From Sinomonas atrocyanea (GTDB taxonomy: Bacteria; Actinomycetota; Actinomycetes; Actinomycetales; Micrococcaceae): a stretch of 64,000 bases of DNA. Made by a program: the position numbers and the translations under genes. Every line of letters begins with the position of its first letter. Position 1 is the stretch's first letter. The stretch lies in the NCBI RefSeq assembly GCF_030811715.1, contig NZ_JAUSRH010000011.1, forward strand, positions 62,001 to 126,000. The letters are read 5' to 3'. Shown in pieces: positions 1 through 64,000 of the stretch. The notes beneath the pieces are model-generated. The model ran no database searches, had not been told where the DNA came from, and saw only the letters and a program-made list of their open reading frames with translations.

Positions 1-2
1 CC

Positions 3-506
3 ACCAACACCTCCTCGCTGTCCGTGACGAAGCTGGCCGAGTCCCTGGCCCGGCCCGAGCGGTTCCTGGGCCTGCACTTCTTCAACCCGGTCCCGGCCTC
101 GACCCTGATCGAGGTCGTCATCGCCGAGAAGACCTCCCCGGAGGCCGAGGCCGCCGCCCGGGCCTGGGTGACCGGGCTCGGCAAGACCGCCGTGGTGGTC
201 AAGGACGCCCCCGGGTTCGCGTCCTCGCGCCTGGGCGTCGCGATCGCGCTCGAGGCGATGCGCATGGTCGAGGAGGGCGTCGCGTCCGCGGAGGACATCG
301 ACAACGCCATGGTCCTGGGCTACAAGCACCCCACCGGGCCACTGAAGACCACCGACATCGTGGGCCTGGACGTCCGCCTCGGCATCGCCGAATACCTCCA
401 CCAGACCCTCGGCGACCGCTTCGCCCCGCCGCAGATCCTGCGCGACAAGGTCGCCGCCGGCGAGCTCGGCCGCAAGACCGGCAAGGGCTTCTACGACTGG
501 AACTGA
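3..506 (+). CDS. paaH: 3-hydroxyacyl-CoA dehydrogenase, PaaH/Hbd type (3' end only)
   Basis: The gene enters from the left edge; the first whole codon is at position 3 and only the C-terminal 167 residues are present. They read TNTSSLSVTKLAE, then GLHFFNPVP, the His-Asn-Pro region of the catalytic site in the 3-hydroxyacyl-CoA dehydrogenase family, then a C-terminal dimerisation domain ending GRKTGKGFYDW, which is typical of 3-hydroxybutyryl-CoA dehydrogenases. The family oxidises 3-hydroxyacyl-CoA with NAD. With paaZ 2.4 kb downstream and other paa genes in the window, a role as PaaH (3-hydroxyadipyl-CoA to 3-oxoadipyl-CoA) is likely but inferred. A general Hbd function is the alternative. 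The gene is followed by a 22-bp repeat array. Confidence 0.85.
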   Translation, partial: TNTSSLSVTKLAESLARPERFLGLHFFNPVPASTLIEVVIAEKTSPEAEAAARAWVTGLGKTAVVVKDAPGFASSRLGVAIALEAMRMVEEGVASAEDIDNAMVLGYKHPTGPLKTTDIVGLDVRLGIAEYLHQTLGDRFAPPQILRDKVAAGELGRKTGKGFYDWN

Positions 507-516
507 CCCCAGCCCG

Positions 517-720
517 TTGAGGAGCCACGTTCGTCGGATTGAGGAGCCACGTCCGTCGGGTTGAGGAGCCACGTCCGTCGCCATGAGGAGCCACGTCCGT
601 CGGGTTGAGGAGCCACGTCCGTCGCCATGAGGAGCCACACCCGTCGAGGCGACTCCTCGACGCGACGTGACTGACTCCTCGAGGGCACGGACATGGCTCC
701 TTGAGGGAACGTAGGTGACT
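517..720. repeat. 22-bp tandem repeat array with degenerate inverted copies
   Basis: Six units with an exact 22-bp period begin at 517, 539, 561, 583, 605 and 627; the consensus core is TTGAGGAGCCACGTCCGTCG. From about 650 to 720 weaker copies run in the opposite direction (GACTCCTCGA, ACATGGCTCCTTGAG, GGTGACTCCTCAG), so the whole region can fold back on itself. It lies between two genes on the same strand and fills the gap up to the ribosome-binding site of the next gene. The same unit recurs at 63288-63375. Function is unknown; transcription termination or a protein-binding array are possible. Confidence 0.9.
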
Positions 721-747
721 CCTCAGCGACTGGGGGAGGATGGTTCC

Positions 748-1437
748 GTGAGCGCCGAGACCCCCACTGGTCCAGCCGCCGTCCCGGGCATCCCGGCACC
801 GGGCGGTCTGCGGTTCTTCCTGCCCTGGCTCGGATGGGTCGCGCTCGGGGAGTTCGCCGGCTTCCTCGTGCCGATGTCCGCTGAGGCCCTGATCGTGGCG
901 TCCGGCCTGGGCGACCTGCCCGGGGCGGGGCTGCTCGTGGTGGCCGGCGCGGGCGAGGGCGCGATCCTCGGCGCTGTCCAAGGCTGGCGGCTGTCCCGCG
1001 CACTGCCGCGTCTGGCCCGCGGACGCTTCACGGGCCTCACCGCCGCCGCCGCGGCCCTCGCCTGGGCCTTCGGGATGCTCCCGGTCGTCACCGTCGGGCT
1101 CTGGATCGAGTGGCCGGTCGCGCTCACGGCCGTCCTCGGGCTCGTGGTGGGCCTGGCCCTCCTGGCAAGCATCGGTGTTGGCCAGTCGTTCGAGCTGCGC
1201 CGCCACCTGACCGGCGGCGGCTGGATCTGGGTGCTCGCCACCGCGGCGGCGTGGTGCGCAGGGCTTGCCGCCTTCTTCTCGATTGCCCCGCCGCTGTGGA
1301 CCGAGGGGCAGTCGCTGCCGCTCGTGCTCGGGATCGGGGCGCTCGGGGCGGCGGCGATGGCCTTGTCCATGGCCGCCATCACCGGTTGGGCCGCGACCTC
1401 CCTCCTGCGGCGGACCGGCGCCGGGAGGGCAGCGTGA
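748..1437 (+). CDS. Polytopic membrane protein of unknown function
   Basis: This 229-residue protein has about six or seven hydrophobic segments separated by short loops, with a Pro-rich N-terminal tail and a basic C-terminus (LLRRTGAGRAA). I do not recognise the family. The reading frame stays open upstream to 715, but those codons fall in the repeat array. GTG at 748 has a GGAGG 8 bases upstream and is the better start. The stop codon overlaps the GTG of the following tyrosine phosphatase (GTGA), so the two are probably translationally coupled. No catalytic motif is visible, so any role in transport or signalling is open. Confidence 0.65.
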   Translation: MSAETPTGPAAVPGIPAPGGLRFFLPWLGWVALGEFAGFLVPMSAEALIVASGLGDLPGAGLLVVAGAGEGAILGAVQGWRLSRALPRLARGRFTGLTAAAAALAWAFGMLPVVTVGLWIEWPVALTAVLGLVVGLALLASIGVGQSFELRRHLTGGGWIWVLATAAAWCAGLAAFFSIAPPLWTEGQSLPLVLGIGALGAAAMALSMAAITGWAATSLLRRTGAGRAA

Positions 1438-2153
1438 GCGGCGCCGTCGCCTGGGAGGGCGCCGTCAACGCCCGGCGCGTCCTCGGCGCTGTCTACCGGA
1501 TGGGCCGGCGCGAGTGGCTCACCGAGCGCGGCTGGCGGCAGATGCACGACGACGGCATCCGCACCGTCATCGACCTGCGGAACCCCGACGAGCAGCGCCG
1601 CCGCCCCACCGATCCCGAAGTGCGGCCCGAGGCCATGGCGGGGATAACAGTCGTGAACACCCCGACCGAGGACCCCGCCCACCCCGAGCATGCCGCGCAG
1701 TTCGCCGCCGAGCTCATCCCCTACCTGAACCACCCCAAGGGCTACCCGGGCACGGTGCGGCTCTTCCCGGACCTGATCGCCGCCGTGTTCCGCGCGATCG
1801 CCGAGGCACCTGCCGGTGTGGTGCTGCACTGCTCCGCCGGCCGCGACCGCACAGGCCTGATCGTCACCATGCTGCTGCAGCTCGCGGACCCGGCCGTGGC
1901 CCCAGAGGCCGTCGCCACGCAGTACGAGGCCAGCGTCCGAGGCATCAACGAATGGCACCGGATCAGCCCGGTGAAGCATCCCTACGAGCGCTGGCACGAC
2001 GACGCCGAGCTGGCTCCCATGCTCGCCGAGCGGCAGGAGGCCCTCGCCGCGTTCGCCGCGGAGCTCGACGTCGAGCGCTTCCTCCTCGACCACGGCCTCA
2101 CCCGCGCAGAGCTCGCCGCCGTCAGGGCCAAGCTGGCAGAATCCGCCGCCTGA
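1434..2153 (+). CDS. Protein-tyrosine phosphatase, IphP/Y_phosphatase3 family
   Basis: The 239-residue protein carries HCSAGRDRTG with Cys133 as the expected nucleophile and Arg139 as the phosphate-binding residue, the P-loop of dual-specificity-type tyrosine phosphatases. The N-terminal stretch GIRTVIDLRNPDEQ matches the family of secreted or cytoplasmic phosphatases in which this Asp-Leu-Arg segment precedes the P-loop by about 90 residues. No signal peptide is seen, so it probably acts in the cytoplasm. The GTG start overlaps the stop of the upstream membrane protein by four bases. Substrates could be phosphotyrosine proteins or phosphoinositides; the sequence does not decide. Confidence 0.85.
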   Translation: MSGAVAWEGAVNARRVLGAVYRMGRREWLTERGWRQMHDDGIRTVIDLRNPDEQRRRPTDPEVRPEAMAGITVVNTPTEDPAHPEHAAQFAAELIPYLNHPKGYPGTVRLFPDLIAAVFRAIAEAPAGVVLHCSAGRDRTGLIVTMLLQLADPAVAPEAVATQYEASVRGINEWHRISPVKHPYERWHDDAELAPMLAERQEALAAFAAELDVERFLLDHGLTRAELAAVRAKLAESAA

Positions 2154-2186
2154 GGCGGCCACCACGACCCCCGGCGGCGCCCCCGG

Positions 2187-2192
2187 TATCCT
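2187..2192 (+). promoter_or_regulatory. -10 element of a probable leaderless promoter (GNAT gene)
   Basis: TATCCT lies exactly 6 bases before the ATG at 2199 and no Shine-Dalgarno sequence fits between them, so transcription probably starts at or next to the start codon. Confidence 0.5.
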
Positions 2193-2198
2193 CGGCGC

Positions 2199-2789
2199 AT
2201 GCCCTTCCTCGAACCCGTGACGCTGCGCGGCCGCCTCGTGACCCTGGAACCGCTCTCCCAGGGCCACCGCGAGGAGCTCGAGGACGCGGTCCGGGACGGG
2301 GAGCTGTGGCGCCTCTGGTACACGTCCGTCCCGCGGCCCGAGGGAATGGGCGCCGAGATCGAGCGGCGGCTCGCGCTGCGCGAGGCCGGCTCGATGCTCC
2401 CGTTCGCCGCCCGCCGCGCCTCCGACGGCCGCATCATCGGGATGACCACGTACATGAACGCCGATGCCGCGAACCGCCGCGTGGAGATCGGCTCGACCTG
2501 GAACGCGGCGAGCACCCACGGTTCGGGCACCAATGCGGAGTCCAAGCTCCTGCTGCTGGGCCACGCGTTCGAGACGCTCGGCTGCATCGCGGTCGAGTTC
2601 CGCACGCACTGGATGAACCGGCAGTCCCGCGCGGCGATCGAGCGGCTCGGGGCGAAGCAGGACGGCGTGCTCCGCAGCCACCAGCTGATGCCCGACGGGT
2701 CGCTGCGGGACACCGTGGTCTATTCGGTCATCGCCGCCGAGTGGCCGATGGTCCGCAACGGGCTCGAGCTCCGCCTCGGCCGGCGCTGA
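2199..2789 (+). CDS. GNAT-family N-acetyltransferase (RimJ/RimL-like)
   Basis: A 196-residue protein beginning VTLRGRLVTLEPLSQGH, the usual first strand of RimL-type acetyltransferases. It continues with a GRIIGMTTYMN strand, an ESKLLLLGHAFE segment in the place of the acetyl-CoA-binding helix, and the C-terminal NRQSRAAIERLGAKQDGVLR motif in which the family places residues near the acetyl-CoA thiol. These enzymes transfer acetyl from acetyl-CoA to protein N-termini or small amines; the substrate cannot be told here. The gene stands alone between the phosphatase and paaZ and appears to be read from a leaderless transcript. Confidence 0.8.
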   Translation: MPFLEPVTLRGRLVTLEPLSQGHREELEDAVRDGELWRLWYTSVPRPEGMGAEIERRLALREAGSMLPFAARRASDGRIIGMTTYMNADAANRRVEIGSTWNAASTHGSGTNAESKLLLLGHAFETLGCIAVEFRTHWMNRQSRAAIERLGAKQDGVLRSHQLMPDGSLRDTVVYSVIAAEWPMVRNGLELRLGRR

Positions 2790-2836
2790 CCCGGCCGCCT
2801 GCATCGGCACCCTCGTGCGCTCCGGGCCCTTCCGTG

Positions 2837-2871
2837 TATTCTGGTCCCATTACCGAACGGCCGGTCAGTAA
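2837..2871 (+). promoter_or_regulatory. paaZ promoter with PaaR-type operator
   Basis: A TATTCT -10 box at 2837-2842 is followed at 2850-2871 by a 22-bp near-palindrome whose core is ACCGAACGGCCGGT. This fits the ACCGnnCGnnCGGT core that I recall for the TetR-type PaaR of Corynebacterium glutamicum. The operator would cover the transcription start, as expected for repression. Similar sites precede paaA and paaI. Confidence 0.7.
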
Positions 2872-2914
2872 TTTCTGCCGGCGCGCAGGCCCCCATCGGA
2901 AGGACCCGTCGACG

Positions 2915-5041
2915 ATGACCACTGCCACCGAGACCGCAGCCCCAGATTCGACACGCGTCGCCGTGGTCCCCAGCTACATCCGCGACGGCTGGTGGACTCC
3001 AGACGAGACCGGCAGGGCCGCCGAGGTGCGCGATGCCAGCACCGGCGAGCTGCTCGCCGTCGTGAGCGCGGACGGACTCGACCTCGGCGCGATGGTGGAG
3101 CACGGCCGGACCGTGGGCCAGGCCGAGCTCGGCCGGCTCACCATCCACGAGCGCGCCCTCAAGCTCAAGGAGCTCGCGCAGTTCCTCAACGGCCACCGCG
3201 ACGAGCTCTACGAGCTCTCCTACAAGACCGGCGCCACGAAGATCGACTCGATGGTGGACATCGACGGCGGCATCGGCGTGCTCTTCACGTTCGGCTCGAA
3301 GGGCCGGCGCGAGCTGCCCAACAGCAACGTGATCGTGGACGGCCCCATGGAGGTCCTCTCCAAGGACGGCTCGTTCGCCGGCGAGCACATCTACACCCGC
3401 ATCCCGGGCGTGGCCGTGCAGATCAACGCGTTCAACTTCCCCGTGTGGGGCATGCTCGAGAAGTTCGCCCCCGCGTTCGTCGCGGGCGTGCCCACGATCG
3501 TCAAGCCCGCCACCCCGACCGGGTACGTGACCGAGGCGATGGTCCGGCTCATGGTCGACTCCGGGATCCTCCCGGCCGGCTCGATCCAGCTCATCTCCGG
3601 CTCTGCCCGCACGCTCCTGGACGAGCTCGACTACCGCGACATGGTCTCCTTCACCGGCTCGGCGGCCACCGCGAACCTCCTCAAGTCCCACCCGAACGTG
3701 GTCCACGGCGGCGTGCGCTTCACGTCCGAGACGGACTCGCTCAACGCCGCGATCCTCGGCCCCGACGCCGTGCCCGGCACCCCGGAATTCGACGCCTTCG
3801 TCAAGTCCGTGGTGACCGAGATGACCGTCAAGGCAGGCCAGAAGTGCACGGCGGTGCGCCGCAGCATCGTCCCGGCGGAGCTCGTGGACGACGTCGTCGC
3901 CGCCATCGGCGCGCGGGTGACGGAGCGCGTCGTGGTCGGCGACCCGCGGGCCGAGGGCGTCACGATGGGCGCCCTCGCCTCGGTCGAGCAGCTCAAGGAC
4001 GTCCGCGGTGCGGTCGAGTCCCTCGTCGCCGCCGGCGGCCGGATCGCGTTCGGCTCGCTCGATGCCCCCGAGGTCGTCACCGCGAGCGGCGAGAAGGCCG
4101 TGGCCGAGGGCGGTGCGTTCATGTCGCCGGTGGTCCTGACCTGGGACGACGTCGAGGCCCCGGCCCTGCACGGCACGGAGGCGTTCGGCCCCGTCTCCTC
4201 GGTGGTCGGCTACTCCTCGCTCGACGAGGCGATCCGCCTCGCCGCCCTCGGCGCCGGCTCTCTCGTCGCCTCGGTCTGCACCAACGATCCCGAGACGGCC
4301 CGCACGCTCGTGACCGGCATTGCCGCGCACCACGGCCGCGTGCTCATGCTCAACCGCGAGGACGCCAGGACCTCGACCGGCCACGGCTCCCCGGTCCCGC
4401 ACCTCGTCCACGGCGGCCCCGGCCGCGCCGGCGGCGGCGAGGAGCTCGGCGGCATCCGCTCGGTCAAGCACCACATGCAGCGCACCGCGATCCAGGGCTC
4501 GCCCAACATGCTCACTGCCGTCACGGGCGTGTGGCACACCGGGGCGGACCGCAACCTCGCCGACCCCGCGGACCCCTCGACCCACCCGTTCCGCAAGTCC
4601 CTCGCCGAGCTCCGCGTGGGCGACGCCATGCGGTCCGAGCTGCGGCAGATCACCCTCGAGGACATCGCCAAGTTCGCCGCCGAGACCGGCGACACGTTCT
4701 ACGCCCACATGGACGACGAGGCCGCCCGCGCGGCCGGCGTGTTCCCCGGCATCGTGGCGCACGGCTACCTGCTCGTCAGCTGGGCCGCCGGGCTGTTCGT
4801 CTCGCCCGAGCCCGGCCCGGTGCTGCTGAACTACGGCCTGGACAACCTGCGCTTCCTCCAGCCCGTCCCCGCGGGCGACTCGATCCGCGTGACCCTCACG
4901 GCCAAGCAGATCACCCCGCGCGTCACCGACGAGTACGGCGAGGTGCGCTGGGACGCCGTCCTGACCAACCAGGACGACGAGCTGATCGCGAACTACGACG
5001 TGCTCACCCTGGTCGAGAAGGAGTGGCCGAGGAAGGCCTGA
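2915..5041 (+). CDS. paaZ: Oxepin-CoA hydrolase / 3-oxo-5,6-dehydrosuberyl-CoA semialdehyde dehydrogenase
   Basis: PaaZ is a fusion that opens the oxepin-CoA ring and oxidises the resulting aldehyde in the aerobic phenylacetyl-CoA pathway. The 708-residue product has an NADP aldehyde dehydrogenase domain (residues about 1-530) with Cys311 in KAGQKCTAVRR as the expected nucleophile, and a C-terminal MaoC-type hot-dog hydratase domain (about 560-700) with the GDTFYAHMDDEAAR and GIVAHGY segments. The length is normal for the family. The open frame continues far upstream without a stop, but the ATG at 2915 follows AAGGA and matches the start of the aldehyde dehydrogenase domain. A PaaR-type operator lies just upstream and a hairpin just downstream, so it is probably transcribed alone. 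Confidence 0.95.
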   Translation: MTTATETAAPDSTRVAVVPSYIRDGWWTPDETGRAAEVRDASTGELLAVVSADGLDLGAMVEHGRTVGQAELGRLTIHERALKLKELAQFLNGHRDELYELSYKTGATKIDSMVDIDGGIGVLFTFGSKGRRELPNSNVIVDGPMEVLSKDGSFAGEHIYTRIPGVAVQINAFNFPVWGMLEKFAPAFVAGVPTIVKPATPTGYVTEAMVRLMVDSGILPAGSIQLISGSARTLLDELDYRDMVSFTGSAATANLLKSHPNVVHGGVRFTSETDSLNAAILGPDAVPGTPEFDAFVKSVVTEMTVKAGQKCTAVRRSIVPAELVDDVVAAIGARVTERVVVGDPRAEGVTMGALASVEQLKDVRGAVESLVAAGGRIAFGSLDAPEVVTASGEKAVAEGGAFMSPVVLTWDDVEAPALHGTEAFGPVSSVVGYSSLDEAIRLAALGAGSLVASVCTNDPETARTLVTGIAAHHGRVLMLNREDARTSTGHGSPVPHLVHGGPGRAGGGEELGGIRSVKHHMQRTAIQGSPNMLTAVTGVWHTGADRNLADPADPSTHPFRKSLAELRVGDAMRSELRQITLEDIAKFAAETGDTFYAHMDDEAARAAGVFPGIVAHGYLLVSWAAGLFVSPEPGPVLLNYGLDNLRFLQPVPAGDSIRVTLTAKQITPRVTDEYGEVRWDAVLTNQDDELIANYDVLTLVEKEWPRKA

Positions 5042-5050
5042 TCCGTCGCA

Positions 5051-5076
5051 GAGGGCGGGGTCCATACCCCGCCCTC
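5051..5076 (+). terminator. Hairpin terminator after paaZ
   Basis: A perfect 11-bp stem (GAGGGCGGGGT) with a 4-base loop CCAT begins 10 bases after the paaZ stop. There is no long T run, as is common in high-GC actinobacteria. Confidence 0.7.
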
Positions 5077-5120
5077 CGGGCTTAAACTGGCCGCGTCAGT
5101 TCCCCTCGTGGAGGTGTGCC

Positions 5121-5525
5121 ATGACGCTGGCAACAAGACCGGCAACCACAATCCTGACCGTGGCCGACGAGGCCCGCGCGAAGGACTTCTACGAGGGAGC
5201 GCTGGGGCTCCCTGTCCGCGGCAAGGACCCGACCGGGATGATGATCCTGGGTCTGGACGGATCCGCATCGCTGGGCCTGATGGTGGACGCCAACGCCCTC
5301 CATACCGGCCACACCGCCCTGACGTTCGAGGTCGACGACCTCGAGGGCTCCATGGCGGAACTCGAGGGGCACGGCGTGCACTTCGAGGACTACGACCTCC
5401 CCAACCTCAAGACGGACGATCACCACATCTTCTCCATGGCCGGCGAGCGCGCCTGCTGGTTCGCGGATCCGGATGGGAACATCCTCTGCCTGCACGAGGG
5501 CGGCACGGTCGAGTACAACATGTAG
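5121..5525 (+). CDS. VOC-family (glyoxalase/bleomycin-resistance-like) protein
   Basis: A 134-residue single-unit vicinal oxygen chelate protein: TTILTVADEARAKDFYEGALGLP is the first beta-alpha-beta module, and ACWFADPDGNILCLHE is the C-terminal module with the usual D-P-D-G-N turn and a metal-ligand Glu. Family members are glyoxalases, dioxygenases or antibiotic-binding proteins; the sequence does not identify a substrate. The start is well defined by GGAGGTG upstream. A long hairpin follows, so the gene is probably monocistronic. Confidence 0.8.
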   Translation: MTLATRPATTILTVADEARAKDFYEGALGLPVRGKDPTGMMILGLDGSASLGLMVDANALHTGHTALTFEVDDLEGSMAELEGHGVHFEDYDLPNLKTDDHHIFSMAGERACWFADPDGNILCLHEGGTVEYNM

Positions 5526-5540
5526 CGCTGCTGCAGCGCA

Positions 5541-5580
5541 CGACGGCGGCGGGCCGGGTCTCGTACCCGGCCCGCCGTCG
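5541..5580 (+). terminator. Hairpin terminator after the VOC gene
   Basis: CGACGG...CGGGCCGGGT pairs with ACCCGGCCCGCCGTCG across a 5-base loop; the stem has 16 pairs with a 3-base bulge. It starts 15 bases after the stop codon. Confidence 0.7.
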
Positions 5581-5635
5581 CGTCCGCGGCCGGCCGCCCG
5601 TTGCGTCCGCCGCGGGCCGTGAGCAGTCTGGACCT

Positions 5636-7045
5636 ATGCAGACAGAGCACGGGCTCCTCGAACTCCGCCGTCATCTCGACCCGGTCCTGGGCACTGCCCA
5701 CGCTGCACCCGCCGACTGGTGGACCGGGCCGCGCCGGTGGTGGGGCGGGCCGTTCGACGTCGAGGGGCTCGCGCTCGGATCGCTCGGCGCCCTCATCGCG
5801 GCCCTCGACGCCCTGGCCGCTGCGGGGGCCGAAGCCCGGGGCGACGCCGGAAGCGCGCGGCGCGTGACGACGTCGTCCGCGCTCGCCGCGGCCTCCTTCG
5901 ACTCGATCCGGCACCTGCGCGTGGGCGGCGCGCCCCCGGACATCTGGGCGCCCATGTCCGGATTCCGCCGCGCCCGCGACGGCTGGGTCCGGCTGCACGC
6001 GAACTATCCGCACCACGCCCGGCGGCTGCTGGAGGCGCTCGGGCTCGACCGGCCCGAACAGCTCGACGGCGCGGTGCTCGAGCGCACGGCGCACGAGGTC
6101 GAGGACGCGGTGCGGGGCGCAGGGGGAGTGGCCGCGGCGGTGCGGACACGCCAGGAATGGCAGGAATCCCCGATGGGGCGGGCCGCGGGGGCCGAGCCCT
6201 GGATCCGGTGGTCGCTCGAGGACGCCCCGGTCCGGGGCGTGCCCGCGGCCGGACCGGGCGGCCTGCCGCTCGCGGGAGTCCGGGTCCTCGACCTCACCCG
6301 CGTCATCGCCGGGCCCAGTGCGACCAGGCTCCTCGGCGCCCTCGGCGCCGACGTCCTGCGCGTCGACCCGCCGCAGCACCCCGAGCTCCTCGACGCGCAC
6401 CTCGACACCGGCTTCGCCAAGCGCAGCGCCGTCGCGGACCTGCGCGACCCGTTCCAGCTCGGCCGCGTCCGGGAACTGGCCGGCGCGGCGGACGTCGTGT
6501 TCCTCGGCTACCGGCAGGCCGCCCTCGCACGGTTCGGGCTCGACGCCGCGGCCCTCCGCGACACCTTCGCGCACCTCGCCGTGGTGACGCTGAACGCGTG
6601 GGGCTGGGGGAGCCCCTGGGCGGATGCCCGCGGCTTCGACAGCATCGTCCAGGCGGCGTGCGGGATCGCGCACCTCTGCGGGTCCCCTCGCGAGGGGCGC
6701 CCGGATGAGGACGCGTGGCGGCCGGGCGCGCTCCCGGTGCAGGCCCTCGACCACGCCACCGGGATGGGCATGGCCGCCGCCGCCGTCGCCCTGCTCGCGG
6801 CGCGCCGGCGGGGGATCGCCGGCAGCGCCCGGCTGAGCCTGGCGGCGACAGCAGAGGAACTGCTCCGGGCGCAGCGGCCGGCCGCGTCGGCGCAGGCCGC
6901 GGACCTGCCGGCGGAGGCCCTGCGCTGCGACTCCACCTACGGCGTCCTGGACTTCGTCGCGCCGCCGCTGCTCCTGGGGGGCGCGCAGCTGGAGTACCCC
7001 TACCCGCCGCAGGAGTACGGGGTGGCGCCGCTGGCGTGGGCCTGA
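5636..7045 (+). CDS. Class III (CaiB/BaiF-type) CoA-transferase family protein
   Basis: The 469-residue protein contains the family signature GVRVLDLTRVIAGPSATRLL followed by LGADVLRVDPP (residues about 212-250), where class III CoA-transferases bind CoA. Further on comes RGFDSIVQAACG, whose Asp is in the position of the aspartate that forms the acyl-enzyme anhydride. The N-terminal 200 residues are less typical and include an SFDSIRHLRVGG segment, which may be a degenerate second copy of the fold. The substrate is unknown. There is no operon partner: terminators or strand changes lie on both sides. The ATG follows CAGTCT by 6 bases and lacks a Shine-Dalgarno sequence, so the mRNA may be leaderless. 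Confidence 0.8.
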   Translation: MQTEHGLLELRRHLDPVLGTAHAAPADWWTGPRRWWGGPFDVEGLALGSLGALIAALDALAAAGAEARGDAGSARRVTTSSALAAASFDSIRHLRVGGAPPDIWAPMSGFRRARDGWVRLHANYPHHARRLLEALGLDRPEQLDGAVLERTAHEVEDAVRGAGGVAAAVRTRQEWQESPMGRAAGAEPWIRWSLEDAPVRGVPAAGPGGLPLAGVRVLDLTRVIAGPSATRLLGALGADVLRVDPPQHPELLDAHLDTGFAKRSAVADLRDPFQLGRVRELAGAADVVFLGYRQAALARFGLDAAALRDTFAHLAVVTLNAWGWGSPWADARGFDSIVQAACGIAHLCGSPREGRPDEDAWRPGALPVQALDHATGMGMAAAAVALLAARRRGIAGSARLSLAATAEELLRAQRPAASAQAADLPAEALRCDSTYGVLDFVAPPLLLGGAQLEYPYPPQEYGVAPLAWA

Positions 7046-7051
7046 CCGCCC

Positions 7052-9601
7052 TCAGCCCGCGGCCGGGCGGGCCCGCCGCAGCCAGCCGTCGACCCACCAC
7101 GCGAGCTCGACGAGCACGATCCCGACCCCGGCGCAGGCCAGCGCGGTCCACGTGTGGCCTGCGTTGCCCGGGTCGAGCTCGAACAGCGCGCGCGTGAGCG
7201 GCAGGGCGAACATCGCGAACGAGGCGGCCATCATGACCGCCACGAGCAGCACCTTCCACCACGCGTACGGCCGGGCGACGATCGCGAGCACCCAGAGCGC
7301 GATCGCGATGAGCGTGATGAGAGCCGACGTGCTGGCCTGCACCTGGGTGGCGCCGCCGCTGGCCACCGCGGGGCGGACCAGCAGATAGCACGTGAACGAG
7401 GCCCCCGCGATGACCATGCCGGCAGGGATCGCCATCCGCATGACCCTGCCCACGAACCCCGGGCGCGCGCGGTCGTGGTTCGGTGCAAGGGAGAGGACGA
7501 ACGCCGGAAGCCCGATCGTGAACCAGCCGGTGATGGTCACGTGCCGGGGCAGGAAGGGGTAGGGCAGGGCCTCGAGGCCGACCAGCCCCGGCACGCCCAC
7601 CAGGAGCGCGAGCAGGACCGAGTAGACCGTCTTGGTCAGGAACAGGTTCGCGACCCGCTCGATGTTCCCGATCACCCGCCGGCCCTCGCCGACCACGTGG
7701 GGGAGCGTCGCGAACCTGTTGTCGAGGAGCACGATCTGCGCGACCGCCCGCGCCGCCGGGCTGCCCGCCCCCATCGCGACGCCGATGTCCGCATCCTTGA
7801 GCGCGAGCACGTCGTTGACGCCGTCGCCGGTCATGGCCACGGTGTGCCCGCGGGACTGGAGGGCCCGGACCATGCCGCGCTTCTGTGCCGGGCTGACCCG
7901 GCCGAACACGGTGCGCTCCTCGAGCGCGCCGGCGAGGGCGTCCCCGTCCTCGGGGAGGGTGCGCGCGTCGACGGGCGCGTCCGCGCCGGGCAGCGAGAGC
8001 TGGCCGGCCACGGCCCCGACCGAGGCGGCGTTGTCGCCGGAGATGACCTTGACCGTGACGTGCTGGGCTCCGAAGTAGTCGAGGGTGGGCCGCACGTCCT
8101 CGCGCACCTTCTGCTCGAGCACCACGAGCGCCGCGGGCTCGAGCCCGCGGACGACGTCGTCCGGCCGGGTTCCGTCCGCGGCGTCGCCTCCGGCCGGGGG
8201 AACCGCCGCTGGGGGCTGGGCTGGCTCGAGGGGCTGCGCGGGCTCGGGGAGCCGCGCGGGCTCGAGGGGCTGCGCTGGCTCGGGGAGCCGCGCCGCGCGG
8301 GCCAGCAGGAGCACCCGCAGCCCCCGCGCCCCGATCTCCTCGGCCTCGGCCCGCGCAGGCGAGGCGGCGGGGAGCAGGACATCCGGGGCCCCGAGCAGCC
8401 ATGCCCCGTGGCCCTCGAACGCGACGCCGCCGTACTTCCGGGCGGACGAGAACGGCAGGGTCTGGGCCGCTGCCCAGCCGGGGGAATCCGGGAACGCGTC
8501 CCGGATCGCCTGCATGCTCGCGTTCGGGCGCGGGTCTGCGGCGGCGAGTGCCGCGAGGGCGAGCCGATGCTCCGGAAGGTGCGGGCCGCCGTCGTGCGCC
8601 TCCGCCGAGGCCCCCGCGAGGCCGCGCACCTCGGCGAGCTCCATCGCGTTCTCCGTCAGTGTGCCGGTCTTGTCCGCGCAGACCACGTCGACGCGGGCCA
8701 GCCCCTCGATGGCCGGCAGCTCGTTGACGAGGCAGTTGCGGCGCCCGAGCCGCACGACGCCCACGGCGAACGCGATGGTGGTCATGAGGATGAGCCCCTC
8801 GGGGACCATGGGCACGAGGGCCGCGACCATGCCGCGGAGCGCGTCCGGCAGCGCCTGCTGGCCCGTGAGCTGGTTGTACACCGAGAGGAGGCCCGCGGGC
8901 ACGAGCAGCCACGTGATGACCTTGAGGATCGTGTTGATGCCGCTGCGCAGCTCGGAGTCGACGAGGGTGAACTTGCTCGCCTCGGCCTCGAGCTGGGCGG
9001 CGTACGCCTCCCGGCCCACCTTCGTGGCCCGGTACCCACCGGTGCCGGAGGAGACGTAGGAGCCCGAGAGGACCGGGCTGCCCGGCGCCTTCGGGATCGG
9101 GTCGGCCTCCCCGGTGAGCAGGGACTCGTCGAGCTCGAGGCCGTCCGCCCAGAGCACCTCGCCGTCCACGACCGCCTGGTCGCCGGGCCCGAGCTCGATC
9201 ACGTCATCGAGCACGATCCCGTGCGGCGGCAGCTGCACGGTGGTGCCGTCCCGGCGGACGTGGGGGTGGGCCTGGCCGACGATCGCGAGCCGGTCCAGGG
9301 TGCGCTTGGCGCGCAGCTCCTGGACGATGCCCACGATCGAGTTGGCCACGATGAGGCCGGCGAACAGCCCGTCCAGCAGGTGGCCGGTGGTGAAGATGAT
9401 CGCGGCAAGCACCGCGAAGATCGCGTTGATGCGGGTGAGGACGTTCGCGCGGACGATCTCCCACGTGCTGCGGCCCGGGCGCGGCGGGACATCGTTCGTG
9501 GCGCCCGCCGCGACCCGCTCGGCGACCTCCTCGGCACTCAGGCCCCGGACGGGCGCGGGGATGCGTCCCGCGGACGGCCCGGCAGTGGTCCCCTCACCCA
9601 T
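7052..9601 (-). CDS. ctpE: P-type cation-translocating ATPase, CtpE type (probable Ca2+ transporter)
   Basis: The 849-residue protein has the P-ATPase landmarks in order: actuator-domain LTGEADP (TGES equivalent), the phosphorylation motif DKTGTLTEN with Asp310, the nucleotide domain, TGDGVND, and about ten membrane segments. The N-terminal region ([16 protein letters not shown], then [12 protein letters not shown]) closely resembles mycobacterial CtpE, for which calcium uptake has been reported. Actual ion specificity here is inference. The nucleotide domain holds an unusual insertion of repeated [11 protein letters not shown] units (about residues 436-459) encoded by a 36-bp duplication. 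The -10 box sits on the stop codon of the upstream lactonase gene and the mRNA is probably leaderless. Confidence 0.9.
8223..8294 (-). repeat. 36-bp tandem duplication inside ctpE
   Basis: Two nearly identical 36-bp units (starting at 8223 and 8259) encode [12 protein letters not shown] and [12 protein letters not shown] in the cytoplasmic nucleotide-binding domain. The period is a multiple of three, so the frame is kept. Confidence 0.85.
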
Positions 9602-9607
9602 GGTCCA

Positions 9608-9613
9608 ACACTA
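9608..9613 (-). promoter_or_regulatory. -10 element of a probable leaderless ctpE promoter
   Basis: On the minus strand TAGTGT lies 6 bases before the ctpE ATG, and it overlaps the stop codon of the preceding gene. Confidence 0.5.
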
Positions 9614-10708
9614 GTCGGCGAGCGCGGGCCTCCAGCATTCGATCCACAGCGGGCCCGCCGCGGTCTGTGCGCGGCCCGCGGGGTCGAGCCGGCCGTCCGC
9701 TCCGATGGCGTAGGACGTGATGTGGCCGGACCTCTCTCCGCAGGCCAGGAGCCACCCGCCGGAGGGGTCGAGCCCGATCCCGCGCGGCTGGGCCTCCGTC
9801 TCGGTCCGCCGCAGGAAGGACAGGCGGCCGTCGTGCCCCACCGCGAAAGCGGCGATCGTGCTCGTGGAGCGCTCGGTCGCGTAGACGAAGCGCTCGTCCG
9901 GGGTCAGGCGGATGTCCGCGCACCACACCACTCCGGGGCCCGGGTCAGGGGTCTCCGGCGAGCGGATCGGGCCCGGCTCGAGGCCGAGGCCCTCCACCGC
10001 GGAGATCCGCTGCAGCAGCTCGAGCGCGCCCGTGCCGGCGTCGCGGGCGTACACGTCCACGGTGCCGGTGCGCTCGTGGCTCACGTACACCCGGCGGCCG
10101 TCCGCGCTGTGGCGCAGGAAGCGGGGACCCGAGCCCGGCGCGGCGTCCACGTGGCCTGCCGGGCGGGCCACCGCGCCGCCGGAGGCGGGCCCGGCGTTTC
10201 CTGCGACGGCCTCGATCGGGAACCACGAGATGCGGTCCGCTCCGAGCGAGGCCGCGTAGACGAAGCGGCCGTCCGGGCTCGGGACGGCCGAGTGGGTGTT
10301 GGGCCCCGAGCGGTACTCCGTGATCGGGCCCGCGCTGCCGTCCGGGCCCGGGCTGCCGCCGGGGCCCGGGACCGCGTAGGACGCCATGAGCCCCTCGTGG
10401 TAGGAGGCGCTGAAGATCACGCGGCGGTCGGGCCGCAGCGACAGGAAGCACGTCGTGGCGGGGACCTCGCGGACTGCCTCCGGCGAGGCAGCGCCGCTCG
10501 CGGGATCCAGCGTCAGGGCCACCGTGCGCCGCGGCTCCCCGTTGACCCCGGCGTAGAGCGTTCCCGCCGGGTCGAGGGTGAGGGCCGTGACCTTGGGCAG
10601 TCCCTCCGTGCGCGAGACGTGCTCGAGCTGGCCGGTCAGCGGGTCGAGGGACAGCGTGTCGACGGCGCCGCCGCCGGCGCAGGCGAGGAAGACGAACGTG
10701 GGGGCCAT
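9611..10708 (-). CDS. Lactonase-family seven-bladed beta-propeller (6-phosphogluconolactonase Pgl-like)
   Basis: The 365-residue protein is a beta-propeller of the YbhE/Pgl lactonase family: repeated blades such as SPDGRFVYAASLGADRIS, RHSADGRRVYVSHERTGTV and TPDERFVYATERSTSTIAAF, then GIGLDPSGGWLLACGERSG near the end. Family members hydrolyse 6-phosphogluconolactone or act as muconate-type lactonases. No signal peptide is obvious. The ATG at 10708 follows GCAGGAG and was chosen because the open frame otherwise runs back through the neighbouring TetR gene. It is divergent from that TetR gene, which could regulate it. Confidence 0.8.
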   Translation of the reverse strand: MAPTFVFLACAGGGAVDTLSLDPLTGQLEHVSRTEGLPKVTALTLDPAGTLYAGVNGEPRRTVALTLDPASGAASPEAVREVPATTCFLSLRPDRRVIFSASYHEGLMASYAVPGPGGSPGPDGSAGPITEYRSGPNTHSAVPSPDGRFVYAASLGADRISWFPIEAVAGNAGPASGGAVARPAGHVDAAPGSGPRFLRHSADGRRVYVSHERTGTVDVYARDAGTGALELLQRISAVEGLGLEPGPIRSPETPDPGPGVVWCADIRLTPDERFVYATERSTSTIAAFAVGHDGRLSFLRRTETEAQPRGIGLDPSGGWLLACGERSGHITSYAIGADGRLDPAGRAQTAAGPLWIECWRPALAD

Positions 10709-10804
10709 GGCTCCTGCTCCTGATTCAGAGGCTGATTCCGGCGGGCGGGCTGCGCGCTGGCGACCACGGTAGCAAGCGGGCATGGCGCGGATCACAGGCA
10801 CCTC

Positions 10805-10833
10805 TTGTATAGCGCTGCTATATCGGCTACCGT
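10805..10833 (+). promoter_or_regulatory. Promoter and palindromic operator between the lactonase and TetR genes
   Basis: A -35 box TTGTAT (10805-10810) and a -10 box TACCGT (10828-10833) are 17 bases apart, and the ATG of the TetR gene follows 7 bases later (probably leaderless). Between the boxes sits the palindrome TATAGC-GCT-GCTATA at 10808-10822. This is the natural place for autorepression and could also act on the divergent lactonase gene. Confidence 0.65.
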
Positions 10834-10840
10834 AGCGGCC

Positions 10841-11704
10841 ATGCGCAAGGGGGCGGTCGAGGTGGCCGGAGACGCTGCGGCGGACGGGCTGCAGCAGCGT
10901 GCCGCCATACCCTCGCCCCGGGAGCGGATCCTCCGGGCGGCCATGGAGCTCGTAGCCACCTCCGAGGGGAACACCGTCTCCACGCGCCAGATCACCGAGA
11001 GGGCGGGGGTCACCGCGCCCACGCTCTACCACCACTTCGGGGACAAGGACGGCCTCATGGAAGCGGTGGTCGCCCGCGGCTTCGAGGAGTTCATCCGAAG
11101 CGAAGGCAGCATCGAGCGCACGGATGCGCCCATCGAGGACGTCAAACGGCTCTGGGACGTGCACGTGCAGTTCGGGGTGACCCATGCCCAGCTGTACCTG
11201 CTCATGTTCGGCAATGCCGGACCAAGCCGCCGCCCAGGGGTAGTGGTGGAGGCCGAACGGCTCCTCGAGGCCGAGCTCACGAGGCTCGCCCTCGCCGGGC
11301 AGCTCGCCGTCCGTCCCGTCGAGGCGGCGCGCGCCGTCCTCGCCTCCAACATCGGGGTGACCCTCATGCTCATCGCGGACGCCGGAGCAGGGGCCGGGGA
11401 CGTCTCCCCGGCGGCCGCCGAGCCGCTCGCCACGTCCGCCCTGTCCGTGCAGACCCGGGACGCCGTGCTGCGCTCGGTGCTCACGGACCCCACCCTCGTT
11501 GACACCCCCCGCGCGGGAGCGCCGGCCGGCCAGGACGGACAGCCGAGCTATGTGGCTGCAGCCATCGCCCTCAATGCCACGCTCCAGTCCTCGCACCCGG
11601 ACCAGCTGTCCGGCACCGAGATGAAGCTCTTCCTCGAATGGCTCCACCGGCTCTCGAGCGCGCCCGCCGCGCCGCCGGGGCCCCGGACCGACCGGACGAG
11701 CTGA
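10841..11704 (+). CDS. TetR-family transcriptional regulator upstream of the mannitol genes
   Basis: The 287-residue product has an N-terminal TetR helix-turn-helix: RERILRAAMELVATSEG, then STRQITERAGVTAPTLYHHFGDKDGLMEAV (about residues 25-80). The remaining 200 residues form a ligand domain of no recognised type, longer than usual, with a low-complexity stretch after residue 185. It is followed after 51 bases by mtlA on the same strand, so control of mannitol uptake is plausible; the divergent lactonase is the other candidate target. The likely operator is the palindrome in its own promoter. No ligand can be inferred. Confidence 0.85.
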   Translation: MRKGAVEVAGDAAADGLQQRAAIPSPRERILRAAMELVATSEGNTVSTRQITERAGVTAPTLYHHFGDKDGLMEAVVARGFEEFIRSEGSIERTDAPIEDVKRLWDVHVQFGVTHAQLYLLMFGNAGPSRRPGVVVEAERLLEAELTRLALAGQLAVRPVEAARAVLASNIGVTLMLIADAGAGAGDVSPAAAEPLATSALSVQTRDAVLRSVLTDPTLVDTPRAGAPAGQDGQPSYVAAAIALNATLQSSHPDQLSGTEMKLFLEWLHRLSSAPAAPPGPRTDRTS

Positions 11705-11755
11705 CCCCGATCCCAGCAGCCGCGTGCTGCGTCCTGAACAGAAAGCAGGATCACC

Positions 11756-13765
11756 ATGTCGACCACAGCAGCGCCGTCGCGACTGCACACGGCCCGGGCC
11801 GGGGTGCAGAAGTTCGGCACGTTCCTCTCGGGCATGATCATGCCCAACATCGGCGCCTTCATCGCCTGGGGCCTCATCACCGCCCTGTTCATCGAGAAGG
11901 GCTTCATCCCGGTCCCCGAGCTGGGCGGCTTCGGCGCCGGCCCGGACGGCAAGCCCTACACGGGCCTCGTGGGCCCGATGATCACCTACCTCCTTCCGCT
12001 CCTCATTGCCTACACCGGCGGCAAGATGGTCTACGACGTGCGCGGCGGCGTGGTCGGGGCCATCGGGACCATGGGCGTGATCGTGGGTGCCGGCATCCCG
12101 ATGTTCATCGGCGCCATGATCATGGGCCCCCTCGGCGGCTGGACCATGAAGAAGATCGATGCGATCTGGGACGGGAAGATCCGCCCCGGGTTCGAGATGC
12201 TGGTCAACAACTTCGCGGCCGGCATCTGGGGAGCCCTCCTGGCACTCCTGGGCTTCTTCGGCATCGCGCCCCTGGTCCAGGCCTTCAGCACGGCCGCGGG
12301 CAACGTCGTGCAGTTCCTCGTCAACAATGGGATCCTGCCGCTCACCTCGATCCTCATCGAGCCGGCGAAGGTCCTCTTCCTCAACAACGCCATCAACCAC
12401 GGCGTACTCACCCCGCTCGGCACCCAGCAGTCCCTCGAGCAGGGCAAGTCGATCCTGTTCCTCCTCGAGGCGAACCCCGGCCCCGGGCTCGGGGTCCTGC
12501 TCGCGTACATGTTCTTCGGCCGCGGCGCGGCCAAGGCCTCGGCCCCCGGTGCGGCGCTCATCCACTTCATCGGCGGCATCCACGAGATCTACTTCCCGTA
12601 CGTGCTCATGAAGCCGATCCTCATCCTCGCCACGATCGGCGGCGGCATGACCGGCATCGCCACGCTCGCGGTCACGCACTCGGGACTCGTCGCCCCAGCG
12701 GCCCCTGGCTCGATCATCGCCGTGCTCGCGCAGACCGCGAGGGACAGCTACTTCGGCGTGATCCTGTCGGTGATCCTCGCGTGTGCCGTCTCGTTCGTCA
12801 TCGCCTCGGTCATCCTGCGCGCGTCGAAGGACAGGGGCGAGGGCGACCTGGCGGCCGCCACGTCCCAGATGGAGAGCATGAAGGGCCGGAAGTCGATGGC
12901 CTCGAGCCTGCTCGGCGCCGGCGGCGGCGTTGCGACCGCGACCGAGATCAAGAAGATCGTCTTCGCCTGCGACGCCGGCATGGGCTCCTCCGCCATGGGC
13001 GCCTCGGTGCTGCGCAACAAGATCCGGGCCGCGGGCCACAAGGACGTCACGGTGGTCAACCAGGCGATCGCGAACCTCACCGACACCTACGACATGGTTG
13101 TGGTCCACCAGGATCTGGCCCTCAGGGCGGAGGAGAAGACCCCGAGCGCGCAGATCGTCACGGTCGACAACTTCATGGGCAGCCCGAAGTACGACGAGAT
13201 CGTGGACCTGCTCAACGAGCAGGACGCCACCGAGGACGTGCCGTTCGATGGCGTCGCCGGCAAGACCGAGCCGCCCTCGGAGTCCGAAGCTGCGGCCTCC
13301 CACGTCCCGGTGCCGCACCGCCACGCGGAGACGCCGAACGTGCTGCGCCGAGAATCGATCGTCCTCACCGGCTCGGTCGCGGACATGGCCGGGGCCATCG
13401 ACGAGGCCGGCAGGCTCCTCAAGGAGGCGGGCGCCGTCGACGACGCCTACGTCGCCTCGATGCACGAGCGCGAGACCTCGGTCTCCACCTACATGGGCAA
13501 CTTCCTCGCCATCCCGCACGGGACGAACGAGGCCAAGGACCACATCCAGGCCTCGGCCGTGACGTTCGTCCGCTACGACGAGCCGGTCGACTGGAAGGGC
13601 AAGCCCGTGAAGTTCGTCGTCGGGATCGCCGGCAAGGGCAAGGAGCACCTCGGCATCCTCGCCAAGATCGCCAAGGTCTTCGGCGACAAGGAGCAGGTGG
13701 CCCGTCTCGAGTCGGCGACCACGGCTGACGAGGTCCTGGACATCTTCGGAAAGGTGAACGCGTGA
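11756..13765 (+). CDS. mtlA: Mannitol-specific PTS permease, EIICBA in one chain
   Basis: A 669-residue EIICBA protein that takes up mannitol and phosphorylates it to mannitol 1-phosphate. The membrane EIIC domain (residues about 1-370) includes the GGIHEIYFPYV motif that contributes to substrate binding. The EIIB domain has Cys405 in the phosphorylation motif CDAGMGSS, and the EIIA domain has His588 in LAIPHGT, the phosphate acceptor from HPr. An EIIB-EIIA linker rich in Glu, Ser and His lies around residues 500-530. The gene overlaps mtlD by four bases, so the two are co-translated. A TetR gene lies immediately upstream in place of an MtlR-type activator. Confidence 0.96.
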   Translation: MSTTAAPSRLHTARAGVQKFGTFLSGMIMPNIGAFIAWGLITALFIEKGFIPVPELGGFGAGPDGKPYTGLVGPMITYLLPLLIAYTGGKMVYDVRGGVVGAIGTMGVIVGAGIPMFIGAMIMGPLGGWTMKKIDAIWDGKIRPGFEMLVNNFAAGIWGALLALLGFFGIAPLVQAFSTAAGNVVQFLVNNGILPLTSILIEPAKVLFLNNAINHGVLTPLGTQQSLEQGKSILFLLEANPGPGLGVLLAYMFFGRGAAKASAPGAALIHFIGGIHEIYFPYVLMKPILILATIGGGMTGIATLAVTHSGLVAPAAPGSIIAVLAQTARDSYFGVILSVILACAVSFVIASVILRASKDRGEGDLAAATSQMESMKGRKSMASSLLGAGGGVATATEIKKIVFACDAGMGSSAMGASVLRNKIRAAGHKDVTVVNQAIANLTDTYDMVVVHQDLALRAEEKTPSAQIVTVDNFMGSPKYDEIVDLLNEQDATEDVPFDGVAGKTEPPSESEAAASHVPVPHRHAETPNVLRRESIVLTGSVADMAGAIDEAGRLLKEAGAVDDAYVASMHERETSVSTYMGNFLAIPHGTNEAKDHIQASAVTFVRYDEPVDWKGKPVKFVVGIAGKGKEHLGILAKIAKVFGDKEQVARLESATTADEVLDIFGKVNA

Positions 13766-14955
13766 GCGAGGCAGCGACAGGAGCCCGGGGGACGGCGGTC
13801 CACTTCGGTGCCGGGAACATCGGCCGCGGCTTCGTGGGGCTGCTGCTCCACAACGCCGGCTACCGGCTCGTGTTCGCCGACGTCGCGGCACCCCTCATCG
13901 ACGCGATCAACGCCACCCCCTCGTACACCGTGCACGAGGTGGGCGAGGGCGGCGTCGACCACGTGGTGGACGGCTACGCGGCGGTGAACTCGGCTACCAA
14001 CGAGGCCGAGCTCGTCGACCGGATCGCCGAGGCGGAGATCGTCACCACGGCGGTAGGCCCGAACATCCTCAAGTTCGTCGCCCCGGCGATTGCCCGCGGC
14101 ATCGCCGCGCGGCCGGCCGGCGCGGGCCCGCTCGCCGTGATGGCCTGCGAGAACGCGATCAACGCCACGGACATCCTCGAGGCGGAGATCCGTGCCGCCG
14201 CGGCGGGGGAGGGGCTCGACGACGCCGCGGTGGATGCGCGCGCCGTGTTCGCCAACACGGCCGTGGACCGCATCGTGCCGACCCAGGACCCCTCCGGCGG
14301 GCTCGACGTGCGCGTCGAGCCGTACTTCGAGTGGGCGATCGAGCAGGAGCCCTTCGGCGACACCGTGCCCGAGATCCCGGGCGTCACATGGGTGGACTCG
14401 CTCGGGCCGTACATCGAGCGCAAGCTGTTCACCGTCAACACCGGGCACGCCTCCGCCGCGTACTTCGGACGGCGCGCCGGGGCCGAGAAGATCTCGGACG
14501 CCCTGGCCATGCCCGAGGTCCGGGCCAAGGTCGAAGCCGTCCTCGCCGAGACCAAGGCCCTGCTCGTGGCCAAGTACGGCTTCGCGCCCGAGCAGCAGCA
14601 GGCATACGTGGAGAAGATCCTGGGCCGGTTCGCCAACCCGGAGCTGCCGGACCCGGTGGAGCGCGTGGGCCGGGCGCCGCTGCGCAAGCTGTCCCGGCAC
14701 GAGCGGTTCGTCGGCCCAGCCGCCGAGCTCGCCGAGCGCGGGATGCCGGCCGACGCCCTCCTGGAGGCCATGGGCGCCGCCCTCGCCTTCGACGCCGCCG
14801 ACGACGAGGAGGCCCAGCGACTCCAGGCCATGCTCGCCGGCGAGTCCACGGACGAGGTCCTCGTCGAGGAGATCACGGGCCTGGCCGCGGGCCACCCGCT
14901 CCACCCTGCGGTCGCGGCGCGGGTCAAGGAGGCCAGGGCCGCACAGCCCGACTGA
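13762..14955 (+). CDS. mtlD: Mannitol-1-phosphate 5-dehydrogenase
   Basis: MtlD oxidises mannitol 1-phosphate to fructose 6-phosphate with NAD and so completes the mannitol pathway begun by mtlA. The 397-residue length fits the family. Near the N-terminus VHFGAGNIGRGFVG is the NAD-binding loop. The central RKLFTVNTGHA segment carries the Lys, Asn and His expected in the active site of polyol-type long-chain dehydrogenases. The GTG start overlaps the mtlA stop (GTGA). It is the last gene of the operon; a symmetrical repeat structure lies between it and the convergent sugar dehydrogenase gene. Confidence 0.95.
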   Translation: MSEAATGARGTAVHFGAGNIGRGFVGLLLHNAGYRLVFADVAAPLIDAINATPSYTVHEVGEGGVDHVVDGYAAVNSATNEAELVDRIAEAEIVTTAVGPNILKFVAPAIARGIAARPAGAGPLAVMACENAINATDILEAEIRAAAAGEGLDDAAVDARAVFANTAVDRIVPTQDPSGGLDVRVEPYFEWAIEQEPFGDTVPEIPGVTWVDSLGPYIERKLFTVNTGHASAAYFGRRAGAEKISDALAMPEVRAKVEAVLAETKALLVAKYGFAPEQQQAYVEKILGRFANPELPDPVERVGRAPLRKLSRHERFVGPAAELAERGMPADALLEAMGAALAFDAADDEEAQRLQAMLAGESTDEVLVEEITGLAAGHPLHPAVAARVKEARAAQPD

Positions 14956-14972
14956 GCGCCCTGCCCCCACCC

Positions 14973-15111
14973 GTTGAGGGGTCATGTCCACACGTTGAGG
15001 GGTCATGTCCACACGTTGAGGGGTCATGTCCCTAGGCCGTTGCCGCGGGGTTCGCGGGGACATGACCCCACAACCTTGGGACATGACCCCACAACACAGG
15101 GACATGACCCC
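14973..15111. repeat. 21-bp repeat array in inverted halves between convergent genes
   Basis: Three forward units GTTGAGGGGTCATGTCC start at 14973, 14994 and 15015, and three reversed copies GGGACATGACCCC start at 15057, 15078 and 15099. Both halves have an exact 21-bp period. The array can form a long stem around the centre near 15040. It fills the gap between mtlD and the convergent dehydrogenase gene, whose stop codon begins at the last base of the array, so a bidirectional terminator is a reasonable guess. The same core occurs at 63237-63287. Confidence 0.9.
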
Positions 15112-16260
15112 TCACGGGATGGCGACGGCGAGGATGCGCGAGCTCGTGCCCTCGTTCGTCGCGATCCACAGCTCCCGCCGTCCCGGGGCCCGGACCACGT
15201 CGCGGAGCCGCCCGTACTGGCCCCTGAAGTATTCGGCCGCGCCGGGCAGCGTCCCGCCGGTTGGCACGGGCGAGCCCGGGGCGGGGAGGGGGAGCCGCCA
15301 CAGGCGCTCGCCCCGCAGGCAGGCGACGTACGCGGCGTCGTCCACGATGGCGAGAGCGCTCGGCGACGCGTCCGCCGTATTCGGCCAGACATGGACGGCG
15401 GGGACGCTGCCGTTGGCGCTCCTGGCCCCCGTCACAGCCGGCCAGCCGTACTGGGCACCCGGGGTGAGCAGGTTCAGCTCGTCGTCGCGGTCGGGCCCCA
15501 GCTCGCTGGCCCAGAGCCGCCCGCCCGAGTCCCACGCGAGGCCCTGCACGTTGCGGTGGCCGTAGGTGTAGACGCGGGTCCCGAACGGGTTCCCCGGCGC
15601 CGGCGAGCCGTCGAGCGCCACGCGCAGGACCTTCCCGCCGAGGCTGCCGAGGTCCTGGGAGTTGGGCTGGCGGGTCGCGTCCCCGGTGCCGATGTAGAGC
15701 AGCCCGTCCGGGCCCACCTTGATCCGGCCGCCGTTGTGGAACGTCCCCGCGGGGATCCCGTCCACGAGCACGCGCTCGCCCCCAAGCGCGGTGCCGTCCC
15801 AGCGCAGCGCCACGACCCGGTTGCCGCTTCCCGCCGTGCAGTACGCGAAGACGGTGGCGTCCTCGGCGAACGTGGGCGAGAGCTCGAGGCCGAGGAGGCC
15901 GCCCTCGCTCGTGTCGGTCCGGACGGCGATGCGACCGGCCTCGCGGGGCGCGCCGCCGCCCGCGGGCACGTGGAGGATGCGGCCCGTGCCGCGCTCGGAC
16001 ACGAGCGCCGAGCCGCCGGGAAGGAACGCGATCGACCACGGCGTGTCCAGCCCGCCGGCAACCGTTCCCGTGACGCGCAGCGCGGGTGCGGCGCTCGGGC
16101 TGGGAGCGGGCCCTGGGGCCGGCGGGCCAGAGGAGGGCGGGGCCGAGGAGGAGGGTGGGGCAGTGGACGACGGCGTGCACGCGCCGAGCGCTGCGGCCGC
16201 GCCGGACGCTGTGCCCGCCAGTGCGAGCGCCAGGAAGGCCCGGCGCGAACTCAGCGGCAT
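15112..16260 (-). CDS. Secreted PQQ-type glucose/sorbosone dehydrogenase, lipoprotein
   Basis: The 382-residue product starts with a twin-arginine signal (SSRRAFLALALAG) and a lipobox LGAC with Cys28, so it is probably exported by Tat and anchored to the outer face of the membrane. A Ser/Pro-rich linker follows. The mature part is a beta-propeller of the glucose/sorbosone dehydrogenase family: GGLDTPWSIAFLPGG, SEGGLLGLELSPTF, FHNGGRIKVGPDGLLYIGTGD and YTYGHRNVQGLAWD, the last containing the His-Arg-Asn segment of the active site. The family oxidises aldoses with PQQ, though some members have other functions. A hairpin with a T run in the leader could attenuate expression. Confidence 0.88.
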   Translation of the reverse strand: MPLSSRRAFLALALAGTASGAAAALGACTPSSTAPPSSSAPPSSGPPAPGPAPSPSAAPALRVTGTVAGGLDTPWSIAFLPGGSALVSERGTGRILHVPAGGGAPREAGRIAVRTDTSEGGLLGLELSPTFAEDATVFAYCTAGSGNRVVALRWDGTALGGERVLVDGIPAGTFHNGGRIKVGPDGLLYIGTGDATRQPNSQDLGSLGGKVLRVALDGSPAPGNPFGTRVYTYGHRNVQGLAWDSGGRLWASELGPDRDDELNLLTPGAQYGWPAVTGARSANGSVPAVHVWPNTADASPSALAIVDDAAYVACLRGERLWRLPLPAPGSPVPTGGTLPGAAEYFRGQYGRLRDVVRAPGRRELWIATNEGTSSRILAVAIP

Positions 16261-16320
16261 GTCCGCGCGCCCTCCGGTGCCCGCGCCCGCCCGAAGGTGG
16301 GCTCATGGAGGAGGGCAGAG

Positions 16321-16352
16321 AAAAACCTGCATCGCGCCATTGAGATGCAGGT
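16321..16352 (-). terminator. Rho-independent terminator with T run, in the leader of the sugar dehydrogenase gene
   Basis: On the minus strand ACCTGCAT pairs with ATGCAGGT around a 12-base loop and is followed by five T. It would end transcripts of the DUF427 gene. Because it lies downstream of the likely promoter at 16363-16392, it could also attenuate the dehydrogenase gene. Confidence 0.75.
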
Positions 16353-16362
16353 CACGCTTTCG

Positions 16363-16392
16363 AGTGTAGGCAGGCCCGGACGGCGCACACAA
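16363..16392 (-). promoter_or_regulatory. Probable promoter of the sugar dehydrogenase gene
   Basis: On the minus strand TTGTGT (16387-16392) and TACACT (16363-16368) are separated by 18 bases. Transcription would begin near 16356, directly before the hairpin at 16321-16352. Confidence 0.5.
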
Positions 16393-16430
16393 GTTCTCCC
16401 GGGAAAAAGATGCATCAGGTCTGCCGATTA

Positions 16431-17255
16431 TCAGGACCACGCGCTGCGCGGCCGTGCAGGCACGGCGCCGTCCAGCTCGACGTCGACCCTCTCGTCGAAG
16501 AAGGCCACCAGGCCGTGGATCTGGGCCATCTCCGGGAAGCTGGGCGTCGTGGCCCCGTAGCTCCAGGCCACCGGCCGCGCCTCGGCCAGGCCCGGGGCCG
16601 TCCAGTACTCCGCGACGCCCTTGTACGGGCAGACTGTCCGCAGGGGGTCCTCGGCGAGCCGGTCCCAGTGGACGTCCTCGCGGCGGAAGTACGTCCGCGG
16701 GGGCAGCTGCCCCTCGAACAGGCGCACGGTCTCGCTCGACTCGGCGAGGACCACGCCGTCGAGCAGGACGCGCGCGTGGGCGCGGCTGGCCCGCATGTCG
16801 ATCCGGCTGAACGGGTCCCTCGCGTGGCCGATCACCGGCTCGTCCTCCTCGAACCAGGCGAACGCGTCCGTGTCGAAGGCGACATACCCCGCCAGATCGG
16901 GGTCGGCGAGCCGGAACGCCGCTCCCGGCAGCCTGATCCCGCCGACGACGACGGCCATCGGCTCGCCGTCGGCCGTGTGCGACGAGAACGGGGCCGGCGA
17001 GCTCGGCGGCCCGGAGGCCTCCGGCGCCTCCGGAACCCCCACGGGGGCCGCGCCGAGCGGCTCGAGGTGCGCCACGACGTCGTCCGCCGGCACCGCATGG
17101 AGCGGCAGGTGCCGGCCCGGCTCCCAGAGCACGACGGCGCGCCGCGAGTCGAGCACGAGGACGTCGCCGAGGCGCGCCCGCAGCCGCTTGGGGGTGGGTT
17201 CGTAGCGGAGTTGGGGGAGGAGCCTCTTGAGCTCGCGGGAAATCCTGATGGCCAT
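16431..17255 (-). CDS. DUF427 domain protein
   Basis: The 274-residue protein holds two related segments of the DUF427 type: RLGDVLVLDSRRAVVLWEPG (about residues 27-46), and HARVLLDGVVLAESSETVRLFEG with PPRTYFRREDV, CPYKGVAEYW and a WSY block in the second half. The second half carries the full family pattern (SSE, fall-off segment, Tyr-Phe-Arg, Cys-Pro-Tyr-Lys-Gly). No biochemical function is firmly established for the family. The gene stands alone, ending at a strong terminator and starting downstream of the secreted phosphoesterase terminator. Confidence 0.85.
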   Translation of the reverse strand: MAIRISRELKRLLPQLRYEPTPKRLRARLGDVLVLDSRRAVVLWEPGRHLPLHAVPADDVVAHLEPLGAAPVGVPEAPEASGPPSSPAPFSSHTADGEPMAVVVGGIRLPGAAFRLADPDLAGYVAFDTDAFAWFEEDEPVIGHARDPFSRIDMRASRAHARVLLDGVVLAESSETVRLFEGQLPPRTYFRREDVHWDRLAEDPLRTVCPYKGVAEYWTAPGLAEARPVAWSYGATTPSFPEMAQIHGLVAFFDERVDVELDGAVPARPRSAWS

Positions 17256-17289
17256 AGGGCAAGCGTGGCCTGCGGCGCCGGGGATGGCA

Positions 17290-17326
17290 ACGGGGCCCCC
17301 GGCGCGCTGCGCGCCGAAGGCCCCGT
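17290..17326 (-). terminator. Hairpin terminator after the secreted phosphoesterase gene
   Basis: ACGGGGCC with an inner GGCGCGC stem pairs with CGCGCC and GGCCCCGT. It lies 23 bases beyond the stop codon on the minus strand. Confidence 0.7.
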
Positions 17327-17348
17327 CCAGATCAGGCAGCGCCCTGGC

Positions 17349-19052
17349 TCAGCGGCAGGAGCCGCCCTGGCCGAGGTGCCGGCCCTCGTTGCCGGAGCAG
17401 TACGCGCCCGGGACCACCGATCCGCTCGACGGATCGAGGATCAGGCCGTCCCGGCGGGGCTGGGCGTCGAAGTTGAACATGCCCGCCAGCGACCCCGCCG
17501 TGGCGTCGAAGGAGCCGTCGCCGAGCCGGCCGAGGCCCCAGTTGTCCTCGATGAAGCGCAGGATCGAGGACTGCTGGGTCTGGGCGTGGTCCACGAAGTT
17601 GCTCTTCGCGTAGGGGGAGACCACGAGCAGCGGCAGGCGCTGGCCGGGCCCGCAGCGGTCCTGGTAGCCGCCGAGGATCGGCGTGCCGGCCGCGGCGGCG
17701 TTCTGGCACCAGGCGGCGTCGTTCGCCGGGTCGTTGGAGGCGTTCTTCACCTGGGCCGCGACGTGGTCGTACCAGCCGTCGGAGTCGTCGTAGGCGAGGA
17801 CCACGGCGGTCGAGTCCCAGTTCTTCGACTTCTGGATCGCGTTGATCTCGTTCACCACGAACTGCTGCTCGTCGATCGGGTCCGAGTAGCCGGCGTGCCC
17901 GTCCTGGTACATCGGCGCCTTGAGGAAGGAGACCGCGGGCAGGCTGTCCGTGTTCACGACCTTGTCGAAGTCGGTCATGTCGTACTGGTGGTTCGCCGGG
18001 CCGCCGTGGCCGATCTCGGCGTCGTTCGCGGGGGCGACGTGGTGAGGGTTCGCGGTGGAGGCGTAGTACTGGAACGGCTCGTGGTGCGGGCTGTAGTCGA
18101 TCGAGGAGACCCCGGCCACGGACGTGTGCTTCGTGGTGCACTGGGCGTAGTCCGTGCCCTTGATCGTCGCGGTGCCCTGGGGGCGGAAGCCGCCCTGGAA
18201 CCAGCCCCACGAGACGTCCTTAGAGTTGAGGAGGTCGCCCACGTTGGTGCCCTGCATGGCGGCGAGGGCATTGGACTTGGAGTGGCTGCCGTCGGAGCAG
18301 TCGTCGAAGGCAGGGTCGGGATCGCCCGTGACCGTCCCCACGCCCTGCGTGTTCGGCGACTTGACGGTGTACGCGTCGGGGGCGGACGTCTGCTGGCCGG
18401 TGAACGGGTCCACGCTCACCACGCCGTGCGTCTGGCCCGAGACCAGGTTCAGCGCGCCCGGGGTCGAGGGGCCGAACTCGTCGTCGTAGCTGTTGTCGCT
18501 CATCGCGAAGTGCTGGGCGTAGTTCCACAGGCCCGTCACCGTGTTGCCGTCGTAGTAGCCCATCGTGAGGCCGTTCCGGCCGTACAGCGGCGCGCTGCAG
18601 GCGTCCGTGCTCGTGTACTGGACGAACTTGTCCATGAGGCCGCCGTTGTACGCCTGCTGCTCGGGCTTGTAGGCGTGGTCCTGGTCGCAGGTGCCGGCCT
18701 GGGCCGGGCCGAGGCGGAAAGGCTGCACCGAGTTCGGGTTGTGCGGCGCGAGCAGGCCGGCGCTGGCGAGGGTGTTGACGTTCTTCGGCGTGTTCGGCGC
18801 GGCGGTGAAGGACGACGCCGTGGCCCCGGTTCCCTGGACCTTCTCGCCGGGGGCGTTGGCGGCCTTCGGGTACGTCGCGAAGTAGTGGTCGAACGAGACG
18901 TTCTCGCCGAAGATGACGACGACGTGCTTGATGGGCGTGGAGGTCGTGGACGCGGCCTGGGCGGGCACGGCGGCGGCGACGCCTCCTGCCGCCGCGGCGG
19001 CGAGCGCCACGGCGCTCGTGGCGGCCGCGGCGCGGATGCTGAACTTGGGCAT
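17349..19052 (-). CDS. Secreted phosphoesterase (phospholipase C / AcpA acid phosphatase family)
   Basis: A 567-residue exported protein. The signal peptide has a hydrophobic Ala-rich core (AAATSAVALAAAAAGGVAAAV) and a likely cleavage site after PAQA. The mature protein opens with IKHVVVIFGENVSFDHYF, matching the metal-binding ENxSFDHYFG region of the AcpA/phospholipase C superfamily, and later has HEPFQYY, AYDDSDGWYDHV and RLPLLVVSPYAKSNFVDH, which match the C-terminal metal-site blocks. It probably hydrolyses phosphomonoesters or phospholipids outside the cell. There is no operon partner. With PhoX at 56462 the window holds two secreted phosphatases. Confidence 0.87.
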   Translation of the reverse strand: MPKFSIRAAAATSAVALAAAAAGGVAAAVPAQAASTTSTPIKHVVVIFGENVSFDHYFATYPKAANAPGEKVQGTGATASSFTAAPNTPKNVNTLASAGLLAPHNPNSVQPFRLGPAQAGTCDQDHAYKPEQQAYNGGLMDKFVQYTSTDACSAPLYGRNGLTMGYYDGNTVTGLWNYAQHFAMSDNSYDDEFGPSTPGALNLVSGQTHGVVSVDPFTGQQTSAPDAYTVKSPNTQGVGTVTGDPDPAFDDCSDGSHSKSNALAAMQGTNVGDLLNSKDVSWGWFQGGFRPQGTATIKGTDYAQCTTKHTSVAGVSSIDYSPHHEPFQYYASTANPHHVAPANDAEIGHGGPANHQYDMTDFDKVVNTDSLPAVSFLKAPMYQDGHAGYSDPIDEQQFVVNEINAIQKSKNWDSTAVVLAYDDSDGWYDHVAAQVKNASNDPANDAAWCQNAAAAGTPILGGYQDRCGPGQRLPLLVVSPYAKSNFVDHAQTQQSSILRFIEDNWGLGRLGDGSFDATAGSLAGMFNFDAQPRRDGLILDPSSGSVVPGAYCSGNEGRHLGQGGSCR

Positions 19053-19207
19053 GGGCTGTGACTTTCTCACGGTGGATGGTGGCCCCGGACGGTGCGAGTG
19101 GTTCCCCGCACCGACCCTAGGGCCACGGTCCGCGAGAAGTTCCCGGTTTGGCCGGGGCTTCCCCATCAGTTCAGCAAGTGTTCATCCCTCCGCGCGGAGG
19201 GACCGCG

Positions 19208-19837
19208 TCAGCTGCGCGTGTGCAGCCCGTCGAAGAGGACGGCCACGACGTCGTCGGCGAGCTTCGCGGGGGTGAGCGAGCCGCCGGGGCGGTACCACTC
19301 GACGATCGAGTTGATCGTGCCGAACAGCAGGCGGGACGCCGTGCGCGGGTCGATGTCCGTCCGGATGCTGCCCTCGGCCCGGGCCTCGGCAATGAGCTCG
19401 GCGACCTTGCGGTCGAAGCTGCGGCGGCGCTCCAGGGCTGCCCGCTCGGTCTCCGTGTTCCCGCGCAGGCGCAGCAGGAGCGTGACGAAGGGCAGCCGCT
19501 CCGTGAGCACGCGCACGGTCGAGCGGACCACGAACTCGAGGCGCTCCTCGGCCCGGCCCGTCTGCGACTCCGGGGCCTCCCACACGGATTCGAGCCCGCC
19601 GAGGGCCTGCTCGAGCGCGAGTGAGAGGAGGTCCTCCTTCGAGGGCACATGGTGGTAGATCGCGGACTTCGAGATCCCCAGGTTCTCGGCGAGGATGCCC
19701 ATGCTCGTCGCGTCGTAGCCGTGCCGGTTGAAGACCTCCACCGCGACGTTGAGCACCGTCTGCTGGTCGTAGCCGGGGCGGCCCCGGCGGCCCGTGGTCG
19801 AGGGGGCGCCGGAGTCGGTGATGGGTGCTGAAGGCAT
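19208..19837 (-). CDS. paaR: TetR-family repressor of phenylacetate catabolism
   Basis: The 209-residue product is a TetR regulator with the N-terminal DNA-binding domain YDQQTVLNVAVEVFNRHG, then SMGILAENLGISKSAIYHHVPSKEDLL (residues about 25-75), and a ligand domain with the WYRPGGSLTPAKLADDVVAVLFDGL tail common to acyl-CoA-responsive TetR proteins. It lies directly downstream of paaK and is the only candidate for the operators found before paaZ, paaI and paaA; phenylacetyl-CoA would be the expected inducer by analogy. A terminator separates it from paaK and it has its own likely leaderless promoter. The start at 19837 was chosen because the longer frame runs through paaK. Confidence 0.85.
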   Translation of the reverse strand: MPSAPITDSGAPSTTGRRGRPGYDQQTVLNVAVEVFNRHGYDATSMGILAENLGISKSAIYHHVPSKEDLLSLALEQALGGLESVWEAPESQTGRAEERLEFVVRSTVRVLTERLPFVTLLLRLRGNTETERAALERRRSFDRKVAELIAEARAEGSIRTDIDPRTASRLLFGTINSIVEWYRPGGSLTPAKLADDVVAVLFDGLHTRS

Positions 19838-19844
19838 GGGATCC

Positions 19845-19850
19845 AGTCTA
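19845..19850 (-). promoter_or_regulatory. -10 element of a probable leaderless paaR promoter
   Basis: On the minus strand TAGACT lies 7 bases before the paaR ATG, with no Shine-Dalgarno sequence in between. Confidence 0.5.
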
Positions 19851-19859
19851 GGGAAGGGA

Positions 19860-19890
19860 ACGGGGCCGCCGGCTGCACCGGCGGCCCCGT
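19860..19890 (-). terminator. Hairpin terminator between paaK and paaR
   Basis: A perfect 13-bp stem (ACGGGGCCGCCGG) with the loop CTGCA lies just after the paaK stop and upstream of the paaR promoter. Confidence 0.8.
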
Positions 19891-19902
19891 CGGGAAGGGA
19901 TG

Positions 19903-21267
19903 TCAGGCCTGCTTCTCGCGCAGGTCGTAGATGCGGCGGAGCTTGCCGTTGGAACGCTCGAGCGAGCCGGGCTCCACGACGTCGATCCGGCACGAGGAGC
20001 CGATGTGGATCTTGATCTGCTGGCGCAGCGAGGCGCCGGCGGCGTCGCGCTGGTCCGGCGTGGTGCCCTCGCGCGGCTCGATCTTGACGGTGAGCTCGTC
20101 CATGCGGCGCCCCTCGGGGCGGGTGAGGACGAGCTGGAAGTGCGGGCTGAGCTCGGGGATCCGCAGGGCGATCTCCTCGATCTGCGAGGGGAACAGGTTC
20201 ACGCCGCGCAGGATGATCATGTCGTCCGTGCGGCCCGAGATGCGGCCCATGCGGCGGTGGCCCGGGCGGGCGGTGCCCGGCAGCAGGGTCGAGAGGTCCT
20301 TGGTGCGGTACCGGATGATCGGCAGGGCCTGCTTGGTCAGGGAGGTGAAGACGAGCTCGCCGGTCTCGCCGTCGGACTTGGTCTTGGTCAGGTCGAACGG
20401 GTCGACGATCTCGGGGCGGAAGTGGTCCTCCCAGATGTGCGAGCCGTCCTGGGTCTCCACGGACTCGCCCGCCACGCCGGGGCCCATGACCTCTGAGAGG
20501 CCGTAGATGTCCGAGGCCTTGATGTCGAACATCTCCTCGAGCTCGGCCCGCATCTCGTTGGTCCACGGCTCGGCGCCGAGCACGGCGTACTTGAGCGAGG
20601 TCTTGCGGGGGTCGAGGCCCTTGTGCAGCATCGCGTCGCCGATGGTGAGCAGGTAGGTCGGCGTGCAGCAGATGGCGTCCGGGGCGAAGTCCTCGATGAG
20701 CTGGATCTGCTTCTCGGTCTGGCCGCCGGACATGGGGATGACGGTCGCGCCGAGCTTCTCGATGCCCGAGTGCGCGCCGAGGCCGCCGGTGAACAGGCCG
20801 TAGCCGTAGGCGTTGTGCACCTTCATCCCGGGGCGCACGCCCGCGGCGCGGAAGCACCGCGCCACGATCGTGGCCCAGGTGTCGAGGTCCTGCTTCGTGT
20901 ACCCGACCACGGTGGGGCGGCCCGTCGTCCCGGAGGAGGCATGGATGCGGGTGACCTCGTTCATGGGCACCGCGAACATGCCGAAGGGGTACTCCTCGCG
21001 GAGGTCCTCCTTGGTGGTGTACGGGAACTTCGCGAGGTCGTCGAGCTCCTGGAGGTCCTCGGGGCGGACCCCTGCCTCGTCGAACTTGCGCGTGTAGTGC
21101 GGCACGCGCTCGTAGGCGTACTTGACCGTCTCCTTGAGGCGGGTCAGCTGCAGGGCCTCGATCTGGTCGCGGCTCATCGTCTCCTCGGCGTCGAGGACGG
21201 CGGGGCCGAAGGCTGAGGCGGTGGGGGTCTCGGGGGCGGATGCGGTCTGGGTCACTGCGGTGCTCAC
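19903..21267 (-). CDS. paaK: Phenylacetate-CoA ligase
   Basis: PaaK activates phenylacetate with ATP and CoA to phenylacetyl-CoA, the committed first step. The 454-residue protein has the AMP-binding loop HASSGTTGRPTVVGYT, the YGLSEVMGPGVA block, the hinge-region RTDDMIILRGVNLFPSQIE, and a C-terminal domain ending near NGKLRRIYDLR, where the family has its catalytic Lys. A DAEETMSRDQIEALQLTRL segment near the N-terminus is typical of PaaK. The GTG start is at 21267. It lies 105 bases downstream of paaI on the same strand and is probably co-transcribed with it. Confidence 0.95.
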   Translation of the reverse strand: MSTAVTQTASAPETPTASAFGPAVLDAEETMSRDQIEALQLTRLKETVKYAYERVPHYTRKFDEAGVRPEDLQELDDLAKFPYTTKEDLREEYPFGMFAVPMNEVTRIHASSGTTGRPTVVGYTKQDLDTWATIVARCFRAAGVRPGMKVHNAYGYGLFTGGLGAHSGIEKLGATVIPMSGGQTEKQIQLIEDFAPDAICCTPTYLLTIGDAMLHKGLDPRKTSLKYAVLGAEPWTNEMRAELEEMFDIKASDIYGLSEVMGPGVAGESVETQDGSHIWEDHFRPEIVDPFDLTKTKSDGETGELVFTSLTKQALPIIRYRTKDLSTLLPGTARPGHRRMGRISGRTDDMIILRGVNLFPSQIEEIALRIPELSPHFQLVLTRPEGRRMDELTVKIEPREGTTPDQRDAAGASLRQQIKIHIGSSCRIDVVEPGSLERSNGKLRRIYDLREKQA

Positions 21268-21372
21268 TTCGTTGTCGGCTGGGGAGGGGCGGGGTCGGTG
21301 CGGGGGTGGGTCCGCGGCTCACAGCGGGCGGGCACACGCCGCCGTGCTCTGCCGCCGGGCCGAGGGGCCCGG

Positions 21373-21834
21373 CTAGCGCTGGGGGATGGTCCGGGACCGG
21401 CCGCGGAACTCGACCACGAGGCGGCCCGGGGCCTCCGCCGTGTGGGGGGTGTCCGCGGGGGAGGCGAAGACCTGGATGTCGTAGAGGCCGCTGCGGCCCG
21501 CGTGGGCGCGGCGGGCGGCGACGGCGGTGATGAGCTCGCCCTCGTGGGCGGGGGCGAGGAAGTTCACGTCGACGCCGGCGGCGACGGTGATGGTGCTGTG
21601 GCCCTCCTCGGGCGTGTGCGGATTGCACGCGAGGGCGAAGGCCGAGTCGGCGATGGCGAACAGCATCCCGCCGTGGGCGATGCCGAAGCCGTTGAGCATC
21701 TCCCGCCGCAGCGTCGTGGACACGGTGGCCGTGCCGTCCCCGAGTTCGAGGACGGACAGGCCCATCCATTCCGTCGCGTAGTCGTCCGTGAGGATCGGGT
21801 GGGCCAGCGTGTGGGCGGGAGCAGCTTCGCTCAT
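21373..21834 (-). CDS. paaI: Hydroxyphenylacetyl-CoA thioesterase
   Basis: A 153-residue hot-dog thioesterase of the PaaI family: GIAHGGMLFAIADSAFALACN is the active-site helix with the HGG and Asp motif, and the TITVAAGVDVNFLAPAHEGELITAVA strand follows. PaaI hydrolyses ring-hydroxylated phenylacetyl-CoA derivatives and so frees CoA trapped in dead-end products. It is first in the minus-strand paaI-paaK unit, directly behind a PaaR-type operator, and is divergent from pta. Confidence 0.92.
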   Translation of the reverse strand: MSEAAPAHTLAHPILTDDYATEWMGLSVLELGDGTATVSTTLRREMLNGFGIAHGGMLFAIADSAFALACNPHTPEEGHSTITVAAGVDVNFLAPAHEGELITAVAARRAHAGRSGLYDIQVFASPADTPHTAEAPGRLVVEFRGRSRTIPQR

Positions 21835-21855
21835 GGGGCACCTTCTCGCAATTCT

Positions 21856-21901
21856 TTACCGAATGTTCATTAGGTAATCCCATGAACCCCGGACGTGTCA
21901 A
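21856..21901 (-). promoter_or_regulatory. paaI promoter with PaaR-type operator
   Basis: A 22-bp near-perfect palindrome of the form TTACCnAATGnnCATTnGGTAA (21856-21877) lies 22 bases before the paaI start. On the minus strand a consensus TTGACA (-35) lies at 21896-21901, which puts the -10 region inside the operator. The site deviates from the ACCGnnCGnnCGGT core but is of the same length and symmetry as those before paaZ and paaA. Confidence 0.6.
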
Positions 21902-22004
21902 GGAGCACACTGCCCGGGGACCCGCCCCGGGGAGCCGGGCACGGGCGCCGACGACCTGCAAGACTGGTCCTGACCAGCCCGGCGGCACCCGAACAGGAGC
22001 CCAC

Positions 22005-24125
22005 ATGTCACGAGGCATCTACGTCAGCGCCACCACCCCGGGATCGGGGAAGTCGCTCATCGCCCTCGGGGTGGCCGAGGCCCTCCACGCACGCACCGGG
22101 AGCATCGGGTTCTTCAAGCCGGTGGTGCTCGCGGACGAGCCGAACGAGGACCCCATGGTGGCGCTCATGCGCTCGCGGTTCGACCTCGACCCCGCCGTGT
22201 GCCGGGGCGGCCTCTCGGCGCGGGAGGTCCGCCGGCTCCTCGCCGAGGGGCAGCGCGAGGAGATCGACGCGCGCTGCGTCGAGGTCTTCGCCGAGATCGC
22301 CGCGCGCGTGGACATCGTCGTCGTGGAGGGCACGGACCTGACCGGCCAGGACTCCGCCGTCGAGTTCGCCCTCAACGCCCGGCTCTCCAACGACCTCGGC
22401 TGCCCCATGCTCGCGGTCGTGAGCGGCCGGGAGCGCACCGCGGAGGAGATCGCCGACGCCGTCGACGTGGCGCGCAAGGAGCTCTACGCCGCCCGCTGCA
22501 GCCTCCTGGTGATGATGGTCAACCGCGCCGACCCCGAGCAGATGGACGCGATCAGGGCCGCCATCCGGCCCGGCGTGTCCCACCGGCCGGTCTACGTCCT
22601 CCCCGAGCTCGTGGAGATCTCCCGGCCCACCACGGGAGAGGTCTCCGGCGCGCTCTCGCTGCGGCAGATCGCCGGGAGCGCCGACATGGAGCGTGAGGTC
22701 AGCGGCGTGAAGGTCGCCGCCATGAGCGTGGCCAACTTCATCGGCGCGCTCGAGAACGGCGACCTCGTGATCGTCCCGGGCGACCGGGCCGACGTCATGG
22801 TCGGCGCCCTGGCCTCGACGTTCTCGCCCGAGTTCCCGGTGCCCGCGGCGATGATCCTCACGGGCGGGCTCGCGCCCGATGCGCACATCCTGCCGCTGCT
22901 CGCGCAGGCGCCGTTCCCGGTCTTCGCCTACGAGGGCGACACCTACCACGCTGCCCGGGGCGTCTCCGAGGTCCGCAGCGAGATCTGGACGGGACACCGC
23001 CGCAAGGTCGCCTCGGCCCTGGGCGCGTGGGCCAGGCACGTGGACGACGACGAGCTCGTCGAGCGGCTGAACCTGCCCCGGCCGGACACCATGACGCCCC
23101 TGCGCTTCCTGCACGAGCTCATCGGCCGGGCACGCTCCCAGCGCACGCGGATCGTGCTGCCCGAGGGCACGGACGTGCGCATCCTGCGGGCCGCGGACAT
23201 CCTCCACCGCCGCGACGTGTGCGACCTGACGCTCCTGGGCAACGAGAGCCAGGTCCGTGAGATCGCGGCCGCCAACGGCGTCCCGCTCGAGGGCATCGAC
23301 GTCGTGGACCCGGCCCTCTCCCCACTGCGCGAGCGCTTCGCCGAGGAGTACGCCAGGCTGCGCGCCCACCGCGGCGTCGACCTCGCCAAGGCCCTCGAGG
23401 TCATGCTCGACGTGAGCTACTTCGGCACCATGATGGTCCAGCTCGGGATCGTGGACGGCATGGTCTCGGGCGCCGCCCACACGACCGCCCACACCATCCG
23501 GCCCGCGCTCGAGTTCGTCAAGACCAAGCCGGGAGTCAAGATCGTCTCCTCGGTGTTCCTCATGCTCATGGCGGACCGCGTGCTCGTCTACGGGGACTGC
23601 GCCGTGAACCCGGAGCCGAACGAGGAACAGCTCGCGGACATCGCGCTGGCCTCGGCGGAGACGGCGGCCCAGTTCGGCGTCGAGCCCCGGGTGGCGATGC
23701 TCTCCTACTCGACCGGGCTCTCGGGCTCCGGGGAGGCCGTGGACAAGGTCCGCCGCGCCACCGAGCTCGTCCGGGCCCACCGCCCGGACCTCGCCGTCGA
23801 GGGCCCCATCCAGTACGACGCCGCAGTGGACGCCTCGATCGCGGCCTCGAAGCTGCCCGGGTCCGACGTCGCCGGGCAGGCGACGGTGTTCATCTTCCCG
23901 GACCTCAACACCGGCAACAACACCTACAAGGCGGTCCAGCAATCCTCGGGGGCCGTCGCCGTCGGCCCCGTCCTGCAGGGGCTGCGCAAGCCCGTCAACG
24001 ACCTCTCCCGCGGCTGCACCGTGGAGGACATCGTCAACACTGTCGCCATCACCGCCATCCAGGCCCAGAGCGTCCGGGCGGTCCAGCCCGCCGCCCAGTC
24101 CGCAGAGGCCAGCCGGTCCGTCTAG
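22005..24125 (+). CDS. pta: Phosphate acetyltransferase, long form
   Basis: Pta interconverts acetyl-CoA and acetyl phosphate. This is the long 706-residue type: an N-terminal P-loop domain of the dethiobiotin-synthetase type (SATTPGSGKSLIALG, residues about 8-22), a central DRTGG domain (about 210-320), and the C-terminal catalytic PTA domain (about 375-700) with LPEGTDVRILRAADIL, MVSGAAHTTAHTIRPAL and the FPDLNTGNNTYKAVQ block. The ATG at 22005 follows CAGGAG. It is followed by ackA after a short repeat region and the pair forms the reversible acetate pathway. Confidence 0.96.
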   Translation: MSRGIYVSATTPGSGKSLIALGVAEALHARTGSIGFFKPVVLADEPNEDPMVALMRSRFDLDPAVCRGGLSAREVRRLLAEGQREEIDARCVEVFAEIAARVDIVVVEGTDLTGQDSAVEFALNARLSNDLGCPMLAVVSGRERTAEEIADAVDVARKELYAARCSLLVMMVNRADPEQMDAIRAAIRPGVSHRPVYVLPELVEISRPTTGEVSGALSLRQIAGSADMEREVSGVKVAAMSVANFIGALENGDLVIVPGDRADVMVGALASTFSPEFPVPAAMILTGGLAPDAHILPLLAQAPFPVFAYEGDTYHAARGVSEVRSEIWTGHRRKVASALGAWARHVDDDELVERLNLPRPDTMTPLRFLHELIGRARSQRTRIVLPEGTDVRILRAADILHRRDVCDLTLLGNESQVREIAAANGVPLEGIDVVDPALSPLRERFAEEYARLRAHRGVDLAKALEVMLDVSYFGTMMVQLGIVDGMVSGAAHTTAHTIRPALEFVKTKPGVKIVSSVFLMLMADRVLVYGDCAVNPEPNEEQLADIALASAETAAQFGVEPRVAMLSYSTGLSGSGEAVDKVRRATELVRAHRPDLAVEGPIQYDAAVDASIAASKLPGSDVAGQATVFIFPDLNTGNNTYKAVQQSSGAVAVGPVLQGLRKPVNDLSRGCTVEDIVNTVAITAIQAQSVRAVQPAAQSAEASRSV

Positions 24126-24170
24126 ACCCGGCCAGTCCGTCCAGACCCAGCCAGTCCAGACCCAGCCCAA
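24118..24170 (+). repeat. 19-bp tandem repeat across the pta stop codon
   Basis: CCGTCTAGACCCGGCCAGT is repeated as CCGTCCAGACCCAGCCAGT and then as a partial third copy. The first copy contains the pta TAG stop; the array ends just before the ackA ribosome-binding site AAGGAG. Confidence 0.75.
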
Positions 24171-24180
24171 GGAGTCCCGC

Positions 24181-25344
24181 GTGCTCGTCCTCGTCATCAA
24201 CTCCGGCTCGTCCTCCCTGAAGTACCAGCTCCGCGACGTCGGGGAGGCCGACGGCGGGCGGGAACCGGAGCCCGCGGTCCTCGCCGAGGGGCTGATCGAG
24301 CGGATCGGGTTCGACGGCGGCCCTGCGGACCACGCCGAGGCCCTCGGCCAGGTCGATGCGGAGCTGCACCGCGTGCTCGGGGAGCGCGCCGTCGACGCCG
24401 TGGGCCACCGGGTGGTCCACGGAGGCGAGCGGTTCTCCGAGCCGGTCCTCGTGAACAACGAGATCACCCGCGCGATCGAGCGGCTCAACCCGCTCGCACC
24501 GCTCCACAACCCCGCGAACGTCCTCGGCCTGAGGGAGATCGCCTCCAAGTGGCCGGACATGCCGCAGGTGGCCGTCTTCGACACCGCCTACCACCGCACC
24601 ATCCCCGAGCACGCCTGGCGGTACGCCGTCCCGGACTGGCTGTACACCCACCACGGGATCCGCCGCTACGGCTTCCACGGCACCTCGCACCAGTACGTCG
24701 CCGCGCGCGCCGCCGAGCTGATGGGGATCGCCCCGGAGGAGTTCGACGGCGTGGTCCTCCACCTCGGCAACGGCGTGTCCGCCACCGCGGTGCGCGGCGG
24801 GGAGAGCATCGACACGTCCATGGGCTTCACGCCGCTCGAGGGCCTCGTCATGGGCACGCGCTCCGGCGACCTCGACCCCTCGATCCTCGTGTTCCTCGCC
24901 CGGCAGGGGCACGGCCCGGACGAGGTCGACGACCTGCTCAACCGCGAGTCCGGGCTCAAGGCGCTCGCGGGCTCGAACGACATGCGCACCGTGGTGGAGG
25001 CCGCCGAGGGCGGGGACCGGCGCGCGCAGGTGGCCCTCGACGTCGCCTCGTACCGCCTTGCGAAGTACATCGGCGGCTACCACGTGGCCGTCGGCGGGGC
25101 CAAGGCCATCGTGTTCACCGCCGGCATCGGCGAGAACTCCGCCCCGTTCCGGGCACGCGTCGCGGCCCGCCTCGCCGCGCTCGGCGTCGTGCTCGACGAC
25201 GACCTCAACGCCGTCCGCTCGAAGGAGCCCCGCGCCATCTCGGCGCCCGATTCAGCCATCCCGCTCCTGGTGGTTCCCACCGACGAGGAGAGGGCGATCG
25301 CGGAGGCGACGGCCGCCGTCGTCCGCGCCGCGGTTCCCCGCTAG
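24181..25344 (+). CDS. ackA: Acetate kinase
   Basis: AckA converts acetyl phosphate and ADP to acetate and ATP. The 387-residue protein has the N-terminal phosphate loop LVINSGSSSLKYQL, VFDTAYHRTIPEHAWRYAVP with the catalytic region, RRYGFHGTSHQYV, LHLGNGVSATAVRGG and the C-terminal FTAGIGENSAPFRARV block, all diagnostic for acetate kinase. It starts with GTG behind AAGGAG, 55 bases after pta. It is followed directly by a 21-bp repeat array. Confidence 0.96.
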   Translation: MLVLVINSGSSSLKYQLRDVGEADGGREPEPAVLAEGLIERIGFDGGPADHAEALGQVDAELHRVLGERAVDAVGHRVVHGGERFSEPVLVNNEITRAIERLNPLAPLHNPANVLGLREIASKWPDMPQVAVFDTAYHRTIPEHAWRYAVPDWLYTHHGIRRYGFHGTSHQYVAARAAELMGIAPEEFDGVVLHLGNGVSATAVRGGESIDTSMGFTPLEGLVMGTRSGDLDPSILVFLARQGHGPDEVDDLLNRESGLKALAGSNDMRTVVEAAEGGDRRAQVALDVASYRLAKYIGGYHVAVGGAKAIVFTAGIGENSAPFRARVAARLAALGVVLDDDLNAVRSKEPRAISAPDSAIPLLVVPTDEERAIAEATAAVVRAAVPR

Positions 25345-25354
25345 CCCGCCCGCC

Positions 25355-25415
25355 GAGGTCACCCCGGGAGTGCGCGAGGTCACCCCGGGAGTGCGCGAGG
25401 TCACCCCGTGGGCTG
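25355..25415 (+). repeat. 21-bp tandem repeat array, GAGGTCACCCC family
   Basis: Three units with core GAGGTCACCCCG start at 25355, 25376 and 25397 (exact 21-bp period, unit GAGGTCACCCCGGGAGTGCG plus one base). It lies 11 bases after the ackA stop. A 17-of-21 match to this unit is found inside the coding sequence of the E2 gene at 42508-42570. Confidence 0.85.
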
Positions 25416-25510
25416 GGCCACACGCACGGCCGGGCCGCCCCGGCGCGGGCATACACTTGACGGTTGTTCCGGCATCGACGCCGCGACAGTCGACCTCGAA
25501 GGGCCCCCTT

Positions 25511-27001
25511 TTGTCAGCACACCATCACGCGTCCGCGCCCGCAGCCGTCTCCGCCGAGGGATATCAGAAGTCCCTCACCCGTCGCCACGTGCAGATGATT
25601 GCGATGGGCGGTGCGATCGGTGTGGGCCTGTTCATGGGGGCTGGTGGGCGCCTCGCTTCGACGGGTCCGGCGCTGATCTTCTCGTACGCGATCGCTGGCG
25701 CCATCGCCTATCTGCTCATGCGGGCGCTCGGCGAGCTGGTCATGTACCGGCAGACCTCGGGCTCGTTCGTGAGCTACGCGGGGGAGATGTTCGGGCCCAA
25801 GGGCGCGTACCTCTCCGGCTGGATGTACTTCGTGAACTGGGCCATGACCGGCATCGCCGAGCTCCTCGCGATCGGCCTGTACTTCCAGTACTTCTTCCCC
25901 AACGTGCCGGTGGAGATCTCTGCGCTCTGTGCGCTCGCCCTGCTCGTGGCAGTGAACCTGCTCAGCGTCAGGGCCTTCGGCGAGTTCGAGTTCTGGGCGT
26001 CCGTGCTCAAGGTGACCGCGATCACGCTGTTCCTCGTCGCGGGGACGGTGATGGTCGTGCTCAACACCCAGATCGGCGCCACCCACGCTTCCCCGGCGAA
26101 CCTCCTCGCCGGCGACGGGGGCCTGTTCCCGCACGGCTTATTCGTGATGATCCTCGTGCTCAACGCCGTGATCTTCGCGTACAACGCGATCGAGCTCGTC
26201 GGCATCACCGCGGGCGAGATGGAGGACCCGCAGCGGGAGGTGCCCCGGGCCATCCGCGCTGTGGTGCTGCGCATCGTGGTCTTCTACGTGGGGTCCGTGC
26301 TGCTCCTGGCGATGCTGCTGCCCTCCGGCCAGTACAAGGCCGGGGTGAGCCCGTTCGTCACCGTCTTCGACCAGCTCGGGGTCGGGTGGATCGGCGACGT
26401 CATGAACCTCGTGGTCATCACCGCCGCGCTGAGCTCGTCGAATACCGGCCTCTACTCGATCGGCCGCATCTTCCGCACCATGGCCTCCAACGGCCACGCG
26501 CCCCATTGGCTCACGCGCATGTCCAAGCGGCACGTGCCCTACGCGGCGATCCTCGCCATCGCAGCCGTGTACTTCGTGGGCATCCTCGTGAACATCTGGG
26601 CCGGCGGCACGCACGCGTTCGACCTTGCGCTCAACACCGCCTCGATCGGCGTGATCTTCACGTGGGGTTCGATCTTCGCGTGCCAGCTCATGCTGCGGAA
26701 GAAGAAGGGCGACGGCGCGTCCTCCCTCCCGATGCCCGGCTCGCCGTGGACGAGCTGGCTCGGGCTGGCCGCTCTGGCCGCGATCACCGTGCTCATCGCG
26801 TTCGACACCATGACGGACAAGGCCACCGGGGAGGTCTTCCCGATCGGCCTCTACACCATCCTCAGCGTCCCGGTGATCGCGCTGCTCCTGTGGCTGGGCT
26901 GGCTGCTGGTCCGGCGTCGTGAGGCGGCCCGGGCGGCGGCTGCCCAGGAGGCCGCCGCGCCCGGCGACGCGGCGGCCAAGAGCGTCGACGCCAACGCCTG
27001 A
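25511..27001 (+). CDS. Amino-acid permease of the APC superfamily (AnsP/GabP-like)
   Basis: The 496-residue protein has twelve predicted membrane segments and the amino-acid permease signature SLTRRHVQMIAMGGAIGVG and LFMGAGGRLASTGPALIFSY near the N-terminus, followed by MRALGELVMYRQTSGSFVSY. It imports an amino acid by proton symport. The best resemblance is to the asparagine, GABA and proline permease group, but the substrate is not certain. No ATG precedes the conserved region; TTG at 25511 with AAGGG 7 bases upstream is the best start. It converges with ptrB with only 13 bases between the stops. Confidence 0.85.
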   Translation: MSAHHHASAPAAVSAEGYQKSLTRRHVQMIAMGGAIGVGLFMGAGGRLASTGPALIFSYAIAGAIAYLLMRALGELVMYRQTSGSFVSYAGEMFGPKGAYLSGWMYFVNWAMTGIAELLAIGLYFQYFFPNVPVEISALCALALLVAVNLLSVRAFGEFEFWASVLKVTAITLFLVAGTVMVVLNTQIGATHASPANLLAGDGGLFPHGLFVMILVLNAVIFAYNAIELVGITAGEMEDPQREVPRAIRAVVLRIVVFYVGSVLLLAMLLPSGQYKAGVSPFVTVFDQLGVGWIGDVMNLVVITAALSSSNTGLYSIGRIFRTMASNGHAPHWLTRMSKRHVPYAAILAIAAVYFVGILVNIWAGGTHAFDLALNTASIGVIFTWGSIFACQLMLRKKKGDGASSLPMPGSPWTSWLGLAALAAITVLIAFDTMTDKATGEVFPIGLYTILSVPVIALLLWLGWLLVRRREAARAAAAQEAAAPGDAAAKSVDANA

Positions 27002-27014
27002 GGCGCTCCCAGGC

Positions 27015-29231
27015 TCAGCTGGGCAGGAGCTCCCGGGCGCCGAGGGCGTCCGCGATGAACGCGTAGTCCCAGGCCCGCTCCTTCCACGCCTCGTAGCGCC
27101 CCGACGCGCCGCCGTGGCCCGCATCCATCTCGGTCTTGAGCACGATCGGCTGCCCTGACGTGGTGGCCTCCCGCAGCGCCTGGACCCACTTGGCCGGCTC
27201 GACGTACAGCACGCGCGTGTCGTTGAAGCTGGTGACGGCGGCGACCTTCGGATAGGCAGCGCGGCGCACGTTCTCGTACGGCGTGTAGGACTTCATGTAG
27301 GCGTACACCTCGGCGTCCTCGATCGGGTTGCCCCATTCCTCCCACTCGAGGGCCGAGAGCGGCAGTTCGGGATCGAGGATGGTGGTGAGCGCGTCCACGA
27401 ACGGGACCTGCGCTACGGCGGCCGCGTACTTCTCCGGGGCCAGGTTCAGCACGGCGCCGATGAGCAGGCCGCCGGCGGAGCCGCCCATGCAGGCGATCCT
27501 GGCCGGGTCGGCCCACCCCGAGGAGGCGACCCAGTCCGTGGCGGCGACGAAGTCGGTGAACGTGTTCCGCTTGTGCAGCTTCTTGCCGTCCTCGTACCAG
27601 TGGCGCCCCAGCTCGCCGCCGCCGCGCACGTGCGCGACGACGAACACGATGCCCCGGTCCAGGAGGCTGAGCCGGGCGACCGCGAACGCCGGGTCCATGC
27701 TCACCTCGTACGAGCCGTACCCGTAGACGAGCGCCGGGTTGGTCCCGTCCCGCTGGACCGACGCCCGCCGCACCACGGACAGCGGGACCCGCGTGCCGTC
27801 GTCGGCCGTCGCCCAGGCCCGCTCCGCCACGTAATCGGCCGGGCTGTACCCGCCGAGCACCGGGGTCTCCTTCCGCAGGATCAGCTGGCCGGTGGCCAGC
27901 ACGTAGTCGTAGACGCGGGGGGGAGTGACGTAGGAGGTGAAGCTCAGCCGCGCCACCGGGGCGCCGTGCTCGGTGACGCCCCCGCCTGCGGTATAGAGCT
28001 CCTCGCCGAACTGCGGCTCGACGAACGACGGCGTCCGGCCGCCCTCCGCGGCCTCGACGGCCTCGGCGAGGGGAGCGAAGCGGACGGTCGTGACGGTGTC
28101 CCTGCGCAGCGTGACGATGAGGTGCGTCGCCGAGACGTCCGCGCCCTCGACCTTGACCTGCTCGTCGTGGGGCACGAGCGTCGCCCAGCGCTGGTCCGGC
28201 AGCGGCTTGGAGGTCTCGGACAGGTCGAGGAGGGAGAGCATGCTGTTCGGCGCCGAGCCCTCCGGCCCCTGCGGGCGCCCGTCGTGAAGGAGCAGCAGCC
28301 GGGTCCGGCCGCCTTGCTCGAACGGCTCGGCCGTGTGGAGGATGCGCTCCTGGCGGCCCAGCACGAGCCGGAGCCCGGCGTCGGGGTCGGCCAGGTCGAG
28401 GATGCGGGTCTCGGAGTACTCCGAGTTGCCGATCCCCACGAGCAGCCAGCGGCGGTCCGAGGAGAGGTCGATCCCGGTCCACTGCGCGACGTCGTCCTCC
28501 TGGTACAGGACCGTGTCCTGCTCCGGCGGCGTGCCGAGCACGTGCACACGCACCTGGTAGGGGCGCCACGAGTCGTCCGCGACCATGTAGAACAGCCGCG
28601 AGCCGTCAGGGTCGAACTCGAGGCCGTAGAACACGCCCTCGATGACCTCGGGAAGGGCCTCGCCGGTCCGGAGGTCCTTGATGCGCAGGGTGAAGGTCTC
28701 GTCCCCGGCGGTGTCCACCGAGTAGGCGTACAGGGTCCCGTCGCGCGAGACCGCGGCGCCGCCGAGCGCGAAGAAGGGGTGCCCCTCGGCCTCCGCGTTC
28801 CCGTCCAGCAGCACCTGCTCGCCGGGGACCGGGGTGCCCGGCTCCACGGCGGGGGGCGTCCACGCGTCGAGGAGGCCACCGGCGCCGTCCGCGCTGCCGG
28901 GAGCATCCGCCCTGACGCGGCAGTAGATCGGGTACTGCTGGCCCTCGACGGTGCGGGCGTAGTACCACCAGCCGTCCTTGCGGGCCGGGACGGAGAGGTC
29001 CGTCTCCTGGGTGCGGCGCTTGATCTCCTCGAAGATGGCGTCGCGGAGGGGCTGCTGGCCGGCGGTCACGGCGTCGGTGTAGGCGTTCTCCGCGGTGAGG
29101 TGCGCGACGACCTCCGGGTTGTCCTTCTCTCGCAGCCATTCGAAGGGGTCCACGAAGGTGTCGCCGTGGTGCTCACGCGTCGAGGGCACCTTCTTCGCGA
29201 CAGGGGCCTCGGGAGCGGTGGCTTCAGTCAT
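27015..29231 (-). CDS. ptrB: Oligopeptidase B (S9A serine peptidase)
   Basis: A 738-residue prolyl-oligopeptidase-family enzyme that cleaves short peptides after Arg or Lys in the cytoplasm. It opens with the propeller-domain start STREHHGDTFVDPFEWLRE. The catalytic domain has YGSYEVSMDPAF, VVAHVRGGGELGRHWYEDGK and the nucleophile Ser585 in MGGSAGG. Asp and His complete the triad in the C-terminal DPELPLS and MDAGHGGASGRYE segments. GGASGR near the C-terminus is typical of oligopeptidase B. It is probably transcribed alone from a leaderless promoter. Confidence 0.93.
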   Translation of the reverse strand: MTEATAPEAPVAKKVPSTREHHGDTFVDPFEWLREKDNPEVVAHLTAENAYTDAVTAGQQPLRDAIFEEIKRRTQETDLSVPARKDGWWYYARTVEGQQYPIYCRVRADAPGSADGAGGLLDAWTPPAVEPGTPVPGEQVLLDGNAEAEGHPFFALGGAAVSRDGTLYAYSVDTAGDETFTLRIKDLRTGEALPEVIEGVFYGLEFDPDGSRLFYMVADDSWRPYQVRVHVLGTPPEQDTVLYQEDDVAQWTGIDLSSDRRWLLVGIGNSEYSETRILDLADPDAGLRLVLGRQERILHTAEPFEQGGRTRLLLLHDGRPQGPEGSAPNSMLSLLDLSETSKPLPDQRWATLVPHDEQVKVEGADVSATHLIVTLRRDTVTTVRFAPLAEAVEAAEGGRTPSFVEPQFGEELYTAGGGVTEHGAPVARLSFTSYVTPPRVYDYVLATGQLILRKETPVLGGYSPADYVAERAWATADDGTRVPLSVVRRASVQRDGTNPALVYGYGSYEVSMDPAFAVARLSLLDRGIVFVVAHVRGGGELGRHWYEDGKKLHKRNTFTDFVAATDWVASSGWADPARIACMGGSAGGLLIGAVLNLAPEKYAAAVAQVPFVDALTTILDPELPLSALEWEEWGNPIEDAEVYAYMKSYTPYENVRRAAYPKVAAVTSFNDTRVLYVEPAKWVQALREATTSGQPIVLKTEMDAGHGGASGRYEAWKERAWDYAFIADALGARELLPS

Positions 29232-29237
29232 GGCCCC

Positions 29238-29243
29238 ACCCTA
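29238..29243 (-). promoter_or_regulatory. -10 element of a probable leaderless ptrB promoter
   Basis: On the minus strand TAGGGT lies 6 bases before the ptrB ATG and no Shine-Dalgarno sequence fits. Confidence 0.5.
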
Positions 29244-29346
29244 GCGGCCGCCGCCGACAGCGCTCGTCGGGGTCGTCCGCGCGTGCGGTACCATTTCCGT
29301 GACTGTGCGCACGCCAGCGCCATGACCATTGGGGAGGTACACGCGG

Positions 29347-31110
29347 GTGGAGCAGGGCACTGGCCTCAGCGCCGATCAAGGGATGTCACTGACGGATTAT
29401 CTGCGGATCGCACGGCGATTCTGGAAGGGCATCGTGGCGCTCGTCCTCGTGTCCACCGTGGCCGCGTTCGGCTGGTACCTGATCCAGCCGCGCATCTATT
29501 CAGCCGAGGCGAGCGGCATGGTGATCAGCTCCGGCGCCGACAACCTCTCCTGGTCCCTCGCCGGCGACAGCCTGGCGAAGTCGAAGGCGAAGTCCTACAA
29601 GGCCGTCGCCGAGTCCGCCTCGGTCGCGGACCGCGTGATCAGCGACCTCAGCCTGCCCACCACCGCCCAGGACCTCCTGGGGAACGTGGCGGTCACGGTT
29701 CCCACCGACGGCACCGAGATCCGCGTCGACGCGCGGGACAGGGATCCGGTCCAGGCGCAGAAGGTGGCCAACGACTGGGTGAAGGCCCTGGCCGCCCAGG
29801 TCAGCGACCTTGAGCGGGATGCCAACGCGAACACCAAGGGCAACCCTGCCGTGAAGGTCGTCCCGCTCGTGACCGCGATGGTCCCCACCGAGCCGGTCTC
29901 GCCCAAGCTCACCCTTGCCCTGGGCGTCGGCGTGGTCGGGGGCCTGCTCCTCGGCCTCGCCTACGCGTTCATCCGCGACCGCGTGGACCGCCGCATCCGC
30001 ACCTCCGAGGAGGCCGAGCGCTTCGGCTACCCCGTCATCGGCACGCTTCCGCTGGACGACATGCTGGTGAAGGGCTCCAGCGTCCTCGAGGGTACCGGCG
30101 GCCACCAGTTCATGAGCGAGGCGCTGCGCGAGCTCCGCACCAACCTGCGCTTCATCGACGTGGACCACCAGCCCCGGATCGTGCTCGTCACGAGCTCGCT
30201 GCCCTCCGAGGGCAAGTCGACCGTGATCGCCAACCTGGCCTCCACCCTGGCGGCCGACGCGGAACCCGTGATCGTCGTCGACGCGGACCTGCGCCGACCC
30301 AACGTCCACAACGTCTTCGATGTCGTCGGGGACGTCGGAGTCACCGACATCCTCTCCGGGCGCGCCCGGATCGACGACGTGATGCAGACGTGGCCCGGCA
30401 ACGACCTCGTGCGCGTGCTCGCAGCCGGGCACATCCCGCCGAACCCGTCGGAACTCCTTGGCTCCCAGGCCATGCGGAACCTGCTGGCGACGCTGGCACA
30501 GGACGCGCTCGTGCTCGTGGACGCGCCCCCGCTGCTCCCGTTCACCGACGCCGCCGTCCTCTCCCGCATCGCCGACGGCACCCTTGTGCTGGTACGGGCC
30601 AACCGGACGAAGGTGGATGAGCTGTCCCACGCCCTGGGCAACATCCAGCGCGTCAAGGGCCGCGTCCTCGGGCTCATCCTCAACGGCATCCCCTCGAAGG
30701 GCGCAGACGCCCGCGCCCGCGGCTACTACGGCCGCTACGGCTACGGCGAACCGCCCACAGAAGACCGTTCGCTGGAAGCGGCAGAGCCTCAGCACGGGGC
30801 CGGTACCCGGCACGGTTCTGCGGCTCCGGCCGACGACTGGCTGGGCTCCCGGCACTCGCTGCCGGACGACTCCGCGGCCCCGCAGTGGGACCGCCCGGGC
30901 GAGGGCGGCGGCCAGCGGCCCCATGGATTCGCGGCGCCCTTCCCCGCGCAGGCCGAATCTCCCCGCGACCACTCCGGATGGGCGCAGTCAGGCTACGCGG
31001 AGGATCCGGCTGACCGGTCCGCCGACGCGGACGGCCCAGAGGCCGACGACGGCGTGTGGCTTCCAGCGCGCGTCCGCGAGTCCTACGGCGCCCGCCGCCG
31101 CGGGCTCTGA
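29347..31110 (+). CDS. Wzz-like chain-length protein fused to a BY-type tyrosine kinase
   Basis: A 587-residue polysaccharide co-polymerase with kinase domain. It has an N-terminal membrane segment (about 28-46), an extracytoplasmic Wzz domain, a second segment (about 190-213), then a bacterial tyrosine kinase domain: Walker A LPSEGKST with Lys290, Walker A' VIVVDADLRRP, Walker B LVLVDAPPLL. After residue 458 comes the tyrosine cluster GYYGRYGYG (Tyr460, 461, 464, 466), the likely autophosphorylation site, and a 120-residue disordered tail. GTG at 29347 has GGGGAGGT 8 bases upstream. No glycosyltransferase or wzy gene is nearby; the convergent LMW phosphatase is the likely partner. Confidence 0.9.
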   Translation: MEQGTGLSADQGMSLTDYLRIARRFWKGIVALVLVSTVAAFGWYLIQPRIYSAEASGMVISSGADNLSWSLAGDSLAKSKAKSYKAVAESASVADRVISDLSLPTTAQDLLGNVAVTVPTDGTEIRVDARDRDPVQAQKVANDWVKALAAQVSDLERDANANTKGNPAVKVVPLVTAMVPTEPVSPKLTLALGVGVVGGLLLGLAYAFIRDRVDRRIRTSEEAERFGYPVIGTLPLDDMLVKGSSVLEGTGGHQFMSEALRELRTNLRFIDVDHQPRIVLVTSSLPSEGKSTVIANLASTLAADAEPVIVVDADLRRPNVHNVFDVVGDVGVTDILSGRARIDDVMQTWPGNDLVRVLAAGHIPPNPSELLGSQAMRNLLATLAQDALVLVDAPPLLPFTDAAVLSRIADGTLVLVRANRTKVDELSHALGNIQRVKGRVLGLILNGIPSKGADARARGYYGRYGYGEPPTEDRSLEAAEPQHGAGTRHGSAAPADDWLGSRHSLPDDSAAPQWDRPGEGGGQRPHGFAAPFPAQAESPRDHSGWAQSGYAEDPADRSADADGPEADDGVWLPARVRESYGARRRGL

Positions 31111-31149
31111 GGACAGCCTCCGCGTTCGACCAGCACAGCAGTACGGCCA

Positions 31150-31180
31150 GCACGCCGGGAGTCAGGGACTCCCGGCGTGC
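31150..31180. terminator. Bidirectional hairpin terminator between kinase and phosphatase genes
   Basis: A perfect 14-bp stem (GCACGCCGGGAGTC) with a 3-base loop AGG. It overlaps the last codons of the phosphatase gene and lies 40 bases after the kinase stop, so it can serve both. Confidence 0.8.
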
Positions 31181-31770
31181 CTGCGTCTGCGCACGGAGTC
31201 CGCTGCGGTGAGGATCGCATCGACCGCGGGCACGAGCTCCTCCGCCATCTTCCGGTACACCTCGGGGCCTTCACGGAAGGGGTCCGTGACGTCATCGTCG
31301 GCCGCGGGACCTGCCTGGCGCAGGCTCGCCGCCTCGGAGATCGCCGCCAGCCAGGCCTGGCGGACGGCTGCGGTGCTGCCGGTGCCCGCGTTCTCGAGCG
31401 GCGCGCCGGAGAGGACCCGCGCGAACTCCCGCAGCGTGAAGGTCTTCCGGAACGCGGACGGTGCGAGCTGGAGGATCACCGAACGGTGCTCGGTGGACAA
31501 GGCCAGGATGAGGTCGGCTCCGGTGAGCATCGGCGTCGTGAGCTGGCGCGCCGTGAACCCCGCGAGCGAGGCGCCGAGGGCTGAGGCGATGGCCCGGGAC
31601 CCCGGCTCCGCGGCGGACCCGACGAGCGCGTGGATTCCCGCGCTGCGGACCTCCACGGCCTCCGGGCAGATCTCGTCGAACCCGGCCTGGAGGAGGCGCT
31701 CCGCCAGCGGCGACCGGCAGACGTTGCCGGTGCAGACGGTCAGGATTCGCAGGGGTGCGGCGCTGGTCAC
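31162..31770 (-). CDS. Low-molecular-weight protein-tyrosine phosphatase
   Basis: The 202-residue protein begins ILTVCTGNVCRSPLAERLL: Cys13 is the nucleophile and Arg19 the phosphate ligand of the LMW-PTP P-loop. DDDVTDPF near residue 165 supplies the general-acid Asp. It is longer than the usual 150 residues owing to a mid-protein insertion, a feature often seen in actinobacterial members. It converges on the tyrosine kinase gene, and kinase-phosphatase pairs of this type control exopolysaccharide export in other bacteria. The GTG at 31770 follows a TAGCGT box by 6 bases, suggesting a leaderless mRNA. Confidence 0.9.
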   Translation of the reverse strand: MTSAAPLRILTVCTGNVCRSPLAERLLQAGFDEICPEAVEVRSAGIHALVGSAAEPGSRAIASALGASLAGFTARQLTTPMLTGADLILALSTEHRSVILQLAPSAFRKTFTLREFARVLSGAPLENAGTGSTAAVRQAWLAAISEAASLRQAGPAADDDVTDPFREGPEVYRKMAEELVPAVDAILTAADSVRRRRHAGSP

Positions 31771-31776
31771 CGCATC

Positions 31777-31782
31777 ACGCTA
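31777..31782 (-). promoter_or_regulatory. -10 element of a probable leaderless promoter (LMW-PTP gene)
   Basis: On the minus strand TAGCGT lies 6 bases before the GTG start codon. Confidence 0.5.
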
Positions 31783-31833
31783 GCACCGGGCGCCCTGCGA
31801 CGGCTGCCTGTGGGTGGCCCGGGGCTGCGCACC

Positions 31834-31882
31834 TTGACGGCAGTATCCGCCGCCCCATATTCTGAACGAACGGTCGGTAATT
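31834..31882 (+). promoter_or_regulatory. paaABCDE promoter with PaaR-type operator
   Basis: TTGACG (31834-31839) and TATTCT (31858-31863) are 18 bases apart, a strong promoter. The operator 31861-31882 contains AACGAACGGTCGGT, one mismatch from the ACCGnnCGnnCGGT core, and covers the end of the -10 box and the transcription start. The ribosome-binding site GAGGAGGAG and the paaA ATG follow. Confidence 0.75.
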
Positions 31883-31900
31883 ATTTCTTGAGGAGGAGAC

Positions 31901-32923
31901 ATGGCAGCTGCCAATCTGCAGTCCGTGCCCCAGCCCCAGGCTGGACAGGGTGACGAGGCCCCGTCCGCTGAGGACATCGCGGGACAGGCGTACTTTGATC
32001 GCGTCATCGCCGAGGACTCGCGCATCGAGCCGCGCGACTGGATGCCCGCGGCGTACCGCAAGACGCTGGTCCGCCAGGTGTCCCAGCACGCGCACTCCGA
32101 GATCATCGGCATGCAGCCCGAGGCGAACTGGATCACCCGCGCCCCGAGCCTGAAGCGCAAGGCGATCCTCATGGCCAAGGTCCAGGACGAGGCCGGGCAC
32201 GGGCTGTACCTGTACTCCGCCGCCGAGACCCTCGGCACCCCGCGCGACGTCCTCAACCAGCAGCTTCTGGACGGCAAGGCCAAGTACTCCTCGATCTTCA
32301 ACTACCCGGCCCGCACGTGGGCCGACATGGGCGCCATCGGCTGGCTCGTGGACGGGGCGGCGATCGCCAACCAGGTGCCGCTGTGCCGGGCCAGCTACGG
32401 CCCCTACGGACGCGCGATGGTGCGCATCTGCAAGGAGGAGTCCTTCCACCAGCGCCAGGGCTTCGAGATCCTCCTCGAGCTCTCCAACGGCACCCCGGCG
32501 CAGAAGCAGATGGCGCAGGACGCCGTCAACCGCTTCTACGCCCCGGCGCTGATGATGTTCGGTCCGCCGGACGACGACTCGCCCAACTCGAAGCAGTCCA
32601 TGGCGTGGAACATCAAGCGGTTCTCCAACGACGAGCTGCGCCAGCGGTTCGTCGGCATGATCGCCGAGCAGGTCAAGGTGCTCGGCCTCACGCTGCCCGA
32701 CCCGGAGCTCCGCTACGACGAGGAAGCCGGCCGGTGGATCCACATGGACCTCGACTGGCAGGAATTCAAGGACGTCATCGCGGGCCGGGGCCCGTGCAAC
32801 GCCCAGCGCATGGCCCGCCGCCGCGAGGCCCACGAGAACGGCACCTGGGTCCGCGAGGCGGCCCGCGCGTACGCGAAGAAGCAGGCCGCGAAGCGTGCCG
32901 CAGAAGAGATCGGAGCAGCGTAA
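31901..32923 (+). CDS. paaA: Phenylacetyl-CoA 1,2-epoxidase catalytic subunit PaaA
   Basis: PaaA is the di-iron oxygenase subunit that, with PaaC, PaaB and PaaE, epoxidises the ring of phenylacetyl-CoA. The 340-residue protein matches the family in length. It shows [20 protein letters not shown] and [17 protein letters not shown], whose Glu and His residues are the expected iron ligands. The ATG has GAGGAGGAG upstream. It is first of the five-gene operon paaABCDE; paaB follows with no gap (stop TAA, then GTG). Expression should respond to phenylacetyl-CoA through the operator at 31861-31882. Confidence 0.97.
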
Positions 32924-33217
32924 GTGAGCGAGCAGAGCAACATCTGGCCCCTCTGGGAGGTCTTCGTGCGGTCCAGCCGCGGCCTCTCCCACGTCCACGC
33001 GGGCTCCCTGCATGCCCCGGACGCTGCGATGGCGCTGCGCAACGCGCGCGACCTCTACACCCGCCGGAACGAGGGCGTGTCCATCTGGGTGGTCCCCTCC
33101 GAGGCCATTGCCTCCTCCGACCCGGATTCCAAGGGAGCGTACTTCGAGTCGCCCCAGGGCAAGGACTACCGGCACGCGACGTACTACACCAAGAGCGAGG
33201 GCGTGAAGCACCTGTGA
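32924..33217 (+). CDS. paaB: Phenylacetyl-CoA epoxidase subunit PaaB
   Basis: A 97-residue protein of the PaaB family, the small non-catalytic subunit of the epoxidase complex that helps couple the reductase to the PaaAC core. LWEVFVRSSRGLSHVHAGSLHAPDAAMALRNARDLYTRR is characteristic. GTG start immediately after the paaA stop; its own stop overlaps the paaC start. Confidence 0.95.
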   Translation: MSEQSNIWPLWEVFVRSSRGLSHVHAGSLHAPDAAMALRNARDLYTRRNEGVSIWVVPSEAIASSDPDSKGAYFESPQGKDYRHATYYTKSEGVKHL

Positions 33218-34083
33218 ACGCTCCCACCCCTGCCTACACCGACCACGCCCTCGACAGCTTCGGCGACGCCGCGGCGTCGGCCACCCGCGTCACCCCGGGC
33301 AATGCGCTGCGCCCCGAGGACATCGCCCTCTCCCCGGAGAAGCCGGCCGAGGACGTCGCCCAGTACGCCCTCCGCCTCGGCGACGACGCCCTCATCCTCG
33401 CCCAGCGCCTGAGCCACTGGATCTCGCGCGGCCCGGAGCTCGAAGAGGACATCGCCCTCGGCAACATCGCCCTCGACACCCTCGGCCACGCGCGCTCGTT
33501 CCTGACCTACGCGGGCCACGCGTGGGGCAAGACCGAGGACGACCTCGCGTACTGGCGCGAGGAAGAGGAGTTCCGCTGCGCCTGGATGGTCGAGCAGCCC
33601 AACGGCGATTTCGGCACCACGATCGCCCGCCAGCTCGTCATGTCGATCTACCAGTACCTGCTCTACTCGGAGCTCGTGGACTCCGCCGACGCGACCCTTG
33701 CCGCGATCGCCGCCAAGGCGCTCAAGGAGGTCGACTACCACCGCGACCACGCGATCCAGTGGACCATCCGCCTCGGCGACGGGACGGAAGAGTCGCACGC
33801 CCGCATGCAGGCCGCACTCGAGCTGGTCTGGCCATACGTGGACGAGCTGTTCGACGACGACGCGCTCATCGACGCCGTCGGCGACGCCGGGGTGCGCCCC
33901 TCGGGCCTGCGCGAGACCTTCGACGCCCACATCGCCGAGGTCCTCGCCGAGGCCACCCTGGCCCTTCCCGACGTCCCCCGCGCCAGCGGCGGCGGCCGCC
34001 GCGGCGACCACACCGAGCACCTCGGCTACATCCTCGCCGAGATGCAGGTGCTCGCCCGCAAGCACCCCGGCGCCACCTGGTAG
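33214..34083 (+). CDS. paaC: Phenylacetyl-CoA epoxidase structural subunit PaaC
   Basis: PaaC is a ferritin-like paralogue of PaaA that has lost the iron site and forms the heterodimer core with PaaA. The 289-residue product includes YALRLGDDALILAQRLSHWIS, NIALDTLGHARSFLTYAG and LKEVDYHRDHAIQWTIRLGDGTEES, all hallmark PaaC blocks. It has a somewhat long N-terminal extension of about 45 residues. The GTG start overlaps the paaB stop by four bases (GTGA), showing translational coupling. Confidence 0.95.
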   Translation: MNAPTPAYTDHALDSFGDAAASATRVTPGNALRPEDIALSPEKPAEDVAQYALRLGDDALILAQRLSHWISRGPELEEDIALGNIALDTLGHARSFLTYAGHAWGKTEDDLAYWREEEEFRCAWMVEQPNGDFGTTIARQLVMSIYQYLLYSELVDSADATLAAIAAKALKEVDYHRDHAIQWTIRLGDGTEESHARMQAALELVWPYVDELFDDDALIDAVGDAGVRPSGLRETFDAHIAEVLAEATLALPDVPRASGGGRRGDHTEHLGYILAEMQVLARKHPGATW

Positions 34084-34118
34084 GCCCCGGGACGGCACAC
34101 GCCCACGAAGGAACACCC

Positions 34119-34607
34119 ATGATCACCACCGATGACGAGGTCCGCGCGCTCGCCGCCACCGTGACCGACCCGGAGATCCCCGTGCTCACCATCGAGGACC
34201 TCGGCATCCTCCGGGACGGGCACCTCGAGGCGGACGGCACGGTCCGCCTCACGATCACCCCGACCTACTCCGGATGCCCCGCGATGGACACGATCCGCGC
34301 GGACCTCGCCACGGTGTTCGCCAAGGCCGGGCACCAACGCGTCCAGGTGGACCTCGTGCTCTCCCCGGCCTGGACCACGGACTGGATGAGCGAGGCGGGC
34401 AAGGCCAAGCTCGAGGAGTACGGGATCGCCCCGCCCACCGGCAAGGCAGGCCACGGCGGCCCCGTCCGGCTCGGCCTGACCGTCAAGTGCCCCCAGTGCC
34501 ACTCGCTCAACACCCGCGAGATGTCCCGCTTCGGCTCCACGTCCTGCAAGGCGCTCTACGTGTGCCAGGACTGCCACGAACCCTTCGACTACTTCAAGGT
34601 GCTCTAG
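34119..34607 (+). CDS. paaD: PaaD, iron-sulfur assembly protein of the epoxidase
   Basis: The 162-residue PaaD has an N-terminal DUF59/MIP18-like domain (VTDPEIPVLTIEDLGILRD, YSGCPAMDTIRADL) and a C-terminal zinc-ribbon-like part with four cysteines in KCPQCHS and YVCQDCHEPF. It is thought to help mature the 2Fe-2S cluster of PaaE rather than to catalyse. It starts 35 bases after paaC behind GAAGGAA and ends directly against paaE with no intergenic base. Confidence 0.93.
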   Translation: MITTDDEVRALAATVTDPEIPVLTIEDLGILRDGHLEADGTVRLTITPTYSGCPAMDTIRADLATVFAKAGHQRVQVDLVLSPAWTTDWMSEAGKAKLEEYGIAPPTGKAGHGGPVRLGLTVKCPQCHSLNTREMSRFGSTSCKALYVCQDCHEPFDYFKVL

Positions 34608-35831
34608 ATGACTGACCAGCTGAACGAAACTGCGGCCGAGCCGGCTGAGGCCGCCACCGAGCAGACGGAGGGTACCGCCCGGCGTCGTGCGTCCTTCCAC
34701 CCGCTCGAGGTGAGCGGGGTCCGCCGGCTCACCAACGACTCCATCGAGGTGACGTTCGCCGTCCCCGCCGCGCTCGCCGACGAGTACGACTACATCCCCG
34801 GCCAGTACGTGGCCCTGCGAGCGCAGTTCCCCGACGAGTCGGGCACCCCGCGCGAGGTGCGCCGCTCCTACTCCATCTGCGCCGCGCCGCGCCGCTTCGA
34901 GGACGGCTCGAGCGAGATCAAGGTCGCCATCAAGCGGGACCTCGGCGGCGTCTTCTCCACGTGGGCCAACGAGAGCCTCGAGGCCGGCGCGACGCTGGAC
35001 GTCATGAGCCCCGCCGGGGCGTTCATCTCCAAGCACCGGATGACCGGCCTCAACGACCCGTCCAGCATCGACACCGAGCGCGAGCACACCTTCGTGGCCG
35101 TGGCCGCGGGCTCCGGGATCACGCCGATCATGGCGATCGCCCGCACCGTCCTGGCCGCCGACGAGCACGTCCGCTTCGACCTCGTCTACGCCAACAAGGC
35201 CGCGATGGACGTCATGTTCGTCGAGGAGCTCGCCGACCTCAAGGACCGCTACCCCTCCCGGTTCGCGCTCCACCACGTGCTCTCGCGCGAGCAGCGCATC
35301 TCCCCGCTGCTCTCGGGCCGGGTGGACTCCGAGAAGCTCACCACGCTGCTCAACACGGTGATCCACGCCGACGACGTCGACGAGTGGTTCCTGTGCGGCC
35401 CGTTCGAGCTCGTCCAGCTGGTTCGGGACACGCTCTCCGCGCGCGGGGTGGACCCGGAGAAGGTCCGCTTCGAGCTCTTCACCACCGGCACCCCGACGAA
35501 CCTCGAGGGCAACATCGGCCGCCCGGTCGTGGAGGATCCCTCGGGAGCGAACGTCGAGATCGAGTTCACGCTCGACGGCCTCACCGGCGCCGTCACCTCG
35601 CCCGTCTCCGCGAACGAGACGATCCTCAACGCCGCCCTCCGCGTGCGCCCCGACGTGCCCTTCGCCTGCGCCGGCGGCGTCTGCGGCACCTGCCGGGCCA
35701 AGCTCGTCTCCGGCACCGTGGACATGGCCGAGAACTACGCGCTCGAGCCCGACGAGGTGGAGCGCGGCTACGTCCTGACGTGCCAGTCGCGGCCGACCTC
35801 GGAGTGCGTCTCGGTCGACTTCGACGCGTGA
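34608..35831 (+). CDS. paaE: Phenylacetyl-CoA epoxidase reductase PaaE
   Basis: PaaE passes electrons from NADPH through FAD and a 2Fe-2S cluster to the di-iron centre of PaaA. The 407-residue protein has an FAD domain (RRSYSICAAP), an NAD(P) domain (VAVAAGSGITPIMAIART, and FLCGPFELVQ) and a C-terminal plant-type ferredoxin domain with Cys354, Cys359, Cys362 and Cys392 as cluster ligands. A Glu/Ala-rich N-terminal tail of about 28 residues is longer than in E. coli. Last gene of the paaABCDE block; a hairpin separates it from paaG. Confidence 0.95.
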   Translation: MTDQLNETAAEPAEAATEQTEGTARRRASFHPLEVSGVRRLTNDSIEVTFAVPAALADEYDYIPGQYVALRAQFPDESGTPREVRRSYSICAAPRRFEDGSSEIKVAIKRDLGGVFSTWANESLEAGATLDVMSPAGAFISKHRMTGLNDPSSIDTEREHTFVAVAAGSGITPIMAIARTVLAADEHVRFDLVYANKAAMDVMFVEELADLKDRYPSRFALHHVLSREQRISPLLSGRVDSEKLTTLLNTVIHADDVDEWFLCGPFELVQLVRDTLSARGVDPEKVRFELFTTGTPTNLEGNIGRPVVEDPSGANVEIEFTLDGLTGAVTSPVSANETILNAALRVRPDVPFACAGGVCGTCRAKLVSGTVDMAENYALEPDEVERGYVLTCQSRPTSECVSVDFDA

Positions 35832-35835
35832 CAGT

Positions 35836-35865
35836 GGTTGCGCGGAGCGCAGCCGCGTCGCAACC
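35836..35865 (+). terminator. Hairpin between paaE and paaG
   Basis: GGTTGCgCGG pairs with CCGcGtcGCAACC around a 7-base loop, without a T run. It may be a weak terminator or an mRNA stabiliser that sets the paaE/paaG ratio within one transcript. Confidence 0.5.
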
Positions 35866-35890
35866 CCGTCCCGAAAACCAAGGAGCCTGA

Positions 35891-36673
35891 ATGATCGACC
35901 TGACTGTTGCCGACGGCGTCGCCGAGGTGGTCCTCGACGCGCCGGCCAAGCTCAACGCCCTCGACGAGGCCGCGCTCCGGGAGCTCTCCGATGCGTACGA
36001 CGACGCCGCTGCCGCCGCCTTCCGCGGCGAGGTCCGGGCGCTGCTCCTGCGCGGCGAGGGCCGGGCGTTCTGCGCCGGACGCGACATCTCGGCTGTGGAC
36101 CCGGCCGACGACGATGTGCTCGGCTACCTCGGCGGCCTCGTCACGCCGCTCATGCAGAAGATGGCCGCGTTCCCCGCGCCGACGTTCGCCGCCGCGCAGG
36201 GCGCCACCCTCGGCGTGGGCCTCGGGCTCCTGCTGGCCACCGACGTGGTGTACGTGGCGGACAACGCCAAGATCGGGTCCCCGTTCGCCAACCTCGGCGC
36301 CACGCTCGACTCCGGTGGCCACTGGTACTTCACCGAGCGCCTCGGCATGCACCGCGCCCTGGACCTCGTGTACACGGCCGAGCTCATGAGCGGCGCCGAC
36401 GCCGTACGCTCCGGCATGTTCTCCCGGTCCTTCCCCGCGGACGAGCTGCTCGAGCGCACGCGCGGCATCGTGGCGCGCGTGGCGTCAGGGGCCACGGGCG
36501 CGTTCGTCGCGTCCAAGGAGCTCGTCGCCCAGGTGCGCGACCGGCGGATCGGCCTGTGGGAGTCCATGGACGCCGAGAACAAGGCCCAGGCCGCACTCTG
36601 CAGCTCCGAGGACTACGCCGAGGGGTTCAAGGCCTTCCAGGAGAAGCGCAAGCCGGTCTTCGCCGGCCGCTGA
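35891..36673 (+). CDS. paaG: Enoyl-CoA hydratase/isomerase, probable 1,2-epoxyphenylacetyl-CoA isomerase
   Basis: A 260-residue crotonase-fold protein. It has the oxyanion-hole segments GRAFCAGRDISA and GATLGVGLGLLLATDVV. In the second catalytic region it reads NLGATLDSGGHWYF, with Asp where PaaG-type isomerases have one and classical hydratases have Glu-Gly. That and its place behind paaE favour PaaG, which converts the epoxide to oxepin-CoA, over PaaF, the hydratase. It starts behind AAGGAG 59 bases after paaE, so it is probably in the same operon, and converges on the next gene. Confidence 0.8.
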   Translation: MIDLTVADGVAEVVLDAPAKLNALDEAALRELSDAYDDAAAAAFRGEVRALLLRGEGRAFCAGRDISAVDPADDDVLGYLGGLVTPLMQKMAAFPAPTFAAAQGATLGVGLGLLLATDVVYVADNAKIGSPFANLGATLDSGGHWYFTERLGMHRALDLVYTAELMSGADAVRSGMFSRSFPADELLERTRGIVARVASGATGAFVASKELVAQVRDRRIGLWESMDAENKAQAALCSSEDYAEGFKAFQEKRKPVFAGR

Positions 36674-36682
36674 GACGCTCAG

Positions 36683-37447
36683 CTACTCCGCCGCGAGGTA
36701 GGCGTGCACGCTCGCGTGGTTCATCGCGGTGGCAGCCTGCTCCGGCTGCGGGCATTCGGCCACGATCGCCACGACAGCGTGAGCCGACGGCACCGCCCGC
36801 ACGGCGACGCGCACGTACGTGACCGTGCCGTCGGCGTGTCCGACCTTCAGCGCGGCCCCTGCCATATCCACCAGCGGGCCGCCCTGGGAGCCGAGGGTTG
36901 TCACGACCACCAGGCCCTGCTCGGTGACGCCCAGGGAGGCAGAGGACTTCCGCTCGGCCCCGATCGCGTCGGCCAGCGCCCCGCGCGTCGCCGCCGTCTC
37001 GGGGTCGGGCGAGAGCAGCGTCGGCGACGCGGACGCGGAGGAGGAGGCCGGCGTCGTGCGTGACGCCGAGGGCGACGGCGAGCCGCCCGCCTGCAGCGGC
37101 CCCGCGCGGAAGGAGAGCCGGCAGCCGGCGTCGGAGACGTAGCGCAGCTCGTCCGGGGCTGCGGTGAGCCGGTACTCGGCACTCGGCGCGGCGTGCCACA
37201 CGGGCTGGGCGGTGAAGGGGAGCGGGTCGCTGAGCGCGTACGCCTCGCCCGGGGCGGACGACGGCGCCGACGCGCCCGGCGCTCCCGGCGTCGGCCCCGG
37301 CGCGGGTGGCTGGGGGGACGGGCCCATGAACAGCGCGGCGATGGCCACCACCACTCCCACGCCGACCACGACGCACGCCGCGACGAGCACGGCGACCCAC
37401 GGAGGGCGCGACGAGGGCCCGGCTGTGCCGCCGTCGTCGTTCGCCAT
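36683..37447 (-). CDS. Membrane-anchored protein of unknown function
   Basis: A 254-residue protein with a cytoplasmic N-terminus rich in Gly and Ser, one membrane segment (VAVLVAACVVVGVGVVVAIAALF, about residues 18-40), a Pro/Gly/Ala-rich extracellular spacer and then a globular part. A Ser/Thr-rich stretch (about 135-155) interrupts the globular domain. No family is recognised. The topology, spacer and Cys pair (DAGCRLSF, VAECPQPEQ) resemble actinobacterial cell-surface ligand-binding proteins, but that is only a shape comparison. The ATG follows AGGAGG. Confidence 0.6.
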   Translation of the reverse strand: MANDDGGTAGPSSRPPWVAVLVAACVVVGVGVVVAIAALFMGPSPQPPAPGPTPGAPGASAPSSAPGEAYALSDPLPFTAQPVWHAAPSAEYRLTAAPDELRYVSDAGCRLSFRAGPLQAGGSPSPSASRTTPASSSASASPTLLSPDPETAATRGALADAIGAERKSSASLGVTEQGLVVVTTLGSQGGPLVDMAGAALKVGHADGTVTYVRVAVRAVPSAHAVVAIVAECPQPEQAATAMNHASVHAYLAAE

Positions 37448-37582
37448 GGCCCCTCCTGAAGCGTTCCCTCCAACCATCCCACGCCGGAGGGTCCTCGACG
37501 CCCCCTGCGGGCGCCGGTAGCGTGGGGGTGTCCGCCGGCCCGGCCGGTCCTGCGGCCCGACGCGACCCCAGGAGTGCCCGCC

Positions 37583-39016
37583 GTGCCTGCCTCCCGTTCC
37601 ACCTTCCATCCCGCCTCCGACGGGCGGGGACGGCGCGGGCGGCAGGAGCCCGACTCGAACGTCGAGCTGAACCCGCTCTTCAGCCGGCCCGGCGAGGCCA
37701 CCGAATTCCCGCGGTTCACCCTGCCCGCGGGGGAGAGCCTGCCCGGCACGGCGTACCAGGTGGTCCACGACGACGCGATGCTCGACGGCAACGCCCGCCT
37801 CAATCTCGCGACCTTCGTGGGCACATGGATGGAGCCGGAGGCCGCCCGGCTCTACGCCGAGACCGTCGACAAGAACATGATCGACAAGGACGAGTACCCC
37901 AAGACGGCCGAGATCGAGCACCGCTGCTGGCGCATGCTCGCGGACCTGTGGCACGCGCCCGAGCCCGAGCACGCCGTCGGCACCTCGACGATCGGCTCCT
38001 CCGAGGCGTGCATGCTGGCCGGCCTCGCGCTCAAGCGACGGTGGCAGCACGCCCGCCGCGCCGCCGGGAAGCCGGCCGAGCGGCCCAATCTCGTGATGAG
38101 CTCGGCGGTGCAGGTGTGCTGGGAGAAGTTCTGCAACTACTGGGACGTCGAGGCCCGCTACGTGCCCATCTCGCACGAGCACCCCGTCCTCGACGGGCAC
38201 GCGCTCTCGGAATATGTGGACGAGAACACGATCGGCGTCGTGGCCATCATGGGCGTCACCTACACCGGCATGTACGAGCCCGTCGCCGAGATCTCGCAGG
38301 CCCTGGACGCGGTCCAGGCCGCCACGGGCCTCGATGTGCCGATCCACGTGGACGGGGCCTCAGGGGCGATGGTCGCCCCGTTCCTCGCCCCGGAGCTCGA
38401 GTGGGACTTCCGGCTGCCCCGGGTCGCCTCGATCAACACGTCCGGGCACAAGTACGGGCTCGTGTACCCCGGCCTCGGGTGGGTGGTGTGGCGGGATGCC
38501 GCCGCCCTGCCGGAGGACCTGGTGTTCCACGTGAGCTACCTCGGCGGGGACATGCCCACGTTCGCGCTGAACTTCTCCCGCCCCGGCGCGCAGGTGCTCC
38601 TGCAGTACTACCTGTTCCTCCGGCTGGGGTTCGAGGGGTACCGCGCCGTGCATGCAGCGTCCCGGGACGTCGCGGGGTACCTGGCCCGGGAGATCGGGGC
38701 CATGGACGCGTTCGAGCTGTGGAACGACGGCTCCGACATCCCGGTCTTCGCGTGGAGCCTGGCTCCGGGCCACACCAAGAACTGGAACCTGCACCACCTC
38801 TCCGACCGGCTGCGGATGAACGGCTGGCTCGTGCCGGCGTACCCGATGCCGGACGGGCTCGCCGACCTGACCGTGCAGCGGATCGTGGTGCGCAACGGCT
38901 TCACCCGGGACCTCGCGGCGAGCTTCCTCGAGGATCTGCGCACCGCGGTGGCGTTCCTCGACTCCGTGGACGCCCCGTTCCCCGATCCCGAGCACGGGAG
39001 CGCCTTCCACCACTGA
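37583..39016 (+). CDS. gad: Glutamate decarboxylase (PLP-dependent)
   Basis: The enzyme converts glutamate to GABA and CO2, consuming a proton. The 477-residue protein follows the GadA/GadB fold class: NLATFVGTWMEPEAARLY and NMIDKDEYPKTAEIE near the N-terminus, VGTSTIGSSEACMLAGLALK, HVDGASGAMVAPFL with the PLP Asp, and INTSGHKYGLVYPG with Lys290 as Schiff base. GTG at 37583 lies 8 bases after AGGAG; the in-frame GTG at 37574 overlaps that site and is less likely. No GABA antiporter is adjacent. A large repeat structure follows. Confidence 0.93.
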   Translation: MPASRSTFHPASDGRGRRGRQEPDSNVELNPLFSRPGEATEFPRFTLPAGESLPGTAYQVVHDDAMLDGNARLNLATFVGTWMEPEAARLYAETVDKNMIDKDEYPKTAEIEHRCWRMLADLWHAPEPEHAVGTSTIGSSEACMLAGLALKRRWQHARRAAGKPAERPNLVMSSAVQVCWEKFCNYWDVEARYVPISHEHPVLDGHALSEYVDENTIGVVAIMGVTYTGMYEPVAEISQALDAVQAATGLDVPIHVDGASGAMVAPFLAPELEWDFRLPRVASINTSGHKYGLVYPGLGWVVWRDAAALPEDLVFHVSYLGGDMPTFALNFSRPGAQVLLQYYLFLRLGFEGYRAVHAASRDVAGYLAREIGAMDAFELWNDGSDIPVFAWSLAPGHTKNWNLHHLSDRLRMNGWLVPAYPMPDGLADLTVQRIVVRNGFTRDLAASFLEDLRTAVAFLDSVDAPFPDPEHGSAFHH

Positions 39017-39038
39017 CCCTCCCGCCCGCCGCTGGCCG

Positions 39039-39278
39039 TTTCGGGTACGCATCTCGTCGGGTCTTCCGGGTTTCGGGTACGCATCTCGTCGCACTTTGGC
39101 CTTTGCTGGTACGCACGACGCCGGGTGGCCGGCCCGCCCGGGCCGGGCACCCGCCGTCGTGCGCGCCGGCCTGTACCCGAGAGCCGAATACCGCGACGAG
39201 ATGCGTGCCCGAAAGCTCAAATCGGCGACGAGATGCGTACCCGAAAGCTCGAATCGGCGACGAGATGCGTACCCGAAA
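39039..39278. repeat. 32-bp repeat array in inverted halves around a central hairpin
   Basis: TTTCGGGTACGCATCTCGTC plus G occurs at 39039 and 39071 and its reverse complement at 39194, 39226 and 39258; both halves have an exact 32-bp period. Between them an imperfect 24-bp inverted repeat (22 of 24 paired, loop CC) spans 39113-39162, beginning GCACGACG. The whole 240 bp forms nested inverted repeats between the convergent gad and lrp genes, so termination of both is a likely effect. Confidence 0.9.
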
Positions 39279-39304
39279 CGGGGGGGCGGGGAGAGGGGGC
39301 CGGG

Positions 39305-39790
39305 TCAGCGCGTGTCCAGGTCCTCGAACACGAGGAACGTCTGGGTGTCGAGGACGCCGGGCATGCTCTGCAGCTGGTCGAATACGACGCGGCGCAGGTC
39401 CGTGTTGTCCACGGCGCGAACGAGGATGATCACGTCGAAGTCCCCGCCCACGAGCGCGATGTGGTGCACCTCGGGGATGGCGCGCAGCCGCTCGCGGAGG
39501 TCCCGCCACGTCTGCTGCCGCACCTTGAGGGTCACGTACGCGCTCGAGCGCAGCCCAGCCTTGAGCGGGTCGACCAGGGCGGTGTACTTCGTGATCACCC
39601 CGTCCGCCTGCAGCCGCGCGAGCCGGTTGTAGGCGTGTGCGCGGGAGATGTGCACGTTCTCGGCGATCGTGGTCACGGACCGGCGCGCGTCCTCGGTGAG
39701 CTGGTCGAGGATGGCGCGGTCCACGGCATCGAGCGCCCTCGGCTCGGCGGGCGGCCGCGGCGCCTCGCGGCCGGGATGCAGATCGTCCAT
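39305..39790 (-). CDS. Lrp/AsnC-family regulator (probable BkdR)
   Basis: The 161-residue protein has the Lrp helix-turn-helix (LDAVDRAILDQLTEDARRS, then TIAENVHISRAHAYNRLARLQADG) and a C-terminal RAM ligand domain (YVTLKVRQQTWRDLRERL, VGGDFDVIILVRAVD). It is divergent from the 2-oxoacid dehydrogenase operon, the arrangement of BkdR activators that respond to branched-chain amino acids. Two palindromes lie in the shared intergenic region. The start follows AGGAGG. Control of the dehydrogenase genes is inference from position. Confidence 0.88.
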   Translation of the reverse strand: MDDLHPGREAPRPPAEPRALDAVDRAILDQLTEDARRSVTTIAENVHISRAHAYNRLARLQADGVITKYTALVDPLKAGLRSSAYVTLKVRQQTWRDLRERLRAIPEVHHIALVGGDFDVIILVRAVDNTDLRRVVFDQLQSMPGVLDTQTFLVFEDLDTR

Positions 39791-39810
39791 CGGAACCTCC
39801 TGTGACGCAG

Positions 39811-39892
39811 CTCATCTCGACGATTCGTCTTCGATGAGCGCCGATCTGACACCAGTATTCCACGATCTGCGCCTCTGCGGCATACGAATGCC
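39811..39892 (+). promoter_or_regulatory. Palindromes in the lrp - 2-oxoacid dehydrogenase intergenic region
   Basis: A 28-bp imperfect palindrome at 39811-39838 has ends CTCATC/GATGAG and centre GACGA-T-TCGTC, and GGCAT-ACGA-ATGCC lies at 39879-39892. They sit between the divergent starts (39790 and 39943) and are candidate binding sites for the Lrp protein. Confidence 0.55.
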
Positions 39893-39942
39893 TACAGAAG
39901 CGGATACTTGAGGAAAGTCCAGCGCCGTACCAAGGAGGAGCC

Positions 39943-41139
39943 ATGACCCTTCCCGCCGAGGCACAGGAGGCCATCCGCAGCTTCGGGATCAGCATCGAGG
40001 ACTACATGCTCCCGGTGCACGGCCGCGTGCCGCAGATCCAGATCCTCGACGAGGCCGGCAGCCTCCGCCCCGAGGACGAGCGCGGTTCCGCCCCGGGCCA
40101 CGAGTACCCGATCCCCGCCACCGAAGACCTCCTCGAGGCCTACCGCCGCCTCGTGATCGGCCGGCGCGTCAACGACCAGAATTCCGCGCTCGTGCGCCAG
40201 GGCCGCATGGCGGTGTACCCCTCGAGCCACGGCCAGGAGGCCTGCCAGGTCGCCGCCGCGCTGTGCCTCGGCGCGGGCGACTGGATGTTCCCCACCTACC
40301 GCGACGCGGTCGCCGTCATGACCCGCGGCGTCGACCCCGTCGAGACGATGACGCTCTTCCGCGGCGACTGGCACGGCGGCTACGACCCGCACGAGCACAA
40401 GGTCGGCATCCAGTCGACCCCGCTGACCACCCAGCTGCTGCACGCCGTCGGCGTGGCCCACGCGGCCAAGCTGCGCGGCGAGGATACCGTGGTCCTCGCG
40501 ATGTGCGGCGACGGTGCCACGAGCGAGGGCGACTTCCACGAGGCGCTCAACTTCGCGGCCGTCTTCAACCTCCCGGTCGTGTTCTTCGTGCAGAACAACC
40601 AGTACGCCATCTCGGTCCCGCTCGCGCACCAGACGGTCGCACCCTCGATCGCGCACAAGGCAGTCGGCTACGGGATGGCCGGAGAGCGGGTGGACGGGAA
40701 CGACGCCGTGGCCCTCCTCGCCGTCCTCGACCGCGCCGTGCGCCTCGCCCGGGCAGGTTCGGGCCCGCTCCTCGTCGAGGCCTACACCTACCGCATGCAG
40801 GCCCACACCAACGCCGACGACGCCACGCGCTACCGCGAGGACGCCGAGGTCGCGGCCTGGGCCGAGAAGGACCCGCTCAAGCGGATGCGCGAGTACCTGC
40901 GCGCGGAGGGCGTGCTCGGCCAGGAGACGGAGGCCGCCTTCGCTGCCGACGCCGAGGAGATCGCGCGCCAGCTCCGCGACGGCCTGGGCGCCGAGGCGCA
41001 GCCGGACCCGCAGGACCTCTTCCGCTTCGTGTTCACCGAGCCCACCCCGCAGCTGCGCGAGCAGGCCGCGTTCCTCGCCGAGGAGCAGGCCCGCGAGCAG
41101 TCCACCGACGAGACCACCGGAGAGGAGCGCCGAGCATGA
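39943..41139 (+). CDS. 2-oxoacid dehydrogenase E1 component, alpha subunit
   Basis: The alpha subunit of a thiamine-diphosphate-dependent 2-oxoacid decarboxylase (annotated elsewhere as pdhA or bkdA). The 398-residue protein has the TPP motif from CGDGATSEGDFHEALNFAA to QNNQYAIS, the RRVNDQNSALVRQGRMAVY segment and the phosphorylation-loop-like TYRMQAHTNADDATRYR. The ATG follows AAGGAGGAG. It overlaps the beta-subunit gene by four bases. Divergent Lrp control favours branched-chain 2-oxoacids as substrate; pyruvate is the alternative. Confidence 0.9.
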   Translation: MTLPAEAQEAIRSFGISIEDYMLPVHGRVPQIQILDEAGSLRPEDERGSAPGHEYPIPATEDLLEAYRRLVIGRRVNDQNSALVRQGRMAVYPSSHGQEACQVAAALCLGAGDWMFPTYRDAVAVMTRGVDPVETMTLFRGDWHGGYDPHEHKVGIQSTPLTTQLLHAVGVAHAAKLRGEDTVVLAMCGDGATSEGDFHEALNFAAVFNLPVVFFVQNNQYAISVPLAHQTVAPSIAHKAVGYGMAGERVDGNDAVALLAVLDRAVRLARAGSGPLLVEAYTYRMQAHTNADDATRYREDAEVAAWAEKDPLKRMREYLRAEGVLGQETEAAFAADAEEIARQLRDGLGAEAQPDPQDLFRFVFTEPTPQLREQAAFLAEEQAREQSTDETTGEERRA

Positions 41140-42227
41140 GCACGGTCGCCGAAGCCGCCGCGGCCCGCGCCGCCGGTACCCCCGCGCCAGAGGCCCTCAC
41201 GTTCGCCAAGGCCCTGACCACCGCCATGGCGGACGCCATGCGCGCCGATGAGAACGTCGTCGTGTTCGGCGAGGACGTCGGCGCCCTCGGCGGCGTCTTC
41301 CGCATCACCGACGGGCTCCAGAAGGAGTTCGGCGACCAGCGCTGCTTCGACACGCCTCTGGCCGAGTCGGGCATCGCCGGCATGTCCCTCGGCATGGCGA
41401 TGAACGGACTGCGCCCCGTGATCGAGATGCAGTTCGACGCGTTCGCCTACCCCGCGTTCGAGCAGATCGCGAGCCACATCGCCAAGATGCACAACCGCAC
41501 GCGCGGGGCTGTCCGCCTGCCGCTCGTGATCCGCATCCCGTACGCCGGCGGGATCGGCGGCGTCGAGCACCACTGCGACTCCTCCGAGGCGTACTACGCG
41601 CACACTCCGGGCCTGAAGGTCTTCACCCCGGCGACGGTCCAGGACGCCTATCGGATGCTGCGCGAGGCCATCGCAAGCGACGACCCCGTGGTCTTCATGG
41701 AGCCCAAGAAGCTCTACTGGTCCAAGGACCTCGTGGACCTCGCCGCGCTGCGGGCCGAGTTCGACGGCGCGCCGGACGGCACTGCCGCCGGGACGCACGA
41801 CGGCGGGCGGCGGCTCAGCGTGGACGGCGCCGCCGTGGTGGCCCGGCCCGGCACCGACGCGACGATCATCACCTACGGCCCCTCGGTGCCGACCGCGCTC
41901 GCGGCCGCGGAGGCCGCGGCCGCCGAGGGCCGGTCCGTCGAGGTCGTCGACGTGCGCACGCTCGTGCCGTTCGACGACGAGACCGTGGCCGCGTCGGTGC
42001 GCAAGACCGGCCGCGCCGTCGTCGTCGCGGAGGCCGCGGGCTTCGCCTCGGTGGCCTCCGAGATCGTCGCGCGCGTCCAGGAGCGCTGCTTCCACTCGCT
42101 CGCCGCCCCGGTGCGCCGCGTGACCGGATTCGACATCCCCTTCCCGCCGCCCAAGCTCGAGCACTACTACCTGCCCAGCGTCGACCGCATCCTCGACGCC
42201 CTCGACGACCTGCAGTGGGAGGACTGA
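41136..42227 (+). CDS. 2-oxoacid dehydrogenase E1 component, beta subunit
   Basis: The 363-residue beta subunit forms the alpha2-beta2 E1 with the preceding gene. It has VVVFGEDVGALGGVFRITDGL with the conserved Glu that contacts TPP, FDTPLAESGIAGMSLGMAM, IRIPYAGGIGGVEHHCDSSE and the transketolase C-terminal domain (VVDVRTLVPFDDETV). A short insertion with AAGTHDGGRRLS follows about residue 210. ATG overlaps the alpha stop (ATGA); one base separates its stop from the E2 start. Confidence 0.92.
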   Translation: MSTVAEAAAARAAGTPAPEALTFAKALTTAMADAMRADENVVVFGEDVGALGGVFRITDGLQKEFGDQRCFDTPLAESGIAGMSLGMAMNGLRPVIEMQFDAFAYPAFEQIASHIAKMHNRTRGAVRLPLVIRIPYAGGIGGVEHHCDSSEAYYAHTPGLKVFTPATVQDAYRMLREAIASDDPVVFMEPKKLYWSKDLVDLAALRAEFDGAPDGTAAGTHDGGRRLSVDGAAVVARPGTDATIITYGPSVPTALAAAEAAAAEGRSVEVVDVRTLVPFDDETVAASVRKTGRAVVVAEAAGFASVASEIVARVQERCFHSLAAPVRRVTGFDIPFPPPKLEHYYLPSVDRILDALDDLQWED

Positions 42228-42228
42228 C

Positions 42229-43752
42229 ATGGCGACCGCACTGACCGCCCAGGGCGGCACTGCCCGGAACGCGACGGGCCAGAGGACGTTCCTGCTGCCG
42301 GACCTCGGGGAGGGCCTGACCGAGGCCGAGCTCGTGCGCTGGCTCGTGGCCGTGGGGGACACCGTCGCGGTGGACCAGCCTGTGGCCGAGGTCGAGACCG
42401 CGAAGGCGATCGTGGAGGTGCCCACGCCGTACGGCGGCACCGTCGCGCAGCTGCACGGCGAGGCCGGGGCGACGATCGACGTCGGCACCCCCCTCATCAC
42501 CATCGCCGAGGTCACCCCGTCTGCGCGCGAGGTCACCCCGTCTGAGGCCGAGGTCGGGGCGTCGGCGGGCGAGGAGTACCGCACCGAGGAGCGGGCCGGG
42601 GCGCGCCAGCCGAGCCAGGCCTCGGGCTCCGGGAACGTGCTCATCGGCTACGGCACGCCCGCCGGGACGGCAGGCGGCCGCACCCGGCGACGCAAGGGGG
42701 CCGCGCCGTCGTCCGCTCCCGCTGCCGCGGCACCCGCACGCACGACGGCGTCGGAGCAGGCCGTGCGCGTCGTGTCGCCGATCGTGCGCCGGCTGGCCCG
42801 CGACCTCAACGTGGCGCTCGCCGCCGTGTCGGGGACAGGCCCCAACGGTCTCATCATGCGCCGCGACGTCGAGTCGGCCGGGGTGACGTCGGTGTCCCAG
42901 GGAGTGACCTCGGCGTCCCAGGGGGTGACGTCGGTGTCCCAGGGGGTGACCTCGGCGCCCCAGGGGGTGACGTCGGCGTCCCAGGGGGTGACGTCGGCGT
43001 CCCAGGGGGCGACTTCGGCGGGGGAGGTGGACGCGCGCACCGGGCTGGGCGTCGCCGCCCGGACCCCGGTCGCAGGGGTCCGCAAGGCCGTCGCGCAGGC
43101 GATGGTCCGTTCCCGCACCGAGATCCCCGAGGCCACGGTCTGGGTCGACGTGGACGCGACGGAGCTCGTGCGCCTGCGGGCAGACCTCAAGCGCCGCGAC
43201 CCGGAGTCGGCGCCGAGCCTGCTCGCGTTCATCGCCCGCTTCGTGCTCGCGGGCCTCGCCAAGTACCCAGAGCTCAACACCCGCATCGAGGGGACCGGCG
43301 ACGGCGGCCAGGAGATCGTCCGGTTCGACGGCGTGAACCTCGGCTTCGCGGCGCAGACGGACCGCGGGCTCGTGGTCCCGGCCATCCGCGGCGCCCACGC
43401 GATGAGCGCCCGCCAGCTCGACGGCGAGTTCCGCCGCCTCACGGCCCTCGCACGGGACGGCAAGGCCTCGCCCGCCGATCTCACCGGAGGCACGTTCACG
43501 CTGAACAACTACGGCGTCTTCGGCGTGGACGGCAGCGCCGCGATCATCAACCACCCCGAGGCGGCGATCCTCGGCGTCGGCCGGATCATCGACCGGCCCT
43601 GGGCGGTGGACGGCGCCCTCGCGGTGCGCAAGGTCGTCCAGCTGACGCTCACGTTCGACCACCGCGTCTGCGACGGGGGCACGGCCGGCGGGTTCCTGCG
43701 GTTCGTGGCCGACGCGGTCGAGCAGCCCGGCGGCATCCTCGCAGACCTGTAG
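42229..43752 (+). CDS. Dihydrolipoamide acyltransferase (E2) with repeat-derived linkers
   Basis: E2 carries the acyl group on lipoate and transfers it to CoA. The 507-residue protein has one lipoyl domain (about 13-90) with Lys59 in ETAKAIV, a peripheral-subunit-binding domain (VVSPIVRRLARDLNVALAAVSGTGPNG, about 182-215) and a catalytic domain with His478 in DHRVCDG. Both linkers contain 7-residue repeats encoded by 21-bp units: EVTPSAR/EVTPSEA after the lipoyl domain and seven GVTSASQ-like units (about 218-266) before the catalytic domain. These differ from the usual Ala/Pro linkers. No E3 gene is adjacent. Confidence 0.93.
   Translation: MATALTAQGGTARNATGQRTFLLPDLGEGLTEAELVRWLVAVGDTVAVDQPVAEVETAKAIVEVPTPYGGTVAQLHGEAGATIDVGTPLITIAEVTPSAREVTPSEAEVGASAGEEYRTEERAGARQPSQASGSGNVLIGYGTPAGTAGGRTRRRKGAAPSSAPAAAAPARTTASEQAVRVVSPIVRRLARDLNVALAAVSGTGPNGLIMRRDVESAGVTSVSQGVTSASQGVTSVSQGVTSAPQGVTSASQGVTSASQGATSAGEVDARTGLGVAARTPVAGVRKAVAQAMVRSRTEIPEATVWVDVDATELVRLRADLKRRDPESAPSLLAFIARFVLAGLAKYPELNTRIEGTGDGGQEIVRFDGVNLGFAAQTDRGLVVPAIRGAHAMSARQLDGEFRRLTALARDGKASPADLTGGTFTLNNYGVFGVDGSAAIINHPEAAILGVGRIIDRPWAVDGALAVRKVVQLTLTFDHRVCDGGTAGGFLRFVADAVEQPGGILADL
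42508..42570 (+). repeat. In-frame 21-bp repeats in the first E2 linker
   Basis: Units start at 42508, 42529 and 42550; the first two share GAGGTCACCCCGTCTG. The unit matches the noncoding array after ackA (25355) at 17 of 21 positions and has the same period. Confidence 0.8.
42880..43026 (+). repeat. In-frame 21-bp repeats in the second E2 linker
   Basis: Seven units start at 42880 and follow every 21 bases (GGGGTGACGTCGGCGTCCCA plus G; last copy degenerate). Read on the other strand the unit contains GAGGTCACCCC, the core of the ackA array and of the first linker, so the same family appears in both orientations in one gene. Confidence 0.85.
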
Positions 43753-43811
43753 CGGCCATGGCAGAATCGAGCACATCCTCGAACGCCCTACGGAAGGACG
43801 GCATCACCCCC

Positions 43812-44624
43812 ATGGCTGACTGGCGAGATCTCGGAGCGAACACCTACGTCCTCGCCACCGAGCCACTGCGGCTCAACGTCGGCCTGGTCGTGGGCGAGGA
43901 CCGGGCGCTCGTCGTGGACACGGGGCAGGGGCCGCGCCAGGGCGCCGAGATCCTCGCCAAGGTGCGCGAGAAGACCGAGCTGCCGCTCGTCGTCGTCAAC
44001 ACGCACGCCCACTACGACCACTACTTCGGCAATGCCGTCTTCGCCGCCGGCGGCGCCGTGGAGTTCTACGCCCACGAGAACGCAGTGGCCGAGATTGCGG
44101 AGAACGGCGAGGCCCACCGCCCTGCCGTGGCCGAGTCGGAGCCGGAGATGGCCGCGGGCGAGGGCGAGAACACGCAGATCGTGGTGCCCGCCGCGATCGT
44201 GCGCGACCAGCCCGTGCTCGTGGACTTGGGCGGTGCCTCCGTGACGCTGTTCTACCTGGGCCGGGGGCACACGGACGGGGACCTGCTGGTCGGGACCCCG
44301 TCCACGCTCTTCTCGGGCGACCTCGTCGAGGAGGGCTCCTACCCCGAGTTCGGGGACTCCTACCCCGAGGAGTGGGCGGACGCCCTGCGCCACATCTCCG
44401 CCCTGCGGAACCGGTACACGAGCCTCGTGCCCGGCCACGGCGGGCTGTGCAGCGACGCTCTTGTGCGCACCATGGCCGATACGATGGCCACGGCGGTGCG
44501 CTCGGCGCTGCAGGCCACGCGCGAGACCCCGGACGACGCCACCAAGGCCGTTCCGATCCTCCCCTACGGACCGGAGCAGTCCCGGCTGTTCATCCGGCGC
44601 CTCAAGGCCGCAAGCCTGGGCTGA
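43812..44624 (+). CDS. MBL-fold metallo-hydrolase
   Basis: A 270-residue metallo-beta-lactamase-fold protein with the metal motif THAHYDH (His65, His67, Asp69, His70), a further LGRGHTDGD ligand block, SGDLVEEG with the bridging Asp, and PGHGG. It resembles the group that includes glyoxalase II-like hydrolases and class B beta-lactamases; the substrate is unknown. The ATG at 43812 precedes the first conserved strand (WRDLGANTYVLA) and has AAGGA upstream; an in-frame ATG at 43758 would add 18 unconserved residues and has no ribosome-binding site. It follows the E2 gene on the same strand. Confidence 0.82.
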   Translation: MADWRDLGANTYVLATEPLRLNVGLVVGEDRALVVDTGQGPRQGAEILAKVREKTELPLVVVNTHAHYDHYFGNAVFAAGGAVEFYAHENAVAEIAENGEAHRPAVAESEPEMAAGEGENTQIVVPAAIVRDQPVLVDLGGASVTLFYLGRGHTDGDLLVGTPSTLFSGDLVEEGSYPEFGDSYPEEWADALRHISALRNRYTSLVPGHGGLCSDALVRTMADTMATAVRSALQATRETPDDATKAVPILPYGPEQSRLFIRRLKAASLG

Positions 44625-44702
44625 CCGGCCCGAGGGGGCGGCCCGGACCAGCGCCGCCGGGACCGAGCCAGCGCCAGACCGCGCCAGACGCAAGGGGCCA
44701 GC

Positions 44703-46166
44703 ATGACCGAGACCGAGCCCGAGGGAGGGCAGCCGTCCTCGGCTGCGCCCATGAGCCGGCGAGAGGCGCGGCGGCTCCGCGAGGCGGAGGAGGCGCGGCG
44801 CGCTGCCCAGCCTGCGGTGCCGGCCGGGCCCGCCGCACAGGAGCCCCGCGAGCCCGCCGAGCGCCCGGTGCCTGTGAGGCGCCCGGAGCCGGAACCTGCG
44901 GAGCCCGTGATGCCGGCCCGCGAGACAGACGAAGCCCGGGAGACGCCGTCGTCCGCGGCGGGGGCGCGCGCCCGGCGGGTCGCAGCCCCCGCGCCGCCAC
45001 CGAAGCCGCGGACGCCTCCGGCGCAGACGCAGGCCGCCCCTCGAACCCCGGCGGCACCGCCCCGGGCGGCCCGCCGCAGCGCCCCCGCGGCCGCGGCCGC
45101 CCCGACCGCGGCGGCGCCCGCCCTCCGACCCGCGCCGAGCGCCTCCGGGCAGCGCCAGCCTGGGCCATCCAGGCCGCCGGCCCCGACCAGGCGGCCCGCG
45201 CCAGCCCGGCCCGCGCCAGCCCGGCCCGCCCCTGCACCCGAGCCGGCGGAGTCCCCGGCGGGGTTCATCCGCTCGGCCCCCATGCCGCCGTCGGGAGGCC
45301 TGCGCGGACTCCTCTACCGGATCAGCGGCGGCGCGCTCAACCTCGGGCCCTCCGAGCAGGACCGGCAGGCCGAGCTGCTCGAGAAGCAGATCGCCCGCCG
45401 GCTCGAGGGGAACTGGAACACCGCGTTCCTCTCGCTCAAGGGCGGGATCGGCAAGACGTCGACGACGGTCGGCGTGGGCCTCACGCTTGCCGAACTGCGC
45501 CCGGAGCCGCCGTGCGCGATCGATGCCAACCCGGACGCCGGCGACCTCGTGGAGCGCGCCCTGGGGGAGGGCTCCTACGAGTCGGAGCGGCGGCGCTCGA
45601 TCACGGCCCTGCTGCGGGACTTCGACTCGGTGCACACACGCGCCGACCTGCTGCGCTACCTCCACCAGGCCGGCAGCCTGCACCTGCTGGCGGGCGAGCA
45701 GGACCCCGAGCTCTCCGACTCCCTCACGGCCGAGGACTACCGGCGGGTGCACGCGCTCGTGGCGCGGCACTTCGCCGTCACGCTCACGGACTGCGGGACG
45801 GGTGTGAGCCGGCCGGCGATGCGCGGGATCCTCGAGGACGCGGACAACATCGTCGTGGTCGCCGGGTACGCCGTCAGCGGCGCCAAGCGCGCCCGGGACA
45901 CGCTGCGCTGGCTGTCGGCCCACGGCTACGACCGCCTCGCCCGCAGCGCGATCGTCGTGGTGACGGACAAGGACGGGGTCTCGGCGCGCGTGGACAGGGC
46001 GGCGATCGAGGCCGCCCTCTCGGGCATGTGCCGCGCCCTCGTCACGGTCCCGCACGACCGCTCGATGGCCGACGGCGACCTCGTGGCCCTCGACCGGCTA
46101 CGCCCCGCCACCCGGCAGGCGTACCGCGAGATCGCCGCGGCGATCGTCTCCGGCTACCAGAGGTAG
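44703..46166 (+). CDS. MinD/ParA-like ATPase with long disordered N-terminus
   Basis: A 487-residue protein. Residues 1 to about 200 are low complexity, rich in Pro, Ala and Arg, beginning with a charged helix (MSRREARRLREAEEARR). Residues about 240-485 form a SIMIBI-class ATPase with the deviant Walker A LKGGIGKTSTT (from Lys246), switch I-like DANPDAGDLVERAL, and TLTDCGTGVSRPAMRG in the Walker B position. Such ATPases position proteins or DNA at membranes or act with type VII secretion (EspI-like). No partner gene (parB, minC, ess) is next to it, so the role is open. Confidence 0.8.
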   Translation: MTETEPEGGQPSSAAPMSRREARRLREAEEARRAAQPAVPAGPAAQEPREPAERPVPVRRPEPEPAEPVMPARETDEARETPSSAAGARARRVAAPAPPPKPRTPPAQTQAAPRTPAAPPRAARRSAPAAAAAPTAAAPALRPAPSASGQRQPGPSRPPAPTRRPAPARPAPARPAPAPEPAESPAGFIRSAPMPPSGGLRGLLYRISGGALNLGPSEQDRQAELLEKQIARRLEGNWNTAFLSLKGGIGKTSTTVGVGLTLAELRPEPPCAIDANPDAGDLVERALGEGSYESERRRSITALLRDFDSVHTRADLLRYLHQAGSLHLLAGEQDPELSDSLTAEDYRRVHALVARHFAVTLTDCGTGVSRPAMRGILEDADNIVVVAGYAVSGAKRARDTLRWLSAHGYDRLARSAIVVVTDKDGVSARVDRAAIEAALSGMCRALVTVPHDRSMADGDLVALDRLRPATRQAYREIAAAIVSGYQR

Positions 46167-46180
46167 GGGGCCGCGCCCGC

Positions 46181-46204
46181 CCGCCGTCCCCTTCCCGACG
46201 GCGG
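46181..46204 (+). terminator. Hairpin terminator after the MinD-like gene
   Basis: CCGCCGTC pairs with GACGGCGG over an 8-base loop, 14 bases after the stop codon. Confidence 0.55.
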
Positions 46205-46220
46205 AGCCCGCCGCGGGACC

Positions 46221-46226
46221 TAGAGT
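46221..46226 (+). promoter_or_regulatory. -10 element of a probable leaderless MFS-transporter promoter
   Basis: TAGAGT lies 6 bases before the GTG at 46233. The GGGGGAG between them touches the start codon and is too close to act as a ribosome-binding site. Confidence 0.5.
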
Positions 46227-46232
46227 GGGGGA

Positions 46233-47435
46233 GTGGTTCGAGAAGGCAACGATCAGTTCTCCCTGCTGTCCATCGCCGTGCCGGCGTTCGGCCCCTCCGT
46301 GCTCTTCTCACTCGGCGAGGGGGCCGTGCTGCCGGTCGTGGCGCTCTCGGCGCGGGACCTCGGCGGGTCGGTGGCCGTCGCCGCGCTCACGGTCACGCTG
46401 ATCGGCCTCGGCTCGCTCGTCTTCAACCTCCCGGCCTCCCTCCTGACGATCCGCTTCGGCGAGCGCTGGGCGATCATCGGCGCGCAGGCCACGGGCGCCG
46501 TGGCCCTCGTCGTCGCGGCGCTCTCACGCGAGCTGTGGCAGTTCATGCCGGCCCTCGTCGCGCTCGGCATGGCCTCGAGCGTGACCAACCTCGCCCGGCA
46601 GAAGTACCTCACGGAGGCCGTGCCGCCCGGCTTCCGGGCCCGCGCCCTCTCGACCCTCGGCGGGACCCTGCGCGTGGGCCTCTTCCTCGGCCCCTTCCTC
46701 GGGGCTGCGGCGATGCAGGTCTGGGGACTGCGCGGGGCGTACTGGGTGGGCGCCGCCGTGTACGCGGGGGCGGCGATCGTCGCCTGGTTCATGCCGGACC
46801 TCGAGGACGACGCCGGCGGGCCGGGTCGCGCCGTGCAGCCGCGCCTTGCGCGGGTCGCGGCGGCCCACTGGAGGGTCCTGGCCACCGTGGGGCTCGGCGT
46901 CCTGTTCGTCTCCGCCGTCCGGCAGTCGCGCCAGGCCGTGATCCCGCTCTGGGCCGAGCACCTCGGCATGGACGCGCCGACGGCCTCGCTCGTCTACGGC
47001 ATCGCGGGCGGGGTGGACCTGCTGCTGTTCTATCCCGGCGGCCGGCTCATGGACCTGCGCGGGCGTCTCGCCGTCGCGCTTCCGTCCATGCTCATCATGG
47101 GCGCGGCGCTCGTGGTGATGCCCCTGAGCACCGCGTTCTGGCCGTTCCTCGCGGTCTCCTGCCTCCTGGGCCTCGGGAACGGGATCGGCTCGGGCATGAT
47201 CATGACCCTGGGGGCGGACTTCTCGCCCGCGCACGGCAGGGCCCAGTTCTTGGGGCTGTGGCGCCTCATGGCGGACTCCGGCAGCACGCTGGGCCCGGTG
47301 CTCCTCTCCGCGGTGACGGCCGCCGCGAGCCTCGGGACCGGGGTGGCGGCCGCCGGGGCGCTCGGCCTCGCGGCGGCGGGGGTCCTCGCCTGGAGCGTGC
47401 CCCGCGCGCAGCGCGGCGCGGCGCGCACCCTCTAG
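46233..47435 (+). CDS. Major facilitator superfamily transporter
   Basis: The 400-residue protein has twelve predicted membrane segments in two halves with a central cytoplasmic loop (LEDDAGGPGRAVQPRLARV). ASSVTNLARQKYLTEAVPPGFRARALSTLGG after the fourth segment and YPGGRLMDLRGR in the second half match the MFS loop 2-3 and 8-9 motifs of multidrug exporters. The substrate is unknown; export of a drug or metabolite is most likely. It converges with the PAP2 gene across a hairpin. Confidence 0.85.
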   Translation: MVREGNDQFSLLSIAVPAFGPSVLFSLGEGAVLPVVALSARDLGGSVAVAALTVTLIGLGSLVFNLPASLLTIRFGERWAIIGAQATGAVALVVAALSRELWQFMPALVALGMASSVTNLARQKYLTEAVPPGFRARALSTLGGTLRVGLFLGPFLGAAAMQVWGLRGAYWVGAAVYAGAAIVAWFMPDLEDDAGGPGRAVQPRLARVAAAHWRVLATVGLGVLFVSAVRQSRQAVIPLWAEHLGMDAPTASLVYGIAGGVDLLLFYPGGRLMDLRGRLAVALPSMLIMGAALVVMPLSTAFWPFLAVSCLLGLGNGIGSGMIMTLGADFSPAHGRAQFLGLWRLMADSGSTLGPVLLSAVTAAASLGTGVAAAGALGLAAAGVLAWSVPRAQRGAARTL

Positions 47436-47463
47436 CCGCGGCGGCAGGAGCCGGACGCCGCGG
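47436..47463. terminator. Hairpin between convergent MFS and PAP2 genes
   Basis: CCGCGGCG pairs with CGCCGCGG over a 12-base loop, in the 33 bases separating the two stops. Confidence 0.6.
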
Positions 47464-47468
47464 CCGGA

Positions 47469-48398
47469 TCAGCGTCCACGCGAGGCGGCCGCGAGCAGCC
47501 ACGAGGCCGCGGTCACGACCAGGTACCCGCTGATGACGATGAAGGCGCACCCGGCCCAGAAGTAGTTGGTGGTGCTGACCTCGCTCCCGAACCCCGGAGC
47601 GATCCGGACCAGGGCCACCATGGCCACCGCCGCGGCGCCGAGGCCGATCAGCGTCGGCAGCGCCACCCACAGCCGCCAGGACCCGGGATGGCTGCCGAAC
47701 CCCTCCCACGTGTTCCAGCTGCCGCCCCTGCGCAGCACGAGCCAGGCGGCGGGGGACATCACGGCCGCCACCACGAGGAACGCCGCCACGACGTCAGCGG
47801 GCCGGTGCCACTGGTTCACGAGCGTCGCAATCCCCGTGCCCACGGCGTACGTCCCGCCCGCGAACGCCACGAGGGGGCGCCAGCGCGGTGAGGCCACGAG
47901 GAACACCGCGGCCGCCGCGGAGGCCGCGAGGGTCGTGTGGCCCGAGGGCAGGGAGTTCCCCGCGAAGGTCTCGATCCCGCGGTACGGGCGGGTGAGGACG
48001 TCATTCTTGAGGAGCTGCGTCGCCAGGTTGGCACCACCCGCCGCGGCGAGGGCCATGAGCGAGGCGGCCCATCGGCGTCGTACGAGGCAGGCGTAGCCGA
48101 GGCCCACCGCGCCGAGTCCCACCGAGATGAGCGGGAGGTAGTCCAGGAAGCGCAGCGACGCCTTGCTGGCCGGGCCGTACAGGTCGGTGGCCTCCACGAG
48201 AGCCGACTCGTCGATGTACTGGCCCGTGGTGGTCCGCACGAAGAACAGGTAGGTGGCCAGCAGGGCCGCGATCGCGGCGAGCGAGGCGAGCGGGAAGGGC
48301 GCGAACCGGGGGCCGCCGTGTGCCGCGCCGGCGTCCCCTTCGGCGGTCTTGGGGCGCGCTGCCTGCGTCATCTCGGGAGCTCGGATCGGTGCTGGCAT
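47469..48398 (-). CDS. PAP2-family membrane phosphatase
   Basis: A 309-residue integral membrane protein with about seven hydrophobic segments. The three phosphatase blocks are visible as KNDVLTRP, LPSGHTT with the catalytic His, and a weaker third block NQWHRPADV that keeps the His and Asp. The family dephosphorylates lipid phosphates such as phosphatidic acid or undecaprenyl pyrophosphate on the outer leaflet. It is monocistronic, between a shared terminator and the divergent fructoside operon. Confidence 0.87.
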   Translation of the reverse strand: MPAPIRAPEMTQAARPKTAEGDAGAAHGGPRFAPFPLASLAAIAALLATYLFFVRTTTGQYIDESALVEATDLYGPASKASLRFLDYLPLISVGLGAVGLGYACLVRRRWAASLMALAAAGGANLATQLLKNDVLTRPYRGIETFAGNSLPSGHTTLAASAAAAVFLVASPRWRPLVAFAGGTYAVGTGIATLVNQWHRPADVVAAFLVVAAVMSPAAWLVLRRGGSWNTWEGFGSHPGSWRLWVALPTLIGLGAAAVAMVALVRIAPGFGSEVSTTNYFWAGCAFIVISGYLVVTAASWLLAAASRGR

Positions 48399-48483
48399 GA
48401 CACCCAGAGTCCCATACCCGCCTGTGCGCGGGCCAAACCAGCCGTGCCTCAGGGACGGGCGCCGAAGAGGGCCCGAACCTCAC

Positions 48484-48529
48484 TTGACACGTGTTAGACG
48501 TCACATCTACGATTCCTAACACGTGTTAG
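48484..48529 (+). promoter_or_regulatory. Promoter of the fructoside operon with two LacI operators
   Basis: TTGACA (48484-48489) and TACGAT (48508-48513) are 18 bases apart. The first operator TGACACGTGTTAG (48485-48497) overlaps the -35 box; the second, CTAACACGTGTTAG (48516-48529), is a perfect 14-bp palindrome on the transcription start. Both share ACACGTGT with the site before the lacI gene. Confidence 0.85.
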
Positions 48530-48570
48530 GAGCGGTCCAGTGCCGCACACCACCCTTCAGAAGGAGAGTC

Positions 48571-50004
48571 ATGGGCGACTCATTCGGGCTGCGGGAGATC
48601 TCGCGGCGCACCGCCCTCGGGGCCCTCGGCGTCGGAATCCTCGGAGCCACCGCGGCCTCGTGGCCGCGCCTGACGGGCACCGACATCCCCGGCCGCAACG
48701 ACGGCAGCCTCAGCATCGCCATCCTGGGCACCGCGGCGGACGCCGCGGCCCGCCAGAAGGTGGTCGACGCCTTCCGGCGCCTCCACCCCGAGATCAAGGT
48801 CCGCGTGCAGGGCATCCAAGCCGTGGACTGGAAGGACTTCTTCAGCAAGATCCTCACGATGGTCGCGGCGGGCAACCCGCCCGACGTCGTCTACGTCGCC
48901 ACCGAGGGCGCCCAGCTCTTCGCCGAGAAGCTCGCGCACCCCCTCGACGACTACATCCGCCGGGACGCCGCGGTCATGGCCGAATACTTCGCCGACGTGC
49001 ACCCGAGCCTCGTCGAGGCCTTCATGTACCGCGGCAGCCTCTACCAGCTCCCGATGGACTGGAACGCCGCGGACATGTACTACAACACCAAGGTCTTCGC
49101 GGCCTCTGGGCTCTCGCGCCCGGCCGACGACTGGACCCATCTCGACTTCCGGTCGGCGCTCGCCGCGATGCGCCGTGCCAACCCGAGCGGCTTCACCCCG
49201 TACTACTGGACCAACCGGCTCTTCGGCGGCGTGGTCCCGTGGCTCTACGCGAACGGCACCTCCGTCCTCACGGAGCGGCGCGCGACCGGCGGGAACTGGC
49301 TGTGGGACGGCTTCTACGCCTCGGACCGCTCGCGCGCCACCCGCTCCGGCGGGTACCTGTGGGAGGCCCCCAACGCGGACGACCCGCGGGTCTACGAGAC
49401 CTTCGACTTCCTCCGCGGCCTCGTCAAGGACGGCCTCGGCGTCCGGCCCGAGGAGGGCGGGGGCAACTCGCTCGTCGGCCTCTTCGCCTCGGGCCGCATC
49501 GGGGCCACGCCGGCCGGCGGCTACTGGGTGCAAGGCCTCGCCGAGGCGGGCATGGGCCCGGGCGACTTCGACGTCCAGTTCTTCCCCCGGTGGGCCACCG
49601 GCTCCGGAGCAGCGGCGCAGCGCCACCAGTTCGGCACCGCCGGCTACGCGATCATGAAGACCGCCAAGGACAAGGACGCCGCCTGGGAGTGGATCAAGTT
49701 CAGCGCCTCGCGCGAGGCCATGGAGCTGCTCTTCTCCACGCCGACCACCACCCCGGCCCGCCGCTCCATGGTCAACGAGGCCCTGTACTCGGGCAAGGGG
49801 CCAGCCCACTGGAAAGTCTTCTACGACACGCTCGACCGGTTCCCCACGACCGGCCCGATCCCGGCTCCGCCCCAGCAGGCGGCCGTCGAGACCGCCCTCA
49901 TCAAGAACGTCTCTCTGGCCGTGAGCGGGGACGAGCAGCAGCTCAAGAGCGCCCTCGCCTCCCTCCAGAACGACCTCGAGCTGGCCCTCAGGAGGACCGC
50001 ATGA
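48571..50004 (+). CDS. Sugar ABC transporter substrate-binding protein (CUT1 family)
   Basis: The 477-residue extracellular solute-binding protein family 1 member has an N-terminal twin-arginine-type signal (REISRRTALGALGVGILG) but no lipobox Cys. It may therefore remain tethered by an uncleaved segment or be released. The mature part starts LSIAILGTAADAAARQKVVDAF and has the conserved PPDVVYV, PMDWNAADMYYNTKVF and TPTTTPARRSM blocks. It should bind sucrose, kestose or related fructosides, judged from the GH32 enzyme in the same operon. ATG at 48571 follows AAGGAGAG; it overlaps the first permease gene by four bases. Confidence 0.88.
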   Translation: MGDSFGLREISRRTALGALGVGILGATAASWPRLTGTDIPGRNDGSLSIAILGTAADAAARQKVVDAFRRLHPEIKVRVQGIQAVDWKDFFSKILTMVAAGNPPDVVYVATEGAQLFAEKLAHPLDDYIRRDAAVMAEYFADVHPSLVEAFMYRGSLYQLPMDWNAADMYYNTKVFAASGLSRPADDWTHLDFRSALAAMRRANPSGFTPYYWTNRLFGGVVPWLYANGTSVLTERRATGGNWLWDGFYASDRSRATRSGGYLWEAPNADDPRVYETFDFLRGLVKDGLGVRPEEGGGNSLVGLFASGRIGATPAGGYWVQGLAEAGMGPGDFDVQFFPRWATGSGAAAQRHQFGTAGYAIMKTAKDKDAAWEWIKFSASREAMELLFSTPTTTPARRSMVNEALYSGKGPAHWKVFYDTLDRFPTTGPIPAPPQQAAVETALIKNVSLAVSGDEQQLKSALASLQNDLELALRRTA

Positions 50005-50972
50005 GCACCACCGCCGCCCGCCCCAGTGCAGGAGTCCGTGCGGGCCGCGCCGCAATCCGGGCCGGGGCTCCCGGCGGCCCCACTACCGCGCCGAGCGCCT
50101 CGCGCGGCTCCCGCCTCATGGCGTGGCTGTTCCTGGCCCCCACGATCGTGGGCATGGGCGTGTTCACCGTCATCCCCATCGTCGCCTCGGTGCTCCTGGC
50201 ATTCTTCCGCTGGGACATCATCAGCGCCCCCCAGTTCGCCGGGCTCGACAACTTCACCGAGATGGCCGCGGACCCCACGGTGCGCGTCGCATTCGGCAAC
50301 ACGATCGCCTTCGTGGTCGTCGCCGTCGTCCTCCAGCTCGGGGTGGCCCTCGGGCTCGCCGTCCTCCTCCAGGAACGCCTGCCGAACTGGCTGCGCGTCT
50401 TCTTCCGCTCCGCGTTCTTCTTCCCCCTCATCCTCTCCGCGGCCAGCGTCTCGATCTTCATGAAGTACCTGTTCAACGAGCAGTTCGGCGTGGTGAACTG
50501 GCTGCTCGGCACGGTCGGCATCCCCGCCGTACCGTGGCTCACGACGCCGTTCGGCTCCGCCTGCGTCGTGGTGCTCGTGTACGTCTGGCAGAACTTCGGG
50601 TTCTCGTTCCTGCTGTTCCTCGGAGCCCTGTCCTCGATCCCGCAGGAGACATACGAGGCCGCCTCCCTCGACGGGGCGACCGGGTGGCGCAGGCACCGCC
50701 ACGTGACCCTCCCGCTCATCAGCCCCACGACCCTCGTCGCGTCCGTCATGGCGATCATCAACGCGCTCCAGGTCTTCGACCAGCCCTACGTCCTCACCCG
50801 CGGCGGCCCCGGGGACTCCACCCGCACCGCCGTCATGGTGATCTTCGAGACCGCATTCCAGCAGCTCCAGTTCGGCAAGGCCTCAGCGATCGGCGTGGTC
50901 CTCATGCTCGTCATCATGGCCGTGACGGCCCTCCAGTTCCGGCTCAGCAAGCGCTTCGTCTTCTACCAGTGA
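50001..50972 (+). CDS. Sugar ABC transporter permease (MalF-like)
   Basis: A 323-residue inner membrane permease with six main membrane segments and the EAA loop YEAASLDGATGWRRHRHVTLPLISPT that docks with the ATPase. The start ATG overlaps the stop of the binding-protein gene (ATGA). The N-terminal 40 residues are a hydrophilic Ala/Gly/Ser tail. It pairs with the next gene to form the channel. Confidence 0.92.
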   Translation: MSTTAARPSAGVRAGRAAIRAGAPGGPTTAPSASRGSRLMAWLFLAPTIVGMGVFTVIPIVASVLLAFFRWDIISAPQFAGLDNFTEMAADPTVRVAFGNTIAFVVVAVVLQLGVALGLAVLLQERLPNWLRVFFRSAFFFPLILSAASVSIFMKYLFNEQFGVVNWLLGTVGIPAVPWLTTPFGSACVVVLVYVWQNFGFSFLLFLGALSSIPQETYEAASLDGATGWRRHRHVTLPLISPTTLVASVMAIINALQVFDQPYVLTRGGPGDSTRTAVMVIFETAFQQLQFGKASAIGVVLMLVIMAVTALQFRLSKRFVFYQ

Positions 50973-50979
50973 GGCCCCC

Positions 50980-51924
50980 ATGACCACCACCGCGACCCCC
51001 GTCCCCGCCTCCCCCGACCGCCCCGCCCCCTCCGACCGGGGTTCCGGTGTGGCCCGAGCCCGGCGGGACCGCAGCCCCCACGCCCCGGCGAGCCGCCGGC
51101 GTCGTCCGTTCGCGTGGTCCGTCCTCGGCCGGATCGCCGTGCTCGCCGCAGCGGCGGCCCTCACCCTCGGCCCGGTCCTGTGGACCCTCTCGACCTCGCT
51201 GCGCGCCCCGGCCGACTCGCTCAGGCTGCCGCCGGCCTTCCTCCCGCTCAGCCCGGACTTCTCCTCCTACGCGCAGGTCTTCAAGCAGGTCGACATGGCG
51301 CTGCTCGTCCTCAACAGCGCGCTCGTCACGGGGCTCATCGCCCTCGGCCAGATGGTCTCCGCGGCGCTCGCCGGCTACGCCTTCGCGTTCCTCAGGTTCC
51401 GCGGCAAGGGCGCGCTCTTCTCGCTCGTGCTCGCGACCATGATGGTCCCGGTCCAGGTCACGATCGTGCCCGTGTTCATGCTGATCCGCGGCATGGGGCT
51501 CTCCGACACGCTCCTGGCGCTGATCCTGCCGGCCATCCCGACCGCGTTCGGCACGTTCCTGATGCGCCAGTACTTCCTCGGCCTGCCAGCCGAGCTCGCC
51601 GAGGCCGCGGCGATCGACGGCGCGTCCCCGTTCCGCATCTTCCGCTCCGTCTACGCACCCCTGGCCATGCCGGGCCTCGCGATCGTGGGGATCCTCGCGT
51701 TCAACTTCCACTGGAACGAGTTCTTCCGGCCCCTCATCCTGACCATCTCCGAGCAGAACTTCACGCTGCCCCTGGGCCTCGTCTCCCTCCAGGGGAACAT
51801 GGGCACCGGAAGCATCTCCGTGGTCCTCGCCGGCGTCGTCCTGTCCATGATCCCCGCGCTGATCGTCTTCCTGATCGGCCAGCGGACCCTCCGCGACGGC
51901 CTCACCGCCGGCGCAGGCAAGTAG
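50980..51924 (+). CDS. Sugar ABC transporter permease (MalG-like)
   Basis: The 314-residue second permease has a charged N-terminal tail, six membrane segments and the EAA loop LAEAAAIDGASPFRIFRSVYAPLAMPGLA. It starts 7 bases after the first permease. No ATPase gene is in the operon, so the transporter probably borrows a shared MsiK/UgpC-type ATPase encoded elsewhere, as in many actinobacterial CUT1 systems. Confidence 0.92.
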   Translation: MTTTATPVPASPDRPAPSDRGSGVARARRDRSPHAPASRRRRPFAWSVLGRIAVLAAAAALTLGPVLWTLSTSLRAPADSLRLPPAFLPLSPDFSSYAQVFKQVDMALLVLNSALVTGLIALGQMVSAALAGYAFAFLRFRGKGALFSLVLATMMVPVQVTIVPVFMLIRGMGLSDTLLALILPAIPTAFGTFLMRQYFLGLPAELAEAAAIDGASPFRIFRSVYAPLAMPGLAIVGILAFNFHWNEFFRPLILTISEQNFTLPLGLVSLQGNMGTGSISVVLAGVVLSMIPALIVFLIGQRTLRDGLTAGAGK

Positions 51925-51936
51925 AAAGCAGCCTCC

Positions 51937-53319
51937 ATGACCTCCGCGCAGACCGCCCCCGCCCCGGCCCCCGCCACGCCCCCCGGCGCGGCGGCCCACC
52001 CCGACCGATCCTTCCCGCGCCTCCACCCGCGGCCCGAGCGGGGCTGGCTCAACGACCCCAACGGGATCGCGTACGCCGGCGGCCGGTGGCACGTCTTCTT
52101 CCAGTACAACCCCGACTCGGCGCAGCACCACCGCATCCGCTGGGGGCACATGAGCTCGCCGGACCTCGTCCGCTGGGACGCCCACCCCACAGCCTTGACC
52201 CCGCAGGACGGCGGCCCGGACGCGTACGGGTGCTGGACCGGCGTGGTGACCGTCGACGCCGGCACCCCGACCGCGGTCTACTCCGGGGTCCTCGACCAGT
52301 CCGGCCGGTCCCAGGTGGTGCTCGCCCGAGGCTCCGCCGATCTGGGGGAGTGGGTGCAGGACGGCGCCGTGGCGGCCGGCATGCCGGAGGACCCGCGCGT
52401 GGTCGCGGTCCGCGACCCGTTCCTGTTCGAGTTCGCCGGGCGACGCTGGGCGATCCAGGGCGCCGGCCTGGACAGCGGCCACGCGGCCGTGCTCCTCTAC
52501 GGCGCCGACGACCTCGCCGCGTGGGAGTACCACGGCGTCTGGCTCACCTCCGAGGATCCCGTCGCGGCAGCGCTGCCCGAGGCGAACATCTGGGAGTGCC
52601 CGCAGCTGCTGCGCTGCGGCGACGACTGGGTCGCGGTGTTCTCGCTGTGGCGGGACCACCGGCTCAGCGGAGTCGGCCACCTCGTGGGGTCCCTCGCGCT
52701 CGACCCGGGCACCGGGCGTCCCGTGTTCGCGCCGCGCGCCGCGGGCCTGACCGACCTCGGCGGCTCCTTCTACGCCCCGCAGGGCCTCCAGATGGCCGCC
52801 GGCGACGGCCCCGGCCGCGTCCTGGTGTGGGGATGGGCCAAGGAGGTCGCCGCCGCGGGCCTGCCGGGGCGCACCCAGGAGGACTGCGACGCCGCGGGCT
52901 GGTCCGGACTCCTGACCTTCCCGCGGGAGCTGCGCGTCGACGGAGACGCGATCGAGCTGCGGCCCGCCCCCGAGCTGTCCGCGCTGCGCGCAGAGGAGAT
53001 CACCGCTGGCGGTCCCGCGCACGACGGCGGCACGCGGCTTGCGCTTCCCGACCAGGCCGAGGCGGTGCTCACCGGCGAGGGCCGCGTCCGGCTGCTCCTC
53101 GGCGACGAGATCGTCTGGGAGGGGGAGCACGGCCCCGGCCGGGAGGTGCGGGTGCTCGTCGACGCCTCGGTCATCGAGGTCTACCCCTCCGGCGGCGTCC
53201 CGACGACGCTGCGTGCCTACCCGAGACCCGGGACCGGGTACCGGCTCGAGGCCGGCCCGGGGGTCGCCGTCGCCGCCTGGCGCCTCGCGGTGCCGGAGGC
53301 TCCCGAGGCCTCGGCGTAA
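51937..53319 (+). CDS. GH32 beta-fructosidase (sucrose/fructo-oligosaccharide hydrolase)
   Basis: A 460-residue glycoside hydrolase family 32 enzyme without signal peptide, so it acts on imported sugar. It carries the three family motifs: WLNDPNG with nucleophile Asp40, VRDP with Asp160 (transition-state stabiliser), and NIWECPQ with acid/base Glu220. A short beta-sandwich C-terminal domain contains VRVLVDASVIEVYPSGG. Its substrates are probably sucrose, kestose or short fructans. Last gene of the LacI-controlled operon; a hairpin terminator follows. Confidence 0.93.
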   Translation: MTSAQTAPAPAPATPPGAAAHPDRSFPRLHPRPERGWLNDPNGIAYAGGRWHVFFQYNPDSAQHHRIRWGHMSSPDLVRWDAHPTALTPQDGGPDAYGCWTGVVTVDAGTPTAVYSGVLDQSGRSQVVLARGSADLGEWVQDGAVAAGMPEDPRVVAVRDPFLFEFAGRRWAIQGAGLDSGHAAVLLYGADDLAAWEYHGVWLTSEDPVAAALPEANIWECPQLLRCGDDWVAVFSLWRDHRLSGVGHLVGSLALDPGTGRPVFAPRAAGLTDLGGSFYAPQGLQMAAGDGPGRVLVWGWAKEVAAAGLPGRTQEDCDAAGWSGLLTFPRELRVDGDAIELRPAPELSALRAEEITAGGPAHDGGTRLALPDQAEAVLTGEGRVRLLLGDEIVWEGEHGPGREVRVLVDASVIEVYPSGGVPTTLRAYPRPGTGYRLEAGPGVAVAAWRLAVPEAPEASA

Positions 53320-53323
53320 CGGT

Positions 53324-53359
53324 GTGCGGCCGCCTCTGCGTCCCACCGGGCGGCCGCAC
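53324..53359. terminator. Hairpin between convergent GH32 and lacI-type genes
   Basis: GTGCGGCCGCC pairs perfectly with GGCGGCCGCAC over a 14-base loop, just after the GH32 stop. Confidence 0.75.
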
Positions 53360-53386
53360 GGGTGGGCCGGCCGCCCAGGCCCGGGC

Positions 53387-54472
53387 TCAGGCGGGCGCGG
53401 GGGCCGTCGACGCGCGCTCGACGAGCCTGCAGGGGACCAGCAGCGGCTCCGCGGCCGGTGCGCCCGCGGAGGCGGCCGGCGTCGTGCGCGCGGAGGAGGC
53501 CTCGGCAGCGAGTGCGCCGAGGACGGCGCGCATGGCCTCCTCGCCGATCTTCCGCAGGGGCAGCGCGACGGTGCTCAGGGGCGGGACCATGACCTCGGCG
53601 ACGCGGCGCTCGTCGTCGTAGCCCATGATCGAGACGTCGCGGGGGACCTCGAGCCCGAGGCTCGCCGCCGCGAGCACCATGCCCACCGCGGCGCGGTCGT
53701 TGCCCGCGAGCAGGGCGGTGGGGCGCTCGGAGGCGGACGCCGAGAGGAGCGCGGTGGCGGCCCGGTGCCCGGGGGCGATGTCCCACCCGGCCTCGAGGAC
53801 CCAGTCTTCGCGCACGGGCAGCCCGGCCTCCGCCATGGCGGCCCGGAAGCCGGCCTCGCGGAGCGCGACCGCGGGGGAGGTGTACTCGCCGCCGAGGAAC
53901 GCGATGCGCCGGTGGCCGAGGGCGATCAGGTGCGCGGCGGCGTCGCGGCCACCCGCGACCTCGTCCGGCTGGACGGACGGCAGGCCCTCGGCGCCGGCCG
54001 GGGAGTCCGCCGAGGCGTAGCAGTTGGCGAGCGCCGAGGGGACGCTGAGCATCCCGTCCGGAACGTGCAGGGCGTGCAGGCCCACCGTGACGTAGATGAG
54101 GCCGTCGACCTGCCGGTCGAGCAGCGTGCGCACCGCGTCGAGGTCGCGGACCGCGTCCTGCTCGGTGTCGGTGGCGAGGGTCACGAACCCGCGGCTGCGG
54201 GCGAGCGCGTCGGCGCCGGCGATGACCTCGCCGTCGAACGGGCTCGTGACCGCCTGGTCGGAGACGAGGCCGATCACGCGGGAGCGCTGGTCGCGGAGAC
54301 TGCGCGCGATCGCGTTCGGCGTGTAGCTGAGCTCGGCGGCCGCGGCGAGGATGCGCTCCTGGGCGTCCTTGGCCACGTTTCCGTCGCCGCGCCCGTTGAG
54401 CACGAGCGAGACGGCGCTGCGGGACACGCCTGCGCGGCGCGCGACGTCGAGTGCTGTGGCCTTGCGGGTCAT
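53387..54472 (-). CDS. LacI-family repressor of the fructoside operon
   Basis: A 361-residue LacI regulator: N-terminal helix-turn-helix TALDVARRAGVSRSAVSLVLNGRG, hinge helix RILAAAAELSYTPNAIARSLR, and a periplasmic-binding-protein-like sugar domain ending in a Ser/Ala-rich tail. It is convergent with the operon it probably controls and carries the same ACACGTGT operator at its own promoter. An imported fructoside or a product of its cleavage is the expected inducer. The start ATG follows a TACACT box by 6 bases, so the mRNA is probably leaderless. Confidence 0.92.
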   Translation of the reverse strand: MTRKATALDVARRAGVSRSAVSLVLNGRGDGNVAKDAQERILAAAAELSYTPNAIARSLRDQRSRVIGLVSDQAVTSPFDGEVIAGADALARSRGFVTLATDTEQDAVRDLDAVRTLLDRQVDGLIYVTVGLHALHVPDGMLSVPSALANCYASADSPAGAEGLPSVQPDEVAGGRDAAAHLIALGHRRIAFLGGEYTSPAVALREAGFRAAMAEAGLPVREDWVLEAGWDIAPGHRAATALLSASASERPTALLAGNDRAAVGMVLAAASLGLEVPRDVSIMGYDDERRVAEVMVPPLSTVALPLRKIGEEAMRAVLGALAAEASSARTTPAASAGAPAAEPLLVPCRLVERASTAPAPA

Positions 54473-54478
54473 GGCCGC

Positions 54479-54499
54479 AGTGTACCTGACACGTGTGCG
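54479..54499 (-). promoter_or_regulatory. lacI-type gene promoter with ACACGTGT operator
   Basis: On the minus strand TACACT (54479-54484) lies 6 bases before the start codon, and the operator CACACGTGTCA is directly upstream, between the -35 and -10 positions. This indicates autorepression. Confidence 0.7.
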
Positions 54500-54554
54500 G
54501 TCTCCGCGACCGGACCGCTTCCGCCCGGCGCGGCATGCTCCCAGCGGGCTCGGC

Positions 54555-54560
54555 TACCCT
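54555..54560 (+). promoter_or_regulatory. -10 element of a probable leaderless promoter (M50-like gene)
   Basis: TACCCT lies 8 bases before the GTG at 54569. GGGAGG between them is one base from the start, too close for normal initiation. Confidence 0.4.
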
Positions 54561-54568
54561 CGGGAGGC

Positions 54569-55312
54569 GTGATCAAGGACTGGTGGCAGGCATTCGTCGA
54601 CGGATTCGTGGGCGGCTTCGCCCGCACCCAGCCCCTCGCCGTGCCGGCCTCGGAGCTGGCCCTGCTGCTCGCCGCCGCGGCAGCGCTGTGCATCGTGCCG
54701 TTCCTGTGGCGGATCTTCGGCCGGTTCGTCACGATCGTGCACGAGCTCGGGCACGCCTTCGCCGGGCTCGCCACCGGGATGCGCGTCACCGGCATCACGC
54801 TGCGCATGGACCAGGGCGGCACCACCCACGGCGTGGGCCGGGGGAGGGCCGTGTGGTTCGGCTTCTGGGGCTACCCGTCCCCGGCCGTGGTCGGGGCGGT
54901 GCTCGTGTGGGCCTCGGCCGCCGGGTTCGGCCGGGCCGCGCTGTCGGTGGCCGTCGTGCTGCTCGCGCTCGTGTTCCTCTTCATCCGCAACCTCCAGGGC
55001 GTGCTGATCCTCGTCGGGGCGATCCTCGCCGTCGCCGTGATCGTCGTGGCCGTGCCCCCGGACACCCAGGTCCACATCACCCTCGCCGTGGGCCTCGCCC
55101 TCGTGCTCGGTGCCGCCCGCGACTGGTGGAACGTGGTCACCGTCCACACCCGGCGGCGCCGCGAGCTCGCCAGCTCCGACGCCTACATCCTCTCCCGCAA
55201 GACCGGGGTTCCCTCCGCCGTGTGGCTCGCCTCGTTCGCCGCGGTGATCGTGCTCGCCGGCCTCGCCTCCTGGGTCCTGCTCGACGGAGCCGTGCGTACA
55301 GTGGGCACGTGA
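54569..55312 (+). CDS. M50-like membrane metalloprotease
   Basis: A 247-residue membrane protein with the zinc motif HELGH (His58-His62) in FVTIVHELGHAFAGLATGM, about six membrane segments, and no PDZ domain. Members of this actinobacterial group are annotated as M50B site-2-protease-like, but their substrates are unknown; the second Asp ligand block of classical site-2 proteases is not obvious, WWNVVTVHTR being the nearest candidate region. The GTG start is uncertain because the GGGAGG before it is unusually close; a leaderless start explains this. Its stop overlaps the start of menC. Confidence 0.75.
   Translation: MIKDWWQAFVDGFVGGFARTQPLAVPASELALLLAAAAALCIVPFLWRIFGRFVTIVHELGHAFAGLATGMRVTGITLRMDQGGTTHGVGRGRAVWFGFWGYPSPAVVGAVLVWASAAGFGRAALSVAVVLLALVFLFIRNLQGVLILVGAILAVAVIVVAVPPDTQVHITLAVGLALVLGAARDWWNVVTVHTRRRRELASSDAYILSRKTGVPSAVWLASFAAVIVLAGLASWVLLDGAVRTVGT
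55297..55302 (+). promoter_or_regulatory. -10 element of a possible leaderless menC promoter
   Basis: TACAGT, inside the end of the upstream gene, lies 6 bases before the menC GTG. Confidence 0.45.
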
Positions 55313-56331
55313 CCACTGCCCCACGCCCCGCCCCGCCGGACCTTGCCGAGCTCGAGGCGGGTGCCGCCGTCGTGCGCCTGCCGATGCGCGTCAGGTTCCG
55401 CGGCGTGACCGAGCGGGAGGCGCTCCTGCTCCGCGGGCCCGCCGGCTGGGGCGAGTTCTCCCCCTTCCTCGAGTACGGGGACGCGGAGGCCTCGCGCTGG
55501 CTCGCCTCCGGCATCGAGGCGGCGTGGCAGGGCTTCCCCGAGCCGGTGCGCGCCCGGGTGCCGGTCAACGCGACGGTGCCCGCGGTGCCGGCAGGGCAGG
55601 TGCGCGACGTGCTCGCGGCGTTCGGGCCGGTGCAGGCGGTCAAGGTCAAGGTCGCCGAGCGCGGGCAGTCGCTCGCCGACGACATCGCCCGGGTCGCCGC
55701 CGTGCGCGACGCCCTGCCCGAGGCGGACCTGCGCGTGGACGCCAACGCGGGCTGGACCGTGCCCGAGGCCGTCGAGGCGCTCGTGCGGCTCGGCGAGTTC
55801 AGCCTCGAGTACGCCGAGCAGCCCGTCCCCGGAATCAACGGGCTCGCCGAGGTGCGGGCCCTGCTCGAGGCGCGCGGCACGCCCGTGCCGATCGCCGCCG
55901 ACGAGGCCGTGCGCAAAGCGGAGGATCCCCTGCGGGTGGCCCGCGCCCGCGCCGCGGACCTCATCATCGTCAAGGCCGCGCCGCTCGGAGGGGTGCGCCG
56001 GGCCCTCGAGATCGTCCGCGAGGCCGGCCTGCCCGCGGTGGTCAGCTCGGCCCTGGACACCTCCGTGGGGCTCGCGGCCGGGGTGGCGCTCGCCGCCGCG
56101 CTGCCGTCCCTGCCGCACGCGTGCGGGCTCGGCACCGGGGCGCTCTTCGCGCACGACGTCGTGTCCCCGGCCCTCGTGCCGGACGTCGGCTTCCTGCCCG
56201 CGGACCGCCTCGCCGAGCGCGCGGTGCCCGACCCCGAGCTGCTCACGCGGTACGCCGCGCCCGAGGAGCGCCGGCAGTGGTGGCTCGACCGCCTCCGCCG
56301 GTGCCACGCGCTCCTCGCAGCCGCGCACTAG
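55309..56331 (+). CDS. menC: o-Succinylbenzoate synthase
   Basis: MenC dehydrates SHCHC to o-succinylbenzoate in menaquinone synthesis. The 340-residue enolase-superfamily protein has the KxK base motif in AVKVKVAERG, metal ligands in LRVDANAGW (Asp), LEYAEQP (Glu) and PIAADEAV (Asp), and the second catalytic Lys in IIVKAAPLGG. The length and the N-terminal capping domain fit actinobacterial MenC. GTG overlaps the M50-like gene stop. menD lies 2.2 kb downstream, interrupted by phoX, and an isochorismate synthase is at the right edge. Confidence 0.93.
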   Translation: MTTAPRPAPPDLAELEAGAAVVRLPMRVRFRGVTEREALLLRGPAGWGEFSPFLEYGDAEASRWLASGIEAAWQGFPEPVRARVPVNATVPAVPAGQVRDVLAAFGPVQAVKVKVAERGQSLADDIARVAAVRDALPEADLRVDANAGWTVPEAVEALVRLGEFSLEYAEQPVPGINGLAEVRALLEARGTPVPIAADEAVRKAEDPLRVARARAADLIIVKAAPLGGVRRALEIVREAGLPAVVSSALDTSVGLAAGVALAAALPSLPHACGLGTGALFAHDVVSPALVPDVGFLPADRLAERAVPDPELLTRYAAPEERRQWWLDRLRRCHALLAAAH

Positions 56332-56371
56332 CGCGAGCCTCGGCCGCCGGGTGCGACGGGGGAGACCCGCA

Positions 56372-56400
56372 TTAACCTTGATTTAACCTCCACATAGGCT
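56372..56400 (+). promoter_or_regulatory. phoX promoter with PHO-box-like direct repeat
   Basis: TTAACC occurs at 56372 and 56383, an 11-bp direct repeat as in PhoB/PhoP-type PHO boxes. Seventeen bases separate the first TTAACC from TAGGCT (56395-56400), a possible -10 box. This is a short A+T-rich island in a GC-rich region. Confidence 0.6.
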
Positions 56401-56461
56401 GGGTTTTTCCTGGGAGTGATCGGCTGGGTGGGCACCGACCCCGCACCCGAAGGATGAACCC

Positions 56462-58543
56462 TTGTCTGATCCCCGCCGAACCTTCCTGCCGATGCTGGCC
56501 CACGTCCGGGGCAAGCGCAGCGCCGTCACGTGCGCGCTCAAGTGCGACAACGCCTGCCTCAACGAGGTCTGCAACGGCTCCGGCAACAGCTACTTCCGCG
56601 ACATCGCCGCCGGCGCCATCTCGCGCCGCTCGGCTCTGGGCCTGGGCCTCGCGGGCGCCCTCACCCTCGCCTTCACCGGCGGCAGGGCCGAGGCGGCCGC
56701 GACCCGGCTCCCGCCCGCGGCCCACGGGACGAACAGCCCGCTGGACTTCACCCCGATCAAGCCCGTGGACCGGCTTGCCGACGAGTTCACCGTGCCCCGG
56801 GGCTACGCCTGGCAGCCCATCGTCCGCTGGGGCGACCCGCTCTTCGCCGACGCCCCCGCGTTCGACATCGAGAACCAGACCGCCGAGGCGCAGGCACGCC
56901 AGTTCGGCTACAACAACGACTACACGGACATCATCCGGCTCGACGGCCCGAACGGCCGGCGCGCGGTCCTCGTGTCCAACCACGAGTACACGAACGAGAA
57001 CATCATGTTCCCGGCGGCCCAGCTCGCCGGGGATGCCGCCCGCGTCCGTGCGGTCGCGCGTGCGGCGCACGGCCTCTCCGTCGTCGAGCTCGCCCGCCAG
57101 AACAAGAATGCGCCGTGGCGCTACGTCCAGGGAGCCCCGCTCAACCGGCGCTACCTCCTCGACACCGAGTACGAGCTCACCGGCCCCGCCGCCGGGTCCG
57201 CGCTCCTGCGGACGTCCGCAGATCCGGACGGCCGGACCGTCAGGGGCACGCTCGGCAACTGCGCGGGCGGGACCACGCCGTGGGGCACCGTCCTCTCCGG
57301 CGAGGAGAACTTCAACGGCTACTTCCGCACCCCCGGCACCTCGGCTGCCGACAGGCGCTACGGCCTCTCCGACAAGGGCACCGTGCGCGGCTGGGAACTG
57401 GACGATCCCCGATTCGACGCCCGCACCCCCGGCTACGAGAACGAGCCGAACCGCTTCGGCTGGGTCGTGGAGGTCGACCCCCTGGACCCCACCTCCACGC
57501 CGAAGAAGCACACGGCGCTCGGCCGCTTCAAGCACGAGGGCGCCAACGTGCACATCGCCGCAAACGGCAGGGCCGTGGCGTACTCGGGCGACGACGAGCG
57601 CTTCGACTACCTGTACAAGTTCGTCTCCAAGGGCACCTACCGGCCGGGGAACTCGGCCGCGGCCCGCGCCCACAACAAGACCCTCCTGACCGAGGGCAAC
57701 CTCTACGTGGCAAAGTTCACCGGGGATTCCCCGGCAGCCGAGATCGGCGGCACGGGTGCCCTCCCCGCCGACGGGGTTTTCGACGGCCGCGGCGCCTGGC
57801 TCCCGCTCGTCGTCGACGGCCGCAGCGCGATCGAGGGCATGGGCGTCGAGGAGGTGCTGGTCCACACGCGCCTGGCCGCGGACAAGGCCGGCGCCACCAA
57901 GATGGACCGCTGCGAGGACGTCCAGCCCCACCCCGGCACGGGCAAGGTGTACGTGGTCTGCACCAACAACACCGACCGCGGCAAGCCCGGCAAGGAGGGC
58001 CCCACCGAGGTCAACCCGCGCGCCCTCAACCGGGACGGCCACATCGTCGAGATCACCGAGGACGGCGGCGACCAGACGGCCACCACCTTCGGCTGGAACC
58101 TGCTCCTCGTGTGCGGCGACCCCGCGGCGAACCAGGCGACCTACTTCGCCGGCTACCCCCAGGACAAGGTCTCGCCGATCTCCTGCCCGGACAACGTCGC
58201 GTTCGACTCCTCGGGCCACCTCTGGATCGCCACCGACGGTGCCCCCAGCACGATCGGCTACAACGACGGGCTCTTCAGGGTCACCCTCGAGGGGCCGGAG
58301 CGCGGCAAGGTCGAGCAGTTCCTCTCCGTGCCCCGCGACGCGGAGACCTGCGGCCCGATCGTCCACGACGAGGAGCGCCACGTGTACGTCTCGGTCCAGC
58401 ACCCGGGCGAGGAGGGCACGTTCGAGGGCCCGCACTCCCTCTTCCCGGACTACGTCGGCGAGGGTGCCGCCCCGGCCCGCGGCCAGGCCCGCACGCCGCG
58501 CCCCTCGGTGGTCCAGGTCCTCCCGGCGGTCCACGCCAAGTAG
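56462..58543 (+). CDS. phoX: PhoX-family secreted alkaline phosphatase
   Basis: A 693-residue PhoX (DUF839) protein, a calcium- and iron-dependent phosphatase that releases phosphate from organic esters outside the cell. It shows the family N-terminus with conserved Cys (TCALKCDNACLNEVC), a Tat motif (AISRRSALGLGLAGALTLAF), then VRWGDPLF, VSNHEYTN, NCAGGTTPWGTVLSGEENFNGYF with the metal-binding Glu residues, RFKHEGANVHIA, and DNVAFDSSGHLWIATDG. The TTG start at 56462 has GAAGGA 7 bases upstream. A PHO-box-like repeat in its promoter supports induction by phosphate starvation. Confidence 0.92.
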   Translation: MSDPRRTFLPMLAHVRGKRSAVTCALKCDNACLNEVCNGSGNSYFRDIAAGAISRRSALGLGLAGALTLAFTGGRAEAAATRLPPAAHGTNSPLDFTPIKPVDRLADEFTVPRGYAWQPIVRWGDPLFADAPAFDIENQTAEAQARQFGYNNDYTDIIRLDGPNGRRAVLVSNHEYTNENIMFPAAQLAGDAARVRAVARAAHGLSVVELARQNKNAPWRYVQGAPLNRRYLLDTEYELTGPAAGSALLRTSADPDGRTVRGTLGNCAGGTTPWGTVLSGEENFNGYFRTPGTSAADRRYGLSDKGTVRGWELDDPRFDARTPGYENEPNRFGWVVEVDPLDPTSTPKKHTALGRFKHEGANVHIAANGRAVAYSGDDERFDYLYKFVSKGTYRPGNSAAARAHNKTLLTEGNLYVAKFTGDSPAAEIGGTGALPADGVFDGRGAWLPLVVDGRSAIEGMGVEEVLVHTRLAADKAGATKMDRCEDVQPHPGTGKVYVVCTNNTDRGKPGKEGPTEVNPRALNRDGHIVEITEDGGDQTATTFGWNLLLVCGDPAANQATYFAGYPQDKVSPISCPDNVAFDSSGHLWIATDGAPSTIGYNDGLFRVTLEGPERGKVEQFLSVPRDAETCGPIVHDEERHVYVSVQHPGEEGTFEGPHSLFPDYVGEGAAPARGQARTPRPSVVQVLPAVHAK

Positions 58544-58570
58544 CCCGGTGGCCGAGCGCGGCCGAAACCC

Positions 58571-58576
58571 TACGAT
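58571..58576 (+). promoter_or_regulatory. -10 element of a probable leaderless menD promoter
   Basis: TACGAT lies 6 bases before the menD GTG at 58583 with no Shine-Dalgarno sequence. Confidence 0.5.
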
Positions 58577-58582
58577 GGGAAT

Positions 58583-60280
58583 GTGAGTCCCCTCAGTTCC
58601 CTCGACGCCGCCCGCGAGGCAGTCTCGGCGCTGCTCGCGGGCGGCGTCCGCTGTATCGTCGTCTGCCCCGGCTCCCGCAGCGCGCCGCTCGCGTACGCGC
58701 TCGCCGAGGCCGAGGGGCGGGGACACCTCGAGCTCGTGGTCCGGATCGACGAGCGGGACGGCGGCTTCACGGCGCTCGGCGCCGCCCTCTCCTCGGGGCG
58801 GCCGACGGCGGTCGTCACCACGAGCGGCTCGGCCGTGGGCAACCTCGTGCCCGCCGTGATGGAGGCGAACCACGCCGAGGTCCCGCTCATCGTGCTCTCG
58901 GCGGACCGCCCGGAGGAGCTGCACGGCACCGGCGCCAACCAGACCACCGAGCAGTTCGACCTGTTCGGCGAGCACGTGCGGTTCGCCGCCACGGTGGAGG
59001 CGGGTGCCTCGCCGTCGTCCCCGGTCCGGACTGCGCTCTCCGCGGCGATCGGAGCGCTCGAGGGCGTTCCCGCGGGACCGGTGCAGCTGAACCTGTGCTT
59101 CCGCGAGCCGCTCGTGCCCGAGGAGGGCTGGGAGCCCCCCTCCGGAGGGTGGGAAGCCCCGCCCGTGCAGCCGTACGCGTACCGCCGCCCGCCGGTCGCG
59201 GCGCTCGGGGGCCTGCCCCCGCGGCGCACTGTGGTCCTCGCCGGACACGGCGCGGGCCCGCTCGCCGAGGCCTTCGCGGCCGCGCACGGCCTGCCGCTGC
59301 TCGCCGAGCCCACGTCCAACGCCCGCTTCGGCGGCCACGCGGTGGGCCCGTACCGCCTCCTGCTCGACGGCCGCCCCGGCGAGCTCATCGAGCGCGTGGT
59401 GCTGTTCGGACGGCCCACGCTCTCCCGGCCGGTCACCCAGCTCCTCGCGCGCGAGGGCGTCCAGACCGCCCTGTACCACGCACGGCCCGCCGCATGGTTC
59501 CGCGAGGGACGGCGCCGGGAGCGGCTCATCGACGACCTCGACGTGCTCTCCGGGTTCGCCGGCCGCGGCGCCGAGGGCTGGCTCGACGCATGGCTGCTCG
59601 CAGGTGCGGCGGCGCAGGAGGCCGTGGACCGGATCATCGCCGGCCCCGGCGCCGTGCTCACCGGCCCCCGCCTCGCCCAGCTCGTGTGGGAGACCTCGCG
59701 CGGCCAGCTCATGCTCGGGTCCTCCAACGGCATCCGCGACGTGGACCTCGCCGCGCCGCCGCCCACCCAGCCGCTGGCCCGCGTGTTCGCCAACCGCGGC
59801 CTCGCGGGGATCGACGGTGCCCTCTCGACTGCCACGGGCCTGTGGCTCGGCCGCCGCACCGAGACGACGCTCTTCCTCGGGGACCTCACGCTCCTGCACG
59901 ACGCAGGCGGGCTGCTCATCGGCGACGGGGAAGCGGAACCGGACCTGCGCGCCGTCGTGCTCAACGACGCCGGCGGCGCCATCTTCGGCGTCCTCGAGCA
60001 CGGCCGCGTGGGCGGCGACCCCGAGGACCGCCCGGGCGCCGCCGCGGCGGTCGAGCGGCTCTTCGGCACGCCGCACCACGCCGACCTCCGCGCGCTCGCG
60101 GCCGCGTACGGGGTGCGGCACACGCTCGTGCGCACGACGGCGGAGGCCGCCGCCGCGCTCTCGGCTCCCCGGCGGGCGGGGCGCGAGATCATCGAGGCCC
60201 GCCTCGACCGCGCCGGGCTGCGCGGGCTGCACGCGAGGATCCGGGCCGCCGTCGAGGACGCAGTCGGCGTCCGGTCGTGA
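58583..60280 (+). CDS. menD: SEPHCHC synthase (menaquinone biosynthesis)
   Basis: MenD joins isochorismate and 2-oxoglutarate with thiamine diphosphate, the first committed menaquinone step. The 565-residue protein has VVCPGSRSAPLAYALAE, RIDERDGGFTALGAAL with the catalytic Glu region, TSGSAVGNLVPAVMEANHAEVP, LGSSNGIRDVDL, and the TPP/Mg motif from GDLTLLHDAGGLL to NDAGGAIFGVLE. The length is normal. It lies behind phoX but has its own likely leaderless promoter. Confidence 0.95.
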   Translation: MSPLSSLDAAREAVSALLAGGVRCIVVCPGSRSAPLAYALAEAEGRGHLELVVRIDERDGGFTALGAALSSGRPTAVVTTSGSAVGNLVPAVMEANHAEVPLIVLSADRPEELHGTGANQTTEQFDLFGEHVRFAATVEAGASPSSPVRTALSAAIGALEGVPAGPVQLNLCFREPLVPEEGWEPPSGGWEAPPVQPYAYRRPPVAALGGLPPRRTVVLAGHGAGPLAEAFAAAHGLPLLAEPTSNARFGGHAVGPYRLLLDGRPGELIERVVLFGRPTLSRPVTQLLAREGVQTALYHARPAAWFREGRRRERLIDDLDVLSGFAGRGAEGWLDAWLLAGAAAQEAVDRIIAGPGAVLTGPRLAQLVWETSRGQLMLGSSNGIRDVDLAAPPPTQPLARVFANRGLAGIDGALSTATGLWLGRRTETTLFLGDLTLLHDAGGLLIGDGEAEPDLRAVVLNDAGGAIFGVLEHGRVGGDPEDRPGAAAAVERLFGTPHHADLRALAAAYGVRHTLVRTTAEAAAALSAPRRAGREIIEARLDRAGLRGLHARIRAAVEDAVGVRS

Positions 60281-60467
60281 TACTGGCCACCTCCGTCTGG
60301 GATCCCGGAACCCGGCTTCCCAAGCGGGGTTGCGCGCGGGCCCGCAATATTGTCCAATGATGAACATTAGTTGCCTGTGATGCACATCTCACCCCGTCCC
60401 AGGCGGGGGTAGGATAGGACGTCGCATTAGCACTCTCGACACGTACCTGAAAAGTAAAGGTAGAGAC

Positions 60468-61406
60468 ATGACTTTCTCCGCGAAGCTCGCGGCCAAGGGC
60501 GCAGCCGTGCTCGCCGTCGGTGCCCTGGCCCTCACGGCGTGCACCAACGCCTCCGAGACCGGCGGGGGGAGCCAGCCCTCGGGGTCGGCGTCGGCGTCGT
60601 TCGACCCGAGCACAGTGGCCAAGGACGACTCCCTCGCCTCGCAGGTGCCGGCGTCGATCAAGTCCAAGGGCACCCTCGTGGTCGGCTCCGACACCTCCTA
60701 CGCCCCGGCGGAGTTCCTCGGCGGCTCGGACAACCACACCCCGATGGGCTACGACGTCGACCTCGCGAAGGCCATCGGCGCCACGCTGGGCCTGAAGACC
60801 GATGTGCAGACCGCGGAGTTCACGGGCATCCTGCCCGCCCTCGGCCCCAAGTACGACCTCGGGATCAGCTCCTTCACCATCAACAAGGAGCGCCTCGCCG
60901 CCGTCAACTTCGTGAGCTACTTCAACGCCGGCACCGCGTGGGCCGTCCAGAAGGGCAACCCGAAGAAGTTCTCCCTCGACGACGTGTGCGGCAAGACCAT
61001 CGGCGTCCAGACCGGGACGGTCCAGGAGGATCCGGACCTCAAGGACCGCAACGCCAAGTGCACCGCCGCGGGCAAGCCGGCCATCAACATCGTCTCGCTC
61101 AAGGCCCAGACGGACCTCAACACCCGCCTGGTGAACGGCAGCCTCGACGCCATGGCCGCAGACTCGCCGATCATCGGCTACGCGGTCCAGCAGACCAAGG
61201 GCGCCGTCGAGAAGCTCGGCGACACCTACGACGCCGCCCCCCAGGGCATCGCGATCGCGAAGAACGACACGGCCCTGGCCGATCTCGTCCAGAAGGTCAT
61301 GACCAAGCTCATGGCGGATGGCACCTACAAGAAGATCCTCGACACGTGGAACAACTCCGAGGGCGCCGTCACCAAGTCTGAAGTCAACCCGACTCCCTCC
61401 TCGTGA
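60468..61406 (+). CDS. Amino-acid ABC transporter substrate-binding lipoprotein
   Basis: The 312-residue family 3 solute-binding protein has a lipoprotein signal ending ALTAC (Cys25), a Ser/Gly linker, then KGTLVVGSDTSYAPAEF, GYDVDLAKAIGATLG, GISSFTINKERLAAVNFVSY and GTYKKILDTW, all typical of polar amino-acid binders. An unusual feature is an internal Cys pair (DDVCGK and NAKC) that could form a disulfide. ATG follows AAAGGTAGAG. First gene of a three-gene transporter operon; the 187 bp before it is comparatively AT-rich and holds the promoter, which I could not define. Confidence 0.93.
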   Translation: MTFSAKLAAKGAAVLAVGALALTACTNASETGGGSQPSGSASASFDPSTVAKDDSLASQVPASIKSKGTLVVGSDTSYAPAEFLGGSDNHTPMGYDVDLAKAIGATLGLKTDVQTAEFTGILPALGPKYDLGISSFTINKERLAAVNFVSYFNAGTAWAVQKGNPKKFSLDDVCGKTIGVQTGTVQEDPDLKDRNAKCTAAGKPAINIVSLKAQTDLNTRLVNGSLDAMAADSPIIGYAVQQTKGAVEKLGDTYDAAPQGIAIAKNDTALADLVQKVMTKLMADGTYKKILDTWNNSEGAVTKSEVNPTPSS

Positions 61407-62413
61407 CTGACATGACCACGCATCGGGCTGAGGCAGTCCAGACGTCCAAGGGCGGTGCACCGGAGCTCATCAAGGCCGTTCCGGTGCGCCACCCGTGGCG
61501 GTGGGTGGGGGCCGCCGTCATCCTCGTGATCGTTGCCATGGCCGTCCAGAGCCTGGCGACGAACGAGAACTTCCACTGGGACACCTACGTCCTGTACATC
61601 CTCGACGTGAATGTGGTCCGGGGCGTCGGGTGGACGCTCCTGCTCACCGTGCTCTCGATGGTCCTGGCGATCGTGCTCGCGGTCCTGCTGGCGTTCATGC
61701 GCCAGTCGGACAATCCGATCTTCCGGTGGTCGTCCTGGTTCTGGGTCTGGTTCTTCCGCGGGACCCCGGTGTACACCCAGCTGATCTTCTGGGGCCTCGT
61801 CGCGGTCCTGTACCCGAAGATCAGCATGGGCGTGCCCTTCGGGCCCGAGCTGTTCAGCTTCACCACGCAGGACCTCCTGAACTCCTTCTGGGCCGCGGTC
61901 CTGGGCCTCGGCCTGAACGAGTCGGCCTACCTCGCGGAGATCTTCCGCGCGGGCCTGAAGTCGGTGGACCGGGGCCAGACGGAGGCCGCCGAGGCGCTCG
62001 GCATGCGCGGCACCAAGATCATGTGGCGCATCGTGCTGCCCCAGGCCATGCGGGTGATCGTGCCGCCCACGGGCAACGAGACGATCGGCATGCTCAAGAC
62101 CACCTCGCTGGTCCTGGCCGTTCCCTTCACGCTGGACCTCACCTTCGTGACGAACACCCTGGCCAACCGCACCTACCTGCCGATCCCGCTGCTCATGGTC
62201 GCGGCGACCTGGTACCTGCTCGTCACGAGCATCCTCATGGTCGGCCAGCACTACATCGAGAAGTACTACGGCAAGGGCGTGGACAACCTCGTCCCCGCCC
62301 CGGTCAATGCCGCGGCGGCGAAGGCCGCAGCGGCAGGCCTGGGACCGGCGTCGGACACCATGCCCGGCGGCCCCACCGTGGCCGGCAAGGACATCGAGGA
62401 GAGCGGACGATGA
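61403..62413 (+). CDS. Amino-acid ABC transporter permease (His/Glu/Gln/Arg family)
   Basis: A 336-residue HisM/GlnP-type permease with a 30-residue N-terminal tail, five or six membrane segments, and the coupling loop [35 protein letters not shown]. The C-terminal 50 residues are a hydrophilic extension rich in Ala and Gly. GTG at 61403 overlaps the preceding stop by four bases; ATG at 61412 is a possible alternative. Only one permease is encoded, so it probably forms a homodimer. Confidence 0.92.
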
Positions 62414-63216
62414 GCGCAGCAGCCGCCGAGGGCACGCACCGCGTCGCCCCCGGGACCCAGGAGATCGTGCGCGTCGAGGGGGTGCACAAGTACTTCGGCC
62501 AGCACCACGTGCTCCGTGGGATCGACATGACGGTCAGGCAGGGCGAGGTGGCCGTGCTCATCGGGCCCTCGGGCTCGGGCAAGTCCACCCTCCTGCGCTG
62601 CATCAACCACCTCGAGACCATCAGCGCCGGCCGGATCCGGGTGAACGGCGAGCTCATCGGCTACCGCGAGCACGGCGGCAAGCTGCACGAGCTCACGGTC
62701 AAGGACGTCGCGCGCCAGCGCCGCAACATCGGCATGGTGTTCCAGCGGTTCAACCTCTTCGGGCACAAGACCGCCCTCGAGAATGTCATCGAGGCGCCGG
62801 TGCAGGTGAAGGGCCAGAACAAGGCCACGGCCAAGAAGCGCGCCCTCGAGCTCCTCGACCAGGTCGGCCTCTCCGACCGGGCCGGCCACTACCCGGCCCA
62901 GCTCTCCGGCGGCCAGCAGCAGCGCGTGGCCATCGCGAGGGCGCTGGCCATGGAGCCCGAGCTCATGCTGTTCGACGAGCCCACGTCTGCGCTGGACCCG
63001 GAGCTCGTCGGCGACGTCCTGAACGTCATGAAGGACCTCGCCGCCTCGGGCATGACCATGATCGTGGTCACGCATGAGATCGGCTTCGCCCGCGAGGTGG
63101 GCGACACCCTGACCTTCATGGACGGCGGCGTCGTGGTGGAGTCCGGCAACCCGCGGGATGTCATCGCCAACCCGCGGCACGAGCGCACCCAGGCCTTCCT
63201 CGGCAAGGTGCTCTAG
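62410..63216 (+). CDS. Amino-acid ABC transporter ATP-binding protein
   Basis: The 268-residue ATPase has Walker [10 protein letters not shown] (residues 52-60), VFQRFNLF (Q-loop), the signature LSGGQQQR, Walker [13 protein letters not shown] and the switch [10 protein letters not shown] short insert, [16 protein letters not shown], after the Walker A region is usual in GlnQ/HisP proteins of actinobacteria. The ATG overlaps the permease stop. It completes the transporter operon, followed by a perfect 22-bp-stem hairpin. Confidence 0.95.
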
Positions 63217-63236
63217 CGCCAGCCGCAGGCCCGACA

Positions 63237-63287
63237 GCAGGGACATGACCCCTCACCGCTACCCACGGTGAGGGGTCATGTCCCTGC
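63237..63287. terminator. Perfect 22-bp inverted repeat built from the GGGTCATGTCCC repeat unit
   Basis: GCAGGGACATGACCCCTCAC plus two bases pairs perfectly with its reverse complement across the 7-base loop CTACCCA, 21 bases after the ATPase stop. Its arms contain the same core, GAGGGGTCATGTCC, as the array at 14973-15111. Confidence 0.8.
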
Positions 63288-63375
63288 GTTGTGGAGCCAC
63301 GTCCGTGGCGTTGAGGAGCCACGTCCGTGGCGTCGAGGAGCCACCTCCGTGGCGTTGAGGAGCCACCGCACCGCC
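63288..63375. repeat. 22-bp tandem repeat array, second copy of the GAGGAGCCACGTCC family
   Basis: Units start at 63288, 63310, 63332 and 63354 (22-bp period; consensus GTTGAGGAGCCACGTCCGTG plus GC). They match the array at 517-648 and abut the hairpin made of the related GGGTCATGTCC unit. The last unit ends next to the stop codon of the convergent isochorismate synthase gene. Confidence 0.88.
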
Positions 63376-63376
63376 C

Positions 63377-64000
63377 CTAGCGCTCGACGCCCAAGGCCTC
63401 GAGCATCGGCCGGAACTTGGCCCACGTCTCGGCGAGCTCGGCGGTCGGCTGCGAGGCCTCCACGATCCCGCAGCCGGCGTACAGGCGCATGGAGGTCGGC
63501 GTCTCGATGACCCCGCCGCGCAGCGCGATGCCCCATTCGCCGTTGCCGGCGGCGTCGAGCCACCCCACCGGGCCCGCGTAGGGCCCTCGGTCCAGCGCCT
63601 CGAGCTCCCGGATGAGCGCCCCGGCCACGGACGTGGGAGTGCCGCAGACCGCGGCCGTCGGGTGCAGTGCGTTGACGAGCGCGAGCGAGGTGGGGATGTG
63701 CCCCTCGACGTCGACGAGCTCGGCCTTCACATCGGAGGCGAGGTGGTACACGTTGGGCAGCTCGAGGATGAACGGCTCGTCGTGGGCGTTCATGGCCTCG
63801 GAGAACGGCGCGAGGGCCGTGGTCAGCGACTGGATGGCGATCTCGTGCTCGTGCCGCTGCTTGGGCGATCCGGCGAGCACGCGCTCCGCGTACTCGAGGC
63901 CCTGCCCGTTGGCGTCCCGCCGGTCGATCGTGCCCGCGAGGACCCGCGCCTGCGCGGTGCGCCCCTCGACCTGGATGAGCATCTCCGGGGTGGCGCCCAC
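63377..64000 (-). CDS. menF: Isochorismate synthase, C-terminal part (5' end outside window)
   Basis: The right edge holds the last 207 residues of a chorismate-binding enzyme: GATPEMLIQVEGR, KQRHEHEIAIQSL, LHPTAAVCGTP, RGPYAGPVGW and YAGCGIVEASQPTAELAETWAKF are the successive active-site blocks of the MenF/EntC/PabB superfamily. The HPTAAVCGTP and AGCGIV forms fit isochorismate synthase rather than anthranilate or aminodeoxychorismate synthase. With menC and menD nearby it most likely feeds menaquinone synthesis; a salicylate or siderophore role cannot be excluded. Confidence 0.88.
   Translation of the reverse strand: MGATPEMLIQVEGRTAQARVLAGTIDRRDANGQGLEYAERVLAGSPKQRHEHEIAIQSLTTALAPFSEAMNAHDEPFILELPNVYHLASDVKAELVDVEGHIPTSLALVNALHPTAAVCGTPTSVAGALIRELEALDRGPYAGPVGWLDAAGNGEWGIALRGGVIETPTSMRLYAGCGIVEASQPTAELAETWAKFRPMLEALGVER

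Follow-up and report, generated by a model that had tools for sequence, protein, structure and literature searches.

Facing arrays of short tandem repeats in Sinomonas genomes and the AbiEi-like nuclease genes that they bracket

Repeat arrays of the window and the protein linkers that carry them

The window analysed here is a stretch of 64,000 nucleotides from Sinomonas atrocyanea. On its forward strand lies the gene of the E2 acyltransferase (42229-43752), whose product has a lipoyl, an E3-binding and a catalytic domain (residues 21-92, 182-215 and 277-504 according to Pfam), and which bears one facing pair of arrays of a repeat family designated F1. The first array (42506-42555, + strand) is formed by the unit GAGGTCACCCCG..., with a period of 21 bp, and is translated into heptads of the EVTPSAR type; the second (42870-43020, - strand) is made of seven units that face the first array and give heptads of the GVTSASQ type. 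TRF placed this second array at 42880-43020 with 6.7 copies, and the PWM at 42870-43016 with seven units. Since the Pfam domain limits exclude the array positions, both arrays sit in linkers, the first between the lipoyl and E3-binding domains and the second between the E3-binding and catalytic domains. Another F1 array (25354-25417, + strand) begins 10 bp past the stop codon of ackA (24181-25344), and has no facing partner unit within 1300 bp. The preliminary description of this DNA had reported three noncoding units after ackA, starting at 25355, 25376 and 25397, the first of them with 17 of 21 identities to the first E2 unit, as well as seven units in the opposite orientation in linker 2; these observations were reproduced, and so was the central one, i.e., that a dispersed repeat family lies in frame and in both orientations inside a coding gene. 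In linker 1, where it had counted three copies, those at 42508 and 42529 are good, and the third, at 42550, has a changed core.

The window contains three additional repeat families. The F2 module (14967-15111) has the unit TTGAGGGGTCATGTCC in a (+) array at 14967-15031 that faces a reverse (-) array at 15057-15111; the F4 module, with the unit CGGGTACGCATCTCGTC and a period of 32 bp, has a (+) array at 39033-39115 facing a (-) array at 39173-39278; and the F3 module, with the unit TTGAGGAGCCACGTCCGTCGG and a period of 22 bp, has a (+) array at 517-646 facing a (-) array at 651-724. A second F3 array (63286-63366, + strand) adjoins a short F2 inverted pair at about 63241-63285. The arrangement of this pair beside the F3 array (window 63235-63366) is back-to-back, and five back-to-back F2/F3 pairs, with gaps of 12-25 bp, were also seen in G000, G002 and G003 (G-numbers denote genomes, G000 being that of the window, L-numbers loci and C-numbers contigs).

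The F1 consensus is GAGGTCACCCCGTGGGAGCGC, with a unit spacing of 21 bp and few exceptions; on reading, it has no conserved hairpin and no GTAG/CGTC tag, and no Rfam match was obtained in the window at the gathering score. Allowing one mismatch, the 11-bp core occurs 13 times in the window, whereas 100 shuffles gave 3.2 on average and never more than 8. In the 4.23-Mb genome the exact 12-mer GAGGTCACCCCG has 64 copies versus none for the reversed control, and pairs of period 21 number 128 versus 3. The similarity on which the preliminary description had relied is thus beyond chance, and the observation on the repeats is confirmed on a larger scale than had been claimed.

Among 15 genomes of the genus, the F1 period-21 pattern is abundant in five (128-255) and reaches at most 40 in ten; the high count of G008 may reflect another unit, a doubt that arises because the one G008 match that was read is F2-like. 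A second dialect, GAVRTSGGG, also with period 21, occurs 42 times in G004, 120 in G006, 140 in G008 and 53 in G012, and at most 4 times elsewhere. Such units are present in both E2 linkers of 11 of the 15 Sinomonas, forward in linker 1 and reverse in linker 2, those of G003 being much decayed. The E2 dialect varies by species, but the two linkers of one species use related units. The outcomes by which the preliminary description would have been refuted do not hold, as the unit is spread over the genome and repeat number in E2 differs between the Sinomonas species. Linkers devoid of the family exist at the same place in the other four genomes (G001, G007, G013 and G014). Reading the proteins of 27 E2 loci from other Micrococcaceae genera (L334 minus its linker 2) revealed no heptads of the EVTP or GVTS type. 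In another genus of this family (G023, L338) both E2 linkers repeat the peptide SLLGAGAPPSTTG, which suggests another repeat family using the same linkers; and linker 1 of G007 (L095), a species without F1 or GGG arrays, has a 21-nt repeat that is GGGGTAACCGGTGCGGTCCAT-like.

In-frame arrays were also found in PabB, LutC, a DEAD-box helicase, HrpA, a phosphopantetheinyl transferase, and in DsbD-like, MazG-domain, DUF4194 (JetB-like) and PRTase/TRSP/StiP proteins, names that we assign partly from Pfam matches. Their reading frames yield EVTP, RSPR, GVTS and RGDL heptads. Nine of ten array proteins scanned with Pfam were matched. In eight of the nine, including the DsbD-like protein, where a membrane-domain loop is the probable site, no array overlaps a matched stretch, whereas that of HrpA falls within DUF3418. 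Facing pairs recur at the same places in several species in E2, PabB, the JetB-like protein and the PRTase. The DUF4194 gene, whose product is presumably JetB/MksE-like and of the Wadjet type, has facing arrays at both coding ends in L076, L155 and L172 (the Pfam assignment being for L076 only).

Facing order and growth of the arrays

The preliminary description had missed that both linker arrays form one facing pair, that facing order is nearly strict and that many other proteins carry arrays. The surroundings of the arrays were counted in 31 loci of G000 (the window and 30 stretches) and 58 loci of other Sinomonas, selected for F1 units among the matches listed, with genes called by our own codon-usage script; these counts therefore describe array surroundings and not genome frequencies. 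The unbiased sample consists of 400 kb of G005 with 8 arrays, from which about 80 arrays per genome are extrapolated for G005. Called genes contain 47 of the 140 non-duplicate arrays (one of them, window 58007-58069, looks spurious); 41 are found between convergent genes, 47 between tandem genes, 4 between divergent genes and 1 at an edge. The gaps of at least 40 bp in the G005 sample comprise 27 convergent, 149 tandem and 45 divergent ones (221 in total).

When neighbouring arrays of opposite orientation lie no more than 1500 bp apart, 42 of 43 pairs in the sampled F1 loci are facing, and the lone exception lies between two facing modules; the spacing of facing arrays varies between -5 and 1191 bp. 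Of 111 arrays, 75 have a facing partner unit no more than 1300 bp away, and 16 have a partner on the other side; for arrays with two or more units, the figures are 71 and 2. About a third of the arrays (36/111) have no facing partner unit within this distance, and TRF around 30 of these 36 showed nothing like a partner in another dialect. Among the places listed, facing order was also seen in F4 (26/26), GGG (11/11) and the arrays of Nocardioides albus (6/6), and in only 12 of 17 cases in F2/F3; this tally was entered by hand, with some lists made by run ends and with rows lacking a nearby opposite neighbour left out.

The orientation of single arrays relative to transcription is even in tandem gaps (7 sense, 7 antisense) and in coding regions (12 and 12), so that a rule set by transcript orientation was rejected, though arrays in convergent gaps lean towards the sense of the nearer gene (34/41). 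The unpaired arrays in such gaps also lean this way (13/16), so that a transcription-linked bias may still play some part.

Cores are highly similar between arrays (0.911) and spacers are much less so (0.456), whereas spacers within one array are more alike (0.667), which indicates that arrays grow by local duplication with the core held constant. Between the + and the - array of a module, spacer similarity (0.484) barely exceeds that between unrelated arrays; therefore arrays were not copied whole as inverted units. RNA hairpin pairing of the linkers was discarded as well, given that it does not predict strict facing order and that the spacers of paired arrays are unmatched. The within-array similarity makes tandem growth real, as would be expected if the repeats were ordinary minisatellite growth in linkers, or a chance likeness of GC-rich, low-complexity sequences; nevertheless, the 64 copies against none in the control, a core that is common genome-wide, the facing order and the dialect matching described below refute this as a full account, and its probability is practically negligible. 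The F1 modules at L053 (about 3260-3480) and L075 (about 3020-3190) hold other inverted repeats, CCCCAGCTTTC and GAAAGCGGCACTT, respectively; thus modules seem to be nested.

The bracketed nuclease gene, its paralogs and their dialects

The gene found between facing arrays at L059, L147 and L191 belongs to one family. Its product, AbiEi_4 by Pfam, has an AbiEi-like DNA-binding module fused to a nuclease domain of the Vsr/I-Bth0305I-like (EDxHD) type, both folds being recognised, and it is homologous to the product of a gene beside arrays of N. luteus (27% identity, E 3e-17). A profile search gave 162 family matches in 16 genomes, with 6-13 per Sinomonas genome. The top ortholog (461-597 bits) is present in G000, G004, G005, G006, G008, G010, G011 and G012, and no family match above 200 bits was obtained in the other seven Sinomonas; in other words, it occurs in 8 of 8 species rich in F1 or GGG arrays versus 0 of 7 array-poor ones. 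Each of the eight copies, that of G000 being at C3:150982-151938, stands between 21-bp arrays in the dialect of its own species. The upstream neighbour is common to seven of these loci (in G008 only as a 34-residue stretch) and the downstream one to six, G000 and G005 sharing another; since each locus shares at least one flanking gene with others, movement of the gene was not seen. The nearest arrays are 16-119 bp from the ends of six top-ortholog genes, which would leave no room for an adjacent AbiEii toxin gene. Regarding the putative catalytic residues, E213 and D244 are conserved in 36 of 36 sequences of the alignment (33 of the 61 loci read, plus L114, L359 and L362), and an acid at position 255 or 257 is found in all 36; in the top orthologs E255 is the only acid of the two, and several paralogs show Q, H or L there. 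No described role for this nuclease family was found in the parts of the open-access literature available to us.

These arrays adjoin nuclease genes, and AbiEi is described in PMC7319586 as binding 23-bp inverted repeats at its own promoter. This precedent would fit a rather improbable alternative, in which the AbiEi-like proteins are autoregulators whose operator repeats multiplied through ordinary duplication, the nuclease playing no part; against it, arrays lie at both ends of the gene, beyond the promoter, and many of them stand in facing order far from it.

Sixty-one of the 162 profile matches were read as loci. Facing arrays of the same period with matching units bracket 19 of the 61, versus none of 1,000 random intervals; if unit matching is not required, the figures are 22 and 3, and a looser k-mer count, with at least 5 shared copies, gave 18 of 61 versus 0 of 400. 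Strict bracketing failed at 42 of the 61. Each of the four repeat families of the window is matched by a paralog that has the same unit, or a close one, on both sides, a connection that had escaped the preliminary description. The F2 unit TTGAGGGGTCATGTCC brackets a nuclease paralog about 5 kb outside the window (G000 C11:131193-132005), the F4 unit CGGGTACGCATCTCGTC brackets another (G000 C2:307751-308572), and a close variant of the F3 unit, GTTGAGGAGTCACCTCCG, not identical to that of the window, brackets a third (G000 C3:528233-529039). The bracketing units measure 21 bp for F1/GGG and F2, 22 bp for the F3-like unit and for GGGGTCYCTGG, 32 bp for F4, 19 bp for another, and 21 and 32 bp in N. 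albus. F4 copies number 59 in G000, 53 in G002, 60 in G003 and 9 in G008, with none in the other 11 genomes, and in each of the three richest a family member is bracketed by F4 (G000 C2:307751, G003 C4:265116 and, by coordinates only, G002 C1:1600135). N. luteus (L114) and N. albus (L423) have homologous nuclease genes at what is apparently the same locus, with different flanking units; no gene for the abundant GAGACGTCA unit of N. albus was found among the loci read. Arrays of GTGACGTCACCCCGGTCACCC were seen in Candidatus Binatia (L180, L187), a distant phylum.

The ends of multi-site transposons of the IS21 or Tn7 kind resemble facing arrays of 21-22-bp sites. By this likeness the arrays could be such ends with the nuclease as a passenger, a very improbable reading, because the IS21 family search gave a best IstA score of 35.7 bits in G000 with a cut-off of 160, by which IS21 ends were rejected; what separates the arrays in E2, PabB and other cases is native sequence of the gene; and different repeat families pair with different nuclease paralogs.

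The repeats and the nuclease also vary together. The dialect shifts between species at the same site, another feature missed earlier, and the dialects of the top orthologs include GTCACCCC and RTCGGG. The E2 dialect matches that of the gene flanks to a degree reached by 2 of 40320 permutations, with cores picked by regular expressions and species that are related. Nine protein columns separate three dialects, the best result of 45 groupings (the next best had 4), and seven of them fall in residues 1-60 (p = 0.016, a test weakened by the relatedness of the species). The separating residues 39, 40, 44 and 46 are on a helix (39-48) that, by analogy with AbiEi, may be the recognition helix. The orthologous site was read in three of the seven array-poor genomes: in G009, apparent remnants of the left array, the opening codons of the gene and a remnant of the right array are present, and in G002 and G003 the site measures about 90-130 bp and holds array-like remnants. 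These sites look like deletions rather than empty homing sites; in the stretches of G014 examined the locus was not found. G002 has fewer units than G000 at all seven counted loci (15 versus 35), a count made without L051, at which about 500 bp of G002 are other sequence. Perfect E2 cores account for 8 of 20 units in three gene-less species, versus 30 of 43 in four F1 species with the gene.

An unlikely but more serious rival holds that the arrays are sites of these same proteins that serve the host, in chromosome loops, insulation or 3'-end function, and are kept by selection while the nuclease activity is minor or lost. The recurrence of pairs at the same places in E2, PabB, the JetB-like protein and the PRTase agrees with it, as do the enrichment of intergenic arrays between convergent genes and their scarcity between divergent ones (41 convergent and 4 divergent of 92, versus 27 and 45 of 221 gaps), and the sense bias in convergent gaps. 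However, 7 of 15 species lack the top ortholog, the spacings fit no single loop size, orientation is even in tandem and coding contexts, and the putative catalytic residues stay conserved.

A proposed nuclease-array system and its relation to known repeats

The arrays themselves, their 21-bp phasing, the facing rule, the bracketing of the gene, the co-distribution and the dialect matching were all demonstrated computationally. They are best explained, with a probability of roughly 0.75, if the arrays are cognate sites of the resident AbiEi-like protein with a Vsr/EDxHD nuclease domain, accumulated at gene 3' ends and in linkers. On the grounds of co-distribution, bracketing and dialect matching this protein likely binds the arrays, and we infer that it binds one unit per 21-bp repeat, with its AbiEi-like winged-helix module as the predicted reader of its own tandem units. 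Its gene would lie between two facing arrays of its own unit, and copies, mostly as facing pairs, would build up in permissive linkers of proteins and at the 3' ends of genes. Each genome would have several paralogs, a subset of them with a repeat language of their own and periods from 19 to 32 bp, which would explain the four families of the window. Nicking or cutting between facing arrays, and hence spread, is the most economical hypothesis for facing order and dispersal: the nuclease domains of proteins on facing arrays would come together and nick or cut the DNA, after which repair or recombination would amplify and spread the arrays. Such a selfish cycle would resemble that of RAYT and REPINs, with arrays lengthening by internal tandem duplication and decaying once the gene is lost. 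Because arrays bracket the nuclease gene and many are intergenic, the E2 linkers look like recipients of one facing module around the E3-binding domain, and the escape of a linker repeat into an intergenic site finds no support; the earlier interpretation of the E2 and intergenic repeats is partly supported.

The broader proposal, of a self-propagating nuclease-array system with 19-32-bp languages that spreads by breakage and repair in actinobacterial chromosomes and has invented linkers in E2, PabB, HrpA and JetB-like proteins, is tentative, and we consider it slightly less probable than its opposite. The link between arrays and nuclease would give a multi-copy actinobacterial protein family a partner and a DNA target, account for a large class of arrays that lacked an explanation, and represent a case in which protein linkers derive from a dispersed DNA repeat read in either orientation and in several frames; direct tests of specificity, cleavage and spread can build on the facing rule and the species dialects. 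No link of such arrays to AbiEi/DUF559 nucleases was found in the accessible parts of the open-access literature; an earlier description may exist in the subscription literature.

Several known systems share some of these features. DNA uptake sequences of Neisseria and Pasteurellaceae have species dialects, coding copies and inverted pairs, all shared with the arrays; the latter differ in that they are tandem with a 21-bp period, number about 80 in the G005 genome, pair over distances up to about 1.2 kb and have a linked nuclease gene. Rickettsia palindromic elements are likewise a repeat family inserted in frame into proteins, but here there are no palindromic hairpins, and the tandem arrays have a linked nuclease gene. 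In contrast with the AbiEi antitoxin of type IV toxin-antitoxin systems, the protein described here has a C-terminal nuclease domain, arrays at both ends of its gene and genome-wide sites. It also differs from the EDxHD/Vsr-like I-Bth0305I in that its gene is not in an intron and that insertion has not destroyed its presumed sites, which are still found next to the gene. A parallel in operation is REPIN-RAYT, described in PMC3733652 as short repeats mostly 3' of genes, many in opposite pairs and some intragenic, with the enzyme gene flanked by them. Inverted repeat pairs and a cognate enzyme gene flanked by them are common to both systems, with a different enzyme here. The Y1 transposase (PF01797) was detected in none of the 15 Sinomonas genomes (named controls were positive in 5 of 14), and membership was rejected for lack of a REP-associated tyrosine transposase and of a palindromic hairpin with a GTAG/CGTC tag. 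The system thus works like REPIN-RAYT, yet is no member of it: its units form tandem arrays of non-palindromic 21-bp repeats, and its enzyme is an AbiEi-like protein with a Vsr-like nuclease domain.
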